Shown here one piece after another: positions 1-64,000 of a stretch of 64,000 nucleotides of DNA; within the stretch, counting starts at the first letter, position 1; the number at the start of each line of letters is the position of its first letter. The position numbers and the translations under genes were made by a program. The stretch is from Acidobacteriota bacterium (GTDB taxonomy: Bacteria > Acidobacteriota > Vicinamibacteria > Vicinamibacterales > JAKQTR01): NCBI GenBank assembly GCA_026393675.1, contig JAPKZQ010000045.1, positions 186,001 to 250,000 on the forward strand. Reading direction: 5' to 3'. Under the pieces are notes generated by a model. That model was not told the DNA's origin, did not search any database, and saw nothing but the letters and a program-made list of their open reading frames with translations.

Positions 1-31
1 GGGCATCGCGATGATCCTCGAACGGGTGTGA
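1..31 (+). CDS. C-terminal end of a thiolase-like protein (partial)
   Basis: Only the last nine codons and a TGA stop (29-31) are inside the window, reading GIAMILERV in the frame starting at base 2. This resembles the C-terminus of acetyl-CoA acetyltransferases, which commonly end in a glycine-rich segment followed by GIA-(hydrophobic)-ER-L/V. The assignment rests on nine residues, so any other enzyme with a similar tail is possible. The gene converges on murA. Confidence 0.4.
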   Translation, partial: GIAMILERV

Positions 32-200
32 ATAGGGACGGGGTTCGGGATTCGGGCTTCGGGCCCCTGCTCACCGGCGCCGACAGGACGCGACGTGGGA
101 GCGACGCCGGTGAACAGTGACGCGGCGGTTCGTCTTACGTCCTTCTACCGTCTGCTGACTACCGACTACTGACTGCTTGAGGCGCGTTGCCGGACCCCCT
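32..200. other. convergent intergenic region with an inverted repeat
   Basis: This is a noncoding gap between the plus-strand thiolase-like end and the minus-strand murA stop. It contains a perfect 9-bp inverted repeat, TCACCGGCG (71-79) and CGCCGGTGA (105-113), with a 25-nt loop. It also holds a short low-complexity stretch built from CTGACTAC-like words around 150-178. There is no T-run after the hairpin, so a role in ending converging transcription is only a guess. Confidence 0.4.
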
Positions 201-1460
201 CTATTCAGGCACCCGCTCGACCTTGGCGCCGAGCGCCAGCAGGTGGTCGACCACCGACGAGTAGCCACGCTCGACGGTTTCGAGCGGCCGCACGCGGCTG
301 TGGCCATCGGCGGCCAACGCTGCCGCAATCAAGGCCATGCCCGAGCGCAGATCGCGTCCGTCCAATTGCCGGCCGCGCAACCGGGTCGGTCCGGTGATGA
401 TGATGCGATGGGGGTCGCAGAGGAAGAAGTCGGCTCCCATCCCGCTCAATTGCTCCAGCGCGAAGAGGCGTAGCTCGTACATCCAATCGTGGATGAGCGT
501 GCGGCCTCTGGCTTGCGTGGCCAGCACGGCGAGCAGACTGACGAAGTCGCTTGGGAATCCCGGCCAGAGCCCCGTCGCCAGCCGGCCGAGGCCAACCGGC
601 GTCGACGGCAGGACGTGCAGCCCGTCGCTGTCGAGCCGGCATCGCACCTGCATCCGTTCGAGCACAGAGGTGACGGGCTCCAGATCTTCGGGACGGGCCC
701 CGGTAATCTCGGCGGCCCCGCCGGTCACGGCGGTCACAACTGCCCAGCTCCCCGCTTCGAGATAGTCGCCGCTGAGTTGATGGGTGGCGCCGCCCAGCCG
801 CATGCCGCCCTCAACGCTGATGGTCGACGTGCCCGCTCCCTCGACGCCGACGCCGAGCTGCTGGAGGAAGCGGCACAGCTCAGCCACGTGCGGTTCGCAG
901 GCAGCGTGCCGCAATTGGGTGCGACCAGGAGCTGCAGCCGCTGCCAGCAGCGCCGTTTCGGTGCCGGTCACTGACGCTTCCTCGAGATACAGCGAGACAG
1001 GCCTCAAGCCGTCCGGCGTTTCGAGCACGTGCCCGGGGGCGTCCACCAGGCGCGCGCCCATTGCGGTCAGGGCCTGCAAATGCGTGGAGAGGGTGCGCCG
1101 AGTCGGAAAATCGCCGCCCGGATCGGCCAGCCTGGCCGAACCGCACCTGGCCAGCAGCGGCCCGAGCAGCAGCACCGACCCCCGCAAGCGTCCGACCAGC
1201 ATCGCGTCGGGCTCATCTGTGACGACCTGCGGGCAACGCACCCGCAAGGTGGACGTCCCAATGCCATCGACCTCAGCGCCCAGATCAACCAGCAGGGCCG
1301 CCATCACCTCGACGTCACGAATGCGCGGCATGTTGGTGAGCACGCACTCCTGATCGGTGAGCAGGCACGCCGCCAGCAGCGGCAGCGCGGCGTTTTTGTT
1401 GCCTTCAACGGCCACCCGGCCTTCGAGACGATGGCCCCCTTCAACAAGCAGCGTGGACAC
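201..1460 (-). CDS. murA: UDP-N-acetylglucosamine 1-carboxyvinyltransferase (MurA), Asp-type active site
   Basis: MurA transfers enolpyruvate from PEP to UDP-GlcNAc, the first committed cytoplasmic step of peptidoglycan synthesis. The 419-residue length and two-lobed EPSP-synthase-like fold match the family. Visible landmarks are GNKNAALP (Lys22-Asn23), the RGS/LGPLLAR region, FPSD (the conserved general-base Asp) and DLRSGMAL near the C-terminus. The catalytic loop reads PGGDFPTRR: the usual Cys is Asp117 and the usual IGxRP is replaced. Asp at this position is known in mycobacterial and chlamydial MurA and makes the enzyme insensitive to fosfomycin. The start is GTG, preceded by an AGGAAGG-type ribosome site. 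It lies 17 bp downstream of murB, so the two probably share a transcript. Confidence 0.9.
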   Translation of the reverse strand: MSTLLVEGGHRLEGRVAVEGNKNAALPLLAACLLTDQECVLTNMPRIRDVEVMAALLVDLGAEVDGIGTSTLRVRCPQVVTDEPDAMLVGRLRGSVLLLGPLLARCGSARLADPGGDFPTRRTLSTHLQALTAMGARLVDAPGHVLETPDGLRPVSLYLEEASVTGTETALLAAAAAPGRTQLRHAACEPHVAELCRFLQQLGVGVEGAGTSTISVEGGMRLGGATHQLSGDYLEAGSWAVVTAVTGGAAEITGARPEDLEPVTSVLERMQVRCRLDSDGLHVLPSTPVGLGRLATGLWPGFPSDFVSLLAVLATQARGRTLIHDWMYELRLFALEQLSGMGADFFLCDPHRIIITGPTRLRGRQLDGRDLRSGMALIAAALAADGHSRVRPLETVERGYSSVVDHLLALGAKVERVPE

Positions 1461-1477
1461 GGCTTACACCTTCCTGA

Positions 1478-2416
1478 TCAGAACTCGCCCAGATAGACGA
1501 TCTCGTCGCGCAGTTGGACACCGAACCGGGCGAAGACCTCGCGCCGGCACGTCTCGACCAATCGTCGAACATCGGCGGCGGTCGCCCCACCCTGATTGAC
1601 GATAAAATTCGCGTGCACGGGCGACACACAGGCGCCGCCGACCGTCCGACCTTTCAATCCAGCCTGATCGATCAAGGCCCCCGCCGACCACGGCAGACCG
1701 GCGGGAAGACGGTCGCGCGCGGGATCCGGATTCTGAAACGCGCATCCGGCGCTCCGCATGTGGAGCGGCTGGGTCTGCTTACGGTGCACCAGCGATTGAC
1801 GGGCGACGGCGCGAAGTCCGGCGGAGTCGCAACCCGGCACAACGCGAACGACAGCCCGGAGCAGGATCTCGCCCGTCTTCTGGAGGCGACTCGTATCGTA
1901 CCCGAACGCCATCTCAGTGGCTGGCACATCAGCCACGGAGCCATCGCGTCGCAACAGCGAGACAGCCGAGACCCACTCGCTGATCAGGTGGCCGCCATAG
2001 TGGGCATTTCCATGGATGGCGCCGCCGATCGTGCCGGGCGTGCCGGCCCACGCCTCGAGGCCGCCAAGGCCGCGGGTGATCGTCCACCGGACCAGTCCAT
2101 TGATGGTCACCCCGGCATCGGCGCACACGAGCCCGTCGCCGACGCTCGCGACCCGCGTCGCCTTTGGCCGGATGACCAACCCGCCGACACCGCGGTCAGC
2201 CACGAGGACATTCGTGCCTCCCCCGAGCAGCGTCACGGGAATGCCATCTTCACGCGCGATCGTCACGGCCAGCACGAGTTCGTCCGTCGTCTGCGCGTCG
2301 AACAGCGCGTCGGCCGGCCCGCCGATGCCGAAGCTGGTCAGCGGCGCGAGCGGGACGCTGGCGCCTATCCTGTCGGCACCGAACGCTGCGCGCAATCGGT
2401 CGAGGCTCATTGCCAT
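1478..2416 (-). CDS. murB: UDP-N-acetylenolpyruvoylglucosamine reductase (MurB)
   Basis: MurB is the FAD- and NADPH-dependent reductase that converts UDP-GlcNAc-enolpyruvate to UDP-MurNAc, the step after MurA. The 312-residue protein shows the FAD-binding segment LGGGTNVLVADRG, the AGTPGTIGGAI motif, and a C-terminal domain ending in a conserved Glu region (LRDEIVYLGEF). The proton-donor site reads SAGCAFQNP, with Cys where E. coli MurB has Ser; Cys is a known natural alternative in this family. The start is the ATG at 2416. The gene sits between a DUF2723 membrane protein upstream and murA downstream, all on the same strand with gaps of 11-17 bp. Confidence 0.93.
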   Translation of the reverse strand: MAMSLDRLRAAFGADRIGASVPLAPLTSFGIGGPADALFDAQTTDELVLAVTIAREDGIPVTLLGGGTNVLVADRGVGGLVIRPKATRVASVGDGLVCADAGVTINGLVRWTITRGLGGLEAWAGTPGTIGGAIHGNAHYGGHLISEWVSAVSLLRRDGSVADVPATEMAFGYDTSRLQKTGEILLRAVVRVVPGCDSAGLRAVARQSLVHRKQTQPLHMRSAGCAFQNPDPARDRLPAGLPWSAGALIDQAGLKGRTVGGACVSPVHANFIVNQGGATAADVRRLVETCRREVFARFGVQLRDEIVYLGEF

Positions 2417-2427
2417 GAAGGATGCCG

Positions 2428-4794
2428 TTAGCCTGGCGGCGGGACACTGCAGAGCGTCGCACGCCTCGGGTTGTTCAGGTCGACCGTCGCCCGCGCGAGA
2501 CCAAACAGCAGCTTGCGCCCGAGGTTCAGCGTAGTCGTCGAGTAGTCGCCGCCATCATTGACGGCGATGCTGATACGCACGACCCGTCGCTCGGGCCGGC
2601 GCCACATATCGGCGCCAATTCCGTCCTCCGCGAACCGGCGGGTGAGCGCGGCTGCCTGGGCGCGGTCGGCAGTATCGTAGACGTCAGTCACGACGCGCGG
2701 CTGACCTGTTCCGGCTGTCGACGTGACGGCCGGCGAAAACGCATCCTCGCTGGCCGCGTAGATGACCATGCTGGCGTCGAAGGCCCGATAGTTGTCGATC
2801 CGAGCGATCGTGGCCCCGGAACCGAGCGGGAGCGAGACATCCTTCCAGCCCGTATTGCCCACATCCTCGCAACGGCCCGCAAACGTCATCCGATAGAGCG
2901 GAAGCTGACGCATGTCGATCGGCACACGAAGCCCGTTCGCCATGTCGATAGACGAGGCATCCACCAGCCTCCCGCCTGCCGTCAGCACAGCAATCACGAT
3001 ACCCGACGCGGCACGCACGACGTCGCGGCCACCCAACGACACGACGGCCCCGTCGTCTCCCGCCGACACTCGGAGATCGACGGCGGCGACGGTGTCGGTC
3101 TGTCCGATCCTGGTGTTGGCCTGAACCATAATCCCTGTGGCGCCGGGCGCAAGCATGACGGCCGAACCAGCCGGCCCACCGCTGACGCCAATCACGCCGA
3201 TTGCCGTTCCGGCTGCGACTCCAGCCGCGCCGGTCGCGCCGATGCGTTTCATGGACCGCAGTACCGACGGAGGCAGCGACGCCACCGTCCCGGGCGTCCC
3301 AGCCACTGCCACCACCCAGCCCGGCCGCACGGTCTCGAGATACCCGGACAACGGCTGGCCGAGAAGGTGCACGGGCTCGAACACCAGGCCGTGCCCTTCG
3401 AGTTGGGTCTTCGCTGTCGAAAACGCGAACAGGCTGTACCCCCGGTCGATGTAGCTCCTGACCTGCTCCACGTCGAGACCGACATGGCGAATGTCGCGTC
3501 CCCGGGCGGCCTCCGCGCCGAGCAGTTCATAGAACACGACCTGGTCGATGGCGTATTCCTCGGCCGGGATGACGGCTTTGGGCGGGAGGATCTCGAACAG
3601 CGATCCGAAGTAGATGTCCTCGAAGACTCGACGCGAGTGATTGTTGACGGTGAAGTTGGCGGCCACCTGCCAGGACGGAATCGCCACCGCCAGCGCCAGG
3701 AGCAGTCCCGTCGCTACCCGCCGCAGTTTGGTCCGGTCGGCCAACTGAAACAGGGCGTGCAGCCCGACGCCTACAATCGGCCAGGCGAACGCGAAGGCTG
3801 GCAGGATGAAGCCTTCACTATCAGCCGACACGTTGAGCGTGATCAGGGAGATGCCAAGCAGTCCCAGTACAAACAGACTCAGTTCGCGCCAGCGTGTCCG
3901 AAACAGCCATACCACCCCAACCGCCAGAAGCACGGCACCCACAACCGTGAGTTCCTGCCTGAACATCGACAGGAAGGCGGGCACGCGTTCGGCGAACAAC
4001 TCCCGCCAAGTGAAGGCAAAGATGTCGCCAGCATACCGTCTGGCCGTCACGATTTCCCAGAGTTCGCGCAGGTTGGTTGCCTTGGATTCCAGATAGGGTG
4101 CGTGCTGGTAGGTTCTGAGAACAATGAAGCCGTACTGAGCCACACCGAGGAAGATCATCGCGGCGCACGGCCGCAGCATGCGTGGTCGCAAGCACGTTCT
4201 GGCGTCGTTCAGCAGCGCGAAGGCGACAAACGCCGGCACGGCGAAGGCCACAGTGAGGTGATTGCCGAACGCCAGCGAGGCGAATGCCACCGCCCACAGC
4301 AGCCAGCCAGATCGTTGGGTCTGCCTCCACTTGAGCAGCGCGGCGATGGTGGCGGCTGTCAGGAATCCGGCCAGCGCGTAGACCTCGGCCAGAGCAGCCT
4401 TCGACCAGAACAGGCGGCCGAAGCCGAGTCCGAGCGCGGCGGCCACGGCGGCCGCTCTGGCGCCACCGAGGCTTCTGACGCTGATGTACGTGGCGCCGGC
4501 AGCCAGTGCGCCACACACGGCGGACATCAGGTTGATGCGATACGCCAAGGTGCCAAATGGCAGGACCGAGAACAGCCATGACACCACGACGTAGAGCGGA
4601 TAACCCGGTGGATGGGCGGTGCCCAGGACATGCCCGAGGTACCGGAACTTCGCGGCATCGCCCCCACCACCCAGCCCCGGGTACATCGTGACGAGGTAGG
4701 TCGCCAGCGTGAGCAGCACGACGGCGGCGCCCGTGAGCCACTCGGTCCACCGGATCCCAGTCGGCAAAGCCATGACCGTCCTGCGAAAAGACAT
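2428..4794 (-). CDS. DUF2723 multi-pass membrane protein, GT-C-like (copy 1)
   Basis: This 788-residue protein has a polytopic N-terminal half (about ten hydrophobic segments to residue ~380) and a long, mostly soluble C-terminal half. The first loop carries GDAAKF...LGTAHPPGYPLY, the signature of DUF2723 proteins. That family includes TMEM260-type O-mannosyltransferases (GT-C fold, CAZy GT117). The classical Asp-x-x-Glu of the loop is Asp-x-x-Lys here. The C-terminal half has segments such as GIVIAVLTAGGRLVDASSID that loosely resemble ILEI/FAM3-type domains (low confidence). A paralog with the same layout lies immediately upstream (4880-7261), so this is a tandem duplication. Transfer of a lipid-linked sugar to an exported acceptor is plausible but unproven. 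An alternative ATG lies at 4773. Confidence 0.75.
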   Translation of the reverse strand: MSFRRTVMALPTGIRWTEWLTGAAVVLLTLATYLVTMYPGLGGGGDAAKFRYLGHVLGTAHPPGYPLYVVVSWLFSVLPFGTLAYRINLMSAVCGALAAGATYISVRSLGGARAAAVAAALGLGFGRLFWSKAALAEVYALAGFLTAATIAALLKWRQTQRSGWLLWAVAFASLAFGNHLTVAFAVPAFVAFALLNDARTCLRPRMLRPCAAMIFLGVAQYGFIVLRTYQHAPYLESKATNLRELWEIVTARRYAGDIFAFTWRELFAERVPAFLSMFRQELTVVGAVLLAVGVVWLFRTRWRELSLFVLGLLGISLITLNVSADSEGFILPAFAFAWPIVGVGLHALFQLADRTKLRRVATGLLLALAVAIPSWQVAANFTVNNHSRRVFEDIYFGSLFEILPPKAVIPAEEYAIDQVVFYELLGAEAARGRDIRHVGLDVEQVRSYIDRGYSLFAFSTAKTQLEGHGLVFEPVHLLGQPLSGYLETVRPGWVVAVAGTPGTVASLPPSVLRSMKRIGATGAAGVAAGTAIGVIGVSGGPAGSAVMLAPGATGIMVQANTRIGQTDTVAAVDLRVSAGDDGAVVSLGGRDVVRAASGIVIAVLTAGGRLVDASSIDMANGLRVPIDMRQLPLYRMTFAGRCEDVGNTGWKDVSLPLGSGATIARIDNYRAFDASMVIYAASEDAFSPAVTSTAGTGQPRVVTDVYDTADRAQAAALTRRFAEDGIGADMWRRPERRVVRISIAVNDGGDYSTTTLNLGRKLLFGLARATVDLNNPRRATLCSVPPPG

Positions 4795-4879
4795 AATTGC
4801 CAGCCGCTGCCATCAACTCACAATTGAATCGTCGCGTCAATCCACGCTGGACCATCGCCGTACTGCGCGATTGTCGGTC

Positions 4880-7261
4880 TCACCGTGCGGGCGGAGCGCT
4901 GCAGAAGGTCGCCCGCCAGGGGTCGTCGCGGTCGACGCGCGCTTGTGCAATCACGCTCCGTGGCCGTCCGCCCAGATCGAGCGTGATCGACGCGAAGTCG
5001 CCGCCGTCATTCACCTGCACCTCAATCCTCGACACCACTTCAACGAGCCCCACCCAGTTCTTGGCCCGGATGCCGTCATCGGCCACTCGCGACCCTAGCG
5101 CGCGGACATCGCCAGGTACGTTCATCCTGAACGTCTCGCTGGTCATCCGAGGGTGCCCCGACCCTCCGGTCGAGACTATCCGCGGCGGCAGTGGTTCATC
5201 CGTCCCAACATACACCGAGAGCCGCGAGTCGAAGGGCCGCACATTGTCGACGCGCATGGTCACCCGGCCGGTCGTCGCCGACGCCGACACATCGGTCCAC
5301 CCGGTATTGCCAATCGCCTCACACCGGGCCGCGAATGTCGCACGATACACGGGCCGCTGCCTGGTGTTGAGCGGTACGCGAAGGTTTCTTGATGGATCGA
5401 TCGAGGCCGCATCGACCAGGAGACCATCTGACCTGAACACCGCGACGACCAGGCCAGCGTCAACGCGCACCACTTCGCGGTCGCCGAGCGTGAACGAGGC
5501 TCCGGATCCCGCGGCCACGAGCCTGAACGACGCTCCGCTGGTGACACCGGTCTCCCCTATCCTCAGGCCGGATGGCGCTGCCATATCGACCACGTCAGTT
5601 CCGCGCACAACCAGCGCGCCCGCGGTCGCGCCGCGGACCCCCACGACTCCAAAGGCTCCGCTGGTGGGCCCGGCGGACGTGAGTGTCGCGCCGATATGAC
5701 CAAACAGGCGTGCCGACTCAATGGGCAGCGATCGCAATGTGCCAGGCGTGCCGCCGATGGCCACGATCCAGCCGGGCTTCAGCCCGCGAAGATAATCCTC
5801 GAGCGAAGGCCCCAGCAGCGGTACCTTTTCAAACGCGAATCCGAACCGTTGAAGCAGAGCCCGGCCACCGGAGAAGGCGAACACCGAATAGCCCCGGTCA
5901 CTGAAACTCAACAGCGACTGTGGGTCTGCACGGCTGTGCTGGATATCGCGATCCTGCTGTGCGCGCTCTCCCAGCAACTTGTAGAGCACCGCCATATCGG
6001 TCGGATAATCCTCGGCCACGACGACCGCGCGTGCGGGCAGCATCTCGAACAGCGCCGCATAGTACGCGCTCTTTCCTGTCGCCCGGCGATGATCGTTGCG
6101 CGCAAAGTTTGTCCACAGTTGCGATGCCGGAATCGCGAGCGCGCATCCGACGATCACCACGGGCCCAAACCGCGGCCAACGCGAGCCGGCGACACGACGT
6201 GCCCGATCGAGCCCGACACCCACCGCCGGCCAGAGCATGACGAATACCGGGAGCAGGAATCCTTCGATGTCGGCATCGATATTAAGGGTGAGACACGTCA
6301 CGCCGAGTGCACCGACCCCAAGCAGCAACAGCTCCCGCCTCTGCCGACGAGCGAGCGCGACGACCCCAACGACAAGCCACGCGGCCGACATCACGCCCAG
6401 TTCGCGCCAGATCAGTCCGGCCACCTCGGGCACGCGGACGGTCAGGATCTGCCACCACCCCATCTGGAACATGGCGCCCGCATAGTGTCGGGCGGTCACG
6501 ACGTCCCACAACTCCCGGAGGTTCGTGGCCCTGGCTTCGAGGTAGGGCGCGTGCATGAGCGTCCGCAGGATGATGAATCCGTACTGTGCGAAACCGAGCG
6601 CCACGATGACGGCAACGGCCATCAACACGCGACCTCGCAGGCACGCGCGCCAGTCGGACACCAGCGCGTAGAGTACGAAGGCCGGAATGGCCGCGACAAC
6701 GGTCAGGTGATTGCCAAAGGCCAGCGATGTCAAGGCGACCGATCCAAGCAGCAGGCTGGCACGTCCCGTTCGGCGCCACCAGAGTAACGATGCGACCGCA
6801 GCAGCCACCAGGCACCCGCCGAGCGAGTAGACTTCGGCCAACTCCGCTTTTGCCCAGAAGGTCTGCCCGAAGCCCAGGCCCAGGGCGGCGGCAACCGCCG
6901 CCGTCCTGCCGCATCCGAGCGCACGGGCCGACGCGTAGGCCGCCACCACGCCCAGCGCCGCAAAGCAGGCAGACATCAGATTGATGCGGTACGCCAGGGT
7001 TCCGAGTGGCAGGTACGAGAACAGGTGGGAGATGAGCACGTAGGCGGGATAACCGGGCGGGTGCGCCGTGCCGAGCACACGCCCTAGAAACGCGAACTTC
7101 GCCGAATCGCCGTCGCCGTCGCCGAGCCCCGGATAGAGCGTCAGCACGTAGATGGCGAAGACGAGCAACCCGGCCAGTAACGCAAGCAGGATGTTGGCGG
7201 CGCGCCCTGCACCGGGCTCCCGCCGCACGTTGAGCCATGAGGACAACAACACGGTAGACAC
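4880..7261 (-). CDS. DUF2723 multi-pass membrane protein, GT-C-like (copy 2)
   Basis: This is a paralog of the downstream gene, 793 residues from the GTG at 7261. The reading frame stays open further upstream to 7654, but that extension runs antisense to the rhodanese-like gene and lacks protein character, so it is left out. It shows the same loop signature (DSAKF...LGTAHPPGYPAY), the same TM pattern (GTLAYRINLMSA, then AELAEVYSLGG and SLAFGNHLT), and a matching C-terminal region ending in DPWRATFCSAPP; copy 1 has NPRRATLCSVPP. The function is probably shared with copy 1: membrane glycosyltransferase-like, acceptor unknown. The exact start is uncertain, with GTG at 7252 as an alternative. Confidence 0.72.
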   Translation of the reverse strand: MSTVLLSSWLNVRREPGAGRAANILLALLAGLLVFAIYVLTLYPGLGDGDGDSAKFAFLGRVLGTAHPPGYPAYVLISHLFSYLPLGTLAYRINLMSACFAALGVVAAYASARALGCGRTAAVAAALGLGFGQTFWAKAELAEVYSLGGCLVAAAVASLLWWRRTGRASLLLGSVALTSLAFGNHLTVVAAIPAFVLYALVSDWRACLRGRVLMAVAVIVALGFAQYGFIILRTLMHAPYLEARATNLRELWDVVTARHYAGAMFQMGWWQILTVRVPEVAGLIWRELGVMSAAWLVVGVVALARRQRRELLLLGVGALGVTCLTLNIDADIEGFLLPVFVMLWPAVGVGLDRARRVAGSRWPRFGPVVIVGCALAIPASQLWTNFARNDHRRATGKSAYYAALFEMLPARAVVVAEDYPTDMAVLYKLLGERAQQDRDIQHSRADPQSLLSFSDRGYSVFAFSGGRALLQRFGFAFEKVPLLGPSLEDYLRGLKPGWIVAIGGTPGTLRSLPIESARLFGHIGATLTSAGPTSGAFGVVGVRGATAGALVVRGTDVVDMAAPSGLRIGETGVTSGASFRLVAAGSGASFTLGDREVVRVDAGLVVAVFRSDGLLVDAASIDPSRNLRVPLNTRQRPVYRATFAARCEAIGNTGWTDVSASATTGRVTMRVDNVRPFDSRLSVYVGTDEPLPPRIVSTGGSGHPRMTSETFRMNVPGDVRALGSRVADDGIRAKNWVGLVEVVSRIEVQVNDGGDFASITLDLGGRPRSVIAQARVDRDDPWRATFCSAPPAR

Positions 7262-7390
7262 GCATTTAGCCACGATTTCGCGCGGGGCGTCAACGCATCG
7301 ACGGCGCGTGTCCACGAAGCGTTGGCGTGGTTGGCGGATAGACACGCCTCCGGGTTGACACGTTTCCAGATGCCCGACCACAATACGTGC

Positions 7391-7786
7391 ATGGCTGTAC
7401 AGAGGATTGCGAAGGAAGAACTCAAACAGAAGATCGAGGCGGCCGACGAGTCGGCCCGGCCCGTGCTGGTCGACGCCCGCCTGAAGTACCCGTTCGAGCA
7501 CAGCACGGTGAAACTGCCGGGCGCGGTGCGGTTTGCCCCGTCGGGCGACCAGCCGCCCGCGCTGCCGAAGAATCGTGATCTCGTCGTGTACGATTCCGAC
7601 CCTGACGAGATCACCGCCGTCAACGTCGCGGCCGGCCTGCTCAAAGCGGGGCATCGGGTCAGCGTGCTGAAGGGCGGCCTTGCCGAATGGGCCGCGGCCA
7701 ACCTCCCAACCGAGCCGAAAGAGGCCATCCGCCCGGCGCCCGCGCCGGCACCGGCGCCTCCGCCCGCCGCTGCGGCGAAGTCATAG
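7391..7786 (+). CDS. rhodanese-like domain protein lacking the catalytic Cys
   Basis: A single rhodanese-like domain (residues ~5-105) includes VLVDARLKYPFEHSTVKLPGA near the start and VSVLKGGLAEWAAANLP near the end, both typical of the fold. A low-complexity Ala/Pro tail (about 25 residues) follows. The loop that normally holds the sulfur-accepting Cys reads VVYDSDPDE, so the Cys is Asp68 and sulfurtransferase activity is not expected. A binding or regulatory role is more likely. The ATG at 7391 was chosen because MAVQRIAKEEL begins the domain; ATG 7370 is an alternative. It diverges from the DUF2723 gene and is followed 20 bp later by lolA. Confidence 0.75.
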   Translation: MAVQRIAKEELKQKIEAADESARPVLVDARLKYPFEHSTVKLPGAVRFAPSGDQPPALPKNRDLVVYDSDPDEITAVNVAAGLLKAGHRVSVLKGGLAEWAAANLPTEPKEAIRPAPAPAPAPPPAAAAKS

Positions 7787-7806
7787 CACCGGCGGACGGG
7801 ATTCCC

Positions 7807-8460
7807 GTGCGCGTCATGCTCCTCCCCTTCCTGCTCGCGGCCGCCTCGGTGGCCGCACTGCAGGTTGCGCCATCGGCCACCGATCTCGCCGCGGCCCTGC
7901 AGACAAAATACGCCGCGGTGACGGACTTTTCGGCCAGCTTCGTCCACAAGTACCGCGGGGGTGTGCTGAAGAAGGAAGCCCTCGAACGCGGCACAGTACT
8001 CATCAAGAAACCGGGCCGCATGCGGTGGACCTACGAGAGCCCCGAACGAAAGGTGTTCGTGGCGGACGGGCGCCGGATCTACTCGTACATTCCCGAGGAC
8101 CGGCAGGTCATCATCAGCGAGGTCCCTTCAGAGGACGAAGCGACGACACCGGCGTTGTTCCTCACCGGCAAAGGCAACCTGACACGCGACTTCGTGGTCT
8201 CGATTCCCGATGTCGCCGATCCCACGCCCAACACGTACACGCTGAAGTTCACACCCCGGCGCCGCGAGGCGGAGTACGACTGGATGGTCCTCGTGGTCGA
8301 CCGAACCACGCTCCAGATCCGCACGCTGGTGACGGTCGACGCGCAGGGCGGTCAGTCGACGTTTGTCTTCTCGAACATCCGTCAGAATGCCGGAATTCCC
8401 GACTCGCAGTTCCAGTTCGCCGTCCCGCGCGGTGTGGACGTTGTCTACCGGACACCGTAG
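7807..8460 (+). CDS. lolA: outer-membrane lipoprotein carrier protein LolA
   Basis: This periplasmic chaperone shuttles lipoproteins from the LolCDE exporter to the outer membrane. From the GTG at 7807 the product is 217 residues and begins with a signal peptide (VRVMLLPFLLAAASVAALQ). The mature part matches LolA: DLAAALQTKYAAVTDFSASF, then an RGTVLIKKPGRMRW strand and VADGRRIYSYIPEDRQVI, which are typical of its half-open beta barrel. The C-terminus (QFQFAVPRGVDVVY) is also family-typical. ATG 7816 is an alternative start. Its presence supports a diderm envelope. It converges on mpl, 34 bp away. Confidence 0.88.
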   Translation: MRVMLLPFLLAAASVAALQVAPSATDLAAALQTKYAAVTDFSASFVHKYRGGVLKKEALERGTVLIKKPGRMRWTYESPERKVFVADGRRIYSYIPEDRQVIISEVPSEDEATTPALFLTGKGNLTRDFVVSIPDVADPTPNTYTLKFTPRRREAEYDWMVLVVDRTTLQIRTLVTVDAQGGQSTFVFSNIRQNAGIPDSQFQFAVPRGVDVVYRTP

Positions 8461-8494
8461 CGAGCGCGATAAATCGCGATCAGGCGCCTTCTCC

Positions 8495-9892
<1,398 letters not shown>

Positions 9893-9909
9893 AAAATCCT
9901 CGCAGAATC

Positions 9910-10854
9910 TCAGGAGGCCGATCGCGGCGACACCGCAGCCTCAGTAATCACCAGCGCCGGCCGCGCCCCGCCCAGCACCCGGGCCCGCACACCCAGCGGG
10001 AGCGTAATGGCCGGATGCGGCGTGTGGCCGGACGCCAGCCCGACGACCACCGGACCGGGAAAGTCGCGCACACACCTGGCAATCGCGTCGTTCGCCGACA
10101 ACGAGCCATCGGGCTCGTCGCAGCCAGGCATCTCGCCAAAGACCAGGGCGGTCGCCCGGGACAGCACGCCTGCCTGGCGCAGTTGGGTCAACAGACGATC
10201 GACGCGGTAGGGACGTTCGTTGACGTCTTCGAGAAACAGCACGCATCCGTCGGGCGGATCGAAGGCGAAGGGCGTGCCGAGCGTGGCCGCCAACTGCGTA
10301 AGATTGCCTCCGACCAGCATCCCTTCGGCTTCTCCCGTTCGCATCGTTTCAAGCGCAGGCGATCTGAGTTCGCCAAGCGGCTCAGCCTCGCACACCGCAC
10401 GCAGAAACGACGACCGATCGTAACCTTCCCCCCCTCGCGCGAATCGCCCTGTGAGGGTCGGTCCATGTACCGTCACGATTCCGCAGCGCGTCGTGACGAA
10501 ACTGAGCAGGGCCGTGATGTCGCTGTAGCCAACGAGCAACTTGGGCGTGGCTTGCAACGTGTTGCGCGACAGGAACGGCAGAATCTGGGCGCTGCCATAT
10601 CCCCCGCGCGCGGTCAGCACGGCTCGCACGCTCGGGTCGGTCCAGGCATCGATGAAGGCACGAGCGCGCGTCTCGGCGCTGCCGGCCACATACCCGTCGC
10701 GTTCGAATACCCGATCGTCATACACGGCCTCGAAGCCGATTGTCGTCAATTCGGCGAGTCCTGCCTCGAACTCCTCGCGCGAAAATGGACTGGCAGGAGC
10801 CAGGACGGCAACCCGGTCACCTTGCTTGAGGGCCGGCGGCTTCACCATCGTCAT
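9910..10854 (-). CDS. ldcA: LD-carboxypeptidase, peptidase family S66 (LdcA)
   Basis: LdcA removes the terminal D-Ala from recovered tetrapeptide, giving the tripeptide used by Mpl. The 314-residue protein shows the S66 layout: N-terminal VAVLAPASPF, ARGGYGSAQILPFL, the nucleophile segment GYSDITALL, the acid region FLEDVNERPYRVDR, and a C-terminal ASGHTPHP carrying the catalytic His. The start is fixed by a 4-nt ATGA overlap with the nagZ stop (10851-10854). The frame extends 15 codons further upstream into nagZ without family resemblance. It is cytoplasmic, with no signal peptide. Translational coupling to nagZ keeps the two recycling hydrolases together. Confidence 0.92.
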   Translation of the reverse strand: MTMVKPPALKQGDRVAVLAPASPFSREEFEAGLAELTTIGFEAVYDDRVFERDGYVAGSAETRARAFIDAWTDPSVRAVLTARGGYGSAQILPFLSRNTLQATPKLLVGYSDITALLSFVTTRCGIVTVHGPTLTGRFARGGEGYDRSSFLRAVCEAEPLGELRSPALETMRTGEAEGMLVGGNLTQLAATLGTPFAFDPPDGCVLFLEDVNERPYRVDRLLTQLRQAGVLSRATALVFGEMPGCDEPDGSLSANDAIARCVRDFPGPVVVGLASGHTPHPAITLPLGVRARVLGGARPALVITEAAVSPRSAS

Positions 10855-11945
10855 GCGAATGCTCTCATCTCTGCCGCGACGCCCTGGTGAGCCTCGCATC
10901 CGACGATCTCGCGCCAGGTCGCACTTGGCCTCCGCGCCTCGTCTCCGCGTCGCACGAACGTCGCCTTCAGCCGCGCATGCCTCGCCACAGAGGATTCCAC
11001 CTGCGCATATGGGAGCGTCCCGTCTTCAAGTGCGTGGACCAGGGCCTCGAGCGCGGCGGCCTGCTGATCCGGATCGGGATCGCACAGCAGGACCCCGTCG
11101 TGGCCGGCGGCCACAGCCTTGACCGCAGCAACAGGGGGCGGAAATCGCGCTGAGCAGGCGTTCATCCCGAGGTCGTCGGTGAGAATCAGGTTCTCGAAGT
11201 CAAGTCGGGTTCGAAGCTCCGTGGTCACCACGCGCCTCGACAGGCTCGCGGGGACGTCCTCGTCAAACGCGGGAACGAGCAGGTGCGCCACCATGATGGC
11301 GGCGACACCGGCACTGATGGCCGCGCGGAACGGCACGAAGTCGACCTGATCAAACCGATCCGGTGAATGTTCGACGAGCGGCAACTCGTGGTGAGAATCG
11401 ACCGACGTGTCACCGTGACCGGGAAAGTGTTTGGCGCAGGCAGCCACGCCTTCCGATTGCAGCGCGTCAATGATGGCCGCGCCAAGCGTTGCGACCGTCT
11501 CGGGATTGCTCGACAACGCCCGATCCCCGATGGCGGAGTTCTTCTCCTGGGTGAGCACGTCGACGACCGGGGCGAAATCGAGCGAGATGCCGACGGCGCG
11601 CATCTCACGCGCGAGCGCGTGGCCGAATCGTCCGGCGAGGTCGGCCCTGCCCGACCGTCCAAGTGTGGCCATCGGCGGCCATTCGGTGAACGGCCGCCGC
11701 ATCCGGGCGACGCGACCGCCCTCCTGGTCGACCGCCACCCAAAGAGGCAGGTCCGGCACCAGGCGCGCCGCGTCAAACGCGAGCTCGGCTACCTGCTCTG
11801 GCCCCTCGACGTTTCTCGCGAACAAGACGACGCCGCCGATGTCGAACTCGCGAGCAAGGGCCCGCAACTCGGCAGGGATGATCGTGCCCTTGAAACCGAG
11901 AAATGCGAGTTGGCCGATCTGGCGGCGGAGCCCTGAAGGCGACAT
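10851..11945 (-). CDS. nagZ: beta-N-acetylhexosaminidase, GH3 family (NagZ)
   Basis: NagZ cleaves GlcNAc from anhydro-muropeptides in the cytoplasm, the entry step of peptidoglycan recycling. The 364-residue protein has the GH3 TIM barrel with WVAVDQEGGRVARM, FAPVVDVL, the NagZ loop signature KHFPGHGDTSVDSHHELP (the His acts as acid/base in this family) and LTDDLGM with the nucleophile Asp. No signal peptide is present. Its ATG (11945) sits 9 bp from a palindromic TATAAT-like sequence shared with the divergent GHMP kinase. A 4-nt overlap couples it to ldcA. Confidence 0.93.
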   Translation of the reverse strand: MSPSGLRRQIGQLAFLGFKGTIIPAELRALAREFDIGGVVLFARNVEGPEQVAELAFDAARLVPDLPLWVAVDQEGGRVARMRRPFTEWPPMATLGRSGRADLAGRFGHALAREMRAVGISLDFAPVVDVLTQEKNSAIGDRALSSNPETVATLGAAIIDALQSEGVAACAKHFPGHGDTSVDSHHELPLVEHSPDRFDQVDFVPFRAAISAGVAAIMVAHLLVPAFDEDVPASLSRRVVTTELRTRLDFENLILTDDLGMNACSARFPPPVAAVKAVAAGHDGVLLCDPDPDQQAAALEALVHALEDGTLPYAQVESSVARHARLKATFVRRGDEARRPSATWREIVGCEAHQGVAAEMRAFA

Positions 11946-12957
11946 GGAATCCCATTATAATGGCCGCGTGCGTATCACTTCTTCTGCTCCCACAAGAATC
12001 GACCTGGCCGGCGGCACAATCGACATCTGGCCGCTGTATCTGTTCCATCCCGGCGCCGTGACACTGAATGCCGCGATCAGTCTCCGGGCGCACGCGATCG
12101 TTGAGGCGAGAACCGACGGCCGCGTCGCGATCCATTCGACTGACACCGGCCGCGTGACGGAGGTGTCGCACTGGTCGGAACTCGGCAAGCCCGGTGAACT
12201 CGACCTGCTGGGCCGACTGCTCCACTTCTTCCAGGCTGAGAACCTGACGCTGACCACGACCGCCAAGTCGCCGGCCGGCGCCGGCATCGCCGGCTCCTCG
12301 GCGCTGAATGTGGCCGTCTGCGGCCTGATGGCCCGGTGGACGGGCGTGACGTACGATCCCGAGGTGCTGCTCGACATCGCGCAGAACATCGAGGCCCAGG
12401 CCATCCAGTGCCCGACTGGTGCCCAGGACTACCGGCCGGCGATGTATGGCGGCATCGCGGCGGTCGAACTCGGCGTCGAAGGCGTGCGCCGGGTCGGGCT
12501 GAGCGTGGATCCGGTCGAACTCGAACGCCGCATCGTGCTCGCGTACACCGGCGTGCCGCGCAACTCAGGCACCAACAACTGGGAAATGACGAAGCGGCAT
12601 CTGGACGGCGACCGCCAGGTCATCGACTGTTTCGATCGCATCCGCGACACCGCCGTGCAGATGCGGGTGGCGCTCGAGCGAGAGAACTGGCCCGAGGTCG
12701 GCCGCCAGATCGCGCAGGAATGGGAAAACCGCAAGCGCCTCGCGCCCGGGGTGACCACGCGTCAGATTGACGACCTGATGGCCGCGGCGGGCCGCGCCGG
12801 CGCGGTCGCAGCCAAGGTCTGCGGAGCCGGCGGAGGCGGATGCCTGTTCTGCTTCTCGGAGCCAGACGCCACCGACCGCGTACGGGCCGCATTGGCGGCC
12901 GGCGGCGCGCGGATCCTGGATTACCGCATCGAAACTGAGGGGCTGCTGATTCAGTAG
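11944..12957 (+). CDS. GHMP-family sugar kinase (HddA/COG2605-like)
   Basis: This 337-residue small-molecule kinase has the three GHMP motifs: APTRIDLAGGTIDIWPLY near the N-terminus, the ATP loop SPAGAGIAGSSALNVAV, and the C-terminal KVCGAGGGGCLFCF. The first motif resembles D-glycero-D-manno-heptose-7-phosphate kinases and fucokinase-like enzymes, so the substrate is probably a sugar or sugar phosphate. It diverges from nagZ-ldcA-mpl across a shared start region, the two ATGs overlapping by 2 bp. That raises the possibility of a GlcNAc/MurNAc kinase for recycling, or of heptose synthesis. ATG 11944 has an AAGG-type site 4 nt upstream; GTG 11968 gives a more family-typical N-terminus. The family is clear, the substrate is not. 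Confidence 0.8.
   Translation: MESHYNGRVRITSSAPTRIDLAGGTIDIWPLYLFHPGAVTLNAAISLRAHAIVEARTDGRVAIHSTDTGRVTEVSHWSELGKPGELDLLGRLLHFFQAENLTLTTTAKSPAGAGIAGSSALNVAVCGLMARWTGVTYDPEVLLDIAQNIEAQAIQCPTGAQDYRPAMYGGIAAVELGVEGVRRVGLSVDPVELERRIVLAYTGVPRNSGTNNWEMTKRHLDGDRQVIDCFDRIRDTAVQMRVALERENWPEVGRQIAQEWENRKRLAPGVTTRQIDDLMAAAGRAGAVAAKVCGAGGGGCLFCFSEPDATDRVRAALAAGGARILDYRIETEGLLIQ
11952..11963. promoter_or_regulatory. palindromic divergent -10-like sequence between nagZ and the GHMP kinase
   Basis: The perfect 12-bp palindrome CCATTATAATGG contains TATAAT on both strands (11956-11961 on plus, 11959-11954 on minus). It is conspicuous in otherwise GC-rich DNA. It lies about 9 bp from the nagZ ATG and 6 bp from a possible GTG start of the kinase, so transcripts from it would be nearly leaderless. 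No good -35 box is visible on either side. A regulator-binding palindrome is an alternative reading. Confidence 0.45.
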
Positions 12958-12965
12958 ACGCGGAC

Positions 12966-13784
12966 TCAGCGTTTGCGGGACTCGCCCGCATGCATCATCT
13001 TTCGGGCCAGCAACTTGACGGGTTCCGCGATATTGCGGTCGGAGGCCAGCGCCTTCACGTCCTTCTCAATCAGCCGGTTGACCATTCCCATCGAAATGGC
13101 AATCGGCGTCTTCGGATTGAACGTCAGGGCCCGAACGACCGCGTAGTTCTTGGCCCACGCGCGCGTCGTGCCGATCACGCGCAGGACATCCTCAGAAATG
13201 CTGGCCATCCTGGCGTAGTTCTCCACCTCTTGTTCGGTGAGGCGCGGGCTGGCGAGCACGGCGATCGACACCAGTTTGTTGGGATCGCGGATGAGGAGCG
13301 CGCGATCCTCGCGATTGCCGCGCATCGCAGCTTTCACCCTCTGGGTAATCGTCATCCCGGACAGTCGCTGCACTGTGGAGAGCCGTCGCTCGTCCCCGTC
13401 AGGCGCTCCCTTCGCAGGCTCATCCGGAGCAGGTTTCTCGTCGTCGTCGCCCTGATCCTCAGCAGCAAACAGCTCGGGTTCGCTCGCGTCGGTCCCAGAT
13501 CCTTCCGGAACGATGCCCCGCCGGGCAAAGAACTCCCGCAAATCGTCCGGCACATCCTGGTTGGCGAGAAACCTGGCGAGCACGGATGGCGGGATGCGGC
13601 CGAGCGTCGTCTCGGCGGCCACACGAATGGCCGGGTCGGTATCGTGCACGAGCCAGGCCAGCAACGCCAGCTGCTCCAGCGCGCGCGGCGCCAGGATACC
13701 CTGCGCGGCCAACAGGCGGATGTCAGTGGCCACCTCGCCGCGCCGCACGCAATCGAGCAGCGGCGTCTGGTAGAGGGCGTCCAT
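12966..13784 (-). CDS. uncharacterised helical repeat-like protein
   Basis: The gene is not recognised. The 272-residue product has no signal peptide or membrane segment. Residues ~1-95 look like HEAT-type helical pairs (ALEQLALLAWLVHDTDPAIRVAAETTLGRIPP). An acidic, Asp/Glu/Pro-rich linker (~100-135) follows. Residues ~145-265 form a second helical block with repeated phrases such as RDPNKLVSIAVLASPRLTEQE and TFNPKTPIAISMGMVNRL, reminiscent of leucine-rich-variant or DUF2336-like repeats. It follows rodZ by 7 bp on the same strand, so it may act with that cell-shape protein. A scaffold or protein-interaction role is the most that can be inferred. Confidence 0.65.
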   Translation of the reverse strand: MDALYQTPLLDCVRRGEVATDIRLLAAQGILAPRALEQLALLAWLVHDTDPAIRVAAETTLGRIPPSVLARFLANQDVPDDLREFFARRGIVPEGSGTDASEPELFAAEDQGDDDEKPAPDEPAKGAPDGDERRLSTVQRLSGMTITQRVKAAMRGNREDRALLIRDPNKLVSIAVLASPRLTEQEVENYARMASISEDVLRVIGTTRAWAKNYAVVRALTFNPKTPIAISMGMVNRLIEKDVKALASDRNIAEPVKLLARKMMHAGESRKR

Positions 13785-13791
13785 ACGGCCG

Positions 13792-14655
13792 CTATTGGAG
13801 GAAGCTGGCGAGCGTGTCGGGCGTGATCGTGGCGGTGACGACCTGGCCGGGTGTCCCGAGCGGACGGGCCGGCTTGCCGTTGATGGTCAGCGACAGGCCC
13901 CCCGCATTTCCGGCGCTGAGCGTCACGCTGGCGTAGGCCTGGTAGAAGAGACGCTCGCCGGCGCGCAGGACCCGTTCGAAGACGACGGCTTTGTCGACCT
14001 TCACCATCAACCAGCACTCGGCCTGCGCGGCGATAGTGAGCCGAATGGGCGCGGTCGCCTGCGACGTGGAGCCGGGACCGCTAGCCGGTGCTGGCGGCGT
14101 CGGAGCCGGCACAACGGCCGTCGTCTCCTTGGGCGCTGCGACAGGCTCCTCGGCACGTGGTGGCGGCTGTGTCGCAGGCAATGGCGTGACGGACGCCGGC
14201 GCGGATGCGGCGGGTGCCGAGGCCGCCGGCGTCGTCGCGGCAGGCTTGCGGCAGCCGCGCGAATTCAACGCGAACACCACCGCGGCGATCACGACGATGC
14301 TGAGCAGGAGCAACTGGAGCACGGTGGTCGCCACGCGGCGGCCGCTCTCAAACGCCTCGATGTCCTCGGCTTCTTTCGCGGAGGGCAGCTGCTCTTTGCC
14401 TGATTCGTCCGGGAATTCCGTGGTGAATCGTTGGATGGCCATCTCAGGATCGAGCCCGATTTCGCGCGCGTACGACCGTACGAATGCCCGCGAGAAGATC
14501 CCTCCCGGCAGCTTTGACACATCGTTGCGCTCGAGCGCACCGAGGACGCGAGCCGAGATCTTCGTCACGGCGGCGACCTGCTGAAGCGACACGCCTCGTC
14601 GCTCCCGCGCCTGCCGGAACATCGTGCCGAAGTCGACCGGAGATTCCTCTGGCAT
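13792..14655 (-). CDS. RodZ-like cell-shape protein (HTH-TM-DUF4115)
   Basis: The 287-residue protein has the RodZ layout. An N-terminal Xre-type helix-turn-helix (residues ~9-75, FRQARERRGVSLQQVAAVTKIS) is followed by a single TM helix (~108-130, VLQLLLLSIVVIAAVVFAL). A Pro/Ala-rich periplasmic linker then leads to a C-terminal DUF4115 beta domain (~200-287, WLMVKVDKAVVFERVLRAGERLFYQA). In E. coli RodZ links MreB to the membrane for rod shape. Here the gene is apart from mreB but is followed by an uncharacterised helical protein. The ATG start at 14655 gives MPEESPVDFG. The bacterial shape role is known for the family and inferred here. Confidence 0.85.
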   Translation of the reverse strand: MPEESPVDFGTMFRQARERRGVSLQQVAAVTKISARVLGALERNDVSKLPGGIFSRAFVRSYAREIGLDPEMAIQRFTTEFPDESGKEQLPSAKEAEDIEAFESGRRVATTVLQLLLLSIVVIAAVVFALNSRGCRKPAATTPAASAPAASAPASVTPLPATQPPPRAEEPVAAPKETTAVVPAPTPPAPASGPGSTSQATAPIRLTIAAQAECWLMVKVDKAVVFERVLRAGERLFYQAYASVTLSAGNAGGLSLTINGKPARPLGTPGQVVTATITPDTLASFLQ

Positions 14656-14734
14656 GGTTGTGATCCCAAAAGCCCGAGCGATGGCTGTGCGATGCCCGGA
14701 CGGCTCTCAATGTTAGGAGAGGGTACCACGAGTG

Positions 14735-14989
14735 TCAAACGACGGGGTGACCGGGCCTGACTCCGCGCCGGAACAACCCGATCACCTCGGCGCAGCCAGC
14801 CGCCAGGTTGATGAGGCCGAGCCCGGAGATGGCTCCTCGAACGTAGTCGTTGCCGGCCACCACGGCGATGACGGGCCAGGCCTGGATGAAGTAGTTGCGA
14901 TCCCAGAGCGCGGACCACGGCGCCAGGGTCAGCAGGACCCCGACTTCCAGGAAATACGCGATGAAGATCACGCGAGCGACGACGCTCAT
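14735..14989 (-). CDS. small membrane protein, unknown function
   Basis: The 84-residue product has three likely hydrophobic segments: VIFIAYFLEVGVLLTLAPW, a middle WPVIAVVAG stretch and GLGLINLAAGCAEVIGLF. No family is recognised. The start is supported by an AAAGG-type ribosome site about 7 nt upstream of the ATG. It lies 15 bp after the large TPR gene and is followed by a 79-bp gap before rodZ, so it may be the last gene of the ffh-rplS-rnhB-TPR transcript. Codon use and length suggest a real gene. Confidence 0.6.
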   Translation of the reverse strand: MSVVARVIFIAYFLEVGVLLTLAPWSALWDRNYFIQAWPVIAVVAGNDYVRGAISGLGLINLAAGCAEVIGLFRRGVRPGHPVV

Positions 14990-15004
14990 GCCGATCCTTT
15001 CGAT

Positions 15005-17101
15005 TTACGAGCCTGGCAACCAGTCGGCCCGCCGTTCGGCCAGCGCGTCGAGCCGTGCCTCCACGTCCCGATATCCAGGTTCCATCGCGCTCAACTCGAG
15101 AAACACCGCCTGCGCCCGCGCGGGCTCTCCCGCCCGTTCCAGCGCGACGCCCAGTTCGTAAAGGAGCGACCGCTCCGCCTGGACCGACGGCGCTGGCGAC
15201 TCCGAGGCGCGCTCGAACCAGATGATCGCCTCATCGAGCTGGCCGCGGTCGGTCGCGATCCGGGCCAGCATCACGGTCGCCCTGAACCGCAGGCTCGGAT
15301 CCCGGCCGGCGCGACGTAGGCACACGACGGCCTGGTCGAACCGTCCCTCGTTATAGTGTACGCCGGCTTCGTCGTACGCGCGCATCGCGTCGGCTTCCGC
15401 CTGGCCACGGCCCGACTCCTCGCGCATCCGGCGAAACAGATCGTCGAGGTCGCCGGCCGAGTCGGGCTCCTCGCGAGACGGCCCAGCTTGACGCTCCAGT
15501 CCCTCAGCGACCGTCCCACTCGCGTCCGGGCCAGCCAGCGCGTTCAGCGCATCGGCCAACTCGATCTCGACAACCTCGTCAGCAGCCGCTGCTTCGCGTT
15601 CAGCGTCTGCCACGACGGGTGGCATGGCCACCTCATCGCCCGCCTCGGTCTCCGCATCGCGGTGGACGGGCAGGCCGAGCGAGGCGGCAAAGCCGGCAAG
15701 GTCAATCGACTCGGTCGTCGATGGATCCCCGTCGGATTCACCAGGAGTCCGCGGGGTCGACTCGCCCACCCCGGCCCGAGCCTCGCGTGCCTGCTCGGCG
15801 TGGCGGTCGACATCCGGACGGAGCGCGGCCAGCCGCTCGGCGAGCGGGAGCGCGTCCGCGAATCGACGATGAGCCAGATACGCTTCCGTCAGCTCCGATT
15901 CGATCTGGTAGAGGGTATCCTCATAACGACCGTCCCGGCACAACTGCGCGAATCGCTCCAACGCAGGCACATGACGTGGTGCGGCGGCCACGAACCGCTC
16001 GACGATTGTCAGCGCCCAGTCGACCTCGCCGCGTCCCATCAGGTGATTCAGCGCGCATTCGATCGCGACAAAGGCGGCATCGGGCTGCTCACCGGTCAAC
16101 GACGCGCCAAGTGCCGCCACGTGGTCAACGCTTCCCGGGTCTTTCTCCAGCAGATGCCTGAGAATGGTGACGGCAGCAGGCGTCATCCCCGAGCGCAGGT
16201 CCACTTCAGCCAATGCCAGATCAACGCGGGTATCGCCAGACTGGAGACCGGGCTTCAGCAGATCGCGCACCCTTGGGTACTGCTGGCGGGACATCAGCAT
16301 CCTGGCCAGCTGGAGCCTGGTGTCCACGTGGTCTGGCTCGGCATCGAGCACCTGGCCGAGCACCTTCAGGCCCGCCTCGTCTCGTCCCGCCTTGAGCATC
16401 GCCTGCGCGACGACCCGTCGTTCGGCCACCGACTGCGCCGACGCCAGCGCTCCGTCCAGGTCGCCCTGGCGGACCAGGCCGCTGGTCACCCGCTCCTGCG
16501 CGAGTGTATTGGCCGGATTCAAGCGCATGGACTCGCGCCAGGCTCGAAGCGCATCAGCCTCACGTCCCTGCTCGGCGAGCGTATCGCCGGCCAGACGCAG
16601 GTGGTCGGCCGCCCCGGGCGCGTCGCCAATCTCGGCGAGCATCCGTGCCGCATCCAGCCGGCTAACCGGATTATTGGGATCAAGGACCGCCAGTCGTGTG
16701 GCGATCCTGGCGGCGCCGTCACGATCGCCCGCCTTCACGCGCCGCTGGAACAGCGTGTCGAGCACGTGGCGTGCATCGGCCAGCAGACCCTGCTGCGAGG
16801 CCAGTTCGGCCATGCGCAAGAGCGCCTGCTCGTCATCGGGCGAGATCTTGACGACCTTCTTGTAGAGCGCGGCTGATTTCGACAGGAATCCATCGGCCGC
16901 CAGTTGCTCGGCGATACGGGCGTATTGCGCGACCGCACGGTCGGTTCGGCCAGCCCTGATGAACAGATCGCCCAGCAGGTTGGCTGTGGCCCAGTCCTTT
17001 GGATACGCCTCAACGACCGAGGCGTACTCCGTGATAGCCGCCTCGAGTCGCCCCTGACGCAGCAGTTTCTCAGCCCTTCGAAGCGTATCGTCGCGGTCCA
17101 T
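15005..17101 (-). CDS. large TPR protein
   Basis: This 698-residue protein has no signal peptide. TPR-like repeats occupy residues ~5-430 (for example RAEKLLRQGRLEAAITEYASVVEAYPKDWATANLLGDLFIRAGRTDRAVAQYARI). A low-complexity acidic linker (~430-560) follows, then a second TPR block (~575-690) ending LDALAERRADW. No catalytic domain is seen. It starts directly after the rnhB stop with no spacer (17101/17102), so it is probably co-transcribed with the ribosome/SRP operon. Such proteins usually serve as interaction scaffolds; the partner cannot be read from the sequence. Confidence 0.8.
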   Translation of the reverse strand: MDRDDTLRRAEKLLRQGRLEAAITEYASVVEAYPKDWATANLLGDLFIRAGRTDRAVAQYARIAEQLAADGFLSKSAALYKKVVKISPDDEQALLRMAELASQQGLLADARHVLDTLFQRRVKAGDRDGAARIATRLAVLDPNNPVSRLDAARMLAEIGDAPGAADHLRLAGDTLAEQGREADALRAWRESMRLNPANTLAQERVTSGLVRQGDLDGALASAQSVAERRVVAQAMLKAGRDEAGLKVLGQVLDAEPDHVDTRLQLARMLMSRQQYPRVRDLLKPGLQSGDTRVDLALAEVDLRSGMTPAAVTILRHLLEKDPGSVDHVAALGASLTGEQPDAAFVAIECALNHLMGRGEVDWALTIVERFVAAAPRHVPALERFAQLCRDGRYEDTLYQIESELTEAYLAHRRFADALPLAERLAALRPDVDRHAEQAREARAGVGESTPRTPGESDGDPSTTESIDLAGFAASLGLPVHRDAETEAGDEVAMPPVVADAEREAAAADEVVEIELADALNALAGPDASGTVAEGLERQAGPSREEPDSAGDLDDLFRRMREESGRGQAEADAMRAYDEAGVHYNEGRFDQAVVCLRRAGRDPSLRFRATVMLARIATDRGQLDEAIIWFERASESPAPSVQAERSLLYELGVALERAGEPARAQAVFLELSAMEPGYRDVEARLDALAERRADWLPGS

Positions 17102-17752
17102 CTAGTTGGGTTTATCCACGGTGGCCGGATCAATCGTATCAAAGAGGCTGCGCGGCCGGAACGAGCGCCGATGGATGGATGAATACCCGTAGCGTGCGAC
17201 AGCCGCCAGGTGGGCCGGTGTCGCGTATCCCTTGTGCCGATCGTATCCGTACCGCGGATCCGCGGCGTGCAGGTCGCTCATGAGGCCATCGCGATAGACC
17301 TTGGCGACGATCGAGGCCGCCGCGATGGACGCCACCAGCCGGTCGCCGTGAATGATCCCGCGTTGCGCCATTTCCAGACCTGGCACGCGGAATCCGTCGA
17401 CCAGCACGACGTCGGGTTGCGGCACGAGCCCGGCAACGGCACGCCTCATCGCTTCGAGCGAGGCGCGATGGATGTTCAGGCGATCGATGTCGGCCGGCGC
17501 CACTTCGCCAAGCGCCCAGCCGATGGCGTCCCGTTTGATGCGGACGGCCAGCCGCTCGCGCTCGGCAGGGGGTACCAGCTTCGAATCGGCCAGATCGGGA
17601 ATATGTCGGGCGGGGTCGAGCAGGACCGCGGCCGCGACGACCGGACCAGCCAGACACCCGCGCCCGACTTCATCGACTCCGGCCACGTGCACGAAGCCAA
17701 CTCGCCGCAGCGCGTTCTCGAGAGTCCGTCTGGCCCGAGTCCGCCGCATCAC
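17102..17752 (-). CDS. rnhB: ribonuclease HII
   Basis: RNase HII cuts the RNA strand of RNA-DNA hybrids and single ribonucleotides in DNA. The 216-residue protein shows the first active-site block GVDEVGRGCLAGPVVAAAV (Asp-Glu pair), the SKLVPPAERERL segment, VLVDGFRVP with the third acidic residue, and AAASIVAKVYRD with the fourth acidic residue. The annotated start is GTG followed immediately by ATG (17749), and either may be used. It is last of the conserved rpsP-rimM-trmD-rplS-rnhB order, 21 bp after rplS. Confidence 0.93.
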   Translation of the reverse strand: MMRRTRARRTLENALRRVGFVHVAGVDEVGRGCLAGPVVAAAVLLDPARHIPDLADSKLVPPAERERLAVRIKRDAIGWALGEVAPADIDRLNIHRASLEAMRRAVAGLVPQPDVVLVDGFRVPGLEMAQRGIIHGDRLVASIAAASIVAKVYRDGLMSDLHAADPRYGYDRHKGYATPAHLAAVARYGYSSIHRRSFRPRSLFDTIDPATVDKPN

Positions 17753-17773
17753 CTGGTCCTGTTGAAGAGGATC

Positions 17774-18121
17774 TCAGACTGACCGCTTCGTCTCTTTCAT
17801 GCGGGCGGCCTTGCCCTTCAACTCGCGCAGGAAGTACAGCTTCGCCCGCCGTACCTTCGCCGAGCGGATGACCTCCACGCGGTCGATGATCGGCGAGTGG
17901 ACCGGGAAGATTCGCTCAACCCCCTGGCTAAACGAGACCTTGCGCACGGTGAAGGTCGCACGCGTGCCGCCGCGGTGCTGCCCGATCACGAGACCTTCGA
18001 AGATCTGGATACGTTCCTTGTCGCCCTCACGCACCTTGACGTGCACGCGCACCGTATCGCCGGTCCGCAGTTTCGGCCGCTCCACCAGTTGCCCCTGTTC
18101 CACCGTTTCAATCGCGCCCAT
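17774..18121 (-). CDS. rplS: 50S ribosomal protein L19
   Basis: L19 sits at the 30S-50S interface of the ribosome. The 115-residue length is normal. Family landmarks are [50 protein letters not shown] and [19 protein letters not shown]. The start overlaps the end of trmD by 14 nt, supporting coupled translation. Order trmD-rplS-rnhB is conserved across many bacteria. Confidence 0.96.
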
Positions 18122-18863
18122 ACTCGGCTCCTCTCTCTTCCATCAACGCGCGCAGCATCTCGCGCTCTTCGCTGTCCAACTTGGCGTCCGCCAGCAACTC
18201 CGGCCGTGACGCCAGCGTCCGCCGCAGCGCCTCACGCTTGCGCCAACGCTTGATCTCGGCATGATGTCCTGACATCAGCACGTCAGGCACCGCCATCCCT
18301 CGAAACCCCGCCGGCCGCGTAAACACGGGGAAATCCAACAACCCCCGCGTAAACGAATCCGCTTCGACCGACTCCTCGTCGCCCACCGCACCCGGCAGCA
18401 GTCGCACCACCGCATCGACGATCACCAGCGCAGGCAACTCGCCACCCGAGAGCACGTAGTCGCCAATCGACAACTCCTCGGTCGCCAGGCCCGTGCGGAC
18501 GCGATCGTCAACGCCTTCGTACCGTCCGCACAGCAGCACCACGTGGCGCATCCCGGCCAGCCTCGCGGCCTCGGCCTGGGTGAAGGTCTTTCCCTGAGGC
18601 GAGGTCAAGATGACCGCGTCAGGCTCGCCGCCCTGCGCCCGGATGGCGTCGACGGCGGCAAACAGCGGCTCGGGCTTGAATACCATGCCCGGACCGCCGC
18701 CATACGGCACATCATCCACGCTCCGGTGTCGATCGGTCGTGTGGTCGCGCAGGTCGTGCACCCGCACATCCACGATGCCGCGTTCAATCGCGCGGCGGAT
18801 GATCCCCTCGCCGAGCGGCCCGTCGCACAAGCGCGGGAAAATCGTGACGAGGTCGAATCTCAC
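18108..18863 (-). CDS. trmD: tRNA (guanine-N1-)-methyltransferase TrmD
   Basis: TrmD uses S-adenosylmethionine to make m1G37 in tRNAs that read CNN codons, which prevents frameshifting. The protein (251 residues) starts [10 protein letters not shown] and contains the trefoil-knot SAM motifs: [23 protein letters not shown] and [15 protein letters not shown]. The start is the GTG at 18863, which overlaps the rimM stop as GTGA; the frame's longer extension into rimM is rejected. The C-terminal [25 protein letters not shown] helix is also typical. Confidence 0.95.
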
Positions 18864-19432
18864 CGTCGCCCGCCACGCCACACCCGCCGGTGGCCGCGAA
18901 CCTGGTTAAGGCCCAGCAGCCCGTCAGGCGCGGCAATCACAATCCGTCTCGCACCAGGATCGATCTGCCGGCAAATCTCATCCACCAGCGGTACCAGTTG
19001 CTCACCCGCCGGTCCTTCGACGGTCAACCGGCTCGCGCCGCCCGCACCATCGACCCGGGTCACCGTGCCGACCTCGTCTCCCTCGACCGTCTCGACGCGG
19101 CACCCCACGAGGTCGTGGTGGTAGAAACACCCTGGCGGAAGTGCCACGAGGTCACTGGGCCCGATACGCAATTCGCGTCCGGCGAATGGTTCGGCCGCCT
19201 CGATCGAATTGATCCCGTCGAACCCGACAATCGGACGCCCCTTGTAAAACCTCGCCGAGCGAACCGTCAAGGTGCGCACAACGCCCGCGTCCTGCACCAG
19301 CACGTGCCCGCCTGGCCGAAACCGCTCGTCCGGGAAATCGGTTTCAGCATGCAGGACCACCTCGCCACGCAGACCGTGGGGGCGTCCCACACGGGCCACA
19401 ACGACCAGGTTGTCCCATTCGGCGCTGGCCAT
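18860..19432 (-). CDS. rimM: 16S rRNA processing protein RimM
   Basis: RimM helps mature the 30S head domain and binds S19. The 190-residue protein has the N-terminal RimM domain ([27 protein letters not shown]) and a C-terminal PRC-barrel ([21 protein letters not shown], then [13 protein letters not shown]). Order khpA-rimM-trmD is the standard one; it overlaps trmD by 4 nt and follows khpA by 6 bp. The ATG start at 19432 agrees with the family N-terminus. Confidence 0.93.
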
Positions 19433-19438
19433 TCTGGC

Positions 19439-19693
19439 CTACCGGCGACCGTGTCCGTCGCGAAACTCCACCGAGACGCGCTGGGCGTCGCGATCGGCGG
19501 TGGCCATCACCAGCGTGCGAATGGCCGTCGCGGTCCGGCCCTGCCGGCCGATGACGCGCCCCATGTCGCCATCAGCGACGAACACCTCGATGACCGCGGT
19601 GCCGCGCTGATCGGTCTCGGTGACGCGCACCTGGTCGGGCTCATCGACGAGCGCCTTGATGACGATGTCGGCGACGTCGCGCGCGCGGCTCAC
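19439..19693 (-). CDS. khpA: KH-domain RNA-binding protein KhpA
   Basis: This 84-residue single-KH-domain protein contains the GxxG-type loop in GDMGRVIGRQGRTATAIRTLV. KhpA proteins bind RNA, often with KhpB, and affect cell division in some bacteria. The frame is open upstream across rpsP, but the GTG at 19693 overlaps the rpsP stop as GTGA and gives the normal N-terminus VSRARDVADIVIKALVD, so that start is used. It lies between rpsP and rimM, the usual place. Confidence 0.92.
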   Translation of the reverse strand: MSRARDVADIVIKALVDEPDQVRVTETDQRGTAVIEVFVADGDMGRVIGRQGRTATAIRTLVMATADRDAQRVSVEFRDGHGRR

Positions 19694-19968
19694 TGCGCGG
19701 TCGGCGCGACCGTTGCTTTTGCCTCGGCCGGCGGCTCCTGGTACTTCTTCATCAGGCTTTTCACCGTGCTGCTCGGCTGCGCGCCGACTTTCAGCCAATG
19801 CGCGAGCCGCTCGCGATCCACCTTGAGCGTCGCGGGCTTGGTCTTGGGGTTGTAGAACCCCAGGGTTTCCGTGACGCGGCCATCACGGGGCGAGCGCGCC
19901 TCGGTCACGACCATACGGAACGTCGGTCGTTTATTCGAGCCAATCCGGGTCATACGAATCGCTAACAT
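19690..19968 (-). CDS. rpsP: 30S ribosomal protein S16
   Basis: The 92-residue product begins MLAIRMTRIGSNKRPTFRMVV, then SPRDGRVTETLGFYNPKTKP and DRERLAHWLKVGAQPSSTV, all S16 hallmarks. A short Ala-rich tail extends it slightly. It follows ffh by 40 bp and overlaps khpA by 4 nt. Confidence 0.96.
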   Translation of the reverse strand: MLAIRMTRIGSNKRPTFRMVVTEARSPRDGRVTETLGFYNPKTKPATLKVDRERLAHWLKVGAQPSSTVKSLMKKYQEPPAEAKATVAPTAQ

Positions 19969-20008
19969 GTCTCTCCTTCACAAGGGGGCCAGATGGGCCC
20001 CTCTCCGT

Positions 20009-21379
20009 TCAGGCCCGCAGGCCCCGTCCCTTGAGCATCGCCATTGCCTGTCGCATCCGCTTGCGGTTGCCGGTGCCCCCGCCCATCCCGCCGACCGCCT
20101 TCAGCATCTTCCGCATCTGGGTGAACTGGCGCAGCAGGCGGTTGACGTCCTCAACGCTGGTGCCGCTGCCCCGACTGATGCGCCGGCGACGGTTGCCGTC
20201 AATCACCTTATAATTTCTGCGCTCGCCTTTCGTCATCGATCCGATGATCGCCTCGACGCGGTTCATTTCCTTCTCGTCCGGCTGCGCCGCCCCGAGTTGC
20301 TTCAGGTTGCCCATGCCGGGGAGCATTCCAAGCACCTGCTCGAGCGGGCCCATTTTCTTGAGCGTCCGCAGCTGGGCCTGGAAGTCCTCGAGCGTGAACT
20401 CCTCGCCGCGCATCGTCTGTTCGATGCGCGCCGCGTCCTCACGACCGATCACCGATTCAGCCCGCTCGATGAGCGACAGCACGTCGCCCATTCCGAGCAG
20501 CCGCGAGACAAACCGCTCGGCCTGGAACGGTTCGAGATCGTCGAGCCGCTCGCCGAGGCCGACAAAGGCAATCGGCACACCGACCACCGCGACCACCGAC
20601 AGCGCCGCGCCTCCGCGTGCATCGCCATCAAGCTTGGTGAGCACGACCCCGCTCACGCCGACCTGCCGGTTGAACTCGCCGGCACTCTTGATCGCGTCCT
20701 GTCCTGTCATCGCGTCGGCGACATACAGGGCGTCAGTCGGTCCCACCGCATCGCGAATCGACGTCAGTTCCTGCATCAACTCGTCGTCGATATGGAGCCG
20801 ACCTGCCGTGTCGACGATCACGACATCGAACCCGAGATTCCGGGCCTCGGTGAGCGAACCGGATGCACGCTGCAGCGGGTCCATTTCTCCGGCCGGGTCG
20901 TACACCCTCAATTCGGCCTGACGTCCAAGCACGTTCAACTGTTGGATGGCGGCCGGACGCCGGACGTCGGTCGACACGAGCAACGGGTGACGGCCTTGCC
21001 TGGTCAGCCAGCGGCCCAGCTTGGCCGCCGTGGTGGTCTTGCCCGATCCCTGCAACCCCAGTAACAGAATGACTCTCGGCGTCGTGCCCTTGTCCGGACG
21101 CAAACCGCCGGGCATATCGCCAAAGAGCGCCACCAGTTCGTCGCGCACGATCTTGACGACCTGCTGCGCCGGCGTGAGACTGCGAAGCACGTCCTGCCCC
21201 ACTGCCCGTTCGCGGACGCGGTCGACGAAGGCCTTGACGACCTTGAAGTTGACGTCGGCCTCGAGCAGCGCCATGCGGATCTCGCGCAGCGCCGTCTCGA
21301 CGACGGATTCCGACAGCCGCGTCTCGCCGCGCAGCGTGCGGAACACATCCTGGAGCCGATGACTCAGAGCGTCGAGCAT
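20009..21379 (-). CDS. ffh: signal recognition particle protein Ffh
   Basis: Ffh binds signal sequences and 4.5S RNA and delivers ribosomes to FtsY for membrane-protein targeting. The 456-residue protein has the NG domain with GLQGSGKTTTAAKLGRWL, STDVRRPAA, DTAGRLHIDDELM, and TKLDGDARGGAALS, followed by a C-terminal Met-rich M domain (MGPLEQVLGMLPGM, ending MRQAMAMLKGRG). It heads the ribosomal/tRNA-modification operon; the partner receptor FtsY lies at 24497-25420 in a different transcript. Confidence 0.95.
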   Translation of the reverse strand: MLDALSHRLQDVFRTLRGETRLSESVVETALREIRMALLEADVNFKVVKAFVDRVRERAVGQDVLRSLTPAQQVVKIVRDELVALFGDMPGGLRPDKGTTPRVILLLGLQGSGKTTTAAKLGRWLTRQGRHPLLVSTDVRRPAAIQQLNVLGRQAELRVYDPAGEMDPLQRASGSLTEARNLGFDVVIVDTAGRLHIDDELMQELTSIRDAVGPTDALYVADAMTGQDAIKSAGEFNRQVGVSGVVLTKLDGDARGGAALSVVAVVGVPIAFVGLGERLDDLEPFQAERFVSRLLGMGDVLSLIERAESVIGREDAARIEQTMRGEEFTLEDFQAQLRTLKKMGPLEQVLGMLPGMGNLKQLGAAQPDEKEMNRVEAIIGSMTKGERRNYKVIDGNRRRRISRGSGTSVEDVNRLLRQFTQMRKMLKAVGGMGGGTGNRKRMRQAMAMLKGRGLRA

Positions 21380-21474
21380 GCGTACAGTCGAATCGCGTGA
21401 CGCGCGTCGTATGACAAGCTGATTGCCAGCATGGCACCCACAGGAACGCGTAACATCCTGCGGCGCAAACCCTT

Positions 21475-21504
21475 ATCGTAGCGTCAGTTGGCAGCGACTG
21501 TCAA
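21475..21504 (-). promoter_or_regulatory. sigma70-type promoter of the ffh operon
   Basis: On the minus strand TTGACA (21504-21499) is followed after 18 bp by TACGAT (21480-21475). The predicted start of transcription is about 90 nt before the ffh ATG. It is the only consensus-like promoter seen in the 151-bp gap between ribBA and ffh. No SRP RNA gene was recognised in the leader. Confidence 0.55.
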
Positions 21505-21530
21505 CGCGCCGAAAGGAGGCCCGACCCGGA

Positions 21531-22796
21531 TCAGACCGACGTCAGATGGTGCCCGAGTTTCTCTTTTTTCGTCTTGAGATAGCGGCGGGTTGAGTCGGAG
21601 GCGGGAATCTCGAGCGGCACCGTCTCTGACACCGAGAGGCCGTACCCCTCAAGGCCGACGAATTTCCGGGGATTGTTGGTCAGCAGGCGCATGGACGTGA
21701 CGCCGAGGTCCCGCAGGATCTGCGCGCCAATGCCGTAGTCGCGCTGGTCGGGCTTGAACCCGAGCCGTTCGTTCGCCTCGACGGTATCGAGACCCTGGTC
21801 CTGCAGCGCGTACGCCTTGATCTTGTTGGCCAAGCCGATCCCACGCCCTTCCTGGTTCAGATACAGGAGCACGCCGCGCTTCTCAGTGGAGATGCGCCGC
21901 AGGGCCTTTTCGAGCTGCTCGCCGCAGTCGCAGCGGGCGGAATGGAAGACATCGCCGGTGAGGCAGCGGGAATGCACCCGCACCAGCACGTCCCGGCCGT
22001 CGCCCAGATTGCCCTGCACCAAGGCGACGTGCGTCTCCTTGTCGAGCACGCTCTCGTAGGCAAACACGCGGAACTGCCCGTACCGGGTGGGCAGGTCAGC
22101 ATCGGCCACCTTCCTGACCATGCGCTCTGTCCGCATGCGGTAATTGATCAGATCGGCGATCGTGATCATCAACAGACCATGCCGCCGCGCGAACCTGGTC
22201 AACTGCGGCACCCGCGACATCGATCCGTCGGCGTTCATAATCTCGCAGATGACACCCGCCGGGTACAGCCCTGCGATGCGGGCCAGATCCACCACCGCCT
22301 CGGTCTGCCCGGCGCGCACCAGGACGCCGCCGTCCCGCGCCCGCAACGGGAACATGTGACCGGGCCGCGACAGGTCCGCAGGCAAAGTCGACGGATCGAT
22401 CGACGCCAGCACGGTGTTCGCCCGGTCAGCGGCGGAAATGCCCGTGCTCGTCCGGTGACGCGCCTCGATGGAGACGCAGAAGGCCGTATTGAACAACGCC
22501 GTGTTCTGGGTGACCATCAGCGGGACCTCGAGCTCATCGAGCCGCTGCTCCGTCATCGGCATGCAGATCAGGCCGCGGCCGTACGTCGCCATGAAGTTGA
22601 TCACGTCCGGCGTTACCGCCGACGCCGCGATCGTCAGATCGCCTTCATTCTCGCGGTCCTTGTCGTCGATGACGATGATCATCTTGCCCGCGCGAATGGC
22701 AGCAATCGCGTCCTCGATCCGCGCGAAAGGACCCTGCAACGCCGGGCGCGGCCGCGTGCGCGTGGGTCCCGGGCGTCGGCTCGGTCGTGTGCTCAT
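21531..22796 (-). CDS. ribBA: bifunctional DHBP synthase / GTP cyclohydrolase II (RibBA)
   Basis: RibBA makes both riboflavin precursors: 3,4-dihydroxy-2-butanone 4-phosphate from ribulose 5-phosphate and the pyrimidine from GTP. The 421-residue protein has an N-terminal RibB domain (VIDDKDRENEGDL, RPGHMFPLRARDGGVLVRAGQTEA) and a C-terminal RibA domain with the zinc site HSRCLTGDVFHSARCDCGEQL, YLNQEGRGIGL and DYGIGAQILRDLG. The ATG at 22796 overlaps the ribE stop as ATGA; the longer open frame lies over ribE and is rejected. It is the last gene of ribD-ribE-ribBA. No lumazine synthase gene (ribH) is in the window. Confidence 0.95.
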   Translation of the reverse strand: MSTRPSRRPGPTRTRPRPALQGPFARIEDAIAAIRAGKMIIVIDDKDRENEGDLTIAASAVTPDVINFMATYGRGLICMPMTEQRLDELEVPLMVTQNTALFNTAFCVSIEARHRTSTGISAADRANTVLASIDPSTLPADLSRPGHMFPLRARDGGVLVRAGQTEAVVDLARIAGLYPAGVICEIMNADGSMSRVPQLTRFARRHGLLMITIADLINYRMRTERMVRKVADADLPTRYGQFRVFAYESVLDKETHVALVQGNLGDGRDVLVRVHSRCLTGDVFHSARCDCGEQLEKALRRISTEKRGVLLYLNQEGRGIGLANKIKAYALQDQGLDTVEANERLGFKPDQRDYGIGAQILRDLGVTSMRLLTNNPRKFVGLEGYGLSVSETVPLEIPASDSTRRYLKTKKEKLGHHLTSV

Positions 22797-23422
22797 GATG
22801 CCATCGGCGGCAGCGCCGTGGCGCCTGGCCAGGCGCCAGAGAGTTGGGCCACACGAACGACGTACTTGCCGATCACGTCGACCTCGAGATTCACGCGGTC
22901 GCCCACGTGGAGTCCCCGAAGGTTCGTGTGTTCCCAGGTAAACGGAATAATCTGCACGGTGAAGTCGCGCTCGTGCAGGCTCGCGACCGTCAGGCTGATG
23001 CCGTCGACCGCGACAGACCCTTTGGGAATGAAGTACGGGCTGAATGACGGATCGAAGGCGACCCGGATCCAGAAGAACTCGCCATCGGGCGTCACCTCCG
23101 TCAGCACGCCAGTCGCATCCACGTGGCCCAGCACGAAATGCCCGCCCATGTGGCCGTCCGGGCGCATGGGCCGCTCGAGATTGACGAGCGTGCCCGGACC
23201 ACACGCGCCAAGCGTCGTGACCCGCGCGGTCTCCGGGCCGATCTCCGTCTCGACGTGGCGCCCCGACTGTCTGGTGACCGTCAAGCACACGCCATTGACG
23301 GCGACGCTGTCGCCTGCCTTCAGTTCGGCCGCCAGATCGGTATCGACGACCAGTCGATAGCCGCTCTCAATCGGCTCGAGCCCCGCCACAACACCGATAT
23401 GCTCAATCAAGCCTGTGAACAT
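22793..23422 (-). CDS. ribE: riboflavin synthase, alpha subunit
   Basis: This enzyme dismutates two 6,7-dimethyl-8-ribityllumazine molecules to riboflavin. The 209-residue protein begins MFTGLIEHIG and contains two tandem lumazine-binding barrels: VAVNGVCLTV in the first and VAVDGISLTVASL in the second, plus GGHFVLGHVDATG. It overlaps ribD by 20 nt and ribBA by 4 nt, so the three genes are tightly coupled. Confidence 0.94.
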   Translation of the reverse strand: MFTGLIEHIGVVAGLEPIESGYRLVVDTDLAAELKAGDSVAVNGVCLTVTRQSGRHVETEIGPETARVTTLGACGPGTLVNLERPMRPDGHMGGHFVLGHVDATGVLTEVTPDGEFFWIRVAFDPSFSPYFIPKGSVAVDGISLTVASLHERDFTVQIIPFTWEHTNLRGLHVGDRVNLEVDVIGKYVVRVAQLSGAWPGATALPPMAS

Positions 23423-24491
23423 CGCCCTCTATCATGACATCAGGTCCGCACGGCTCCACGCGCAGATTGAACAACGACGGGAGCGAGAGCCGCGACGACG
23501 CCACCCATGGTAATCCGGACGGGCCCAGCACGCGAGGGGTTACCAACACGCGCACGGCGTCGACCAGTCCAGCCGCAAACGCCGATTCGTGCAGCGCCGG
23601 CCCTCCCTCGATCAGCAACGATTGGATGCTGAATGGCAGGAGCGCCGCAACGGCGGCCTCGATCCCGCCCGTCTGCAATCGAACGAGCGTGGCGCCGGCG
23701 CACTCCAGGTCTCGCGCACGCGACGCGTGCGCGTCGGCCACGACCGCCGTGGTGACAATCAACACGGGTCCTGACGACAGCGTCCTGAACAGCCGCGCGG
23801 ACGTGGGCGTTCGCAGCCGTCGATCGAAGACGACCCGCGCCAGGGGACGGCGACGATAGACATCGCGGACCGTCAACAGCGGATCGTCGATCAGCACGGT
23901 TCCGGAGCCGACCCCGACCGCGTCCACCTCCGCGCGCAGCAACTGGCTGCGCCGGTCAGCAGCCGCACCGGTCATGTGCGTACGCACGCCCGGGCCAGAG
24001 GCAACGCGGCCATCCAGGCTCGTGGCGACCTTCGCGATCACAAAGGGGCGTTGTCGCCGCATGGCGCTGAAAAACGCCTGGTTCAACCGCACAGCCTCAA
24101 CGCGGCCGACACCGGCGTGCACCTGCACGCCCTGCTCTCGCAGTCTACGCGCGCCGCCGCCAGCCACCCGCGGATTGGGATCTTCAACCGCCATCACGAC
24201 GCGCGCGATCCCCGCCTTGATAATCGCGTCGACACACGGCGGCGTCTGGCCTGTGTGGCAGCACGGCTCCAGCGTGCAGTAGAGCGTCGCTCCTCGTGCG
24301 GATGGCCCCGCCGCGCGAAGCGCGTGTACTTCGGCATGCGGCTCGCCCGCCTGGGTGTGGTATCCAGCCCCGACCACGACCCCCTCGCCGGTGACGACGA
24401 TGGCGCCGACCAGAGGATTCGGCGTTGTACAGCCGCGCGCACGTGCGGCCAGCGCGAGCGCGCGGTTCATGTACTCCGCGTCGCTCAGCAT
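23403..24491 (-). CDS. ribD: riboflavin biosynthesis deaminase/reductase RibD
   Basis: RibD performs the deamination and side-chain reduction steps between GTP cyclohydrolase II and lumazine synthase. From ATG 24491 the protein is 362 residues. The N-terminal deaminase shows PNPLVGAIVV, the zinc ligands in HAEVHAL and LEPCCHTGQTPPC, and VVMAVEDPNPRVAGGG. The C-terminal reductase shows VIAKVATSLDGRVA, DRRLRTPTSARLF and LLIEGGPALHESAF. The frame is open far upstream over ftsY, but ATG 24491, 5 nt after the ftsY stop, gives the normal N-terminus. No FMN riboswitch can fit before it. Confidence 0.94.
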   Translation of the reverse strand: MLSDAEYMNRALALAARARGCTTPNPLVGAIVVTGEGVVVGAGYHTQAGEPHAEVHALRAAGPSARGATLYCTLEPCCHTGQTPPCVDAIIKAGIARVVMAVEDPNPRVAGGGARRLREQGVQVHAGVGRVEAVRLNQAFFSAMRRQRPFVIAKVATSLDGRVASGPGVRTHMTGAAADRRSQLLRAEVDAVGVGSGTVLIDDPLLTVRDVYRRRPLARVVFDRRLRTPTSARLFRTLSSGPVLIVTTAVVADAHASRARDLECAGATLVRLQTGGIEAAVAALLPFSIQSLLIEGGPALHESAFAAGLVDAVRVLVTPRVLGPSGLPWVASSRLSLPSLFNLRVEPCGPDVMIEGDVHRLD

Positions 24492-24496
24492 GACAG

Positions 24497-25420
24497 CTAC
24501 CAACTCTCGCTGAACAGCGCGTCGACGTACTCTCGTGCCGAGAACGGGACGAGGTCGCTGATGCCTTCGCCGACGCCAATGTACCGGATGGGCAACTTCA
24601 GGTCGTGCGCGATGCCGACCGCCACGCCGCCTCGAGCCGTACCGTCCAGTTTGGCCAGCACGATGCCGCTGACGCCGGCGGCGGCCATGAACTCGCGTGC
24701 CTGTACCAGGCCGTTCTGGCCAACCGTGGCATCGAGCACCAGCAGCACTTCGTGAGGGGCTCCCTCGACCTCGCGAGCGGCGATGCGGCGGATCTTCTCC
24801 AGTTCCTCCATCAGGTTGGTCCGCGTGTGCATCCGCCCGGCCGTGTCGACAATGATCGGATTCCGGTGCCGGGCCTTGCCAGCCGCCAGCGCGTCGAACA
24901 CGACCGAGGCGGGGTCGGCGCCCTCCCTCGCCCGCACGACATCGACGCCGGCGCGCGCCGCCCAGATCTCCAATTGCTCGACCGCCGCCGCGCGAAACGT
25001 ATCGGCCGCGCACACCAGCGGATCGGCACCTTGCGTCTTGTAGAGGCTGGCCAGTTTGGCGACTGTGGTCGTCTTGCCCGTGCCGTTCACGCCCACCATC
25101 AGGATGACGGTCGGCGTACCAGACCGGGGAGGAGCGGCATCCGCGCCAGAGAGAATCGCGAGTAATTCGTCTTTGACCAGGTCCCGGAGCGATTCACCCT
25201 GTCGCGCGCGATGAGTGACGGCGCCGACGATCCGCTCGGCCGCGGCGACACCGACATCGGCGCCAATCAGGACTTCTTCGAGCGCCTCGGCCGTCTCCGC
25301 ATCAACCGGCGCCAGGCGCCGCTCGGGAGCATCGGCGCGTTTCGCGATCTCGTCGAAGCGTCCGAGCAGTTGCTGCGCCGTGCGACGCAGACCTTCACGG
25401 ACGCGGCTGAGGAGTCCCAT
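24497..25420 (-). CDS. ftsY: signal recognition particle receptor FtsY
   Basis: FtsY is the membrane-associated GTPase that receives SRP-ribosome complexes. The 307-residue protein lacks the long acidic A domain of E. coli FtsY and is close to the minimal N and G domains. Motifs: GVNGTGKTTTVAKLA, AADTFRAAAVEQL, DTAGRMHTRTNLMEEL and AKLDGTARGG, ending YIGVGEGISDLVPFSAREYVDALF. It lies 5 nt upstream of ribD and 12 nt after gpsA. Confidence 0.95.
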   Translation of the reverse strand: MGLLSRVREGLRRTAQQLLGRFDEIAKRADAPERRLAPVDAETAEALEEVLIGADVGVAAAERIVGAVTHRARQGESLRDLVKDELLAILSGADAAPPRSGTPTVILMVGVNGTGKTTTVAKLASLYKTQGADPLVCAADTFRAAAVEQLEIWAARAGVDVVRAREGADPASVVFDALAAGKARHRNPIIVDTAGRMHTRTNLMEELEKIRRIAAREVEGAPHEVLLVLDATVGQNGLVQAREFMAAAGVSGIVLAKLDGTARGGVAVGIAHDLKLPIRYIGVGEGISDLVPFSAREYVDALFSESW

Positions 25421-25432
25421 CCCGGCATTGTA

Positions 25433-26437
25433 TCATCCGGTCTCGACCTCGATTCGCTGCGGACGGAGCATCAACTCGGCGACCGCGTGGGCCGGCGTCG
25501 TGCGTCCCGCGAGCAACTCGGCCATCTGCGCGGTGATGGGCAACTCGACGTCGCGGCGGGCGCCGAGCGCGAGCGCCGCCTCGGTCGTCTTCACGCCCTC
25601 GGCGACCATCTTCATGCCCGCCAGAATCTCGGCAAGCGGACGGCCCTTCGCCAATTCCATCCCGACGTACCGATTGCGGCTGTAGGAGCCCATGCACGTC
25701 AAGACCAGATCGCCAAGCCCGGACAGTCCGGCCAGCGTCTCGCGCCGTCCGCCCTCGGCAATCGCCAGGCGCGAGATCTCCGCGAGGCCCCGCGTGATCA
25801 GCGCGGCGTTGGCGTTATGACCCAGGCCCAGACCGTCGACCACGCCTGCGGCGATCGCAATCACGTTCTTGAGGGCTCCGCCGATCTCGACCCCGGCGAC
25901 ATCCGGCGTCGTGTAGATCCGGAAAAACTTTCCGCGGAACTCCTCCTGCACGCGCTCGGCCGCCTGCACGTCCCCGCTCGCCACCGACACGGCGGTTGGC
26001 AATTCTCGCGCGACCTCAATCGCGAAGCTGGGCCCTGAGAGCACGACGACCGGATGGCCGGTTGGACATTCCTGCTCGACCACCTGCGACATGCGGAGCA
26101 GCGTGCCGGTCTCGAGGCCCTTCACGACGCTGACGAGCACGGCTCCCGGCTGGAGCAGCCTCTTCGCGTCGACCAGGACGGCGCGCAGCGCATGCGACGG
26201 CACGGCGGCCACCACGATACCAGCCCCGCCAACGGCCTCCGCCAGCGACAGTGTCGCGTCGATGCCAGAGGGTAATGCGATGTCGGGCAAGTACACCGCG
26301 TTCGAGCGTCGTTCTCTTACGGCCTCGACCACATCGGGCTCGATCGACCACAGGCGAACGGGATGGCCGATCCGTGCGAGGTGGACAGCCAGGGCGGTCC
26401 CCCAACTCCCCGCTCCGAGAATCGCGATGTCGGTCAC
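25433..26437 (-). CDS. gpsA: glycerol-3-phosphate dehydrogenase [NAD(P)+]
   Basis: GpsA reduces dihydroxyacetone phosphate to sn-glycerol 3-phosphate, the backbone for phospholipids. The 334-residue protein begins VTDIAILGAGSWGTALAVHLA (Rossmann loop). It also has VLSGPSFAIEVARELPTAV, GGALKNVIAIAAGVVDGLGLGHNANAALITRGLAE and GLSGLGDLVLTC, with the catalytic Lys in the KNVIA segment. The GTG start at 26437 overlaps the plsY stop as GTGA. The neighbouring plsY uses its product, so the pair forms a phosphatidic-acid entry module. Confidence 0.95.
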   Translation of the reverse strand: MTDIAILGAGSWGTALAVHLARIGHPVRLWSIEPDVVEAVRERRSNAVYLPDIALPSGIDATLSLAEAVGGAGIVVAAVPSHALRAVLVDAKRLLQPGAVLVSVVKGLETGTLLRMSQVVEQECPTGHPVVVLSGPSFAIEVARELPTAVSVASGDVQAAERVQEEFRGKFFRIYTTPDVAGVEIGGALKNVIAIAAGVVDGLGLGHNANAALITRGLAEISRLAIAEGGRRETLAGLSGLGDLVLTCMGSYSRNRYVGMELAKGRPLAEILAGMKMVAEGVKTTEAALALGARRDVELPITAQMAELLAGRTTPAHAVAELMLRPQRIEVETG

Positions 26438-27045
26438 GGTTGGTCTCCTGGCGGAACGGCCCGGCTGCCGGAACGACGCTCGGCTCCGCCGGCCAGCCTG
26501 ATCAGATTGCTGCGGTGGTTGAACAGCACCAGGCACCCGGCGAAGAAGGCGGCGCGCACGATGGAGACAGGCGTGCCAACGGCGTAGGCGAAGGGCCCGA
26601 GACACACCGCCGCGACCATCGATCCCAGAGAGACCGTGCGGCTCAGTCCCGCGACCACCGCAAACACGGCCGCCGCCAGCAACGTCGCCGGCGGTGCGAG
26701 CACGGCAAACGCGCCGCAGGTGGTGGCGACGCCCTTTCCACCCCGAAAACCCAGCCACACCGGATAGATGTGCCCGGCAACCGCCGCCACACCCGCCGAC
26801 GCGCAGACACCCTGTCCTGCGCCGAGGCGCTGCGCGGCCACCACCACGGCCGCACCCTTCGCGACGTCGAACAGCACCGTCAGCAGTCCGGCGCTCGACC
26901 CGGCGACCCGGAACACATTGGTCGCTCCGACATTGCCGCTGCCCACAAGCCGGATATCAAGGTGGCCCTTGCGCCGCGCGAACAGGAACGCGAACGGCAC
27001 CGAACCAACCAGGTATGCGAACGCGACGAGCAGGACGGCGTTCAC
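26434..27045 (-). CDS. plsY: acyl-phosphate:glycerol-3-phosphate acyltransferase PlsY
   Basis: PlsY is the integral membrane enzyme that makes lysophosphatidic acid from acyl phosphate and glycerol 3-phosphate. The 203-residue protein has about five to six TM segments and the family motifs RLVGSGNVGATNVFRVAG, VWLGFRGGKGVATTCGAF and FNHRSNLIRLAGGAE. The GTG start at 27045 overlaps thpR by 4 nt; it overlaps gpsA at the other end. Confidence 0.94.
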   Translation of the reverse strand: MNAVLLVAFAYLVGSVPFAFLFARRKGHLDIRLVGSGNVGATNVFRVAGSSAGLLTVLFDVAKGAAVVVAAQRLGAGQGVCASAGVAAVAGHIYPVWLGFRGGKGVATTCGAFAVLAPPATLLAAAVFAVVAGLSRTVSLGSMVAAVCLGPFAYAVGTPVSIVRAAFFAGCLVLFNHRSNLIRLAGGAERRSGSRAVPPGDQP

Positions 27046-27620
27046 GGCTCGAGTGGGATTCTCAGGACGGCGGCGTACGTCGATCCGAGGGGAGACAACT
27101 TGCTGCGATAGAGGGTCGCATGGTCGACACGGCAGGATCCGACCGGCTCGATCGACATCGTGGCGAGCAAGGCCCCGAGATCAACCGAAACGGGCGACTT
27201 GAGCCGAGCCAACGTCAAGTGGGGGATATATCGCCTGCTTTCCAGCTCGAGGCCAAGGCGGGTCAGCCGGTTCCATAGTTCGACATACATCGCCCCAAGG
27301 CCACCGGCCCCGGATGCCACGTCGAGTCGTATCACGCGGGACTCGCCCCTGGTCGGAAACACGCCGAGGTCACCAAACTCGATATCAAACGGCGCGAGGC
27401 GAACCGGCTGCGCCATCACGGCCCTCAGCGTCGGCAGGCGGCCGAGCTTCACCTCGCCGAGAAAATGCACCGTGAGATGCAAGGTGTCTGGGGATTTCCA
27501 TCGAAGGGCGTACGCCAGATCCCGGCTGGCCTGCTTGCACTGCTGCCGAAGCCGGCCGATGGCCACCGCCACGCCACGCCGGGCGTGCTCGTCCAGATCG
27601 ACGGCCACGAAAAGTCTCAT
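27042..27620 (-). CDS. thpR: RNA 2',3'-cyclic phosphodiesterase (ThpR/LigT)
   Basis: This member of the 2H phosphoesterase superfamily opens 2',3'-cyclic phosphates on RNA ends. The 192-residue protein has the two catalytic HxT(x) motifs, His48-Leu-Thr-Val and His134-Leu-Thr-Leu, and the N-terminal MRLFVAVDLDE. The start ATG is 8 bp from the end of repeat element A, so its ribosome site lies close to that repeat. It overlaps plsY by 4 nt. ThpR genes are often near cinA, as here. Confidence 0.92.
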   Translation of the reverse strand: MRLFVAVDLDEHARRGVAVAIGRLRQQCKQASRDLAYALRWKSPDTLHLTVHFLGEVKLGRLPTLRAVMAQPVRLAPFDIEFGDLGVFPTRGESRVIRLDVASGAGGLGAMYVELWNRLTRLGLELESRRYIPHLTLARLKSPVSVDLGALLATMSIEPVGSCRVDHATLYRSKLSPLGSTYAAVLRIPLEP

Positions 27621-27628
27621 CTCGACGC

Positions 27629-27752
27629 CTCAGTGCTTCGACTCGCAAGTACCGTTGCGTATTCCTGCGAGGCGATCCGCAATTAACGCTCGCTCAGCAC
27701 TGAGTCCTACGTGAATAAGTTCGTTGCCGAACTTATGACCCGAAGGACTCAG
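27629..27752. repeat. 124-bp structured repeat, copy A
   Basis: This noncoding element is repeated in inverse orientation at 56624-56748, roughly three-quarters identical by manual alignment with one 1-nt indel. Its ends are imperfect inverted repeats: CTCAGTGCTTCG at the left, and CGAAGGACTCAG at the right, whose complement is CTGAGTCCTTCG. It contains a perfect 9-bp hairpin, ATAAGTTCG (27715-27723), loop TTGC, CGAACTTAT (27728-27736). This is enclosed by a second stem CTGAGTCCT/AGGACTCAG (27700-27708, 27744-27752). Another pairing, CTCAGTGCT with AGCACTGAG (27629-27637, 27696-27704), is mutually exclusive with the outer stem. The right end forms the last codons of cinA. Confidence 0.8.
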
Positions 27753-29064
27753 GAGCCCCACACACGACAAACGCCCCGCCGATGTCCGCGCCGATCAGCA
27801 CGCGACGGACCATATCGAGGGCCATCTGGGCGGCAAACTGCTTGACGCGCTGCCGGCCTCCAGGAAAACGGAAGGTCCGCACGATGCGGGCAGTCGGGGT
27901 GACGGCCGCAATGGCCACCGTCCCCACCGGCTTGCGCTCGCTGCCTCCGGTCGGACCGGCGATCCCGGTCACGCCGACGCTCACTTCCACACCGGCCCGC
28001 TCGCGGACGCCATCCGCCATGGCCAGGGCCACTTCCTCACTCACGGCGCCGTGCACGTGGATAAGTGCCGTCGGTACCCCGAGCCAGGTGGTCTTCGATT
28101 CGTTGTTGTAACACACCGCATTCACGAACACATAATCTGAACTGCCGGGCACGTCGGTCAGCCGCGACGAGATCAATCCGCCCGTGCAGGATTCGGCAAC
28201 GGCTATTCGCCAGCCCCGCTGGCGAAGCGCGTCTCCCACGACCTGCTCGAGCGCCCGCCCGTCGATGCTGAAGGTATCGGCACCAACGACCGCCACCACC
28301 TGCCTGGCGGCATCATCGAGCCTGGCCATGCCGATCGCTTCTGTGTCGGCGTGCACCGAGAGGTGCAACTCGATCTGCGCGGATACCGTTAGCACCGTGG
28401 TCGCGATGGGCAGCGCCTCGCGCGCCCAGCGGGAGTAGGTCGGAAAGACCATCTCCTCGACCTCGGACTCGGTCCGGCCACAGATTCTCAGCACCTTCCG
28501 GCAGAGTTTCCGGCCTCCGGCCCGCGGCGCGAGCCGCTCGGCGGCCACCCGCGTGAACATCGGCTCGAGTTCACCGGGCGGTCCCGGCAGCAGGATCAGG
28601 ATTCGCCCATCGCGTTCGATCCACAACCCTGGTGCGGTCCCGTTCTGATTGGGCAGGACCTCTGCCCCAACTGGCACCAGGGCCTGGCGCCTGTTTGTCT
28701 CGGCCATGCGCATGCCACGCGACGCGAAGCGTTGGCGGATGCGATCGAGCACCAGTTCGTCTTCAACCAGCCTCATCGCCAGCAGCCCGGCGACGGCATC
28801 GCGCGTCAGATCGTCGTCGGTGGGCCCGAGCCCTCCGCACATCACGACCAGTTCGACCCGGTCCAGCGCCACGCGCAGCACTGCCGCGACATCGTCCCGC
28901 CGGTCGCCCACCACCGTCTTGGCGCGTACCTCGATGCCCAGCTCGTTGAGACATCCGGTGATGAAGAGGGAATTCGTGTCGACGCGCGGCGGCACGAGCA
29001 ACTCGGACCCGACGGCGATAATCTCCGCCCAGCGCAGACCGATCGTGCCGGCCGTCTCCGTCAT
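27733..29064 (-). CDS. cinA: CinA-like protein / NMN amidohydrolase
   Basis: The 443-residue protein has an N-terminal MoaB-like nucleotide-binding domain (AEIIAVGSELL, TVVGDRRDDV, CGGLGPTDDDLTRDAVA, LLPGPPGELEPMF). The C-terminal CinA domain (AESCTGGLISSRLTDVPGSSDYVFVNAVCYNNESK, SVGVTGIAGPTGG) deamidates nicotinamide mononucleotide in PncC proteins. The start ATG at 29064 overlaps the pgpA stop. The last six or so codons and the TAA stop lie inside repeat element A, so the C-terminal tail PESFGS comes from the element. Confidence 0.92.
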   Translation of the reverse strand: MTETAGTIGLRWAEIIAVGSELLVPPRVDTNSLFITGCLNELGIEVRAKTVVGDRRDDVAAVLRVALDRVELVVMCGGLGPTDDDLTRDAVAGLLAMRLVEDELVLDRIRQRFASRGMRMAETNRRQALVPVGAEVLPNQNGTAPGLWIERDGRILILLPGPPGELEPMFTRVAAERLAPRAGGRKLCRKVLRICGRTESEVEEMVFPTYSRWAREALPIATTVLTVSAQIELHLSVHADTEAIGMARLDDAARQVVAVVGADTFSIDGRALEQVVGDALRQRGWRIAVAESCTGGLISSRLTDVPGSSDYVFVNAVCYNNESKTTWLGVPTALIHVHGAVSEEVALAMADGVRERAGVEVSVGVTGIAGPTGGSERKPVGTVAIAAVTPTARIVRTFRFPGGRQRVKQFAAQMALDMVRRVLIGADIGGAFVVCGAPESFGS

Positions 29065-29543
29065 CTCATCCACTCCGGGCGCCACCAGACGAGGACCTGC
29101 ACGACCAGGTTCGCGTACACGCCGGCCATCGCATCATCGGCCATGATACCGAGGCCACCCCCGAGGTGCTCGAACCGGCCTGCTGGCCATGGTTTGATGA
29201 TGTCAAACACGCGAAACACGAGGAAGGCGGCCACCACAACCGGCCACGACAACGGCAGCCACAACAGGCTGACCAGCATGCCGACCACTTCGTCGATCAC
29301 GACCACCCCGGGGTCTTCGACGCCAAGATGGTGCTCGACGACCGTGGCACTCCAGACGCCGATGATAAACAGCCCGACGGCCACGGCGAGATCGAGCCAG
29401 TGGTACCCGAGCATTCGAAGCGGCACAATCAGGAGCAACCCCGCGACCGACCCAGCCGTGCCCGGTGCAATCGGTGAGTACCCGGAGTATCCGAACGTAG
29501 AAACGGCAAGCGCGACACGGGAACCGACGGTGTGTGGTTTCAT
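29061..29543 (-). CDS. pgpA: phosphatidylglycerophosphatase A
   Basis: PgpA dephosphorylates phosphatidylglycerophosphate to phosphatidylglycerol. The 160-residue membrane protein has the PgpA motifs STFGYSGYSPIAPGTAGS, VVIDEVVGMLVSL and RVFDIIKPWPAGRFEHLGGGLGIMADDAMAGVYANL, the last with the conserved Asp residues. ATG 29543 was chosen because the open frame further upstream overlaps the preceding RDD gene; ATG 29573 is less likely. It overlaps cinA as ATGA. Confidence 0.92.
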   Translation of the reverse strand: MKPHTVGSRVALAVSTFGYSGYSPIAPGTAGSVAGLLLIVPLRMLGYHWLDLAVAVGLFIIGVWSATVVEHHLGVEDPGVVVIDEVVGMLVSLLWLPLSWPVVVAAFLVFRVFDIIKPWPAGRFEHLGGGLGIMADDAMAGVYANLVVQVLVWWRPEWMR

Positions 29544-29556
29544 GAAGTCAGACAGA

Positions 29557-30420
29557 TCACGAGGTCGCCGCATGCTGGATCACGCGTGTCCCGGCCAGCC
29601 GATCGTGCAGGGCACGAAAGTCGCCGAACGCCGCAGGCAGGAATCCGAGGCCGGCCGGGCCGATCGAGAGCAGCATGGCGAGGGTCCGCCACGTGGCCCG
29701 CCGCAGATCCATGGCCTCCCGGTTGACGGGAACGACGCGGATGCCCACGGCCATTTTCCCCAGCGTCTGACCGAGCGTTCCGGTAAACAGGATGAGATAG
29801 CCGCCATTGAGCAGGATCAGAAACGTCAGGAGCGGCACCAGGGGCAGCACGCGGATCTCCGACGGACTCAATCCGCACAGTCGCAGCGTGAATGACAGCA
29901 GCACCGCGTCGATGCCGGCCAGAAGCAACGCGTCTATGGCGGCGGCCCCAAAGCGACGTGACGGCGGCGCGACAGGTGCGAGAGCGTCGGCGCCTGCGGA
30001 GGTGACCGGTTCGGGCGGCGAGGCCACCGGTCGGACCTCTGCCGGTGGCACGGCCACCGGAGCTTCGAGATTCAGTTCGAGTGGAACGGGCCTTCGCACC
30101 TCCGGTCGCACGCGAACGCGCGACGGCGTCGGTGTGGCTCGCCTGACAGAGAGAGGCGCCCGAGGTGGCGGAAGCAGGCCATCACCAAAGAGCGGCAGAT
30201 CCATGGGCGTGCCTTCCGGCAGTGGCGCCAGCCGGCGGTCGACACCCGAAGCAGGCGTGGCGCCCCCCGGCGTTTTCCGGAATCGCGCCCCTCGCGTCAG
30301 GTGGGCACCCGGGACGGCCGGCGCTGTCGTCTCCTGGTTGATCAGGGAGAATTCGTATCCGCAGTGCTTGCAGCGGTCACCGCTGTCGAATCCGAGATAG
30401 CCACACTTGGGACACTTCAT
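29557..30420 (-). CDS. RDD-family membrane protein with N-terminal zinc ribbon
   Basis: The 287-residue protein starts with a two-knuckle zinc ribbon (CPKCGYLGFDSGDRCKHCGYEF), followed by a Pro/Ala/Val-rich linker (~35-150). A C-terminal RDD domain (~155-280) has three TM helices (SRRFGAAAIDALLLAGIDAVLL, then LGQTLGKMAVGIRVV). RDD proteins are poorly understood, with some linked to ion or osmolyte transport. The combination of a nucleic-acid or metal-type ribbon with RDD is a known but uncommon arrangement. The start codon shares one nucleotide with the stop of the upstream TPR gene (TGATG). Confidence 0.8.
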   Translation of the reverse strand: MKCPKCGYLGFDSGDRCKHCGYEFSLINQETTAPAVPGAHLTRGARFRKTPGGATPASGVDRRLAPLPEGTPMDLPLFGDGLLPPPRAPLSVRRATPTPSRVRVRPEVRRPVPLELNLEAPVAVPPAEVRPVASPPEPVTSAGADALAPVAPPSRRFGAAAIDALLLAGIDAVLLSFTLRLCGLSPSEIRVLPLVPLLTFLILLNGGYLILFTGTLGQTLGKMAVGIRVVPVNREAMDLRRATWRTLAMLLSIGPAGLGFLPAAFGDFRALHDRLAGTRVIQHAATS

Positions 30421-31289
30421 CAGCGGCGCTCGCCTGTCGACCCTGGCGGCACCACGGCCCCGGCGTCGCCCCCCGCGCCTTGCGGTTGCGGGTACCCGAG
30501 CAACGCCCGTTGGATCGTGGCGCGCAGGCGGTCGGCCTCACCTGAGAGCGGATCGGCGTCGGCAATGCCGTCAAGCGCGGCCAGCGCCGCCTTCAACTGG
30601 CCGGACCCAAACATGGATCGGGCCCGCGAGAGCGCAAGTTCGGCCGCGCGCGGCACGGGCAGCGGTTCCGGAGGCCGGGCAACCGTGCTCACGTTCGCCG
30701 GACGCGCGAGCTTCAAGTCCAGAAACGGCTTGAGCGGATCCTTCGAGGTGGCAAACAGCATGATCGCGCCCGCCACCAGGGCCAGTCCGATAATCGGCCA
30801 CGCCCGCACCGGACGCCGCGAGGCGGTCAGCAACGATCGCGCGGTGACGGCACGCCTCGAGGTCTGCAGGCGCCTCGCGCGCGATTCGCGCACCTGCGCG
30901 GCGCGCTCGCCGGAGAGACGCTCGAGCCGGTCGAGGTAGGACTGCGCCGTCTCGTGCGCATCGTCCTGATCCACGGCTGAACTGAGCAACTCCCGGGCGA
31001 CCCCTTCGTCGCCGCGGCTGAGCGCGTCCATGCCTTCCTGGACCAGTTGTTCCGACTTGCGTTGGCGCTCGGCCATCGCGCCACGAGCCCGCTCGATGTA
31101 GGCCCGCGCCCGCGCGTGCGTACGATCGAGAAACAGCACGCGTCCCCAGACGTTGGTCGCATCCTGATACCGTCCGGCGAAGTAGTGGTCGAGGCCGGCG
31201 AGCAGCAACTCGTCGATCCGGACATCACGGTCGGCGACGGTATCAGCGTCACCGGGGAGCGCCGTTGGTGTGGGTCGCGGATCAGTCAT
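30420..31289 (-). CDS. TPR-like protein with one TM segment
   Basis: The 289-residue protein has TPR-like helices (~25-120, LLLAGLDHYFAGRYQDATNVWGRVLFLDRTHARARAYIERAR). A single TM helix follows (~165-185, WPIIGLALVAGAIMLFA), then another TPR-like pair (AAELALSRARSMFGSGQLKAALAALDGIADADP). No enzyme motif is seen. It begins 8 bp after the ntrX stop and ends in a 1-nt overlap with the RDD gene, so it is part of the ntrY-ntrX transcript. ATG 31289 fits better than the longer frame. Proteins of this design often assemble membrane complexes; the role here is unknown. Confidence 0.75.
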   Translation of the reverse strand: MTDPRPTPTALPGDADTVADRDVRIDELLLAGLDHYFAGRYQDATNVWGRVLFLDRTHARARAYIERARGAMAERQRKSEQLVQEGMDALSRGDEGVARELLSSAVDQDDAHETAQSYLDRLERLSGERAAQVRESRARRLQTSRRAVTARSLLTASRRPVRAWPIIGLALVAGAIMLFATSKDPLKPFLDLKLARPANVSTVARPPEPLPVPRAAELALSRARSMFGSGQLKAALAALDGIADADPLSGEADRLRATIQRALLGYPQPQGAGGDAGAVVPPGSTGERR

Positions 31290-31296
31290 GGGCGAT

Positions 31297-32706
31297 TCAG
31301 GAATGCGTGTCGTGATTATACGACAAGCTTTCGCCGTCGCGATCACCCTGCCTTGCCGGCGCAATCCCCAACCCGCGCATCTTGCGGTAGAGATTGCTGC
31401 GTTCGACGCCGAGCACCTCCGCGGTGCGCGAGATGTTGCCCTGCTGCGAGGCCAGCGTCTTCAGGATGTAGTCACGCTCAAACTCGTCTCGCGCTTCGTG
31501 GAGGGGCCGCACAGGTGCGGCGCCGGCGGCGACTGGTCCCGCCGGCGTCGGACCAAGAAACGTGAGATCCTCGGCCTTGATGACCTCGCCCGGCACCATG
31601 ATCATCAGCCGCTCGATGACGTTCCGAAGTTCGCGGATGTTGCCGGGCCATCCGTAATGCGCGAGCACCGTCAGCGCTCCCTCATCCAGGGTCTTGAGAC
31701 GCCGTCCGTATTCGCGTGCGAACAGACGCGTGAAGTGGACGGCCAGCAGCGGAATGTCCTCGCCACGATCCCGGAGCGGCGGCACGAAGATCGGAATGAC
31801 GTTGAGCCGGAAGTAGAGATCCTCGCGGAAGCGGCCGTTCTTGATCTCGGCGAGCAGGTCCTTGTTGGTGGCCGCCAGCACCCGGGTGTCCACTTTGATC
31901 CGGGTCGTGCTGCCGACTGGCTCGATCACCTGCTCCTGGAGCACCCTCAGCACCTTGGCCTGGGTCTTCAGGCTCATGTCGGCGATCTCGTCGAGGAAGA
32001 TCGTCCCGCCATCGGCGGCTTCGAACTTGCCGCGACGATCGGCGACCGCGCCGGTAAACGACCCCCGCATATGGCCGAACAGCTCCGACTCGATCAGCTC
32101 TTCGGGAATCGCGGCACAGTTCACCTCGACGAACGGACCGCCCCGGCGACGGCTCAATCCGTGGACCGACCGCGCGACCAGCTCCTTGCCCGTGCCGTTG
32201 TCGCCGAAGATGAGCACGCGCCCGTTGGTCGGCGCCGCCATCGCCACCTGCTCGCGCAGTTGGGTCATCGCGTAACTCTCGCCGACCATGGTCAACTCCT
32301 CGTCGACCCTGGCCCGGAGCGCGCGGTTCTCGGTCTCGAGGTGCCGCTGCCTGAGCGCGTTGGCCACGACGAGCACGGTCTTGTCGAGCGAGAGCGGTTT
32401 CTCGATAAAGTCGAATGCCCCCATCTTGATCGCGCGGACGGCCGACTCGATGTTGCCGTGCCCCGAGATCATGACGACGGCGGCATCAACCTGGCGATCC
32501 CGCAGGCGCTGGAGTGTGGTGAGCCCGTCGATCCCCGGCAACCAGATGTCCAGCAGGATCACGTCATAGGTGGCACGAAGCAACCGATCCAGGCAGGCTT
32601 CGCCGCTGTCGACGGTCTCCACCTCGTGGCCCTCGTCGCGCAGCACACCGGTGAGCGCCGTGCGCACGCCCGGTTCATCGTCGACGACCAGCAGCCGAGC
32701 CTTCAT
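31297..32706 (-). CDS. ntrX: NtrC-family response regulator, NtrX-like
   Basis: This is a sigma54-dependent transcription activator. It has a receiver domain (VVDDEPGVRTAL, phospho-accepting Asp53 in LLDIWLPG), an AAA+ domain with IFGDNGTGKELVARSVH, the sigma54-contact loop written GSFTGA instead of GAFTGA, GGTIFLDEIADM and WPGNIRELRNVIERL. A Fis-type helix-turn-helix (NISRTAEVLGVERSNLYRKMRGLG) closes it. The length is 469 residues. Its start overlaps the ntrY stop as ATGA, so kinase and regulator are coupled. NtrX naming follows the NtrY-type partner; the target genes are not visible. Confidence 0.87.
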   Translation of the reverse strand: MKARLLVVDDEPGVRTALTGVLRDEGHEVETVDSGEACLDRLLRATYDVILLDIWLPGIDGLTTLQRLRDRQVDAAVVMISGHGNIESAVRAIKMGAFDFIEKPLSLDKTVLVVANALRQRHLETENRALRARVDEELTMVGESYAMTQLREQVAMAAPTNGRVLIFGDNGTGKELVARSVHGLSRRRGGPFVEVNCAAIPEELIESELFGHMRGSFTGAVADRRGKFEAADGGTIFLDEIADMSLKTQAKVLRVLQEQVIEPVGSTTRIKVDTRVLAATNKDLLAEIKNGRFREDLYFRLNVIPIFVPPLRDRGEDIPLLAVHFTRLFAREYGRRLKTLDEGALTVLAHYGWPGNIRELRNVIERLMIMVPGEVIKAEDLTFLGPTPAGPVAAGAAPVRPLHEARDEFERDYILKTLASQQGNISRTAEVLGVERSNLYRKMRGLGIAPARQGDRDGESLSYNHDTHS

Positions 32707-35024
32707 GCCGCCCCCGTCGCGATCGCGCCTTCGGGTTCACACGGCAGCTCGATGGTGAAGCGCGTGCCCCGAGGCTGATTCTCGCCCACCTCGATGGCGC
32801 CGCCGTGCTCGGCCACGATGCGACGCACGATCGCGAGCCCGAGCCCGCTGCCCCGCTTCTTGGTCGAGTAGTACGGCATGAACAGTTTCTCCCGATCAGC
32901 AAGTGCGATGCCCGGACCGTCGTCGGCCAGCACGATTCGCACGAGGTTGGTCCCGGGATCGTGCTGGGTCTCGACCACCACCTGCCCCTGCTGATTGATC
33001 GCCTCGATGGCGTTGTCGACCAGGTTGATGATCACCCGGCGAATCTGGTCCGGGTCGAGCCGGACGCGCGGCAGATCGACCGCGAACAGGGTTTCGAGGC
33101 GCACGTGCTCGAACAACCCGTCATAGAGGACGAGGATGCGGCGCAGCAACTCGTGCACGTCGGTGGACTCGCGGCGTGGAGCCGGCATCCGGGCGAACTG
33201 CGAGAACTCGTCGACCAGTGACTTGAGCGACTCGACTTCGCCGACAATCGTGGTCGTGCACTCGTCGACGAGCGCCTTGACGTGATCCGGCGCCGTGGAG
33301 AACTGCCGCTGCAGGCGCTGCGCGCAGAGCTGGATGGGCGTCAGCGGATTCTTGATCTCGTGGGCGAGCCGGCGCGCCACTTCCCGCCACGCCGCCACCT
33401 TCTGCGCGCGAATCAGCGGGGTGATGTCGTCGACCACCAGGACGCGTCCATCCGATCCGCCATCGTCGCTGTGCAGCCTCGTGGAGGCGACAGCCAGCGC
33501 CACCTCCCGGCCGTCACGCGTCAGTGAGAGTTCCTGGGCCGGCGGATCCTTGGCGCCGACCCCACGTGGTTGCGCGAACACGGCGAGCGGCTGCAGATCG
33601 GGTTCGTTGAAGACGACGGCTGCCGCCTGGCCAACGACCGCGGCGCCCAAACCGAGCAGCCGAAGCGCTGCGGGATTGATCGTCGTGATAAACCCGGCCT
33701 CGTCAATAGTCACCACACCGGTGGCCACCCGCTCCAGGATGGCTTCGGTGAAGCGCCGCCGCTCCTCGACCTCCGTGTGCTTCTGCTCGAGATCCACCGT
33801 TGAGCGCTCCAGCCGGCGCCTGTTGGTGGCCAACTCGTCGGCCATGCTGTTGAACGCGTCGACCAGCGAGCCGAATTCGTCGGCGGTCTCCCGTTCCACG
33901 CGGTGCTCGAAATGACCGGCCCCGATCTCACGGGCCGCCGTGGCCAGTGCCTGTACGGGTCGCGTGATCCGCTTGGCCAGATACAGCCCCATCCATGTCG
34001 CGCCGACCAGAATCATCAGCGTGACCATCAGGAAGAACGACAGGTAGACGCCCGTCAGCGGCTGCTTCAGCACGCGGAGCTGGCTGTAGGATTCGTACGC
34101 CTTGGTCACCCCTCGCGCCCGGACCGCCATGTCGCCGGTCAGGTGCACGCTCGCCACCACCACCCCTGAGACCGCACCATCGGGCCTGCGCACGGGCGAG
34201 GCTGCGCGGATCAGTTCGCCCCCGCTCTCGAGCGGTTCACGCAGCCAGACGTCGGGTTGATCGGTGGTCGCCCGCATCGCCAGTCGATCCGATGACGCCC
34301 GAATCGCGCCGATCGGCAGCGTGGGCGAGGCGACGTCAACCACCGCGACCAGGACGCCTGTCGGTTCATTGCCGCGCGGCAGCCGATAGACCTCGATCAG
34401 GCCGGCGCGCTGGTCGTTGACGACCGGGGCAACCACGTCACGAACAAAACGCACGTCAGGCTGTGCGAGATCGAGGGTGGCCAGCGATCGGGCAACCCGG
34501 GCGGCCTCATCACTCACCTGCCGCTGGCGTTCGTGGTAATAGTCGCTGGCAATCCGCTGCGCTGAGGCGAGCGTCTCGTCCAAATGCACGGTGAACCAAC
34601 GGTCGACGTTGTTCCGGATGAGCTCGCTGCCCACCAGCAGCACGAGCACGGCGGGGACCAGCGTCATGGCCAGCAGGACCGTGACCAGCTTCGCGCGGAA
34701 TCTGGCGAACGGCAGCGCGCGGCGGCGCTCGACCAGCAGCTTGATGACGCTGCGCGCGAGCACGAACCCGAGCGCCACCAGCATGGTGAGGTCCACCACC
34801 GACAGCGCATAGAGAACGAACTCGCTCAGGAAGTCCGGCGCGAGGCGACTCGACCGGTTGGCCAGCGTCATCGTGCCGGCCAACAGCGCGATGAGCCCCA
34901 CAATGCCCAGCAGGACCATCCACGGGTTGTCACGCAATGGCCGCCGCCGCAGGGGCGGCGCCGGCGGCGACGCTGGCGGCACCGTCAGGCGAAGCGAGGT
35001 GTGAGACCGGCGGGCCTCAGCCAT
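32703..35024 (-). CDS. ntrY: NtrY-like sensor histidine kinase
   Basis: The 773-residue membrane kinase has two N-terminal TM helices (MVLLGIVGLIALLAGTMTLA, EFVLYALSVVDLTMLVALGFVLA) and a third (LVTVLLAMTLVPAVLVLLVGSEL). A periplasmic sensing part, a fourth TM and HAMP follow (VTLMILVGATWMGLYLAKRITRPVQALATAAREI). Next come a PAS-like region (AILERVATGVVTIDEAGFITTIN), the HisKA box RLAHEIKNPLTPIQL and an ATPase domain (NLVDNAIEAIN, LADDGPGI, GSGLGLAIV). NtrY kinases are linked to nitrogen, redox or envelope control. Here it is next to the DUF4390 gene, a frequent partner of NtrY. Confidence 0.87.
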   Translation of the reverse strand: MAEARRSHTSLRLTVPPASPPAPPLRRRPLRDNPWMVLLGIVGLIALLAGTMTLANRSSRLAPDFLSEFVLYALSVVDLTMLVALGFVLARSVIKLLVERRRALPFARFRAKLVTVLLAMTLVPAVLVLLVGSELIRNNVDRWFTVHLDETLASAQRIASDYYHERQRQVSDEAARVARSLATLDLAQPDVRFVRDVVAPVVNDQRAGLIEVYRLPRGNEPTGVLVAVVDVASPTLPIGAIRASSDRLAMRATTDQPDVWLREPLESGGELIRAASPVRRPDGAVSGVVVASVHLTGDMAVRARGVTKAYESYSQLRVLKQPLTGVYLSFFLMVTLMILVGATWMGLYLAKRITRPVQALATAAREIGAGHFEHRVERETADEFGSLVDAFNSMADELATNRRRLERSTVDLEQKHTEVEERRRFTEAILERVATGVVTIDEAGFITTINPAALRLLGLGAAVVGQAAAVVFNEPDLQPLAVFAQPRGVGAKDPPAQELSLTRDGREVALAVASTRLHSDDGGSDGRVLVVDDITPLIRAQKVAAWREVARRLAHEIKNPLTPIQLCAQRLQRQFSTAPDHVKALVDECTTTIVGEVESLKSLVDEFSQFARMPAPRRESTDVHELLRRILVLYDGLFEHVRLETLFAVDLPRVRLDPDQIRRVIINLVDNAIEAINQQGQVVVETQHDPGTNLVRIVLADDGPGIALADREKLFMPYYSTKKRGSGLGLAIVRRIVAEHGGAIEVGENQPRGTRFTIELPCEPEGAIATGAA

Positions 35025-35046
35025 GAAGTGTCCCAGCTCCTGTCGA

Positions 35047-35580
35047 TCAGGGGATGAACGTGAACCGCGCCGTTCCAGTCGCCGTGCTCGGCTCCCACGG
35101 CCAGACGAACCACGTCACGCGCGGTCGCGTGCGAACCCGCAGGCGAACGGTATATTCGACGTTGGCCTCGAGCTCCACGGCGCTGAACAGCGGCAGCCTG
35201 GCGAATGTGGTCAGGAACTTCTTGACCGCGTTCTGATCATCGGTCACCAGCGTATCTTCGTTGCGGCCGTCGATGGTGCGGGTCAACTGGTAGCGGCCCG
35301 TGAGCGTGTCGTGCTGCACGGAGGCCACGACCGTCGACGAGGCCAGTGTCCGATCAAACCACCAGAGCGGACGCCGAAGATCGACGTCGTACGTGATCGA
35401 CGTGGTGAGTCCCGCGTGAATGGCTTCACCGAGTTCGTCCAGGGTGCTCGCGGCGAACGTGCACGACACGTAGACCCGGCCGTCGCGCGCGACGGCCGAG
35501 ACGTCGATGCTCCGCGGCGCATCAGCACTCTCCAGCACCAGTAGAGCCAGCACGATGGCAAGCAGCCGTCCCGATGTCAT
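35047..35580 (-). CDS. DUF4390 exported protein
   Basis: The 177-residue protein starts with a signal peptide ([18 protein letters not shown]) and shows a DUF4390-type beta-rich domain: [36 protein letters not shown], and a C-terminal [20 protein letters not shown]4390 genes are recurrently found beside NtrY kinases, so a periplasmic accessory or signal-sensing role is plausible. The start overlaps nrdR as ATGA and the gene precedes ntrY by 22 bp. Its biochemical activity is unknown. Confidence 0.8.
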
Positions 35581-36035
35581 TCCTTGGCGCTGACCAGATC
35601 CTTGAGTTCGGCCATGAACTCGCCGATGTCCCGGAAGTCGCGGTAGACCGAGGCGAACCGCACGTAGGCAACCTTGTCGAGTTGCTTGAGTTCCAGCATC
35701 AGGGACGTGCCTATTTCGTCGGTCGAGATTTCCTTCTCCGGCCGGTCCTGCAGTGTCGCCTCGACGCGGTCGGCAATCGCCTCGAGCGCCGAGACGGTGA
35801 CCGGTCGCTTCTCGCAGGCCTTGAGCAGGCCGGCGATCAACTTCTGGCGCTCGAACCGTTCGCGCCGCCCGTCTTTCTTGATCACCATGTACGGCACTTC
35901 ATCGACGCGCTCGTAGCTGGTGAATCGGCGCCCGCACTCCAGGCACTCGCGGCGCCTGCGGATCACATCGCCTTCGCGGCTCTCGCGCGAATCCACGACC
36001 TTGTCGCCCATGTGGCCGCAGTACGCGCACTTCAT
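35577..36035 (-). CDS. nrdR: transcriptional repressor NrdR
   Basis: NrdR represses ribonucleotide reductase genes in response to dATP/ATP. The 152-residue protein has the zinc ribbon [15 protein letters not shown]...[19 protein letters not shown] and an ATP-cone domain ([24 protein letters not shown]). The ATG 36035 overlaps the stop of the upstream membrane gene. The open frame is longer but the extension overlaps that gene. The ribonucleotide reductase genes it would control are not in the window. Confidence 0.95.
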
Positions 36036-37060
36036 GGGACCTCCTCGTCTGACCGCTTGGCGGCGAGCCCGCTCGCCCCGCTTAAGCTGAGGCCCTCCCG
36101 GGCCATCAGAATCGACCCGGCGATCGTCACCGGCACAAACGACATGGCGTGCAGCACGATGGCCGCCCCGACCGCTCGATCGTTCGGCGTCGCGAAAAAC
36201 ACGGTCGCGCCGATGCGAAACGCTTCGTGGAACCCGCCGACCGCTCCCGGCGTCGGCACCGCCACGCCAACGACGAGGATGGTCATCATGAGAAACGCAC
36301 CCGGGTACGACATCTCGATGTGGAACGCGCGGCTGGTCGCCCAAATCCCGAGCGCAATCGACAGCCACAGCGGGAATGACAGCAGCATGGCGATCGCCAT
36401 CCGGCGGGGCTGACGGACCACGGCCAGGCCCTCGACAAAGGCTCGCACGACGCCGGCCACCGATCGAGCCAGGCGCGCTGGCAGGATCCGTTCGATCTTG
36501 AGGGCCCACCGCTCGAGGCGGTCGGGGTGCCCCGCGAGCACCATCATGACCACCAGACCAACCAGCGTCGCCGCGAACACCGTCAGCCCACCCACTTTGA
36601 GTGCCGAGTAGACCGCGGGATCAGTGGAGGTCAACCCGGACGAAAAAAAGACGACGAAGGTCGCAAACAGAAACAAGACGGCCAGCATGTCGAGCAGTCG
36701 CTCAATCACAATCGACGCAAATGTCGCAGTGGCGCTGAACCCCTCGTGCTTGGCGAGCAGATAGGGACGAATCACTTCCCCGGGTCGGGCCGGCAGCAGC
36801 GTCGACGCGGCGAAGCCGATCACGGTCGTCTTCAGACACTCGATGAAGTGCGGCCGACCGAGCGGGAGCAGCAGGTACTGCCACCTGAAGGCTCGCAGCA
36901 CGTAGGTCGATCCCGTGGCCAGCAGCGCAAACAGCAGGAAGTCGATCCGCCCCTGCTGGAGTTCGCCCCAAACCGAGGAGAGGTTGGCGTGTCGAAGAAA
37001 CCACACCAGCAGAGCCAAGGCCAGCCCCACCACGAGCAGGGTGCGAAGATGGGTACGCAT
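36032..37060 (-). CDS. YbhN/UPF0104 (LPG synthase TM region) membrane protein
   Basis: The 342-residue protein is hydrophobic throughout with about eight TM segments. Family marks are [52 protein letters not shown] and the late [13 protein letters not shown]. Members resemble the flippase half of MprF, and bacterial ones are suspected of moving lipid-linked molecules. No aminoacyl-transfer domain is attached. It heads the long minus-strand run that continues through nrdR and ntrYX, and diverges from purC. Confidence 0.85.
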
Positions 37061-37123
37061 CCGCTCCGAACTCTACTACAAGCACGGCGGCAAGTCTATG
37101 GTCCGCAGCAAGTTACGCCTCTC

Positions 37124-37152
37124 TTGCACTTGGCTGGGTGCGCCGGTAACAT
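37124..37152 (+). promoter_or_regulatory. likely promoter of purC
   Basis: TTGCAC (37124-37129) and TAACAT (37147-37152) are separated by 17 bp. Transcription would start about 27 nt upstream of the purC ATG. It lies in the 125-bp gap between the divergent YbhN-like gene and purC. Confidence 0.5.
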
Positions 37153-37185
37153 GAGCCTGCCCGACGAGCCCTGTGAGGTCCACCG

Positions 37186-38091
37186 ATGTCCAAGCCCATG
37201 ATTGAGTCCACCCTCGAAGGCCTGACCCCGTTCCGCCGCGGCAAGGTGCGAGACCTCTACGAGGTGGGTCACGACCTGCTGATTGTGGCCACCGACCGGA
37301 TTTCGGCCTTCGACTACATCCTGGGATCGGGCATCCCCGACAAGGGTAAGGTCCTCAACCAGCTCTCCGCCTTCTGGTTTGGCCTGATGACCGACATCAT
37401 CCCCAATCACGTCATCACGACCGACCCGCTGCAATACCCGGAACCGGCTCGCCGCCATGCCGCCGTGCTGCGCGGGCGATCGATGCTCGTCCGCCGCACC
37501 CGGCCCCTGCCGGTCGAATGCGTGGTCCGTGGATATCTCGCGGGATCCGGCTGGAAGGAGTACCAGATGACTGGAGCCGTGTGCGGCATCGTACTGCCGA
37601 AGGGCCTGGTGGAATCGGACCGGCTGCCGACGCCGATCTTCACGCCGTCGACGAAGGCGGAAAGCGGGCACGACATCAATATCAATGACGCGGAAACCAT
37701 TGGGATGGTCGGCCGCGAGCATTTCACGCAGTTGCGAGACCTGTCGCTGCGCGTCTACAGCCGCGGCGCGCAGCATGCCGAGACGCGCGGCATCATTGTC
37801 GCCGACACGAAGTTCGAATTCGGCATCATCGACGGCCCCGACGGCCGCGAGCACCTGATGCTGATTGACGAGGTCCTGACGCCCGATTCGTCCCGGTTCT
37901 GGCCGTCGGATTCGTACAAACCCGGGGGCGGTCAGCCAAGCTACGACAAGCAGTTCGTGCGGGACTACCTCGAGGCGATTGGCTGGAACAAGCAGCCGCC
38001 GGCGCCGGCGCTCCCCCCCGACGTCATCTCGAAGACGCGTCAGAAGTACGTCGAAGCCTATGAGCGCCTGTCGGGGCGCACACTCGAATAG
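37186..38091 (+). CDS. purC: phosphoribosylaminoimidazole-succinocarboxamide synthase
   Basis: PurC joins CAIR and aspartate with ATP in purine synthesis. The 301-residue protein belongs to the longer form of the family. Landmarks: FRRGKVRDLYEVG, ATDRISAFDYILGSGIPDKGKVLNQLSAFWF, VECVVRGYLAGSGWKEYQ, STKAESGHDININ, FEFGIIDG and LIDEVLTPDSSRFWP. It is monocistronic on plus, followed by the groESL regulatory region. purA lies elsewhere in the window (55276-56586). Confidence 0.95.
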   Translation: MSKPMIESTLEGLTPFRRGKVRDLYEVGHDLLIVATDRISAFDYILGSGIPDKGKVLNQLSAFWFGLMTDIIPNHVITTDPLQYPEPARRHAAVLRGRSMLVRRTRPLPVECVVRGYLAGSGWKEYQMTGAVCGIVLPKGLVESDRLPTPIFTPSTKAESGHDININDAETIGMVGREHFTQLRDLSLRVYSRGAQHAETRGIIVADTKFEFGIIDGPDGREHLMLIDEVLTPDSSRFWPSDSYKPGGGQPSYDKQFVRDYLEAIGWNKQPPAPALPPDVISKTRQKYVEAYERLSGRTLE

Positions 38092-38169
38092 GCCTTCCCA
38101 CACGGGAGTGACACCCGAATCACACCGGACTCCACACCTTTGTAGACTCAATTGACAGTCCCAGCGGGT

Positions 38170-38196
38170 CCAGCACTCAATAAAGGTGAGTGCTAA
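38170..38196. promoter_or_regulatory. CIRCE operator 1 (HrcA site) upstream of groESL
   Basis: Half-sites CCAGCACTC (38170-38178) and GAGTGCTAA (38188-38196) are separated by exactly 9 nt, matching the consensus TTAGCACTC-N9-GAGTGCTAA with two mismatches in the left arm. It ends 11 bp before the -35 box. HrcA, not encoded here, is the expected repressor. Confidence 0.85.
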
Positions 38197-38207
38197 CGTG
38201 CCCCTAT

Positions 38208-38236
38208 TTGACAGGCCCCGCGGTTCGAGCGATAAT
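38208..38236 (+). promoter_or_regulatory. sigma70-type promoter of groES-groEL
   Basis: TTGACA (38208-38213), a 17-bp spacer and GATAAT (38231-38236) form a near-consensus promoter. It is framed by CIRCE operators on both sides; the downstream one covers the predicted start of transcription. Confidence 0.8.
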
Positions 38237-38262
38237 TAGCAGTCCATGAGTGTGAGTGCTAG
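38236..38262. promoter_or_regulatory. CIRCE operator 2 overlapping the groESL transcription start
   Basis: TTAGCAGTC (38236-38244), 9 nt, GAGTGCTAG (38254-38262): one mismatch per arm from the CIRCE consensus. It shares its first base with the -10 box and covers the likely +1, so HrcA binding would block initiation. Confidence 0.82.
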
Positions 38263-38324
38263 CGAGCAGTGGAACTGCGCGCTGGACATGGTTCATTCTC
38301 GTACGTGGGAGGAGTTGGAACATT

Positions 38325-38612
38325 ATGAAGGTCAAGCCACTTCACGACCGCATCATCGTCAAGCGTATCGAGGAAGGTGAACAGGTGGTCGGCGGCATCA
38401 TCATCCCCGACAGCGCGAAGGAAAAGCCCCAGCAGGGCAAGGTTATCGCCGTCGGCGCCGGCAAAATCGACGACAAGGGCAAGCGTACGCCGCTCGACGT
38501 CAAGGACGGCGACAAGATCCTGTTCGGCAAGTACTCGGGGCAGGAAATCAAGCTGGACGGCGAGGAATTCCTCATCATGCGTGAGGATGAGGTTCTCGGG
38601 GTGATTGAGTAG
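38325..38612 (+). CDS. groES: co-chaperonin GroES
   Basis: GroES is the heptameric lid of the GroEL folding chamber. The 95-residue protein begins [14 protein letters not shown] and has the mobile-loop segment [25 protein letters not shown], then [11 protein letters not shown] and [25 protein letters not shown] purine-rich stretch precedes the ATG. The 5-prime leader from the predicted promoter is about 80 nt. groEL follows after 30 bp. Confidence 0.97.
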
Positions 38613-38639
38613 GCGACGGCTGGCCCATCAAGGAGTTGA

Positions 38640-40268
<1,629 letters not shown>

Positions 40269-40383
40269 GCTCGGGATTCCCGCCTTCGCCATGAGCCTCT
40301 CGCAGGGCTTCGGCGGACAAGCGGGGTGCGGGAGTCGGGGTTCGGTCTGAACCACTCCCGAGACCGATCGTGATAGATAGTGC

Positions 40384-40418
40384 AACGGCCCGGTGGGCAT
40401 CACGCCCGCCGGGCCGTT
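40384..40418 (+). terminator. hairpin terminator after groEL
   Basis: AACGGCCCGG (40384-40393) and CCGGGCCGTT (40409-40418) form the outer 10 bp. Five more bp (one T-G wobble) extend it inward to an ATCAC loop. The tail CGTGTTTAT is only weakly T-rich. Its symmetry means it could also act on transcripts entering from the tonB side. Confidence 0.7.
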
Positions 40419-40443
40419 CGTGTTTATCCGCTATTCACCCTGA

Positions 40444-41334
40444 CTAGCGCAGGGTGAAAGTGAGTTCGATGGTCACCCAAACGGAAATCGGCTGGCCGAG
40501 GCGCTTGCCGGGTAAGAAGCGCCACTGCCGGGCGGCCTTGACGGCTTCCTGATCCAGGCCGAAGGTCGAATCGAGCGAGCGGACCACGCCGCACTCCCCC
40601 ACCGTCCCATCCGCCTTGACCACACAGTCGAGTACGGCGATGCCCTGGATCTTGGCGCGCATCGCGTCGGCCGTGTATTGCGGTTTGACTTCCTTCTTCA
40701 GCACCGGAATCTCGATGCCGTTCCCGGGCCGGTAAGCGCCGCCTCCTGTGCCACCGCCCGAACCGTCTCCGATACCAGAACCCGAACCGTTTCCGATACC
40801 AGTGCCCGTGCCGCCCCCCATGCCTCCGCCCGTCCCGCTGCCGCGTGACGAACCGATGTCATTGAGCCCGACCAACGACTCGTCGAGTTGGGATTTGATT
40901 GGCACGAGGAAGTCCGGCACCGGAAGGGCATCCTCGGGCGCCTTGACAGGCTGAATGTCGGGCTTCTTCTGCTCCGGGACGACCAGCTTCTCTTTGCGAG
41001 GCGGTTCGACGGATCGGTTTCCACCACCTCCGCCGCCCCCGCCAGGCCCCGGCTGATCGAGCCAGACGACATCCTTGATCGTCGGGGAGTTCCGGAGGTC
41101 GACGGGCGGCCCCGGCGCCAGGGCAATGTACAGGACCGCGGCGACGATGGTAGCGTGGAAAACGAACGAAAACCCCAGAGATCCGCCCATGCGGGGGGCC
41201 TGTTTCTCGAACGAAAACTGGACCTGGCGCGCGTGCAGATGGTCCAACTGCACCGACACGTGGCCGACGGATCCCGTCGGTACCGGATTGCTGGCCTTCG
41301 GCTCGGACATGGACTGGAAACCCGCCTCTTTCAT
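40444..41334 (-). CDS. energy transducer TonB
   Basis: The 296-residue protein has a cytoplasmic N-terminus (~50 residues) and one TM helix (GFSFVFHATIVAAVLYIALA). A periplasmic linker with a poly-Gly stretch and a Gly/Ser-rich region (~165-205) follows, then a C-terminal TonB box-binding domain (~215-296: PVLKKEVKPQYTADAMRAKIQGIAVLDCVVKADGTVGECGVVRSLD, QEAVKAARQWRFLPGKRLGQPISVWVTIELTF). It would couple ExbBD energy to outer-membrane receptors, which are not in the window. ATG 41310 is an alternative start. The Gly/Ser linker contains a 24-bp tandem repeat. Confidence 0.87.
   Translation of the reverse strand: MKEAGFQSMSEPKASNPVPTGSVGHVSVQLDHLHARQVQFSFEKQAPRMGGSLGFSFVFHATIVAAVLYIALAPGPPVDLRNSPTIKDVVWLDQPGPGGGGGGGGNRSVEPPRKEKLVVPEQKKPDIQPVKAPEDALPVPDFLVPIKSQLDESLVGLNDIGSSRGSGTGGGMGGGTGTGIGNGSGSGIGDGSGGGTGGGAYRPGNGIEIPVLKKEVKPQYTADAMRAKIQGIAVLDCVVKADGTVGECGVVRSLDSTFGLDQEAVKAARQWRFLPGKRLGQPISVWVTIELTFTLR
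40757..40804. repeat. 24-bp tandem repeat (2 copies) in the tonB linker
   Basis: Copies 40757-40780 and 40781-40804 differ at three positions. Each encodes eight residues of a Gly/Ser-rich pattern with Ile, one copy containing Asp and the other Asn (…GIGDGS / …GIGNGS). Copy-number change here would alter the length of the periplasmic linker without a frameshift. Confidence 0.75.
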
Positions 41335-41472
41335 TGTCGCGCGACAGCGGTCACGGTTGCAAATGCAAGACCGCTACCAGGCACTCATCCAGTAACTACG
41401 CCGGCCTTCGCCGATCTGTTTCCTTCCGGGGAGGCTCGGCCGTCACCCAGGGGTGACACCGCGTCTACCCTG

Positions 41473-41931
41473 TTAGACGCGGCCGGCCCATGCGCCGATC
41501 GCAGCGTTTCCCCCTCCGAACGACAGCATCACCGCCAGCGCATCGGAAGCCCTGGCCGGATCTTCGATGGCGACCAGCACACCGCCCCGTTCGGTCAGCG
41601 TCTCGTAGATGAGCCCGTCGTGGGGCTGGAACCCCGCCCGGCGCATCGCGGCGGCGATCCCGACCCGGCCCAGGTCGCGCGCGCCGCCCTGGAGCGTGCC
41701 CACCAGACTCCCGGCTCCAAGCAAAGCGCCCACCTTCGGCAGTTCCAGGCGCTCGGGGTCGGCCCCCGTCATCTTTTGGACGAACGACGCCGCTTCGGGG
41801 CCTTCTTTGACCATAACGGTCATCACGGACGGCTGAAAGCCCTGCTGGCGCAGCGCGTCGATGCCCCGCTCCGCCCAGGTCACATCCTTGAACACACCCA
41901 CCGTGAACAACGTCTGTTCGACCTTCGTCAT
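41473..41931 (-). CDS. small glycine-rich protein, general-stress-protein-like
   Basis: The 152-residue protein begins MTKVEQTLFTVGVFKDVTWAERGIDALRQQGFQ, an arrangement like the alpha-beta start of general-stress/YflT-type domains. It continues with a central Gly/Ala/Leu segment (GALLGAGSLVGTLQGGARDLGRVGIAAAMRRAGF) and a beta-alpha end (GGVLVAIEDPARASDALAVMLSFGG). No enzyme motif is visible. ATG 41931 was chosen because the preceding 13 codons look noncoding. It is monocistronic and divergent from tatA. The function is unknown. Confidence 0.65.
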   Translation of the reverse strand: MTKVEQTLFTVGVFKDVTWAERGIDALRQQGFQPSVMTVMVKEGPEAASFVQKMTGADPERLELPKVGALLGAGSLVGTLQGGARDLGRVGIAAAMRRAGFQPHDGLIYETLTERGGVLVAIEDPARASDALAVMLSFGGGNAAIGAWAGRV

Positions 41932-42051
41932 CCCACTACTCCACGTTAGGACCCGGTCCCGATCCGGCAACAGTCACACCAAGGGGCCTCACCTAACTGT
42001 ACGCCTGATACGGCATGGCATCAAGGCGCAATCCGGTGCTACAATTCATTC

Positions 42052-42210
42052 ATGAGACTTGGCGTTCCAGAACTCCTGATCATCCTGGCGATTGCCGTCC
42101 TGATCTTTGGAGGCAGCCGGCTTCCCGAGCTGGGCCGCGGCATCGGCAAGGCCATCCGCAATTTCAAGGATGCCACGCAGAATGGCGATGTCAACGACAA
42201 GCGCGAGTAG
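42052..42210 (+). CDS. tatA: TatA/TatE-type protein translocase subunit, minimal
   Basis: A 52-residue protein begins [21 protein letters not shown] and has the TatA hinge [23 protein letters not shown], then a short tail ending NDKRE. TatA forms the pore-like part of the twin-arginine translocase for folded proteins. It has one TM helix and an amphipathic helix. It is much shorter than E. coli TatA (89 residues) because the charged C-terminal tail is almost missing, but such short forms are common. No tatB or tatC is nearby. It converges on selB 27 bp later. Confidence 0.9.
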
Positions 42211-42237
42211 GCGCTAGTCGCAGCCCCCAGCGATCGG

Positions 42238-44193
42238 CTAGATGACGACGCGGCTGTCGCCAACGCGCCGCGTGATCCGTTCCCGGTCCAGATACTCCAG
42301 CAGCGGGATCGCGTATTTCCGCGAGATCCCATAGCGACCCTTGAACATCGCCACGTCGAGCTTCACCGGCGCGCCGCTCCCGGTCTGCTTGAGCGCGCTG
42401 GTGTCTTGCTTGAGCCGCGCCAGCGCCTGTTCGTGAAACAGAAACGCATCGACACGGACAAGCACGCGCTGCCGCACCAGCAGCACGGCCATTGATTCCG
42501 CCACATCCGGACGGAGTGCCAGCGTCGCTGCCGTCTCCTTGATGTCGGGCGGCTTCAGGCCCGCCTCGCGATACAGCCGCTCGATCCCATCGCGCGCGAC
42601 CTTCTCCTCGCCAGTCACCTCCACGCGATGCGAGGCCAGGGCCAGCCGGTCGCGCGCCACAAGGCGTCCCGAAGCAACCAGATCGGCGATCACGCGGTCG
42701 AACACCCCGGCAGCCGCATGCGCAAACAGGCGCTCCCGCACTTGCTCGCGCGGCAGACCATCAGCCAGCGGCTGTGCACGATGACACTCGGCGAGGCTCT
42801 CGACGACCGCGTCGGACAGGCCGGCCAGCGTGGCGGTGGCCACCAGGCTCCGCTCCACGCGGACCGCCCGGCCCTGCTCTTCGATGTGCGCGGCAAGGGA
42901 CTCGGCGGTGGAGGGCGACAGACCAAGGCGGTAGACGAGCGACGCGATCGGCACCCCTGCCATCCCCGCCTCGTCAATCAACACCGCAAGTGCGCGCATC
43001 TCCGGAATCAGCGCGTCCGACGACGCCCACAACGGATCCAGTCTCCTGAATCGCTCGCGGCCAGTTGTCGTTCGGATTCCGGTCCTCGGGGCGATCGGGT
43101 CGAGCACGCTGCCGCCCGCGATCGTGATCGACGGCGAGTAGGCGCGCAGGATGAACCGGTCGCCGCGCGCCAGCACCAGCGGCGATTCGAGGCGAAGGCG
43201 CACGTACGCGGCGCGGCCAGGGGGAATCTCGGCAACAGACGTCTGGTCGCCGCCCGCTTGGTCGGCGACCAGCGACGAAATCGCCACGCGCCCGAGTACC
43301 TCGCTGGTCCCCTGATGCAAACGCACACGAGCCCCGTGCCGAATCGGCCGTTCCGAGATGAGCACCTCGACACGCGCATCGCAGACCCGCGTCGCGACAA
43401 AGTCGCCGGGCGAGACCAGGGTTTCGCCGCGCGTGAGGTCGGCGACCTCGACGCCACCCAGATTGACGGCTACGCGTTGACCAGCCTCACCGGCGGCCTG
43501 TTTCGCGCCGTGCACCTGGATGCCGCGCGCCTTCACGCTGCGTCCTGCGGGCAGCGCCATCAGATCACGGTCGGCGGCAAGCGTGCCCGACACGAGCGTC
43601 CCGGTCACGACGGTGCCGAAGCCCTTGACGGAAAACACCCGGTCCACTGGCAGACGCACAGGACCATCAGCCGAACGGCTGCGGGTCGTGCGGCCCAGAT
43701 CGACAAGTGCCTGCTTGAGTGCGTCCAATCCGGCGCCCGTGCGCACCGACACCGGGATGATGGGCGCGTGCTCCAAAAACGACCCCTGGACCAGTTCGCG
43801 CGTCTCGAGGCGCACCAGATCGACGACATCCTGATCCACCAGGTCGGCCTTCGTCAGCGCGATGATGCCCGCCGGCACGTGGAGCAGGCGGCAGATCTCG
43901 AAGTGCTCCCGCGTCTGGGGCATCACGGACTCGTCGGCCGCCACGACGAACAGCACGGCATCGATGCCGCCAACACCGGCGAGCATGTTCTTGACGAAGC
44001 GCTCGTGCCCCGGCACATCGACAAACGCCACGCTCAGGTCGGGCGTCTGCCAGTGCGCAAACCCCAGGTCGATCGTGATCCCGCGCGCCTGTTCTTCCTT
44101 CAGCCGATCGGGATCGGTGCCCGTGAGCGCCAGCACCAGCGCACTCTTGCCGTGATCAATGTGGCCGGCGGTTCCAACGACAATGTGTTTCAT
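42238..44193 (-). CDS. selB: selenocysteine-specific elongation factor SelB
   Basis: SelB brings selenocysteinyl-tRNA to UGA codons marked by SECIS hairpins. The 651-residue protein has the GTPase motifs [46 protein letters not shown] and TKADL. Two EF-Tu-like barrels ([18 protein letters not shown]) follow, and then a C-terminal region of winged-helix domains, ending [24 protein letters not shown]-like. No selA, selD or tRNA-Sec gene was recognised in the window. It follows rnr after 6 bp on the same strand. Confidence 0.93.
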
Positions 44194-44199
44194 GGATGG

Positions 44200-46446
44200 C
44201 TAACGCCTTCGCTGCTTCCGCCGGGCTGGCTGGCGCGGTGTGTGACGGCGCCGCTCGCTCTTCGGCCGCGCCCGGCTGCGACGCGCGTCGGGACCGACGC
44301 GGCCAGATCGCATCTGCTCCAGCACCTCGACCAGTCCCAGATCCACTTGCCGCCGCTCGGTATCCACACGCAACACCTGCACGCGGATGCGATCCCCGAG
44401 GCGGAACACCTTGCCGGAGCGCTCGCCTTTCAGCACGTGCGCTGTGTCCACGAACCGATAGTAGTCGTCGGCCATCGTCGACACGTGCACGAGTCCTTCG
44501 ACGAAATGTTCGATCAATTCGACAAACAGCCCGAACGCGCTGACGCCCGTGACGTACCCGTCGTACTCCTCGCCGACCTTGTCCGCCATGAAGCGGACCT
44601 TCTTCCACTGCACCAGCTCGCGCTCGGCGTCCATCGCGCGCCGTTCCCGCTCGGAGGTGTGACGGCCGATCTCGGGCATCTGCTCGCCAAGCTCCTCGCG
44701 GCGCTCGGCGTCGGGCACGCCCTGCCTGACCTCCCTGAGCAACCTGTGCACGACCAGGTCCGGATACCGGCGTATGGGCGACGTGAAGTGCGTGTAGGTG
44801 GGCGCCGCCAGGCCGAAGTGACCGACATTGTCAGGGCTGTAGCGGGCCTGGGACATCGTTCTGAGCATGAGAAACGCGATCGGCCGCTCGACCGGCAGTC
44901 CCGCGATGCGCTCGATCAGGTGCTGGAAGTCGCGCGGGCGTACGCCGCCAGGTTCCGCGGCGAGGCTGTAGCCGAGGCTCGACACGAACGCCTCGAACTC
45001 GGCCACCTTCAACGGGTCCGGCCGCTCGTGGATTCGGTAGAGGGCCGGCACACCGCTCTGCTCGAGGTGGCGGGCGACGGTCTCGTTGGCCAGCAGCATG
45101 AACTCTTCGATGATGCGGTGCGCCACGTTCCGCTTGGCCTGCGTGATGTCCGCCACGAGACCTTCTTCGTCGAGCACCAGCTCAGCTTCAGGGAGGTCGA
45201 AGTCGATCGACCCGCGGCGATGCCGCCGCTCGTTCAGGATGGTAAACAGCTCGCGCATGCGAACAAACAGTGGCACCAGCGGCTCGTAGCGCGCCATCTC
45301 GGCAGGATCGTGATCGGTGACGATCGCGTTGACGGCTGTGTACGTCATGCGTGCATCGCTGTGGATGACGCCGTCGTGCAACTCGTACCGGACCACGTCA
45401 CCGCGTTCATCCACTTCCATCACGCACGACTGCACGAGGCGGTCGACATCCGGCTTCAGGCTGCACAGCCCGGTGGCCAGCTCGGCCGGAAACATGTGGA
45501 GGGCGCGCTCCGGAAAGTAGACCGAGGTCGCTCGGTCGTACGCCTCCTCGTCGAGCACCGTGCCTTCGCGCACGTAGTGCGCCACGTCGGCGATGTGCAC
45601 CCCAAGCCAGTAATGCCCATTGGGCAACTGTTCGAGCGTGATCGCATCGTCGAAGTCGCGGGCATCCTCGCCGTCGATCGTCACGGTCGGCCACGACCTG
45701 CAATCGGTGCGTCCATCGAGATCGCGCGACTGAACATGGTCGCCCAGCCGCGTCGCCTCGATGACGGCCTGTTCACTGTGGGCATCGGGAAGCTCGTGCT
45801 TGCGGATGATGACGCGCGTATCGACGCCCGGCTCGTCGAGGGAGCCGAACACCTCAACCACCCGGCCCAGCGGTGGGCGCGTGGCCGTCGGCCAACGCGT
45901 GATCTCCACCGCGACCATGTCGCCAGCGCTGGCCCCTCGCACATCGGCGGGCAACACCTGGATGTCCTGGACGACCCGCTTCTCATGCGGGACGACTCGG
46001 GCGTGACCCGCGCGATCGATGTCGAGCCGACCCACCAGTGTGGCCTGGCCTCTCTCGAGCACGCGGATGATCTTGCCTTCCCTCTTCCGCTCGTCGCGGC
46101 GGCGCTCGACCCGCACGGTGACGCGGTCGCCGTGCATGGCGTCGTTCAGATGCGGCGCGGCGATGTACACGTCCCCCTCACCCTCACGGGCGTGCTCGGG
46201 CACGACGAAGCCGTAGCCGCCAGGATTCATGGTCAGGGTGCCCACGGCCAGGTCCATCTTGCCGGGCAGCCCGTACTGATGGCCGCGAATCTGCACGAGT
46301 GCGCCCTCGGCCACAAGCTGGCGCAGCAGGCGACGAAACGTCACCCGGGCCTCCCGGGGAATCTTCAGTAACTGGATCAGTTCCCGCCCCGACGCGGGAT
46401 GGATGACGCGCGAGTCGAACGCACGAAGTACGTCTTCTTTGGTCAC
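44200..46446 (-). CDS. rnr: ribonuclease R
   Basis: RNase R is a processive 3-prime exonuclease that degrades structured RNA. The 748-residue protein has an N-terminal helix-turn-helix-like region, cold-shock OB folds (GYGFVVPEHAREGEGDVYI) and a catalytic RNB domain (TIDGEDARDFDDAITLEQL, with the metal-binding Asp residues, and HFTSPIRRYPDLVVHRLL). An S1 domain (YDGYVTGVSAFGLFVELIEHFVEGLVHVSTM) and a basic Lys/Arg-rich tail complete it. The start is GTG 46446, overlapping the glycerate kinase stop as GTGA. Confidence 0.95.
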   Translation of the reverse strand: MTKEDVLRAFDSRVIHPASGRELIQLLKIPREARVTFRRLLRQLVAEGALVQIRGHQYGLPGKMDLAVGTLTMNPGGYGFVVPEHAREGEGDVYIAAPHLNDAMHGDRVTVRVERRRDERKREGKIIRVLERGQATLVGRLDIDRAGHARVVPHEKRVVQDIQVLPADVRGASAGDMVAVEITRWPTATRPPLGRVVEVFGSLDEPGVDTRVIIRKHELPDAHSEQAVIEATRLGDHVQSRDLDGRTDCRSWPTVTIDGEDARDFDDAITLEQLPNGHYWLGVHIADVAHYVREGTVLDEEAYDRATSVYFPERALHMFPAELATGLCSLKPDVDRLVQSCVMEVDERGDVVRYELHDGVIHSDARMTYTAVNAIVTDHDPAEMARYEPLVPLFVRMRELFTILNERRHRRGSIDFDLPEAELVLDEEGLVADITQAKRNVAHRIIEEFMLLANETVARHLEQSGVPALYRIHERPDPLKVAEFEAFVSSLGYSLAAEPGGVRPRDFQHLIERIAGLPVERPIAFLMLRTMSQARYSPDNVGHFGLAAPTYTHFTSPIRRYPDLVVHRLLREVRQGVPDAERREELGEQMPEIGRHTSERERRAMDAERELVQWKKVRFMADKVGEEYDGYVTGVSAFGLFVELIEHFVEGLVHVSTMADDYYRFVDTAHVLKGERSGKVFRLGDRIRVQVLRVDTERRQVDLGLVEVLEQMRSGRVGPDARRSRARPKSERRRHTPRQPARRKQRRR

Positions 46447-47765
46447 AGGTGTACCGGTCCTGTTCCGGGAACGATGAGTGCGATTTGAATGTCTCCTACG
46501 TTAGTGCGTGTTGGCCCCGTCTTAATCACGTCGGCCAACGCTTCAAAGAAATGATAGGCGTCGTTGTTGTCGAGAAACGCCCGTGGATTGAGTTGACGCG
46601 CGTCCGCCCGGGCGCGAGTGTCGGAGGTCACGATGGCGCCAGCCGCGTCGGTTGGGCCGTCGATGCCATCCGTGCCGATACTCGAGACGACGACCGCGCC
46701 TCCCATCGTCGGAAGCGCCTCAACCAGCGCGAGCGCGAATTCCTGATTACGCCCACCCTTGCCGCCGCCCGTCACTCGTACCGTAGTCTCACCCGACGAC
46801 ACCACGCACAGCGGGGTTCCGCCGGCGGAGGCCATATCGCGCAGGGTCGCGGCGTACGTCGCGGCGGCAGCGCGCGCCTCGCCAACCACGGGCTGGTCGA
46901 TGACATGAGTGCGATAGCCTAGACGTGCGGCTTCCGCCCGGGCACCGGCCATCGCGTCTCTTCGGCCCCCGATGATCCGGGTCTCGGTCCGGCTGAGCGC
47001 GGGGGAACCAGGTGTCGGCGACTCGGCGTGCCGCCCAGCCACCCCGTCGCGTAACGCGGCGACGACGCTCGGCGGAAACGCGTCCCAACCACCGTACCGC
47101 TCGAGAAGTCCAAGCGCGTCCGCGAACGACGTCGGGTCCCCTGCGGTCAGCCCCGAGCCGATGACCGAAACGTCATCGCCGACCACATCCGACACCGCGA
47201 GACAAACAACGCGCGCCTTTGTCGCGGCCGCGAGCCGCCCGCCCTTCACCCTCGACAGGTGTTTGCGCACGGTGTTGAGCGCATGGATGTCCGCGCCGGC
47301 ACGCAACAGCCGGGCCGTGGCCGCCTGTTTGTCCTGCAGCGACACCCCCTCGATGGGAACGACCAGCAACGCCGAGGCGCCGCCTGACACCAGCACGACC
47401 ACGACATCGTCTGCACCGGAGGCGGCCACCGTGTCGAGGGCACACCGGCCAGCGTCAAGGCTGGCCTGGTTGGGAACGGGATGCCCGCCCGCGAACACGC
47501 GGACCAGCGCTGGCAAGCCCTCGAGCCCGCTCGGCGCCACGGCCATCGCGGTGGCGGGCCGCCGCCCGACGGCGGACAGGCAGGCGCGCAGCATGGGCCC
47601 GGCTGCCTTCCCTGCCGCGACGACGTGCCATTCACGCGCGGACGCGATGATCTCCGCGGCAGACGGCATCGCCTGCGCGACCCGCACGCCCGCGTCGGCC
47701 GAACCAATGGCCGCCGCCGCAATCGCGAGCGCATGTTCCCGGAGGTTGGTAAGGGTCAGGCTCAG
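46443..47765 (-). CDS. glycerate 2-kinase (MOFRL family), probable CTG start
   Basis: The family phosphorylates glycerate to 2-phosphoglycerate. The protein shows HVVAAGKAAGPM, AVAPSGLEG, FAGGHPVPNQASLDAGR, VLVSGGASALLV, ALNTVRKHLSRVKGGRLA and the MOFRL segment VVSSGETTVRVTGGGKGGRNQEFALALV, SIGTDGIDGPTDAAGAI. The first ATG or GTG (47687) would remove the family's N-terminal helix. The frame stays open to a TAA just before 47774, and a CTG at 47765-47763 overlaps the stop of the upstream gene as CTGA. This mirrors the ATGA/GTGA junctions of the locus and gives 440 residues, beginning with LSLTLTNLREHALAIAAAAI. A CTG start is inferred. Confidence 0.82.
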   Translation of the reverse strand: MSLTLTNLREHALAIAAAAIGSADAGVRVAQAMPSAAEIIASAREWHVVAAGKAAGPMLRACLSAVGRRPATAMAVAPSGLEGLPALVRVFAGGHPVPNQASLDAGRCALDTVAASGADDVVVVLVSGGASALLVVPIEGVSLQDKQAATARLLRAGADIHALNTVRKHLSRVKGGRLAAATKARVVCLAVSDVVGDDVSVIGSGLTAGDPTSFADALGLLERYGGWDAFPPSVVAALRDGVAGRHAESPTPGSPALSRTETRIIGGRRDAMAGARAEAARLGYRTHVIDQPVVGEARAAAATYAATLRDMASAGGTPLCVVSSGETTVRVTGGGKGGRNQEFALALVEALPTMGGAVVVSSIGTDGIDGPTDAAGAIVTSDTRARADARQLNPRAFLDNNDAYHFFEALADVIKTGPTRTNVGDIQIALIVPGTGPVHL

Positions 47766-48055
47766 TATGGTTGCTTACGACAAGAGCAGGCCGAGACGCC
47801 TGTCACGACGTCAAAAGAACGTAGAAGCCGGCTGACGACCTGGACGCCGTCATGCTGCGTGCACAGGTGGTCCAGCTGTCCGAGCACGCGGCCGAGCGCG
47901 GCCTCGGCGCTGGCCATGGCTCGCTCGGAGTACGACTCGCGCTGCAATAGCAGGGATTCGCGGTGCTTGAGAAACTCTTCTCTGTAGAAATTGGAGATCA
48001 GGGTAGGCGGCGAGAACGAGCTTGCGGTTAACTGTCCAGGAAGAGCGCTATGCAT
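47762..48055 (-). CDS. orphan small protein, unknown
   Basis: The 97-residue product begins MHSALPGQLTASSFSPPTLISNFYREEF and continues as a predicted helical stretch rich in Glu, Arg and Leu (RESLLLQRESYSERAMASAEAALGRVLGQLDHL), ending in a Cys-containing tail (SACSCRKQPY). There is no signal peptide or TM and no recognised family. The open frame reaches 48181, but ATG 48055 is the more natural start. It sits between ftsX and the glycerate kinase on the same strand and overlaps the kinase's inferred CTG by 4 nt. It could be a coiled-coil partner of a neighbour. Confidence 0.5.
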   Translation of the reverse strand: MHSALPGQLTASSFSPPTLISNFYREEFLKHRESLLLQRESYSERAMASAEAALGRVLGQLDHLCTQHDGVQVVSRLLRSFDVVTGVSACSCRKQPY

Positions 48056-48125
48056 CCGGATCCTCAGACGATGCGTTTGCAAGACAATTCCAGTGTAGTG
48101 CGACCTCTGGGTGGTGTCAAACCCG

Positions 48126-49013
48126 TCACCTGACGTGCCGGGCGGCCAGCCAGCCGCCGCAGGATCCGACAGCCATCCCACCGGCTAAGAGCGCCACGGC
48201 GGTCGACGCCGGCAGAAACCCCAGCATCTCAGGTTCGACGACCATCGCCAGTGCCGGTCCCACCTGCGCCTTCACGGCGACATACGCGCCGTAGAGCGCC
48301 GCCAGCGCCACCAGGCTGCCGACGCCACCGTGCAGCGTGCCTTCGGTCACGAGGGGCCCGCGCAGGAGTCCGAGCGGCGCCCCCACCAACTGCATGATCT
48401 CAATCTCGTCGCGCCGGGCATGGAGCGCCAGCCGGACGACGGTCGAGACCGTCAGCACGGCCGCCACGATGAGCACGCAGCCGAGCACCCAGCCCGCCGA
48501 CTGCACGGCCAGGATGATCGACGACAGCCGGGCCAGCCACCGGCGATCAAACCGGACGTCGGCGACGCCCGGCATGCGCTGCACCTGCTGGGCGAGCGCC
48601 TCGACAGCCCCGCTGTCTGCGCCTTGCGGCCGCAGCCGGACATCGAGCGACGCCGGCAACGGGTTGTCGGGTATCCCGTCCAACCCGGAGGACAGGTCCG
48701 GGAAGTCGCGTTTGAAGCGTGCCAGCGCATCCGCCTTCGAGACGAACACCCGCGAGGCCACCACGTCGCTCGCGACCAGCACGCGATTCAGCTCGACGCG
48801 CTGCTCCTGGGTGATGTCATCGCGCAGGTAGATCGAGACTTCGGCGGTCGCACTCCAGCGGTCCAGCACGCGATTCAGGTTCACCGTCACGAGCAGGAAC
48901 CCGCCGACCACCAGCGCCGCAGCGGCAATGGTCAACATCGACAGGGCGGAGGAGCCGCGCTGCCGCCAGAGGCTTCGGGACGCTTCGTTCAGGCAGTACT
49001 GCAACGCGTGCAT
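48126..49013 (-). CDS. ftsX: cell-division ABC-type permease FtsX
   Basis: FtsX is the membrane half of FtsEX, which activates peptidoglycan hydrolases at the septum. The 295-residue protein has one N-terminal TM (SALSMLTIAAAALVVGGFLLVTVNL). An extracytoplasmic domain follows (SIYLRDDITQEQRVELNRVL, FVSKADALARFKRDFPDL), then three C-terminal TMs (GWVLGCVLIVAAVLTVSTVVRLALHARRDEIEIMQLVGAP). The last phrase is the FtsX signature. ATG 49013 lies 13 bp after ftsE. Confidence 0.93.
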   Translation of the reverse strand: MHALQYCLNEASRSLWRQRGSSALSMLTIAAAALVVGGFLLVTVNLNRVLDRWSATAEVSIYLRDDITQEQRVELNRVLVASDVVASRVFVSKADALARFKRDFPDLSSGLDGIPDNPLPASLDVRLRPQGADSGAVEALAQQVQRMPGVADVRFDRRWLARLSSIILAVQSAGWVLGCVLIVAAVLTVSTVVRLALHARRDEIEIMQLVGAPLGLLRGPLVTEGTLHGGVGSLVALAALYGAYVAVKAQVGPALAMVVEPEMLGFLPASTAVALLAGGMAVGSCGGWLAARHVR

Positions 49014-49026
49014 CGACGGCTCTTCT

Positions 49027-49686
49027 TTACGTGGATGACAACAGCCGGCCGTGGTCCAGCGTGAGGGTACGCCGCCCGACCCGCCCAATCAGTTCCCGAT
49101 CGTGCGTCGCGACCACCACGGTTGTGCCCCGGGCGTTCATGTCCCGAAACAGGTTCATGATCTCGAGCGAGAGATCAGGATCGAGATTACCGGTCGGCTC
49201 GTCGGCCAGCACGAGCGCCGGTTCGTTCACCAGGGCGCGCGCGATCGCGATGCGCTGCTGCTCGCCTCCCGACAGTTCAATCGGATACGCGTTCATGCGG
49301 TGCTGAAGGCCCACCCACTTGAGTACCTGGTAGGTGCGGCGCTGCTGCTGCACCGAGTAGTCGCCGAGGACGCGCGGCACGAGCGACACGTTCTCGAGGA
49401 CGGTCCTGGTGGGAATGAGCTTGAAATCCTGAAACACGAACCCGAGGGTGCGCCGGTACGTCTGCACCTGGCGGAGCGAGAGGGAGGCCAGATCGCGCCC
49501 GCCCACATGCACCACCCCTGCGGAGGGCACATCCTGGCGCAGCAGCAATCGGAGAAATGTCGACTTGCCGGCCCCGCTCGGTCCGGTCAGGAACACGAAT
49601 TCTCCCTTGCCGATCGAGACGGAAAGATCGCGGAGCGCGTAGATGCCCCGGCCGTACATCTTCGAGAGATTCGAGGTTTCAATCAC
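49027..49686 (-). CDS. ftsE: cell-division ATP-binding protein FtsE
   Basis: FtsE is the ABC ATPase of FtsEX. The 219-residue protein shows FLTGPSGAGKSTFLRLLL (Walker A), the Q-loop region FVFQDFKLIPTRTVLENV, the signature LSGGEQQRIAIARAL and Walker B ALVLADEPTGNLDPD, with the D-loop and VVATHDREL. The start is GTG 49686. It precedes ftsX, as usual. Confidence 0.95.
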   Translation of the reverse strand: MIETSNLSKMYGRGIYALRDLSVSIGKGEFVFLTGPSGAGKSTFLRLLLRQDVPSAGVVHVGGRDLASLSLRQVQTYRRTLGFVFQDFKLIPTRTVLENVSLVPRVLGDYSVQQQRRTYQVLKWVGLQHRMNAYPIELSGGEQQRIAIARALVNEPALVLADEPTGNLDPDLSLEIMNLFRDMNARGTTVVVATHDRELIGRVGRRTLTLDHGRLLSST

Positions 49687-49805
49687 GGCAGTTGGCGAGC
49701 GGCCGACGCGCGGTTATGCACCACACATCCTCGCGCGAGGTTGCGCGAGTATAGCATACGGCTTGACGGGCTCCCGGGCCCCGCCTCAGGCTCGCCTCAG
49801 GCCGA

Positions 49806-52208
49806 TCAGCGGGCCGGCGCCGCGTGATACTCCACCAGTTCAGCCCGGAACGATCCGAACGGCGCATCGATATCGATGACGACGGGAATACGCCGCGCGT
49901 CGGTCGTCATCCACAGGGTGGCACGCGGACTCCGGCGATATTCGACCCGGTACTCGATGCGGCCGTCGACACGAAGCACCGTCTGGGTCCTGCCCTCGGC
50001 CGCGATCGTTTCCAGTCCGCCCGCCCGCAACTCGACGATGAGACTCCGACCGAGGTCGTTGACAGGAAAGCGCAGCGTCGATCCGGCCGCCAGCGGGTAA
50101 GCACGCGCATAGTAGAACGCCGACAGCGGATCGCGCGCGCCGGCGGAAAGCGGCAGCCCCGTGCCCGTCCTGGCCGCCTCGGCGGGTCCGTTCGCCGTCC
50201 GTACGACGCGCCGAGCCGGATCGAACCACGCCGCGCGATCGAGGATGCGCCTGCCTTCCCGCAGCTCCTGAACGTGCATCGTCGGCAACAGATCCGCACG
50301 CGTCAAGCTGAAGAAGCGATCACGAGCTTCGAAAAACCCCGACACCCAAGGCGCGGTGACGGCGGTCATCTCAAACTGGAAGGTCTCGCCCGACTGCGCC
50401 AGAGGCCCGGATGGCGCCGTGACGCTGAAAACGATGTCGCCGGCCGAGAGCGACATCGCCGATCCGCCGCTCCAGAACACCCGGTAACGCGCCGTCTCGC
50501 CTCGGTCGAACGGCAGCGTCGCAGGTGCGGGCGGGGGCGCGGGCAGATCGGCACGCTCCAGGCGCTCCTCGATCTCCGGCGTCCACACCAACTCGTAGAT
50601 GGTCCGGCTGCCAAACCTGGCGCGCTCCACCAGCGGGGTGGGGTTGGGTTGGGACGTCAGGCGGCCCGGCGCCACGACGAACCGCACGTTGAAATCGCGC
50701 AGCGTCCACAAGGCGTCGGCCGAGGGAAACTGACGAAGCGTATCGACCAGGCCCGCAAAGAACGCTGGCCGCTGTCCACTGTAGCCGTTGACGATCGGCC
50801 GCCGATGCTCGAGCGACTCGATCATGAACGGGGTGTTCTCGGCGTCGAGGCCGAGCGGAAGGTAAATCACGGCTCCCGGCCCCGGCTCGTCCTTGAGCCA
50901 CTGCCCCACTGGCGTGCTCATTGGCGGGGCATCAACATACGGGAGCGGAGCGTTGGCGTACTCGATCGCCATCAACGCGACCAACGTCCAGGCCAGACGA
51001 GGCCGGCGCACTGCAACGGCGGCCAATCCAAACGCGGCCAGCACCGCACACCCAAACGCCAGCAGGACGGCAAATCGCGCCGGTGCGCGGATCGCCTGAA
51101 ACCCGAACACATGCTCGTGGAGCCAGGCGTACAGCGGGCGAACGCCGTCGGGCCCGAGCGACAGCACGAAGCCCGCAACCACCAGCACCGCGAACGGCCA
51201 GATGACGAAGCGACGCTGGCGCCACCCGACGTGCCATAGCGCCAGCAGGCCGAGCCCCATCGCCACAAATCCGACGAACAGCTCGCGCTCGGGGCCGCCC
51301 TTCTCAGCCTGGTTCGTGGCGGTGGCCGCCGGCCGCAACAGACCGGTGCGCCCATAGACGACGTTATCGGGCGGGACGCGAAGGTAGTGACGAGGGGTCG
51401 CGGCGTTGAGTCCCGCTTGGTACAAGTTCCGGACGAAACCTTCCTTGCGCTGGACGTCGAGGTAGGGCCACATGAACGGCGCGACGATCACGCCGGCCAG
51501 CACGACGGCCAGCAGGATGCGCCGCAGCAGCACGGCACTCCGCCAGCGTCCGACCGAGACGGCGAGCACGATGCCGCCGACGGCCAATCCGACCGCGCCG
51601 ATCACGCCGATGTAGATAGAGGCGACGGCCTGCAACCCCACGGCGACGCCGAGCCACACAGCGTCCATCCGCCGCAGCGTGGCCATCAGGCGATGAAGAA
51701 ACAGGAACGCGAGTGGCAGGAAGTACATCCCCTGCAACTGCAGGTGAATCAGATGCGCGAAGTGGAACGGCCAGAATCCCCAAATCAGTCCCGCGCCAAT
51801 CGCCGCCACAGTCGACCCGGTCAGCGCCCGTGCCAACGCGAACATGGCGAGCGCCGATGCGACAAGCGAGAGGAGCAGCACGAGGTTGTAGCAGAGCACG
51901 ACAGATCGCGTGAGCAGGAAGACCGGGGCGATGACGACGGCGGGCAGCAGGAAGTGGTCCGAGTACGCGAGCGTCTTCTGCGCCGGGTAGAAGATGTTCG
52001 CATCGAACACGCGCCCGGTGACGATCGCCCGCGGCGATGACACCAGCGTGTGCAGATCCCAGCCGAGAATCCAGGCATTGAGGTAGGGATCGCCGGGGCC
52101 CTGAGGCGCGGCCAGCACGCGTGTGGGCATCGCGGCCAGGGGCCACGTGTAGAGGATGGTGGCCGCCACATAGACGAGGACGGCGAGCCGCCAGGGGTGC
52201 TTCGTCAT
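49806..52208 (-). CDS. GT-C-like membrane protein fused to a DUF3108-like domain
   Basis: The 800-residue protein has a polytopic N-terminal part (~12 hydrophobic segments, residues ~1-420: GDPYLNAWILGWDLH, YSDHFLLPAVVIAPVFLL). This resembles GT-C-type glycosyltransferases or YfhO-like proteins. The C-terminal half (~530-800) is soluble and contains DUF3108-like phrases: RYRVFWSGGSAMSLSAGDIVFSV, ADLLPTMHVQELREGRRI, DPLSAFYYARAYPLAAGSTLRFPV, and MTTDARRIPVVIDIDAPFGSFRAELVEY. DUF3108 is normally a stand-alone exported domain, so the fusion is unusual. ATG 52208 shares one base with the gatB stop (TGATG). Acceptor and donor are unknown. Confidence 0.7.
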   Translation of the reverse strand: MTKHPWRLAVLVYVAATILYTWPLAAMPTRVLAAPQGPGDPYLNAWILGWDLHTLVSSPRAIVTGRVFDANIFYPAQKTLAYSDHFLLPAVVIAPVFLLTRSVVLCYNLVLLLSLVASALAMFALARALTGSTVAAIGAGLIWGFWPFHFAHLIHLQLQGMYFLPLAFLFLHRLMATLRRMDAVWLGVAVGLQAVASIYIGVIGAVGLAVGGIVLAVSVGRWRSAVLLRRILLAVVLAGVIVAPFMWPYLDVQRKEGFVRNLYQAGLNAATPRHYLRVPPDNVVYGRTGLLRPAATATNQAEKGGPERELFVGFVAMGLGLLALWHVGWRQRRFVIWPFAVLVVAGFVLSLGPDGVRPLYAWLHEHVFGFQAIRAPARFAVLLAFGCAVLAAFGLAAVAVRRPRLAWTLVALMAIEYANAPLPYVDAPPMSTPVGQWLKDEPGPGAVIYLPLGLDAENTPFMIESLEHRRPIVNGYSGQRPAFFAGLVDTLRQFPSADALWTLRDFNVRFVVAPGRLTSQPNPTPLVERARFGSRTIYELVWTPEIEERLERADLPAPPPAPATLPFDRGETARYRVFWSGGSAMSLSAGDIVFSVTAPSGPLAQSGETFQFEMTAVTAPWVSGFFEARDRFFSLTRADLLPTMHVQELREGRRILDRAAWFDPARRVVRTANGPAEAARTGTGLPLSAGARDPLSAFYYARAYPLAAGSTLRFPVNDLGRSLIVELRAGGLETIAAEGRTQTVLRVDGRIEYRVEYRRSPRATLWMTTDARRIPVVIDIDAPFGSFRAELVEYHAAPAR

Positions 52209-53656
52209 CAAGACGATCCGGTGCCGGTCAGGCGCTCGCGAACCAACTGGTCGACCAGCCTCGGGTTGGCCCGACCCTGGCTGGCTTTCATCACATGGCC
52301 GACCAGGAAGCCGGCAACCCCATGGCGCCCCGCCCGGAACTGGGCGACCTGCTCGGGGTACTTCGCCAGGACGTCGTCGACCAACAGCCGAAGCGCGTCG
52401 ACATCCGATTCCTGCGCGAGATGCTCAGCGGCCGCCACCGCATCAGGCGTCTCACCGGTCTTGCACATGCGGGCCAGCACCTGTTTGGCGGCCGAGTTCG
52501 ACAGCGTCCCCGACGACACCATCGCAATCAGGTGCGCCAGTGAGGAGGGGGTCACCTTCAGAGCCTGGATCGGACACCCACTCTCGTGCAGCCGGCGGGC
52601 CAACTCACCTCTAATCCAGGTGGCCGCCGCGGCGGGGTCGGCTCCGTCGGCAACTGTCTGTTCAAACAGCGCCGCCAGCCCCGGCGACCCGGTGAGAAAG
52701 TCCAGGTCGTCGCCCATCACGCCGTAACGCGACGCGAGATGCTCGCGCAGCGCACCGGGCAGCTCCGGCAACGACGCCCGCAATGCCGCAATCGATTCGT
52801 CGCCAACGACCAGCGGCGGCAGATCGGGTTCCGGAAAGTACCGGTAGTCGTGCGCGTCTTCCTTGCCCCGCATCAATACCGTCTCGCCCGCGCGCTCGTC
52901 CCAGAGCCGCGTCTCGGTATCGACCGACCCGCCGTGGGTGATGACCCGGATCTGGCGATCAATCTCGTGCGCCACCGCATGCTCGAGGAAGCGAAACGAA
53001 TTCAGGTTCTTGATTTCGGTCCGTGAGCCAAGCGTGGCGTCGCCCCGGACGCGGACCGACACATTCGCGTCGCAACGCAGATTGCCCCGCTCCATGTTGC
53101 CATCCGACACGCCCGTGGCGACAAGCAAAGCGCGGAGATGGCGAAAACACTCTGCGGCATCGTGCGCGGAACCGAGATCGGGCGCTGTCACGATCTCAAT
53201 GAGCGGAAGCCCGCTTCTGTTGAAATCGAGGCAGGTCGCGCGATCGGCATCCGCAAAGCCCTCGTGGAGCGACTTGCCGGCGTCCTCCTCCAGGTGGACG
53301 CGAACGATGCGGACCTGGTACGGCTGTCCGTCATCGATCCACTGCAGGTGCCCGTCGAGCGCGAGCGGACGATCGTACTGGGTGATCTGATAGCCCTTCG
53401 GCAGGTCTGGATAGAAGTAGTTCTTGCGCGCGAAGACCGATTCGCGCTGCACGCGGCACCCGAGCGCGAGGGCGGCCATCACCGCCAGATCGACCGCACG
53501 CGCATTGAGGACGGGCAAGGCGCCCGGCAGCCCGAGGCACACCGGGCACGTCTGCGTATTGGGCAAAGCCGCCCAGGCCGTCGCGCAACCGCAGAACAGC
53601 TTGGACGCTGTCTGCAGCTGGGCATGCACCTCGAGGCCGATGACTGGTTCGTACAT
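52208..53656 (-). CDS. gatB: Asp-tRNA(Asn)/Glu-tRNA(Gln) amidotransferase subunit B
   Basis: GatB is the kinase/transamidation subunit of GatCAB, which makes Gln-tRNA or Asn-tRNA by amidating misacylated tRNAs. The 482-residue protein begins MYEPVIGLEVHAQLQT and has the zinc motif CGCATAW...CPVCLGLPG. It also has YFYPDLPKGYQITQYDRPLA, DFNRSGLPLIEIVTAPD, EIKNLNSF and a YqeY-like C-terminal domain (VTPSSLAHLIAMVSSGTLSNSAAKQVL). gatA and gatC are not in the window. The ATG at 53656 is used; a longer open frame upstream lies in the divergent promoter region. Confidence 0.94.
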   Translation of the reverse strand: MYEPVIGLEVHAQLQTASKLFCGCATAWAALPNTQTCPVCLGLPGALPVLNARAVDLAVMAALALGCRVQRESVFARKNYFYPDLPKGYQITQYDRPLALDGHLQWIDDGQPYQVRIVRVHLEEDAGKSLHEGFADADRATCLDFNRSGLPLIEIVTAPDLGSAHDAAECFRHLRALLVATGVSDGNMERGNLRCDANVSVRVRGDATLGSRTEIKNLNSFRFLEHAVAHEIDRQIRVITHGGSVDTETRLWDERAGETVLMRGKEDAHDYRYFPEPDLPPLVVGDESIAALRASLPELPGALREHLASRYGVMGDDLDFLTGSPGLAALFEQTVADGADPAAAATWIRGELARRLHESGCPIQALKVTPSSLAHLIAMVSSGTLSNSAAKQVLARMCKTGETPDAVAAAEHLAQESDVDALRLLVDDVLAKYPEQVAQFRAGRHGVAGFLVGHVMKASQGRANPRLVDQLVRERLTGTGSS

Positions 53657-53844
53657 GGTGGGCCCGACGCGCCACAACCTCGGAGTCGGGCGACGCGCCA
53701 GCCACGAGTATAGCCGACACGACTTTCGCCCGAATGGGTTCTGGCGTCGCGCTACGGGTTCCCAGCCAGCCTGTCTACATCGGCGAAATCCCCTAACATT
53801 CTCCCGCTCAATATGTTGGCGCGGCAGCAACGCCATCGGGTAGG

Positions 53845-54642
53845 ATGGACCCGATCGCATGTGCTGGTTGCGGCGATCTACAAGAAACGGTAAACGAAGC
53901 CTACGCTTCAGGCGTAAAACAGGTATGGAGGCCAGTGGCTGTCACACGGGGGTCTTGGTTCGGCGCGAAGTCGGGGCCTCCAGGCGGCGACCTGGTTGGA
54001 GATTCGTCTCGCCACCCGATCCCCGCGGTCGATCGGACCAAGCCGGGCAGTTCGGAAGAAGCCCGTCGGGTCAAGGCCCTGGTTCTGGCGGGCGAGATGG
54101 ACAAGGCCCACGAGGCCTTTGCCGATCTGGTGGCCGCCCAGCAGCGGCAGGCGTCCAGGCTGGCGTTGTACCTGTTGAGGGACGTCTCGGATGCCGATGA
54201 AGCTGTACAGGACGCCTTCGTCAAGGTCTTCACGCATATCACGTCGTATCGCGAAGACCTGTCATTCGAGGCGTGGTTCACGCGCATCCTGGCCAACACC
54301 TGCCGGGATCGGAAGAAGGCGCGGCGGCGGCGCGAGCGGTGGGAACTGAGCGGGATTGACGATCATCCCGAATACGGCTCGCGCGTAGAGCGGGCTGTGT
54401 CGAATGCGCCGACGCCGGAAGACCTGGTACTTGGTGCGGAGAAGCGGCGAATGGTGATGCAGGCGATCGACGCCCTCCCCGAACGCCAGCGGACGGTGCT
54501 CCTGCTGTGCCACGCCGAAGGCCAGTCGCCGCGGGAAGTGGGAGCTTTGACGGGGCTCAATGAATCGACGGTGCGAGTTCATCTCTTTCGAGCGCTGCGC
54601 AAGTTGAGGGCGGCGCTGGAGGCAAGCCGTGTTCGCCGCTAA
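53845..54642 (+). CDS. ECF-type RNA polymerase sigma factor
   Basis: The 265-residue protein carries sigma region 2 (FADLVAAQQRQASRLALYLLRDVSDADEAVQDAFVKVFTHI, then FEAWFTRILANTCRDRKKARRRRERW). Region 4 reads MQAIDALPERQRTVLLLCHAEGQSPREVGALTGLNESTVRVHLFRALRKLRAAL. The first ~70 residues do not resemble the family, so translation may begin later: GTG codons occur in the frame around 53890-53940, and the first ATG is 53845. It overlaps the anti-sigma gene by 14 nt. It probably controls its own operon and envelope genes. Confidence 0.8.
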   Translation: MDPIACAGCGDLQETVNEAYASGVKQVWRPVAVTRGSWFGAKSGPPGGDLVGDSSRHPIPAVDRTKPGSSEEARRVKALVLAGEMDKAHEAFADLVAAQQRQASRLALYLLRDVSDADEAVQDAFVKVFTHITSYREDLSFEAWFTRILANTCRDRKKARRRRERWELSGIDDHPEYGSRVERAVSNAPTPEDLVLGAEKRRMVMQAIDALPERQRTVLLLCHAEGQSPREVGALTGLNESTVRVHLFRALRKLRAALEASRVRR

Positions 54643-55279
54643 GCGACATCTGGACGACAACACACTGGTTCGGCGCTACCTGGCCGAACGAGGTCTCGAT
54701 GTGCTCGAAGCGGCCGACGAACCGTTGCTGCGACATCTCGCACACTGTTCGTCGTGCCACGCTCGCTATGGCGCGCTCAGCGCCGCGCTGGATGAAAGCC
54801 GCGACCTGGCGGTCGAACGCGTCGATGCCGCCTTCACGGCCGATCGGCTGGCGCATCAGCGTGAGCGCATCATGCGGCGCATCGAGGCTCAGAACGGCGC
54901 CCGTATTCTGGCGTTCCCCGCAGCGGCACCCGCCGTGCGTGCGCCCCTGCACGCCCGGCCGGTGATGCGCTGGGTCGCGGCCGCTGCCATTGCCGGCGTG
55001 ATGGTCGGCGTCACGGCCGGCCGCTACCTGAATGTGTTGGATTTCGCCGCCGGCAGCCGATCCACCTCGCGCAACACGGTCGCCGTGGCCCCGGGTGCGC
55101 AACGCTCCGTGCCAGTGATGCGCGCCGTCGGCACGAGTCAGCCGCAGGCAAACGACGATGAGTTCTTGTCGGAAGTGGATGGCGCGATCGCCGAGCCCCG
55201 CACCTCCGAACTGGCCGCGATCTACGCGCTGACGCTTCAGGATCGCGGTGCGCCGAGGCTGGTTAACGTAAAGTATTAG
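54629..55279 (+). CDS. membrane anti-sigma factor with zf-HC2-type motif
   Basis: The 216-residue protein starts with GTG inside the sigma gene (14-nt overlap). It has an N-terminal zinc-finger-like motif (LLRHLAHCSSCHARYGAL, His-x3-Cys-x2-Cys) at ~residues 35-50 and one TM helix (~110-130, MRWVAAAAIAGVMVGVTAGRYL). An extracytoplasmic tail ends TLQDRGAPRLVNVKY. This layout is that of ZAS-type anti-sigma factors that hold a partner ECF sigma inactive. It converges on purA with a 4-bp overlap. Confidence 0.82.
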   Translation: MFAAKRHLDDNTLVRRYLAERGLDVLEAADEPLLRHLAHCSSCHARYGALSAALDESRDLAVERVDAAFTADRLAHQRERIMRRIEAQNGARILAFPAAAPAVRAPLHARPVMRWVAAAAIAGVMVGVTAGRYLNVLDFAAGSRSTSRNTVAVAPGAQRSVPVMRAVGTSQPQANDDEFLSEVDGAIAEPRTSELAAIYALTLQDRGAPRLVNVKY

Positions 55280-56586
55280 CCCTGCGAGGCAGGACGAGTC
55301 CCAAACCACTCGATCGCCCGCGGATCGTCCGTAATGAGGGTGTCCTCGCGCGCGGCGCCGGTCGACACGAGTAACACCCGCACACCGGTCAGCGCCTCGA
55401 GGCGGGCCACATAGGCCTTGGCCTCGGCGGGCAGCGCGGCGAAGTCGCGCACACCTGCCGTTGGCGTCTTCCAGCCCGGCATCGTTTCAAGCACGGGCAC
55501 CGCACGCTGCACGCGGCGAAGATCGGCAGGAAACTCCGTTACCGCCGTGTCGTCAATCCGGTAGCCGACACAGATCTCCACCTTGTCGAGCCCGTCGAGC
55601 ACATCGAGTTTCGTCAGGGCGAGCCCACCGAGCCCATTCACTCGCACCGCGTGACGCACGACGACGGCGTCGAACCAGCCACAGCGGCGTGGCCTGCCGG
55701 TCACGGCGCCGAATTCCTGACCCTTCTCGCGCAGGGCCGCTCCGGAGTCGTCGTGTAGTTCGCTTGGGAACGGCCCCTCTCCCACCCGCGTGGTGTACGC
55801 CTTCGCAATGCCGATCACGGCCCCAATCGTCCCGGGCCCAATGCCGAGGCCGGTGCACGCCCCTCCAGCCGTCGAGCTCGAAGAGGTGACGTAGGGATAC
55901 GTGCCATGGTCCACATCGAGCATCGTGCCTTGCGCCCCTTCGAACAGGATCGACTGCCCCGCCTTCATCGCGTCGGCCAGCAGCACCGACACATCGGTGA
56001 GCATCGGCTGGAGGCGCTCGCCGAGCGCCAGTGTACTGGCCACCAGCTCGCGCCAATCGTAGTGAGCGTCCTCGTTCATCAGATTCAGCGTGTCGAGCCC
56101 CTGGCGGATGTGCTCCTCAACGAATTCCGCATCGGCGAGATCGCAGGTACGAAGTCCGCGGCGGGCGACCTTGGCTTCGTAGGCAGGCCCGATCCCCCGC
56201 GAGGTCGTACCGATCTTCCGGCTCCCCAGGCTGGCTTCGTTGAGTTTGTCGAGGTCGCGATGGAACGGCAGAATCACGTGCGCGCGGTCACTCACAAACA
56301 GCCGGCCGTCCACCGAGATCGCCGCCTGCCGCAGTTCCTCAACCTCATCAAACAAGGCCTTCAGATCCACCACGAGCCCGTTGCCAATGACGCAGGCCAC
56401 GCCGGGATTCAAGATGCCGGACGGGATCAGCCGAAGCACGAATCGCTTGCCACCCACGTGCACGGTGTGCCCGGCGTTGTGGCCTCCCTGGTACCGGGCG
56501 ACGATCGAGAACCGCGGTGCCAGCAGGTCGACGACCTTCCCCTTGCCTTCGTCACCCCATTGCGCCCCGACTACGGCGATATTCAT
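55276..56586 (-). CDS. purA: adenylosuccinate synthetase
   Basis: PurA condenses IMP with aspartate using GTP on the way to AMP. The 436-residue protein begins MNIAVVGAQWGDEGKGKVVD, the phosphate loop, and has GGHNAGHTV, LIPSGILNPGVACVIGNG, GTTSRGIGPAYEAK, EGAQGTMLDVDHGTYPYVTSSSSTAGG and TGRPRRCGWFDAVVVRHA. Repeat element B lies 38 bp upstream of its ATG, so it is part of the purA leader or promoter zone. Confidence 0.95.
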   Translation of the reverse strand: MNIAVVGAQWGDEGKGKVVDLLAPRFSIVARYQGGHNAGHTVHVGGKRFVLRLIPSGILNPGVACVIGNGLVVDLKALFDEVEELRQAAISVDGRLFVSDRAHVILPFHRDLDKLNEASLGSRKIGTTSRGIGPAYEAKVARRGLRTCDLADAEFVEEHIRQGLDTLNLMNEDAHYDWRELVASTLALGERLQPMLTDVSVLLADAMKAGQSILFEGAQGTMLDVDHGTYPYVTSSSSTAGGACTGLGIGPGTIGAVIGIAKAYTTRVGEGPFPSELHDDSGAALREKGQEFGAVTGRPRRCGWFDAVVVRHAVRVNGLGGLALTKLDVLDGLDKVEICVGYRIDDTAVTEFPADLRRVQRAVPVLETMPGWKTPTAGVRDFAALPAEAKAYVARLEALTGVRVLLVSTGAAREDTLITDDPRAIEWFGTRPASQG

Positions 56587-56623
56587 GGACCTTCCTGCTC
56601 CTGCTCGGGTCAACCCCCCCGTC

Positions 56624-56748
56624 CAAAGTCCTTCGATTCATGAATTCGGTGACGAATTCATTCACTCAGGACTTAGTGCTGAGCGAGCATCTTTCACCGC
56701 ATCGGCTCACAAGCATCCGCAACCGTACTTGCGAGTCGAAGCACAAAG
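56624..56748. repeat. 125-bp structured repeat, copy B
   Basis: This inverted copy of the element at 27629-27752 lies between purA (minus) and hutU (plus). The hairpin ATGAATTCG (56640-56648), GTGA loop, CGAATTCAT (56653-56661) corresponds to the A-copy hairpin. Two positions of the stem differ in both arms so that pairing is kept. The outer stem also shows one compensated change (G-C to A-T) plus one mismatch. The most conserved blocks are GTGCTTCGACTCGCAAGTAC and GCTCGCTCAGCACT (in the A orientation). Confidence 0.8.
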
Positions 56749-56802
56749 CCAACCGGCGATGTTAGCACAGGACCCGGAATCGCACCGGTTTGGATGAGTG
56801 GG

Positions 56803-56831
56803 TTGACAAAGGCCCCCGGTCTTCGTAAGTT
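56803..56831 (+). promoter_or_regulatory. possible promoter of hutU
   Basis: A perfect TTGACA (56803-56808) is followed after 17 bp by TAAGTT (56826-56831), a weak -10. The start of transcription would be ~32 nt before the hutU ATG. The 283-bp gap between purA and hutU otherwise contains repeat element B. Confidence 0.4.
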
Positions 56832-56869
56832 CTAGGGCTCATGCCCGAGAAGCTCATCCAGGTGCCATT

Positions 56870-58534
56870 ATGAACTCATCGTCTGCTCGTCCGGTGCGCG
56901 CCCCCCGCGGAACGGTCCTGTCTTGCAAGGGATGGCAGCAGGAAGCCGCCTTGCGGATGCTGATGAACAACCTCGATCCCGAGGTCGCCGAGGACCCCGA
57001 CCGCCTGATCGTGTATGGCGGCACAGGCCGGGCTGCGCGCAGCTGGGACGCGTTTGACGCGATCGTGGCATCGTTGCGAGCGCTTGGCCACGACGAGACC
57101 CTGCTCGTGCAGTCAGGGAAGCCGGTTGGCGTGTTCCGCACCCACCCTGGCGCGCCGCGCGTGCTCATCGCCAACTCGCTGCTCGTGCCGGCCTGGGCCA
57201 CCTTCGAGAACTTCCGCGATCTCGAGGATCGCGGGTTGACGATGTACGGGCAGATGACGGCGGGCAGCTGGATCTACATCGGCACGCAGGGCATCCTGCA
57301 GGGCACGTACGAGACACTGGCCGAAGTCGCGCGTCAGCGCTTCAATGGCACGCTGACGGGGCGGGTGTTCGTGTCGGCTGGCCTCGGCGGGATGGGCGGC
57401 GCCCAGCCGCTCGCGGCGACGATGAACGGCGGCGCGGCGCTGGTCGTCGAAGTCGATCCGCACCGGATCGAGCGCCGGCTGGCGACCCGTTACGTAGACG
57501 AGGCCACCGACAGCCTCGATGCCGCGCTGGCCACGGTGACGCGCTGGCAACGTGACGGCACGGCGCGATCAATCGCGTTGTGTGCCAACGCGGCCGACGT
57601 CCTGCCGGCACTGGTTGCCCGGGGGTTCGTGCCCGATGTCTTGACCGATCAGACCTCCGCGCACGACGCACTCAATGGCTACGTGCCGAATGGCATGAGC
57701 CTGGCCGACGCCGAGTCGCTGCGGCGCAGTGCACCTCGGGACTACATCGAGCGATCGGTGGCCGCCATGGCCGCGCACGTCCGCGCGATGCTGGACCTGA
57801 AGAAGCGTGGCGCGATCACCTTCGACTACGGCAACAACATCCGCGCCCAGGCGGTCAAAGGCGGCGTGACCAACGCGTTCGACATCCCGGGCTTTGTCCC
57901 CGAGTACATCCGGCCGCTGTTCTGCGAAGGCAAGGGGCCGTTCCGCTGGGCGGCGCTCTCGGGCGACCCAGCCGACATCGCGGCCACCGATGAGGCCGCA
58001 CTCGAGATGTTTGCCGACAACGCGGCGCTCTGCCGATGGGTCAAGTTGGCCGGCGAACGCGTGGCCTTCCAGGGCCTGCCCGCCCGAATCTTCTGGCTCG
58101 GCTACGGAGAACGCGCGCGCTTCGGCCTCAAGATCAACGAACTGGTTCGCAACGGCCGCATCAAGGCGCCCATCGTCATCGGACGGGATCACCTGGATGC
58201 CGGCTCGGTGGCCTCGCCCAACCGGGAGACGGAGGGCATGCGGGACGGCAGCGACGCGATTGCTGACTGGCCCGTGTTGAACGCGCTGCTGAATACGGCG
58301 GCTGGGGCGACCTGGGTGTCGGTTCATCACGGAGGCGGCGTCGGCATCGGCTACTCGCTCCACGCCGGCATGGTGATCGTCGCCGATGGCACGCGCGACG
58401 CCGACGAGCGGCTCGAACGCGTCCTGACGTGCGATCCGGGGACCGGCGTGGCGCGTCACGCCGATGCCGGCTATCCGAAGGCGATCGAAACGGCCATCGC
58501 GCGCGGCGTGCACATCCCGATGCTGCCACGATGA
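56870..58534 (+). CDS. hutU: urocanate hydratase
   Basis: HutU converts urocanate to imidazolonepropionate in histidine breakdown, with tightly bound NAD+. The 554-residue protein has the family's [38 protein letters not shown] start. It also has [35 protein letters not shown] (NAD site), [42 protein letters not shown] and [15 protein letters not shown]. No other hut gene (hutH, hutI, hutF/G) was recognised in the window. It is translationally coupled to the downstream ATPase. Confidence 0.95.
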
Positions 58535-59607
58535 GTACGGCATTTCAGAACTTCGAATCCGCCGTCGTCGCGGTGCTCGACTCGACGCCGTCGCGAATCC
58601 CTGTGGTAGTGGGACCCTGCGGAGCCGGCCGCTCGTCCCTGCTGCGGCGGGTAGGCGACCGACTCGGCAAGCCGTTCTGCCAGTACGTCGCGATTGATCG
58701 CGCGGTGTCGACACCGGAGCGGTTCCTCGCCGAATTGTCTGCGGCGTCACCGTTCGCGTGGGTGCGCCCAGGCGCATCTCCGGAGAGCCCGAGGGAGGCC
58801 TTCGACTGGATCTCGGCGTATCTGGCCAGCGCCCGGTCTACCAACGGGGCGCCGGCAACGTGGCTGCTCGACGAGTTTCTCGAACTGAAGACGTTCGAGA
58901 GTTTCCCGGGCCTGCGGCACGTCGTCGGCGAGGCCCTCGATGTGCTGACAGCCAGCGACAACCGGTTCGTGATGACGTCGCGTTTCGTCTCGCGGACGCT
59001 GCGCGCGTTGCGCGATGCACACGAGCGCTTCGTGGTGCTGCACGTGCCGCCATTGACGATGGCCGATGTCGCCGCCGATCTCCTGCACGTGCCGGGATTC
59101 CGATCCGACTCCGCCGAAGAGGCGGCCCGCGTGATTGTTGCCCTCACCGGCGGTCGATTGGCCTACGCGGCCGACGTGGTTCGCGCACTCGGGGATCTGA
59201 CTCTGCGCGTTCACGATCCCATTTCGGCCTTCGCGGCGCTGCTCTCGCCAGGAGGCGCGGTCTGCGCCCGTGTCCAGCACAGTTATGAGTTCCGGCTGCA
59301 TCGGGCGCGAGGCTATGGCGCGCTCAAGGCCATTCTCAGTATCCTGTCTGAAGACGAGCCGATTACGCTCACCGACATCGCGGTGCGGATGCAGCGCACG
59401 CCGGGGTCGACCAAGGACTACCTCGGCTGGCTCGAGGACGTCGATCTGGTCGTCTCACATCGCAAGCGCTACAGCTTCGCCGACCCGGTTCTGCGCCTCT
59501 GGGTGAGGTTGCACACACAGTGCGATCCGCCAGACGACGCGCGGGTAGCCGACCTCGTGCAGCGATATGCGGTGACCCGCCTCTCGGCCGCACCAGAATC
59601 CGCGTGA
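58531..59607 (+). CDS. AAA-type ATPase with winged-helix/DUF234-like end
   Basis: The 358-residue protein has a P-loop written [17 protein letters not shown], so the Walker A Lys is Arg34, and a Walker [12 protein letters not shown] (Asp114, Glu115). A sensor-like region follows ([17 protein letters not shown]), then a C-terminal winged helix ([41 protein letters not shown]) and [14 protein letters not shown], the phrase typical of DUF234-type archaeal ATPases. ATG 58531 overlaps the hutU stop as ATGA. Such ATPases are often of unknown role; the Lys-to-Arg change may lower ATP hydrolysis. Confidence 0.78.
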
Positions 59608-59623
59608 TCGGGAGACATCGAAT

Positions 59624-60562
59624 CTAGTCCGACAGTGACTGACGTCCGAGGCGGGCCGCTTCCTGCTCAGCGTCCTTCTTCGTGCGGCCTTCGGCCACGG
59701 CAATCACCTCGCCGCGCACGCGAAGTTCAATCAGGAAGACCCGCCGGTGGGCCGGCCCACTCTCGGCGACGACGACGTATTCGGGGAGCGGGTCGCCACG
59801 CGACTGCAAAAACTCCTGCAGCACCGACTTGTGATCGTCGCCCATGCCACCATCCACAGCGGATTCGCGCATGATGTCGTCGAACTCGCGGACGATGAAG
59901 GTGCGTGCCGCGTCAAGCCCGCCATCCAGGTACAGCGCCGCGATGACCGCCTCGTACGTGTCGGCCAGCAGGGCCTGCTTGCGACGGCCGCCTGTCTTCT
60001 CCTCACCCCTGCCCAGCAGCAGATGGTCGCCCAACCGCAGCCGCTCCGCCAGACGCGCCAGCATCGTCGTGGACACGAGCGCCGCCTTCATCTTCGATTT
60101 CTGGCCCTCGTCGCGGTCGGGATATCGCTCGAACAGCATGGCCGCGATCACAAAGCCCAGCGCGGCGTCTCCCAGAAACTCGAGCGACTCGTTGTCCAGG
60201 ACGCCGCCGGTCACATCCTCATTGGCGCGCGACCGGTGCGTCAGCGCGTGCTCCAGCAGGCCGGGATCGCGAAATCGGTGCCCGAGGACGGCCGACAACT
60301 TCTCGAATTCGTCCCGCAGGCGAACCGTCTGCCCATCGGGCTCGGTGCTCCGGTAGTCGGCGATCAGACGTTGCGCCTGGGTTGCGTCCTCGGCGCGAAC
60401 CGACACGCGGACCGTGCCGAGCGCGTCCCGGTTGAGCGGCAACACCACATTGGGCACGTCAGATTGAATCGCGGCGTGTATGCCGTGGGCATCGAGCAGG
60501 CTTCTGACCACGCTGGCTTCAATGTCCGACGGCGTGACGAAGACCACGACCGGTTCAGCCAT
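59624..60562 (-). CDS. rnc: ribonuclease III with N-terminal DUF2007-like domain
   Basis: The 312-residue protein joins an N-terminal ~70-residue ferredoxin-like domain (VVVFVTPSDIEASVVRSLLDAHGIHAAIQSDVPNVV, as in DUF2007 signal-transducing proteins) to a full RNase III. The nuclease part (~85-225) has NESLEFLGDAALGFVI and GGRRKQALLADTYEAVIAALYLDGG, with the acidic metal ligands. The dsRNA-binding domain (~235-312) has KSVLQEFLQSRGDPLPEYVV and GRTKKDAEQEAARLG. E. coli RNase III is 226 residues and lacks the N-terminal part. The start ATG 60562 overlaps the upstream phosphatase gene by 8 nt; the frame is open 9 codons further. Confidence 0.9.
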   Translation of the reverse strand: MAEPVVVFVTPSDIEASVVRSLLDAHGIHAAIQSDVPNVVLPLNRDALGTVRVSVRAEDATQAQRLIADYRSTEPDGQTVRLRDEFEKLSAVLGHRFRDPGLLEHALTHRSRANEDVTGGVLDNESLEFLGDAALGFVIAAMLFERYPDRDEGQKSKMKAALVSTTMLARLAERLRLGDHLLLGRGEEKTGGRRKQALLADTYEAVIAALYLDGGLDAARTFIVREFDDIMRESAVDGGMGDDHKSVLQEFLQSRGDPLPEYVVVAESGPAHRRVFLIELRVRGEVIAVAEGRTKKDAEQEAARLGRQSLSD

Positions 60563-62738
60563 GGACCTGCTCGATCTGCTGGTCGCCATCCACCTCGATC
60601 AGGATGAGCGTCATATCGTCGTGCTGCGGCGCCCCTCCGACGAAGGCCTCGATCTCGCGCAGAATGCGCTCGCGCAGCTCCTCGACCGACAGGTGAGCAT
60701 GTTCCTCGATGAGCTGTCCGAGCCGTGGCTCGCCGAAGCACTCGGCTTGATCGTTCATGGCCTCGCTGATGCCGTCGGTAAAGAACACGAGCAGGTCGCC
60801 AGAGTCGAGTGAGAGCGTGGCTTCCTCCAGCAGCGAGGTGAAACGCTCGCCATTGTCGAGGCGCAGTCCGAGCACCATTCCATCCGGCACGAGAATCCTC
60901 GCCCTCCCGTCGGTCGATGCGCTGTTGGGCAGGTACATCAGCGGTGTGTGGCCGGCCCTCGCATAGGTCATCGTCCGCGCAGCCGGATCGATGACGGCGT
61001 ACGTCATGGTGATGAAGCTCCGGCTGTCCAGATGTTCCGAGATCAGGCGGTTGGCCGCGATCAGCAGCTCGCGCGGCGACTGATGGATCTGGCTGAGCGA
61101 GAGGATGAGACCCTTCAACTCCGCCATGTACAGGGCCGCCGACATGCCTTTGCCCGACACGTCCGCGATGAGCATGCCGACCCGGCCATCAGGCAGCGGC
61201 AGCACGTCGTAATAGTCGCCGCCGACCTCGCGGGCAGGAACGCAGACGGCCGCCACCCGCATGCCGGGGATCTCGAGCGGGCCTCGCGGCAGCAGCGACA
61301 TCTGGCTCTCCCTGGCGAGCCGCATTTCTTCTTCGAGTCGTTTCTTTTCCGCTGACTGCCGCAACAGGTCCTCGATGCTGGCGGTCATCAGGTTGAACGA
61401 ATCGGCCAGTTCGCCCAGCTGGTCTCTGGCGCGGACCGCGATGCGATGGCCGAAATCGCCCTGCCGCACGCGTTCAGTCCCGGCGAACAACTCGTGCACC
61501 GACCCGGTGATCGATCGGGCCAGCGCCATGCCGGTGACGGCGGCGCCGACCTCGATGATCAGGAACAGCGCCGACACGATGAGCAGGGCGATGATGAGCA
61601 GGTCGCCGGGCGCCGGCTTCCCGATCGAGGCCTGCGTCACAGACAGCCGGTGATAGATGCCCCGGACGTTCATGCCAATATTCAGCGACAGCCTCTGCGC
61701 TTTTCCGGACGGCCAGTCGTAGACGTCCAGCAGCGCCACCGACGGAATTAGTGTCGTCTCGCCAGGGCCGGCTGCGCGCGCGGCGACACGGCGGGCCGAC
61801 GCCCGCGACCGCCCCTGTAGCGCCGAGTTGGCCGGGTCGACAAGGCTCGCACTGCCCACCGCGATGCCGGTCGATTCCTCCATCCGCGTCTTGATAGTCT
61901 CCGACACCGGCAGATCGACGACGACCGCGTACCCGGCTGATCGCTGGGATATGGCCACGGCACGGATGACGAGTTGCGCCTCTGTATCGGTGGCGCTTGC
62001 CGATCCCTCGTCTTTGTACGCCAGCGCGTCCGCGAACCCCTCACACGGAATCCAGGTTGGCAGTTGCTCTGGAGGCTCGATGTGCTCCCAGTCGCCGACC
62101 TTGATGGGCGTGGATCGCATCACAGCGGTCAGGGGCGATCGCGGAACGTTCTGGTCGCCGCACCGTTTTGGATCGATAGGCACGACCGCGAGCGATACGC
62201 CGGGCAGGACCAGTTGGCTTGACGCCTGACGACGCTCCAGGATGGCCTCAGCCTCGGCCGCGTCCGACGCGCGCTCAAGTTCGATGGCCGCGCTGGTGGC
62301 GACGATGGAGGTCTTGCTTCCGAGTTCAGCCAGCGACGAACGCACCAGGTACGAGCTGACGTTCGTGAACAGTAGCCAGCCGGCCAGCACGAAGAAGACG
62401 ACAATCAAGACCGCCGGCACGAACCCGATGAGCAGATACGAGACAATCAACTTGCGGCGCACGCGCCAGAGCAGGTGACGCCGGGCCACCTGGGCGAGTT
62501 TGTAGAGGATGACTCCGGCGCCGGTCGCGAGCGCGAGTCCGCCCAGGCTGCTCAGGACCTGGAGACCGCCAGAGGTTGGGACGCCCGCGGCGGCCAGGGC
62601 GACGACGATGAGTTTGACGCTGGCGCCGATGGCGACGAGGTACCCGGCGATGCTCGTCAGGAAGAATGCCCGGACCGCGCCGAGCCTGGTCGGTGGCGGC
62701 CCTAATGGCGATTGGACGGGTGCTGACGGCGGTGCCAT
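60555..62738 (-). CDS. RsbU/SpoIIE-type protein phosphatase, membrane-bound
   Basis: The 727-residue protein has N-terminal TM helices (FFLTSIAGYLVAIGASVKLIVVALAAAG, LIVSYLLIGFVPAVLIVVFFVLAGWLLF) and a periplasmic sensing part. A further TM and HAMP (LLIIALLIVSALFLIIEVGAAVTG... RQGDFGHRIAVRARDQLGELADSFNLM) follow, then a PP2C/SpoIIE domain. The latter has VPAREVGGDYYDVLPLPDGRVGMLIADVSGKGMSAALYMAELKG and FFTDGISEAMND with the metal-binding Asp residues. RsbU proteins dephosphorylate anti-anti-sigma factors. ATG 62738 is chosen; an upstream TTG (62768) would lie inside cutA. Anti-sigma partners are not adjacent. Confidence 0.85.
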   Translation of the reverse strand: MAPPSAPVQSPLGPPPTRLGAVRAFFLTSIAGYLVAIGASVKLIVVALAAAGVPTSGGLQVLSSLGGLALATGAGVILYKLAQVARRHLLWRVRRKLIVSYLLIGFVPAVLIVVFFVLAGWLLFTNVSSYLVRSSLAELGSKTSIVATSAAIELERASDAAEAEAILERRQASSQLVLPGVSLAVVPIDPKRCGDQNVPRSPLTAVMRSTPIKVGDWEHIEPPEQLPTWIPCEGFADALAYKDEGSASATDTEAQLVIRAVAISQRSAGYAVVVDLPVSETIKTRMEESTGIAVGSASLVDPANSALQGRSRASARRVAARAAGPGETTLIPSVALLDVYDWPSGKAQRLSLNIGMNVRGIYHRLSVTQASIGKPAPGDLLIIALLIVSALFLIIEVGAAVTGMALARSITGSVHELFAGTERVRQGDFGHRIAVRARDQLGELADSFNLMTASIEDLLRQSAEKKRLEEEMRLARESQMSLLPRGPLEIPGMRVAAVCVPAREVGGDYYDVLPLPDGRVGMLIADVSGKGMSAALYMAELKGLILSLSQIHQSPRELLIAANRLISEHLDSRSFITMTYAVIDPAARTMTYARAGHTPLMYLPNSASTDGRARILVPDGMVLGLRLDNGERFTSLLEEATLSLDSGDLLVFFTDGISEAMNDQAECFGEPRLGQLIEEHAHLSVEELRERILREIEAFVGGAPQHDDMTLILIEVDGDQQIEQVHG

Positions 62739-62760
62739 CGGAGGTGTCAGGAATGATAAC

Positions 62761-63087
62761 TCAGGCAACGACGGAGTGCCGAACCCACGCCAGGTAGTCC
62801 GCGCTGCCGTCGGTCGCCGTGAGCACGATGAATTCGGGCACCGAGTAGGGATGCAGGCTCGTCAGCCTGGCCTGCAGATCCTGGACACGGCTTGCGGTGG
62901 TCTTGATGATCACCTGCCGCTCGACATCCTCCGTCACGCCGCCCTCCCATCGGTAAACCGATCGCATCTCGCCTGAAGCGGAGACGCATGCTGCCAGATG
63001 TTCGTCCACCAACGTGCGGGCGAATGCGCCGGCGTCGGTGCCGTCTGGCAGCGTGGTGAGCACGATCACGACGTCGGACGGCTCCAC
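62761..63087 (-). CDS. cutA: CutA1-like divalent-ion tolerance protein
   Basis: The 108-residue protein has the CutA pattern: VIVLTTLPDGTDAGAFARTLVDEHLAACVSASGEMRSVYRWEGGVTEDVERQVIIKTTASRV, then LTSLHPYSVPEFIVLTATDGSADYLAWV. CutA forms trimers, and a metal-tolerance role is assumed from E. coli. It is upstream of the RsbU-like gene and divergent from ftsB. Confidence 0.92.
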   Translation of the reverse strand: MEPSDVVIVLTTLPDGTDAGAFARTLVDEHLAACVSASGEMRSVYRWEGGVTEDVERQVIIKTTASRVQDLQARLTSLHPYSVPEFIVLTATDGSADYLAWVRHSVVA

Positions 63088-63170
63088 GGTACGGCTCCCC
63101 GGATCCGATGAAGATCCTCTTGCGTTTTCCTATGTACAAACGTCGCGACTTAGGGTACAACAGTTGCCTG

Positions 63171-63521
63171 ATGACTGCCACGCGCATAACCACGGCTGGT
63201 CTTGCGAATATCCGGAAGGGTGATCGTGGCCGTCGTCGCCTTCTGATTGGCCTCGGATTCGTCGTCTGCTTCCTGGTGGTCAACGGCATCGTCGGCGAGC
63301 ACGGCGCGTTCGCACTGATGCAGGCGCGGGCGCAGTATGCGGAACTGGCGCTCACCGTCGACAAGGCAAGGGCGGAGAATGCGCGACTGCGGGAAGAGGC
63401 TCGCCGCCTGCTGACCGATCCGGCCGCCATCGAGGAAATCGCGCGGCGCGAGCTCGGGCTCATCAAGCCGGGCGAGAAGCTCTTCATCATCCGCGACGTG
63501 CCGGCCGCGAAGAAGCACTAA
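63171..63521 (+). CDS. ftsB: FtsB/DivIC-like septum-formation protein
   Basis: The 116-residue protein has one TM helix (RRLLIGLGFVVCFLVVNGIV) and a coiled-coil (YAELALTVDKARAENARLREEARRLLTDPAAIEEIARRELGLIKPGEKLFII). This matches FtsB/DivIC, a subunit of the FtsQBL complex at the division septum. The RRELGLxxPGE phrase is typical. ATG 63171 was chosen as the Met before a basic stretch preceding the TM; ATG 63108 is also in frame. It is followed by the tRNA-fMet gene. Confidence 0.85.
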   Translation: MTATRITTAGLANIRKGDRGRRRLLIGLGFVVCFLVVNGIVGEHGAFALMQARAQYAELALTVDKARAENARLREEARRLLTDPAAIEEIARRELGLIKPGEKLFIIRDVPAAKKH

Positions 63522-63535
63522 CCTCCCCCTCGCGT

Positions 63536-63565
63536 TTGCCCCGCTCTCGTCTGGCGTGGTATTAT
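63536..63565 (+). promoter_or_regulatory. possible promoter of tRNA-fMet
   Basis: TTGCCC (63536-63541), an 18-bp spacer and TATTAT (63560-63565) place the start of transcription about 30 nt upstream of the tRNA. A small inverted repeat GGTGC/GCACC (63576-63596 area) lies in the predicted leader. Confidence 0.45.
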
Positions 63566-63601
63566 CAGTTGATGTGGTGCACGCGAGTGAAGCACCAGTG
63601 A

Positions 63602-63666
<65 letters not shown>

Positions 63667-63678
<12 letters not shown>

Positions 63679-63960
63679 TAAAGGCCACAGGGCTAAACCC
63701 TGTGGCCTTTTTCATTTGCGCCCGGGGGATTTGAACCCTTGCTGGCCGGCAACCATCCTGAGCTTGTCGCCCCTCGACGCGGCTCGGGGCGACCCTGAGC
63801 TGGTCGAAGGGTCGAAGGGCGTTGCCTCGCCCCCCCCGCAACCATGAAGGCCGCAGGGCTAAACTCTGTGGCCTTTTTCATTTGCGCGAGCGGAAGATTT
63901 GAACCCCTGGTGGCCGGCAACCATCCTGAGCTGGTCGGAGGGCGTTGCCTCGCCGCCCAC
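63667..63960. repeat. degenerate duplication of the tRNA 3-prime end, terminator and REP-like tail
   Basis: The block from the tRNA 3-prime end (CCCCGCAACCAT) through the terminator and a following TTTGAACCC...GGCCGGCAACCATCCTGAG stretch occurs twice. Unit one spans about 63667-63833 and unit two about 63834-63960. Unit two lacks ~40 bp but keeps the hairpin (63847-63876) with two changed bases. Between them lie CCCTGAGC-type inverted repeats (63753-63820) that look like REP sequences. An inverted copy of the T-arm (GGGGGATTTGAACCC) follows each hairpin. The rest of 63679-64000 holds no gene. Confidence 0.75.
63681..63710 (+). terminator. rho-independent terminator after tRNA-fMet
   Basis: AAGGCCACAGGG (63681-63692) pairs with CCCTGTGGCCTT (63698-63709) across a CTAAA loop, followed by a T run (TTTTTC). 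It begins right after the tRNA's encoded CCA. Confidence 0.9.
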
Positions 63961-64000
63961 GAGTTCCGCTCGGCCAGACGGTCTCCTGGCTTCGCAAGTC

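Follow-up and report, generated by a model that had tools for sequence, protein, structure and literature searches.

In the window, by which we mean the whole 64,000-nucleotide stretch of DNA that was analyzed, a structured repeat of about 125 nucleotides occurs twice, and our analysis gives good support to the view that it represents a real, MITE-like family that is new and apparently undescribed. Mobility of this family is near certain, and we infer the mechanism by which it moves. As is characteristic of MITEs, the element is multi-copy, carries no open reading frame (ORF), and has precise empty sites in related genomes; a search of the literature for the repeat core found no paper. The original prediction of a MITE/REP-like mobile element is borne out by further copies, precise empty sites, and correlated stem changes, and neither of the two outcomes that it had named as contrary to a structured family, a lack of further copies and uncorrelated stem changes, was observed.

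The two copies, A and B, were found in place and are 79% identical to each other, where about three-quarters identity had been estimated. Their features are as follows:

27629..27752, + strand: element copy A, CTCAG...CTCAG, 124 nt
27629..27633, + strand: 5′ pentamer of A, CTCAG, probably derived from the target, judging by the empty sites of other copies
27700..27704, + strand: internal pentamer of A, CTGAG, complementary to both end pentamers
27715..27736, + strand: right-end hairpin of A, ATAAGTTCG/CGAACTTAT, a covarying stem
27748..27752, + strand: 3′ terminal pentamer of A, CTCAG
27733..27752, − strand: final codons and stop codon of cinA, which lie within copy A
56624..56748, − strand: element copy B, CTTTG...CTTTG, 125 nt
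56744..56748, − strand: 5′ pentamer of B, CTTTG
56672..56676, − strand: internal pentamer of B, CTAAG, complementary to the end pentamers in 4 of its 5 bases
56640..56661, − strand: right-end hairpin of B, ATGAATTCG/CGAATTCAT
56624..56628, − strand: 3′ terminal pentamer of B, CTTTG

Window-wide, the 19-base 5′ motif GTGCTTCGACTCGCAAGTA occurs only at A and B (0.00 expected). The predicted perfect central stem (ATAAGTTCG/CGAACTTAT in A versus ATGAATTCG/CGAATTCAT in B), the compensated outer-stem pair, and the imperfect inverted repeats at the ends are all present in the two copies, whose folding also surpasses that of 200 shuffles (z −4.6 for A and z −3.7 for B). Both copies adjoin gene starts as described, A near thpR and B near purA, but A is on the strand opposite to thpR (PF02834), 8 nt upstream of it. 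The cinA ORF (27733-29085, − strand) takes its C-terminal codons and stop from the last 20 bases of copy A, and copy B lies within the 5′ region of purA (PF00709), which is divergent from hutU (PF01175).

The genome-wide search for further copies that had been proposed revealed a sizable family. The window's own genome contains 40 full-length copies and one partial match, 76–100% identical to A, and an exact 5′-motif search of the same genome added 11 more places, for a total of at least 51 in 3.25 Mb. When aligned, the copies have sharp ends, with CTNAG at each end and random, unconserved sequence beyond, and the consensus reads CTNAG-TGCTTCGACTC-variable stem-GCTCGCTCAGCA-CTNAG-TCCTGAGTGAATAAGTTCGTCGCCGAACTTATGAATCGAAGGA-CTNAG. 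Conservation falls on the outer arms, on the stretch surrounding the internal CTNAG, and on the base of the right hairpin. The left stem, by contrast, varies from copy to copy, is wholly different in other lineages (GGCCACG/CGTGGCC), and is missing from copies L140 and L084. Reverse-complementing the joined ends AGGACTNAGTGCT gives the internal segment AGCACTNAGTCCT, as the alignment also shows; the joined ends form a near-palindrome around CNNNG, of which AGCACTNAGTCCT is the inverted copy. Four half copies (L120, L125, L137, and L139) end at the internal GCTCAG and are most plausibly products of deletion between CTCAG repeats; a reading as separate elements was rejected. At a site beside a groES-like gene, the sister species G001 has a 5′-half copy (L139), while the window has no recognizable element there (~38632, − strand). 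In another copy, L095, a stretch of about GTGTGCATCGAA at the 3′ end is tandemly duplicated, unlike in its orthologue L077.

The paired stem changes described for A and B hold across the 40 copies of the same genome, in which we counted 57 double-change cells versus 21.9 in shuffles; stem pairing in these copies fell from 87% to 26–38% once partners were slid by 1–3 columns. As judged from pair counts, compensatory change keeps the right-end hairpin and a helix between the internal segment and the 3′ end, and pairing of the 5′ end with the internal segment, as an alternative helix, is backed by pair counts as well. The three column pairs with the highest mutual information are internal N/3′ N, 5′ N/internal N, and 5′ N/3′ N. 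Two other candidate pairings were rejected: a pseudoknot, CUUCGA/UCGAAG, of which both sides are nearly invariant and the exceptions uncompensated, and a 5′:internal helix, GTGC/GCAC, which is not kept in another lineage (GTAC/GCAC).

A check for empty sites, likewise suggested at the outset and run in sister genomes for copies other than A and B, found clean ones, with the CNNNG pentamer present once at the empty site and twice at the occupied site. The insertion target is CNNNG, mostly CTNAG. In G001, the sites of L002, L005, L018, L034, L037, and L118 are without the element. Comparison of genomes G034 and G051, which share ~95% DNA identity, yielded seven empty sites: the pentamer is present once at those of L100 (CTTAG), L102 (CTGAG), L106 (CGAAG), L097 (CTAAG), L076 (CTTAG), L054 (CTCAG), and L066 (GTTAG). 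For L026/L138 and L053/L104, the site is filled in both species, with each copy closer to copies in its own genome than to its partner, and L098 and L103 occupy the same site in two species in opposite orientations. Given these unlike or oppositely oriented copies at shared sites, sites appear to be reused. True orthologues between species were found in L014/L059, which are 92% identical versus 89% in their flanks, and in L117/L140.

The element is multi-copy in six genomes (G000, G001, G003, G024, G034, and G051) and present in few copies in four others (G009, G059, G165, and G181); its multi-copy relatives include other Acidobacteriota. In a sample of the phylum, it was found in 5 of 396 genomes, the window's own included. 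An exact 20-base core pattern matched 37 stretches among 84,980 species genomes, mostly Acidobacteria/Vicinamibacterales; the remaining matches are in single metagenome-assembled genomes (MAGs) labelled Brocadiaceae, Methylomirabilota, Ignavibacteriales, and Deltaproteobacteria, where single copies may reflect MAG contamination. Plasmids, phages, and viral contigs contained no match. One copy in G034 (L086/L043, C356:992-1116) matches the consensus of the window's genome at 96% identity and is unlike its host's other copies; the two genomes belong to different families of the order, and this copy reflects either horizontal transfer or contamination. G034 and G051 also harbor dozens of copies of a second dispersed palindromic repeat of ~65 bp (ACAGATTCCAGGG...CCCTGGAAGATGTCTAG), at the edge of which the 125-nt element lies in at least four places (L093, L096, L103, and L061). 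Among 44 copies with enough surrounding sequence, 3 are inside an ORF, with ORFs predicted from a simple rule on composition; tandem genes flank 22 copies (9 in the same and 13 in the opposite orientation), divergent genes 12, and convergent genes 7. Overlap of the target with a stop codon (TAG) or a ribosome-binding site is frequent and would account for the closeness of copies to gene ends.

The most informative feature of the family, missed by the original prediction, is a three-way match: agreement among the 5′ pentamer, the 3′ pentamer, and the reverse-complemented internal pentamer is far more frequent than in shuffles. Among 101 copies, drawn from all sources and compared over NNN, the 5′ and 3′ pentamers are equal in 61 (12.9 expected), the internal pentamer matches the 3′ one in 64 (16.3 expected) and the 5′ one in 49 (12.9 expected), and none of 5000 shuffles reached any of the three counts, which are descriptive only since shuffling leaves the relatedness of the copies in place. 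Matches beyond CTNAG (5′/internal/3′) include CGTAG/CTACG/CGTAG, CCTAG/CTAGG/CCTAG, CTTTG/CAAAG/CTTTG, and CGAAG/CTTCG/CGAAG, and the pentamers include CTNAG, CATAG, CGTAG, CCTAG, CTTGG, CTTCG, CTTTG, and CGAAG. In copies with unequal ends, the 3′ pentamer is the pairing partner of the internal one in 21 cases and the 5′ pentamer in 6. In L054, L097, L076, L106, and L118, which have unequal ends and a known target, the 5′ central bases equal those of the target, and the 3′ ones differ. Equal ends combined with a non-matching internal pentamer occur in 5 of 17 near-identical young copies; in young copies L100, L102, and L060, the 3′ pentamer equals the 5′ pentamer rather than the complement of the internal one, and comparison of L100 with L103/L093 indicates that the 3′ pentamer is not strictly inherited along with the internal one.

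The three-way match and the asymmetry of the ends are most economically explained by guide-directed movement of a single strand, and we tentatively favor a non-autonomous MITE-like element of ~125 nt that may be guide-directed and move as a folded single strand. The internal pentamer would serve as a guide that pairs both with the 3′ end of the element itself and with the target directly 5′ of the insertion, and the folded single strand would be moved by a transposase supplied in trans and acting as in IS200/IS605 (HUH/Y1) elements. The target pentamer would stay on the left, and the right-end pentamer would be borne by the element. It is possible, and we say so with more reserve, that the internal pentamer of this transposase-free element programs the target by base pairing and that a new enzyme moves it, with guide, right end, and target having drifted together many times. 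Strand relative to GC skew showed no bias (19 of 44 copies), the skew here being too weak for a fair test.

IS608 inserts 3′ of TTAC, which remains in the left flank (PMC5934647), and its cleavage sites are chosen by pairing to guides (PMC5934647, PMC6006769). Our element resembles IS200/IS605 members (IS608, ISDra2) in its probable insertion on the 3′ side of a short target that would remain in the left flank, its subterminal hairpin, and a putative guide 5′ of the hairpin that pairs with the cleavage/target site (PMC5934647, PMC6006769). In IS608, the left and the right end each have a guide of their own, directly 5′ of a hairpin, whereas here one shared internal pentamer is complementary to both ends, above shuffles; the present element also differs in that its ends share a pentamer, its 125 nt hold no gene, and no TnpA is linked to it in any locus examined. 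Since no transposase with these ends was found, we propose that the element works like IS200/IS605, not that it is a member. With REP/REPIN sequences mobilized by TnpA_REP (RAYT), it shares intergenic location, short length, two inverted halves, the lack of an autonomous copy, and a hairpin with a short guide motif (PMC8266576). Unlike them, it has no GTAG tag, the RAYT-like genes of its own genome adjoin other palindromes, and three carriers have no Y1 match. Bacterial MITEs of the ERIC and Correia/NEMIS types are of similar size, with palindromic ends, intergenic dispersal, and a short direct repeat at the ends; our element differs from these in its CNNNG target and in an internal segment that covaries with the target.

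The search for a mobilizing enzyme, which covered the Y1, IS110, and DDE_Tnp_1 families, detected no Y1 transposase (PF01797, E ≤ 0.001) in G001, G034, and G051, all of them multi-copy carriers; Y1 transposases are present in G000, G003, G009, G024, G059, G165, and G181. In the loci examined, Y1/RAYT genes flanked by the element's ends were not above chance, and the Y1 genes of G000 adjoin other palindromes. The window's genome has two RAYT-like Y1 transposase genes, L041 and L042, bordered by GATCGCCGGGCTCCAGCCCGGC-type palindromes and CCGGGTCT-type repeats, respectively, which are a REP system separate from the 125-nt element. The IS110 transposase (PF02371), found in 2 of 8 carrier genomes and absent from G001, G034, and G051, was rejected as the host enzyme on account of this distribution. 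DDE_Tnp_1 (PF01609) is encoded in 6 of the 8, with no match in G003 and G009, and the PF01609 loci examined had no ends matching the element. No pair of ends 0.5–5 kb apart, as an autonomous version would have, was present among the matches listed for G000, G034, and G051 or among the leading part of those for G001, and no gene-bearing copy was present in the loci examined. An autonomous partner with shared ends defines only those MITEs whose parent survives.

Among the other explanations, an ordinary MITE moved by a DDE transposase, with target CTNAG, a 5-bp (or 3-bp TNA) target-site duplication, and the terminal inverted repeat GT[GAC]CTTCGA[CT][TG]C, is less likely; the internal match would then stem from later selection on the foldback stem. 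The terminal inverted repeats, albeit imperfect, are consistent with such an element, equality of the 5′ and 3′ ends is the strongest correlation among young copies (12 of 17 over NNN), and in L100 and L066 the central base of the target recurs on either side. Target duplication is also the better fit for the young copies with equal ends and an unmatched internal pentamer and for the loose inheritance of the 3′ pentamer. By itself, however, it does not predict the match between target and internal pentamer (49 of 101 versus 12.9), the 3′ side differs from the target in the five copies whose ends are unequal and whose target is known, no IS-like spacing of repeats occurs among the matches listed for four genomes, and the PF01609 evidence points the same way. 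We also regard as less likely that a site-specific recombinase, for example a tyrosine recombinase, exchanges strands in a staggered fashion over a 5-nt overlap; such an exchange would need homology between a circle junction (GAATCGAAGGA-CNNNG-TGCTTCGACTC) and the target and would generate mixed end pentamers through heteroduplex resolution. The near-palindromic joined ends with their inverted copy AGCACTNAGTCCT, the mixed inheritance of the 3′ pentamer in young copies, and the opposite orientations of L098 and L103 at one site would suit it, but the 5′ central bases equal the target in 5 of 5 informative cases rather than in half, and a duplex mechanism has no need of hairpin covariation.

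A structured RNA with a cellular function, spread passively, had been offered as the alternative to a mobile element. Covarying stems, wide distribution, and the retention of some orthologous copies between species (L014/L059) speak for it, but it is made very improbable by the empty sites, the turnover at shared sites, and the patchy occurrence in the phylum sample; moreover, the mixed orientation to neighboring genes argues against a cis-regulatory RNA, and no family matched the element in an Rfam covariance-model search. Least probable of all is a non-autonomous IS110-type element with a bridge-RNA-like guide: the complementarity of the internal segment to the joined ends, as read from the alignment, recalls a donor-binding guide, but there is a single pairing segment instead of two loops, and PF02371 is missing from most carriers.

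That a guide directs the choice of target in single-strand transposons is established for a few elements and through engineering. The present family numbers more than 100 short copies with covarying guide, end, and target; it would offer a natural data set on guide evolution, and its unlinked mobilizer would be worth finding. A mobile family explains a dispersed repeat that resembles a conserved regulatory RNA beside genes such as purA, and self-programmed targeting, if true, would make its copies a natural series of retargeted elements.
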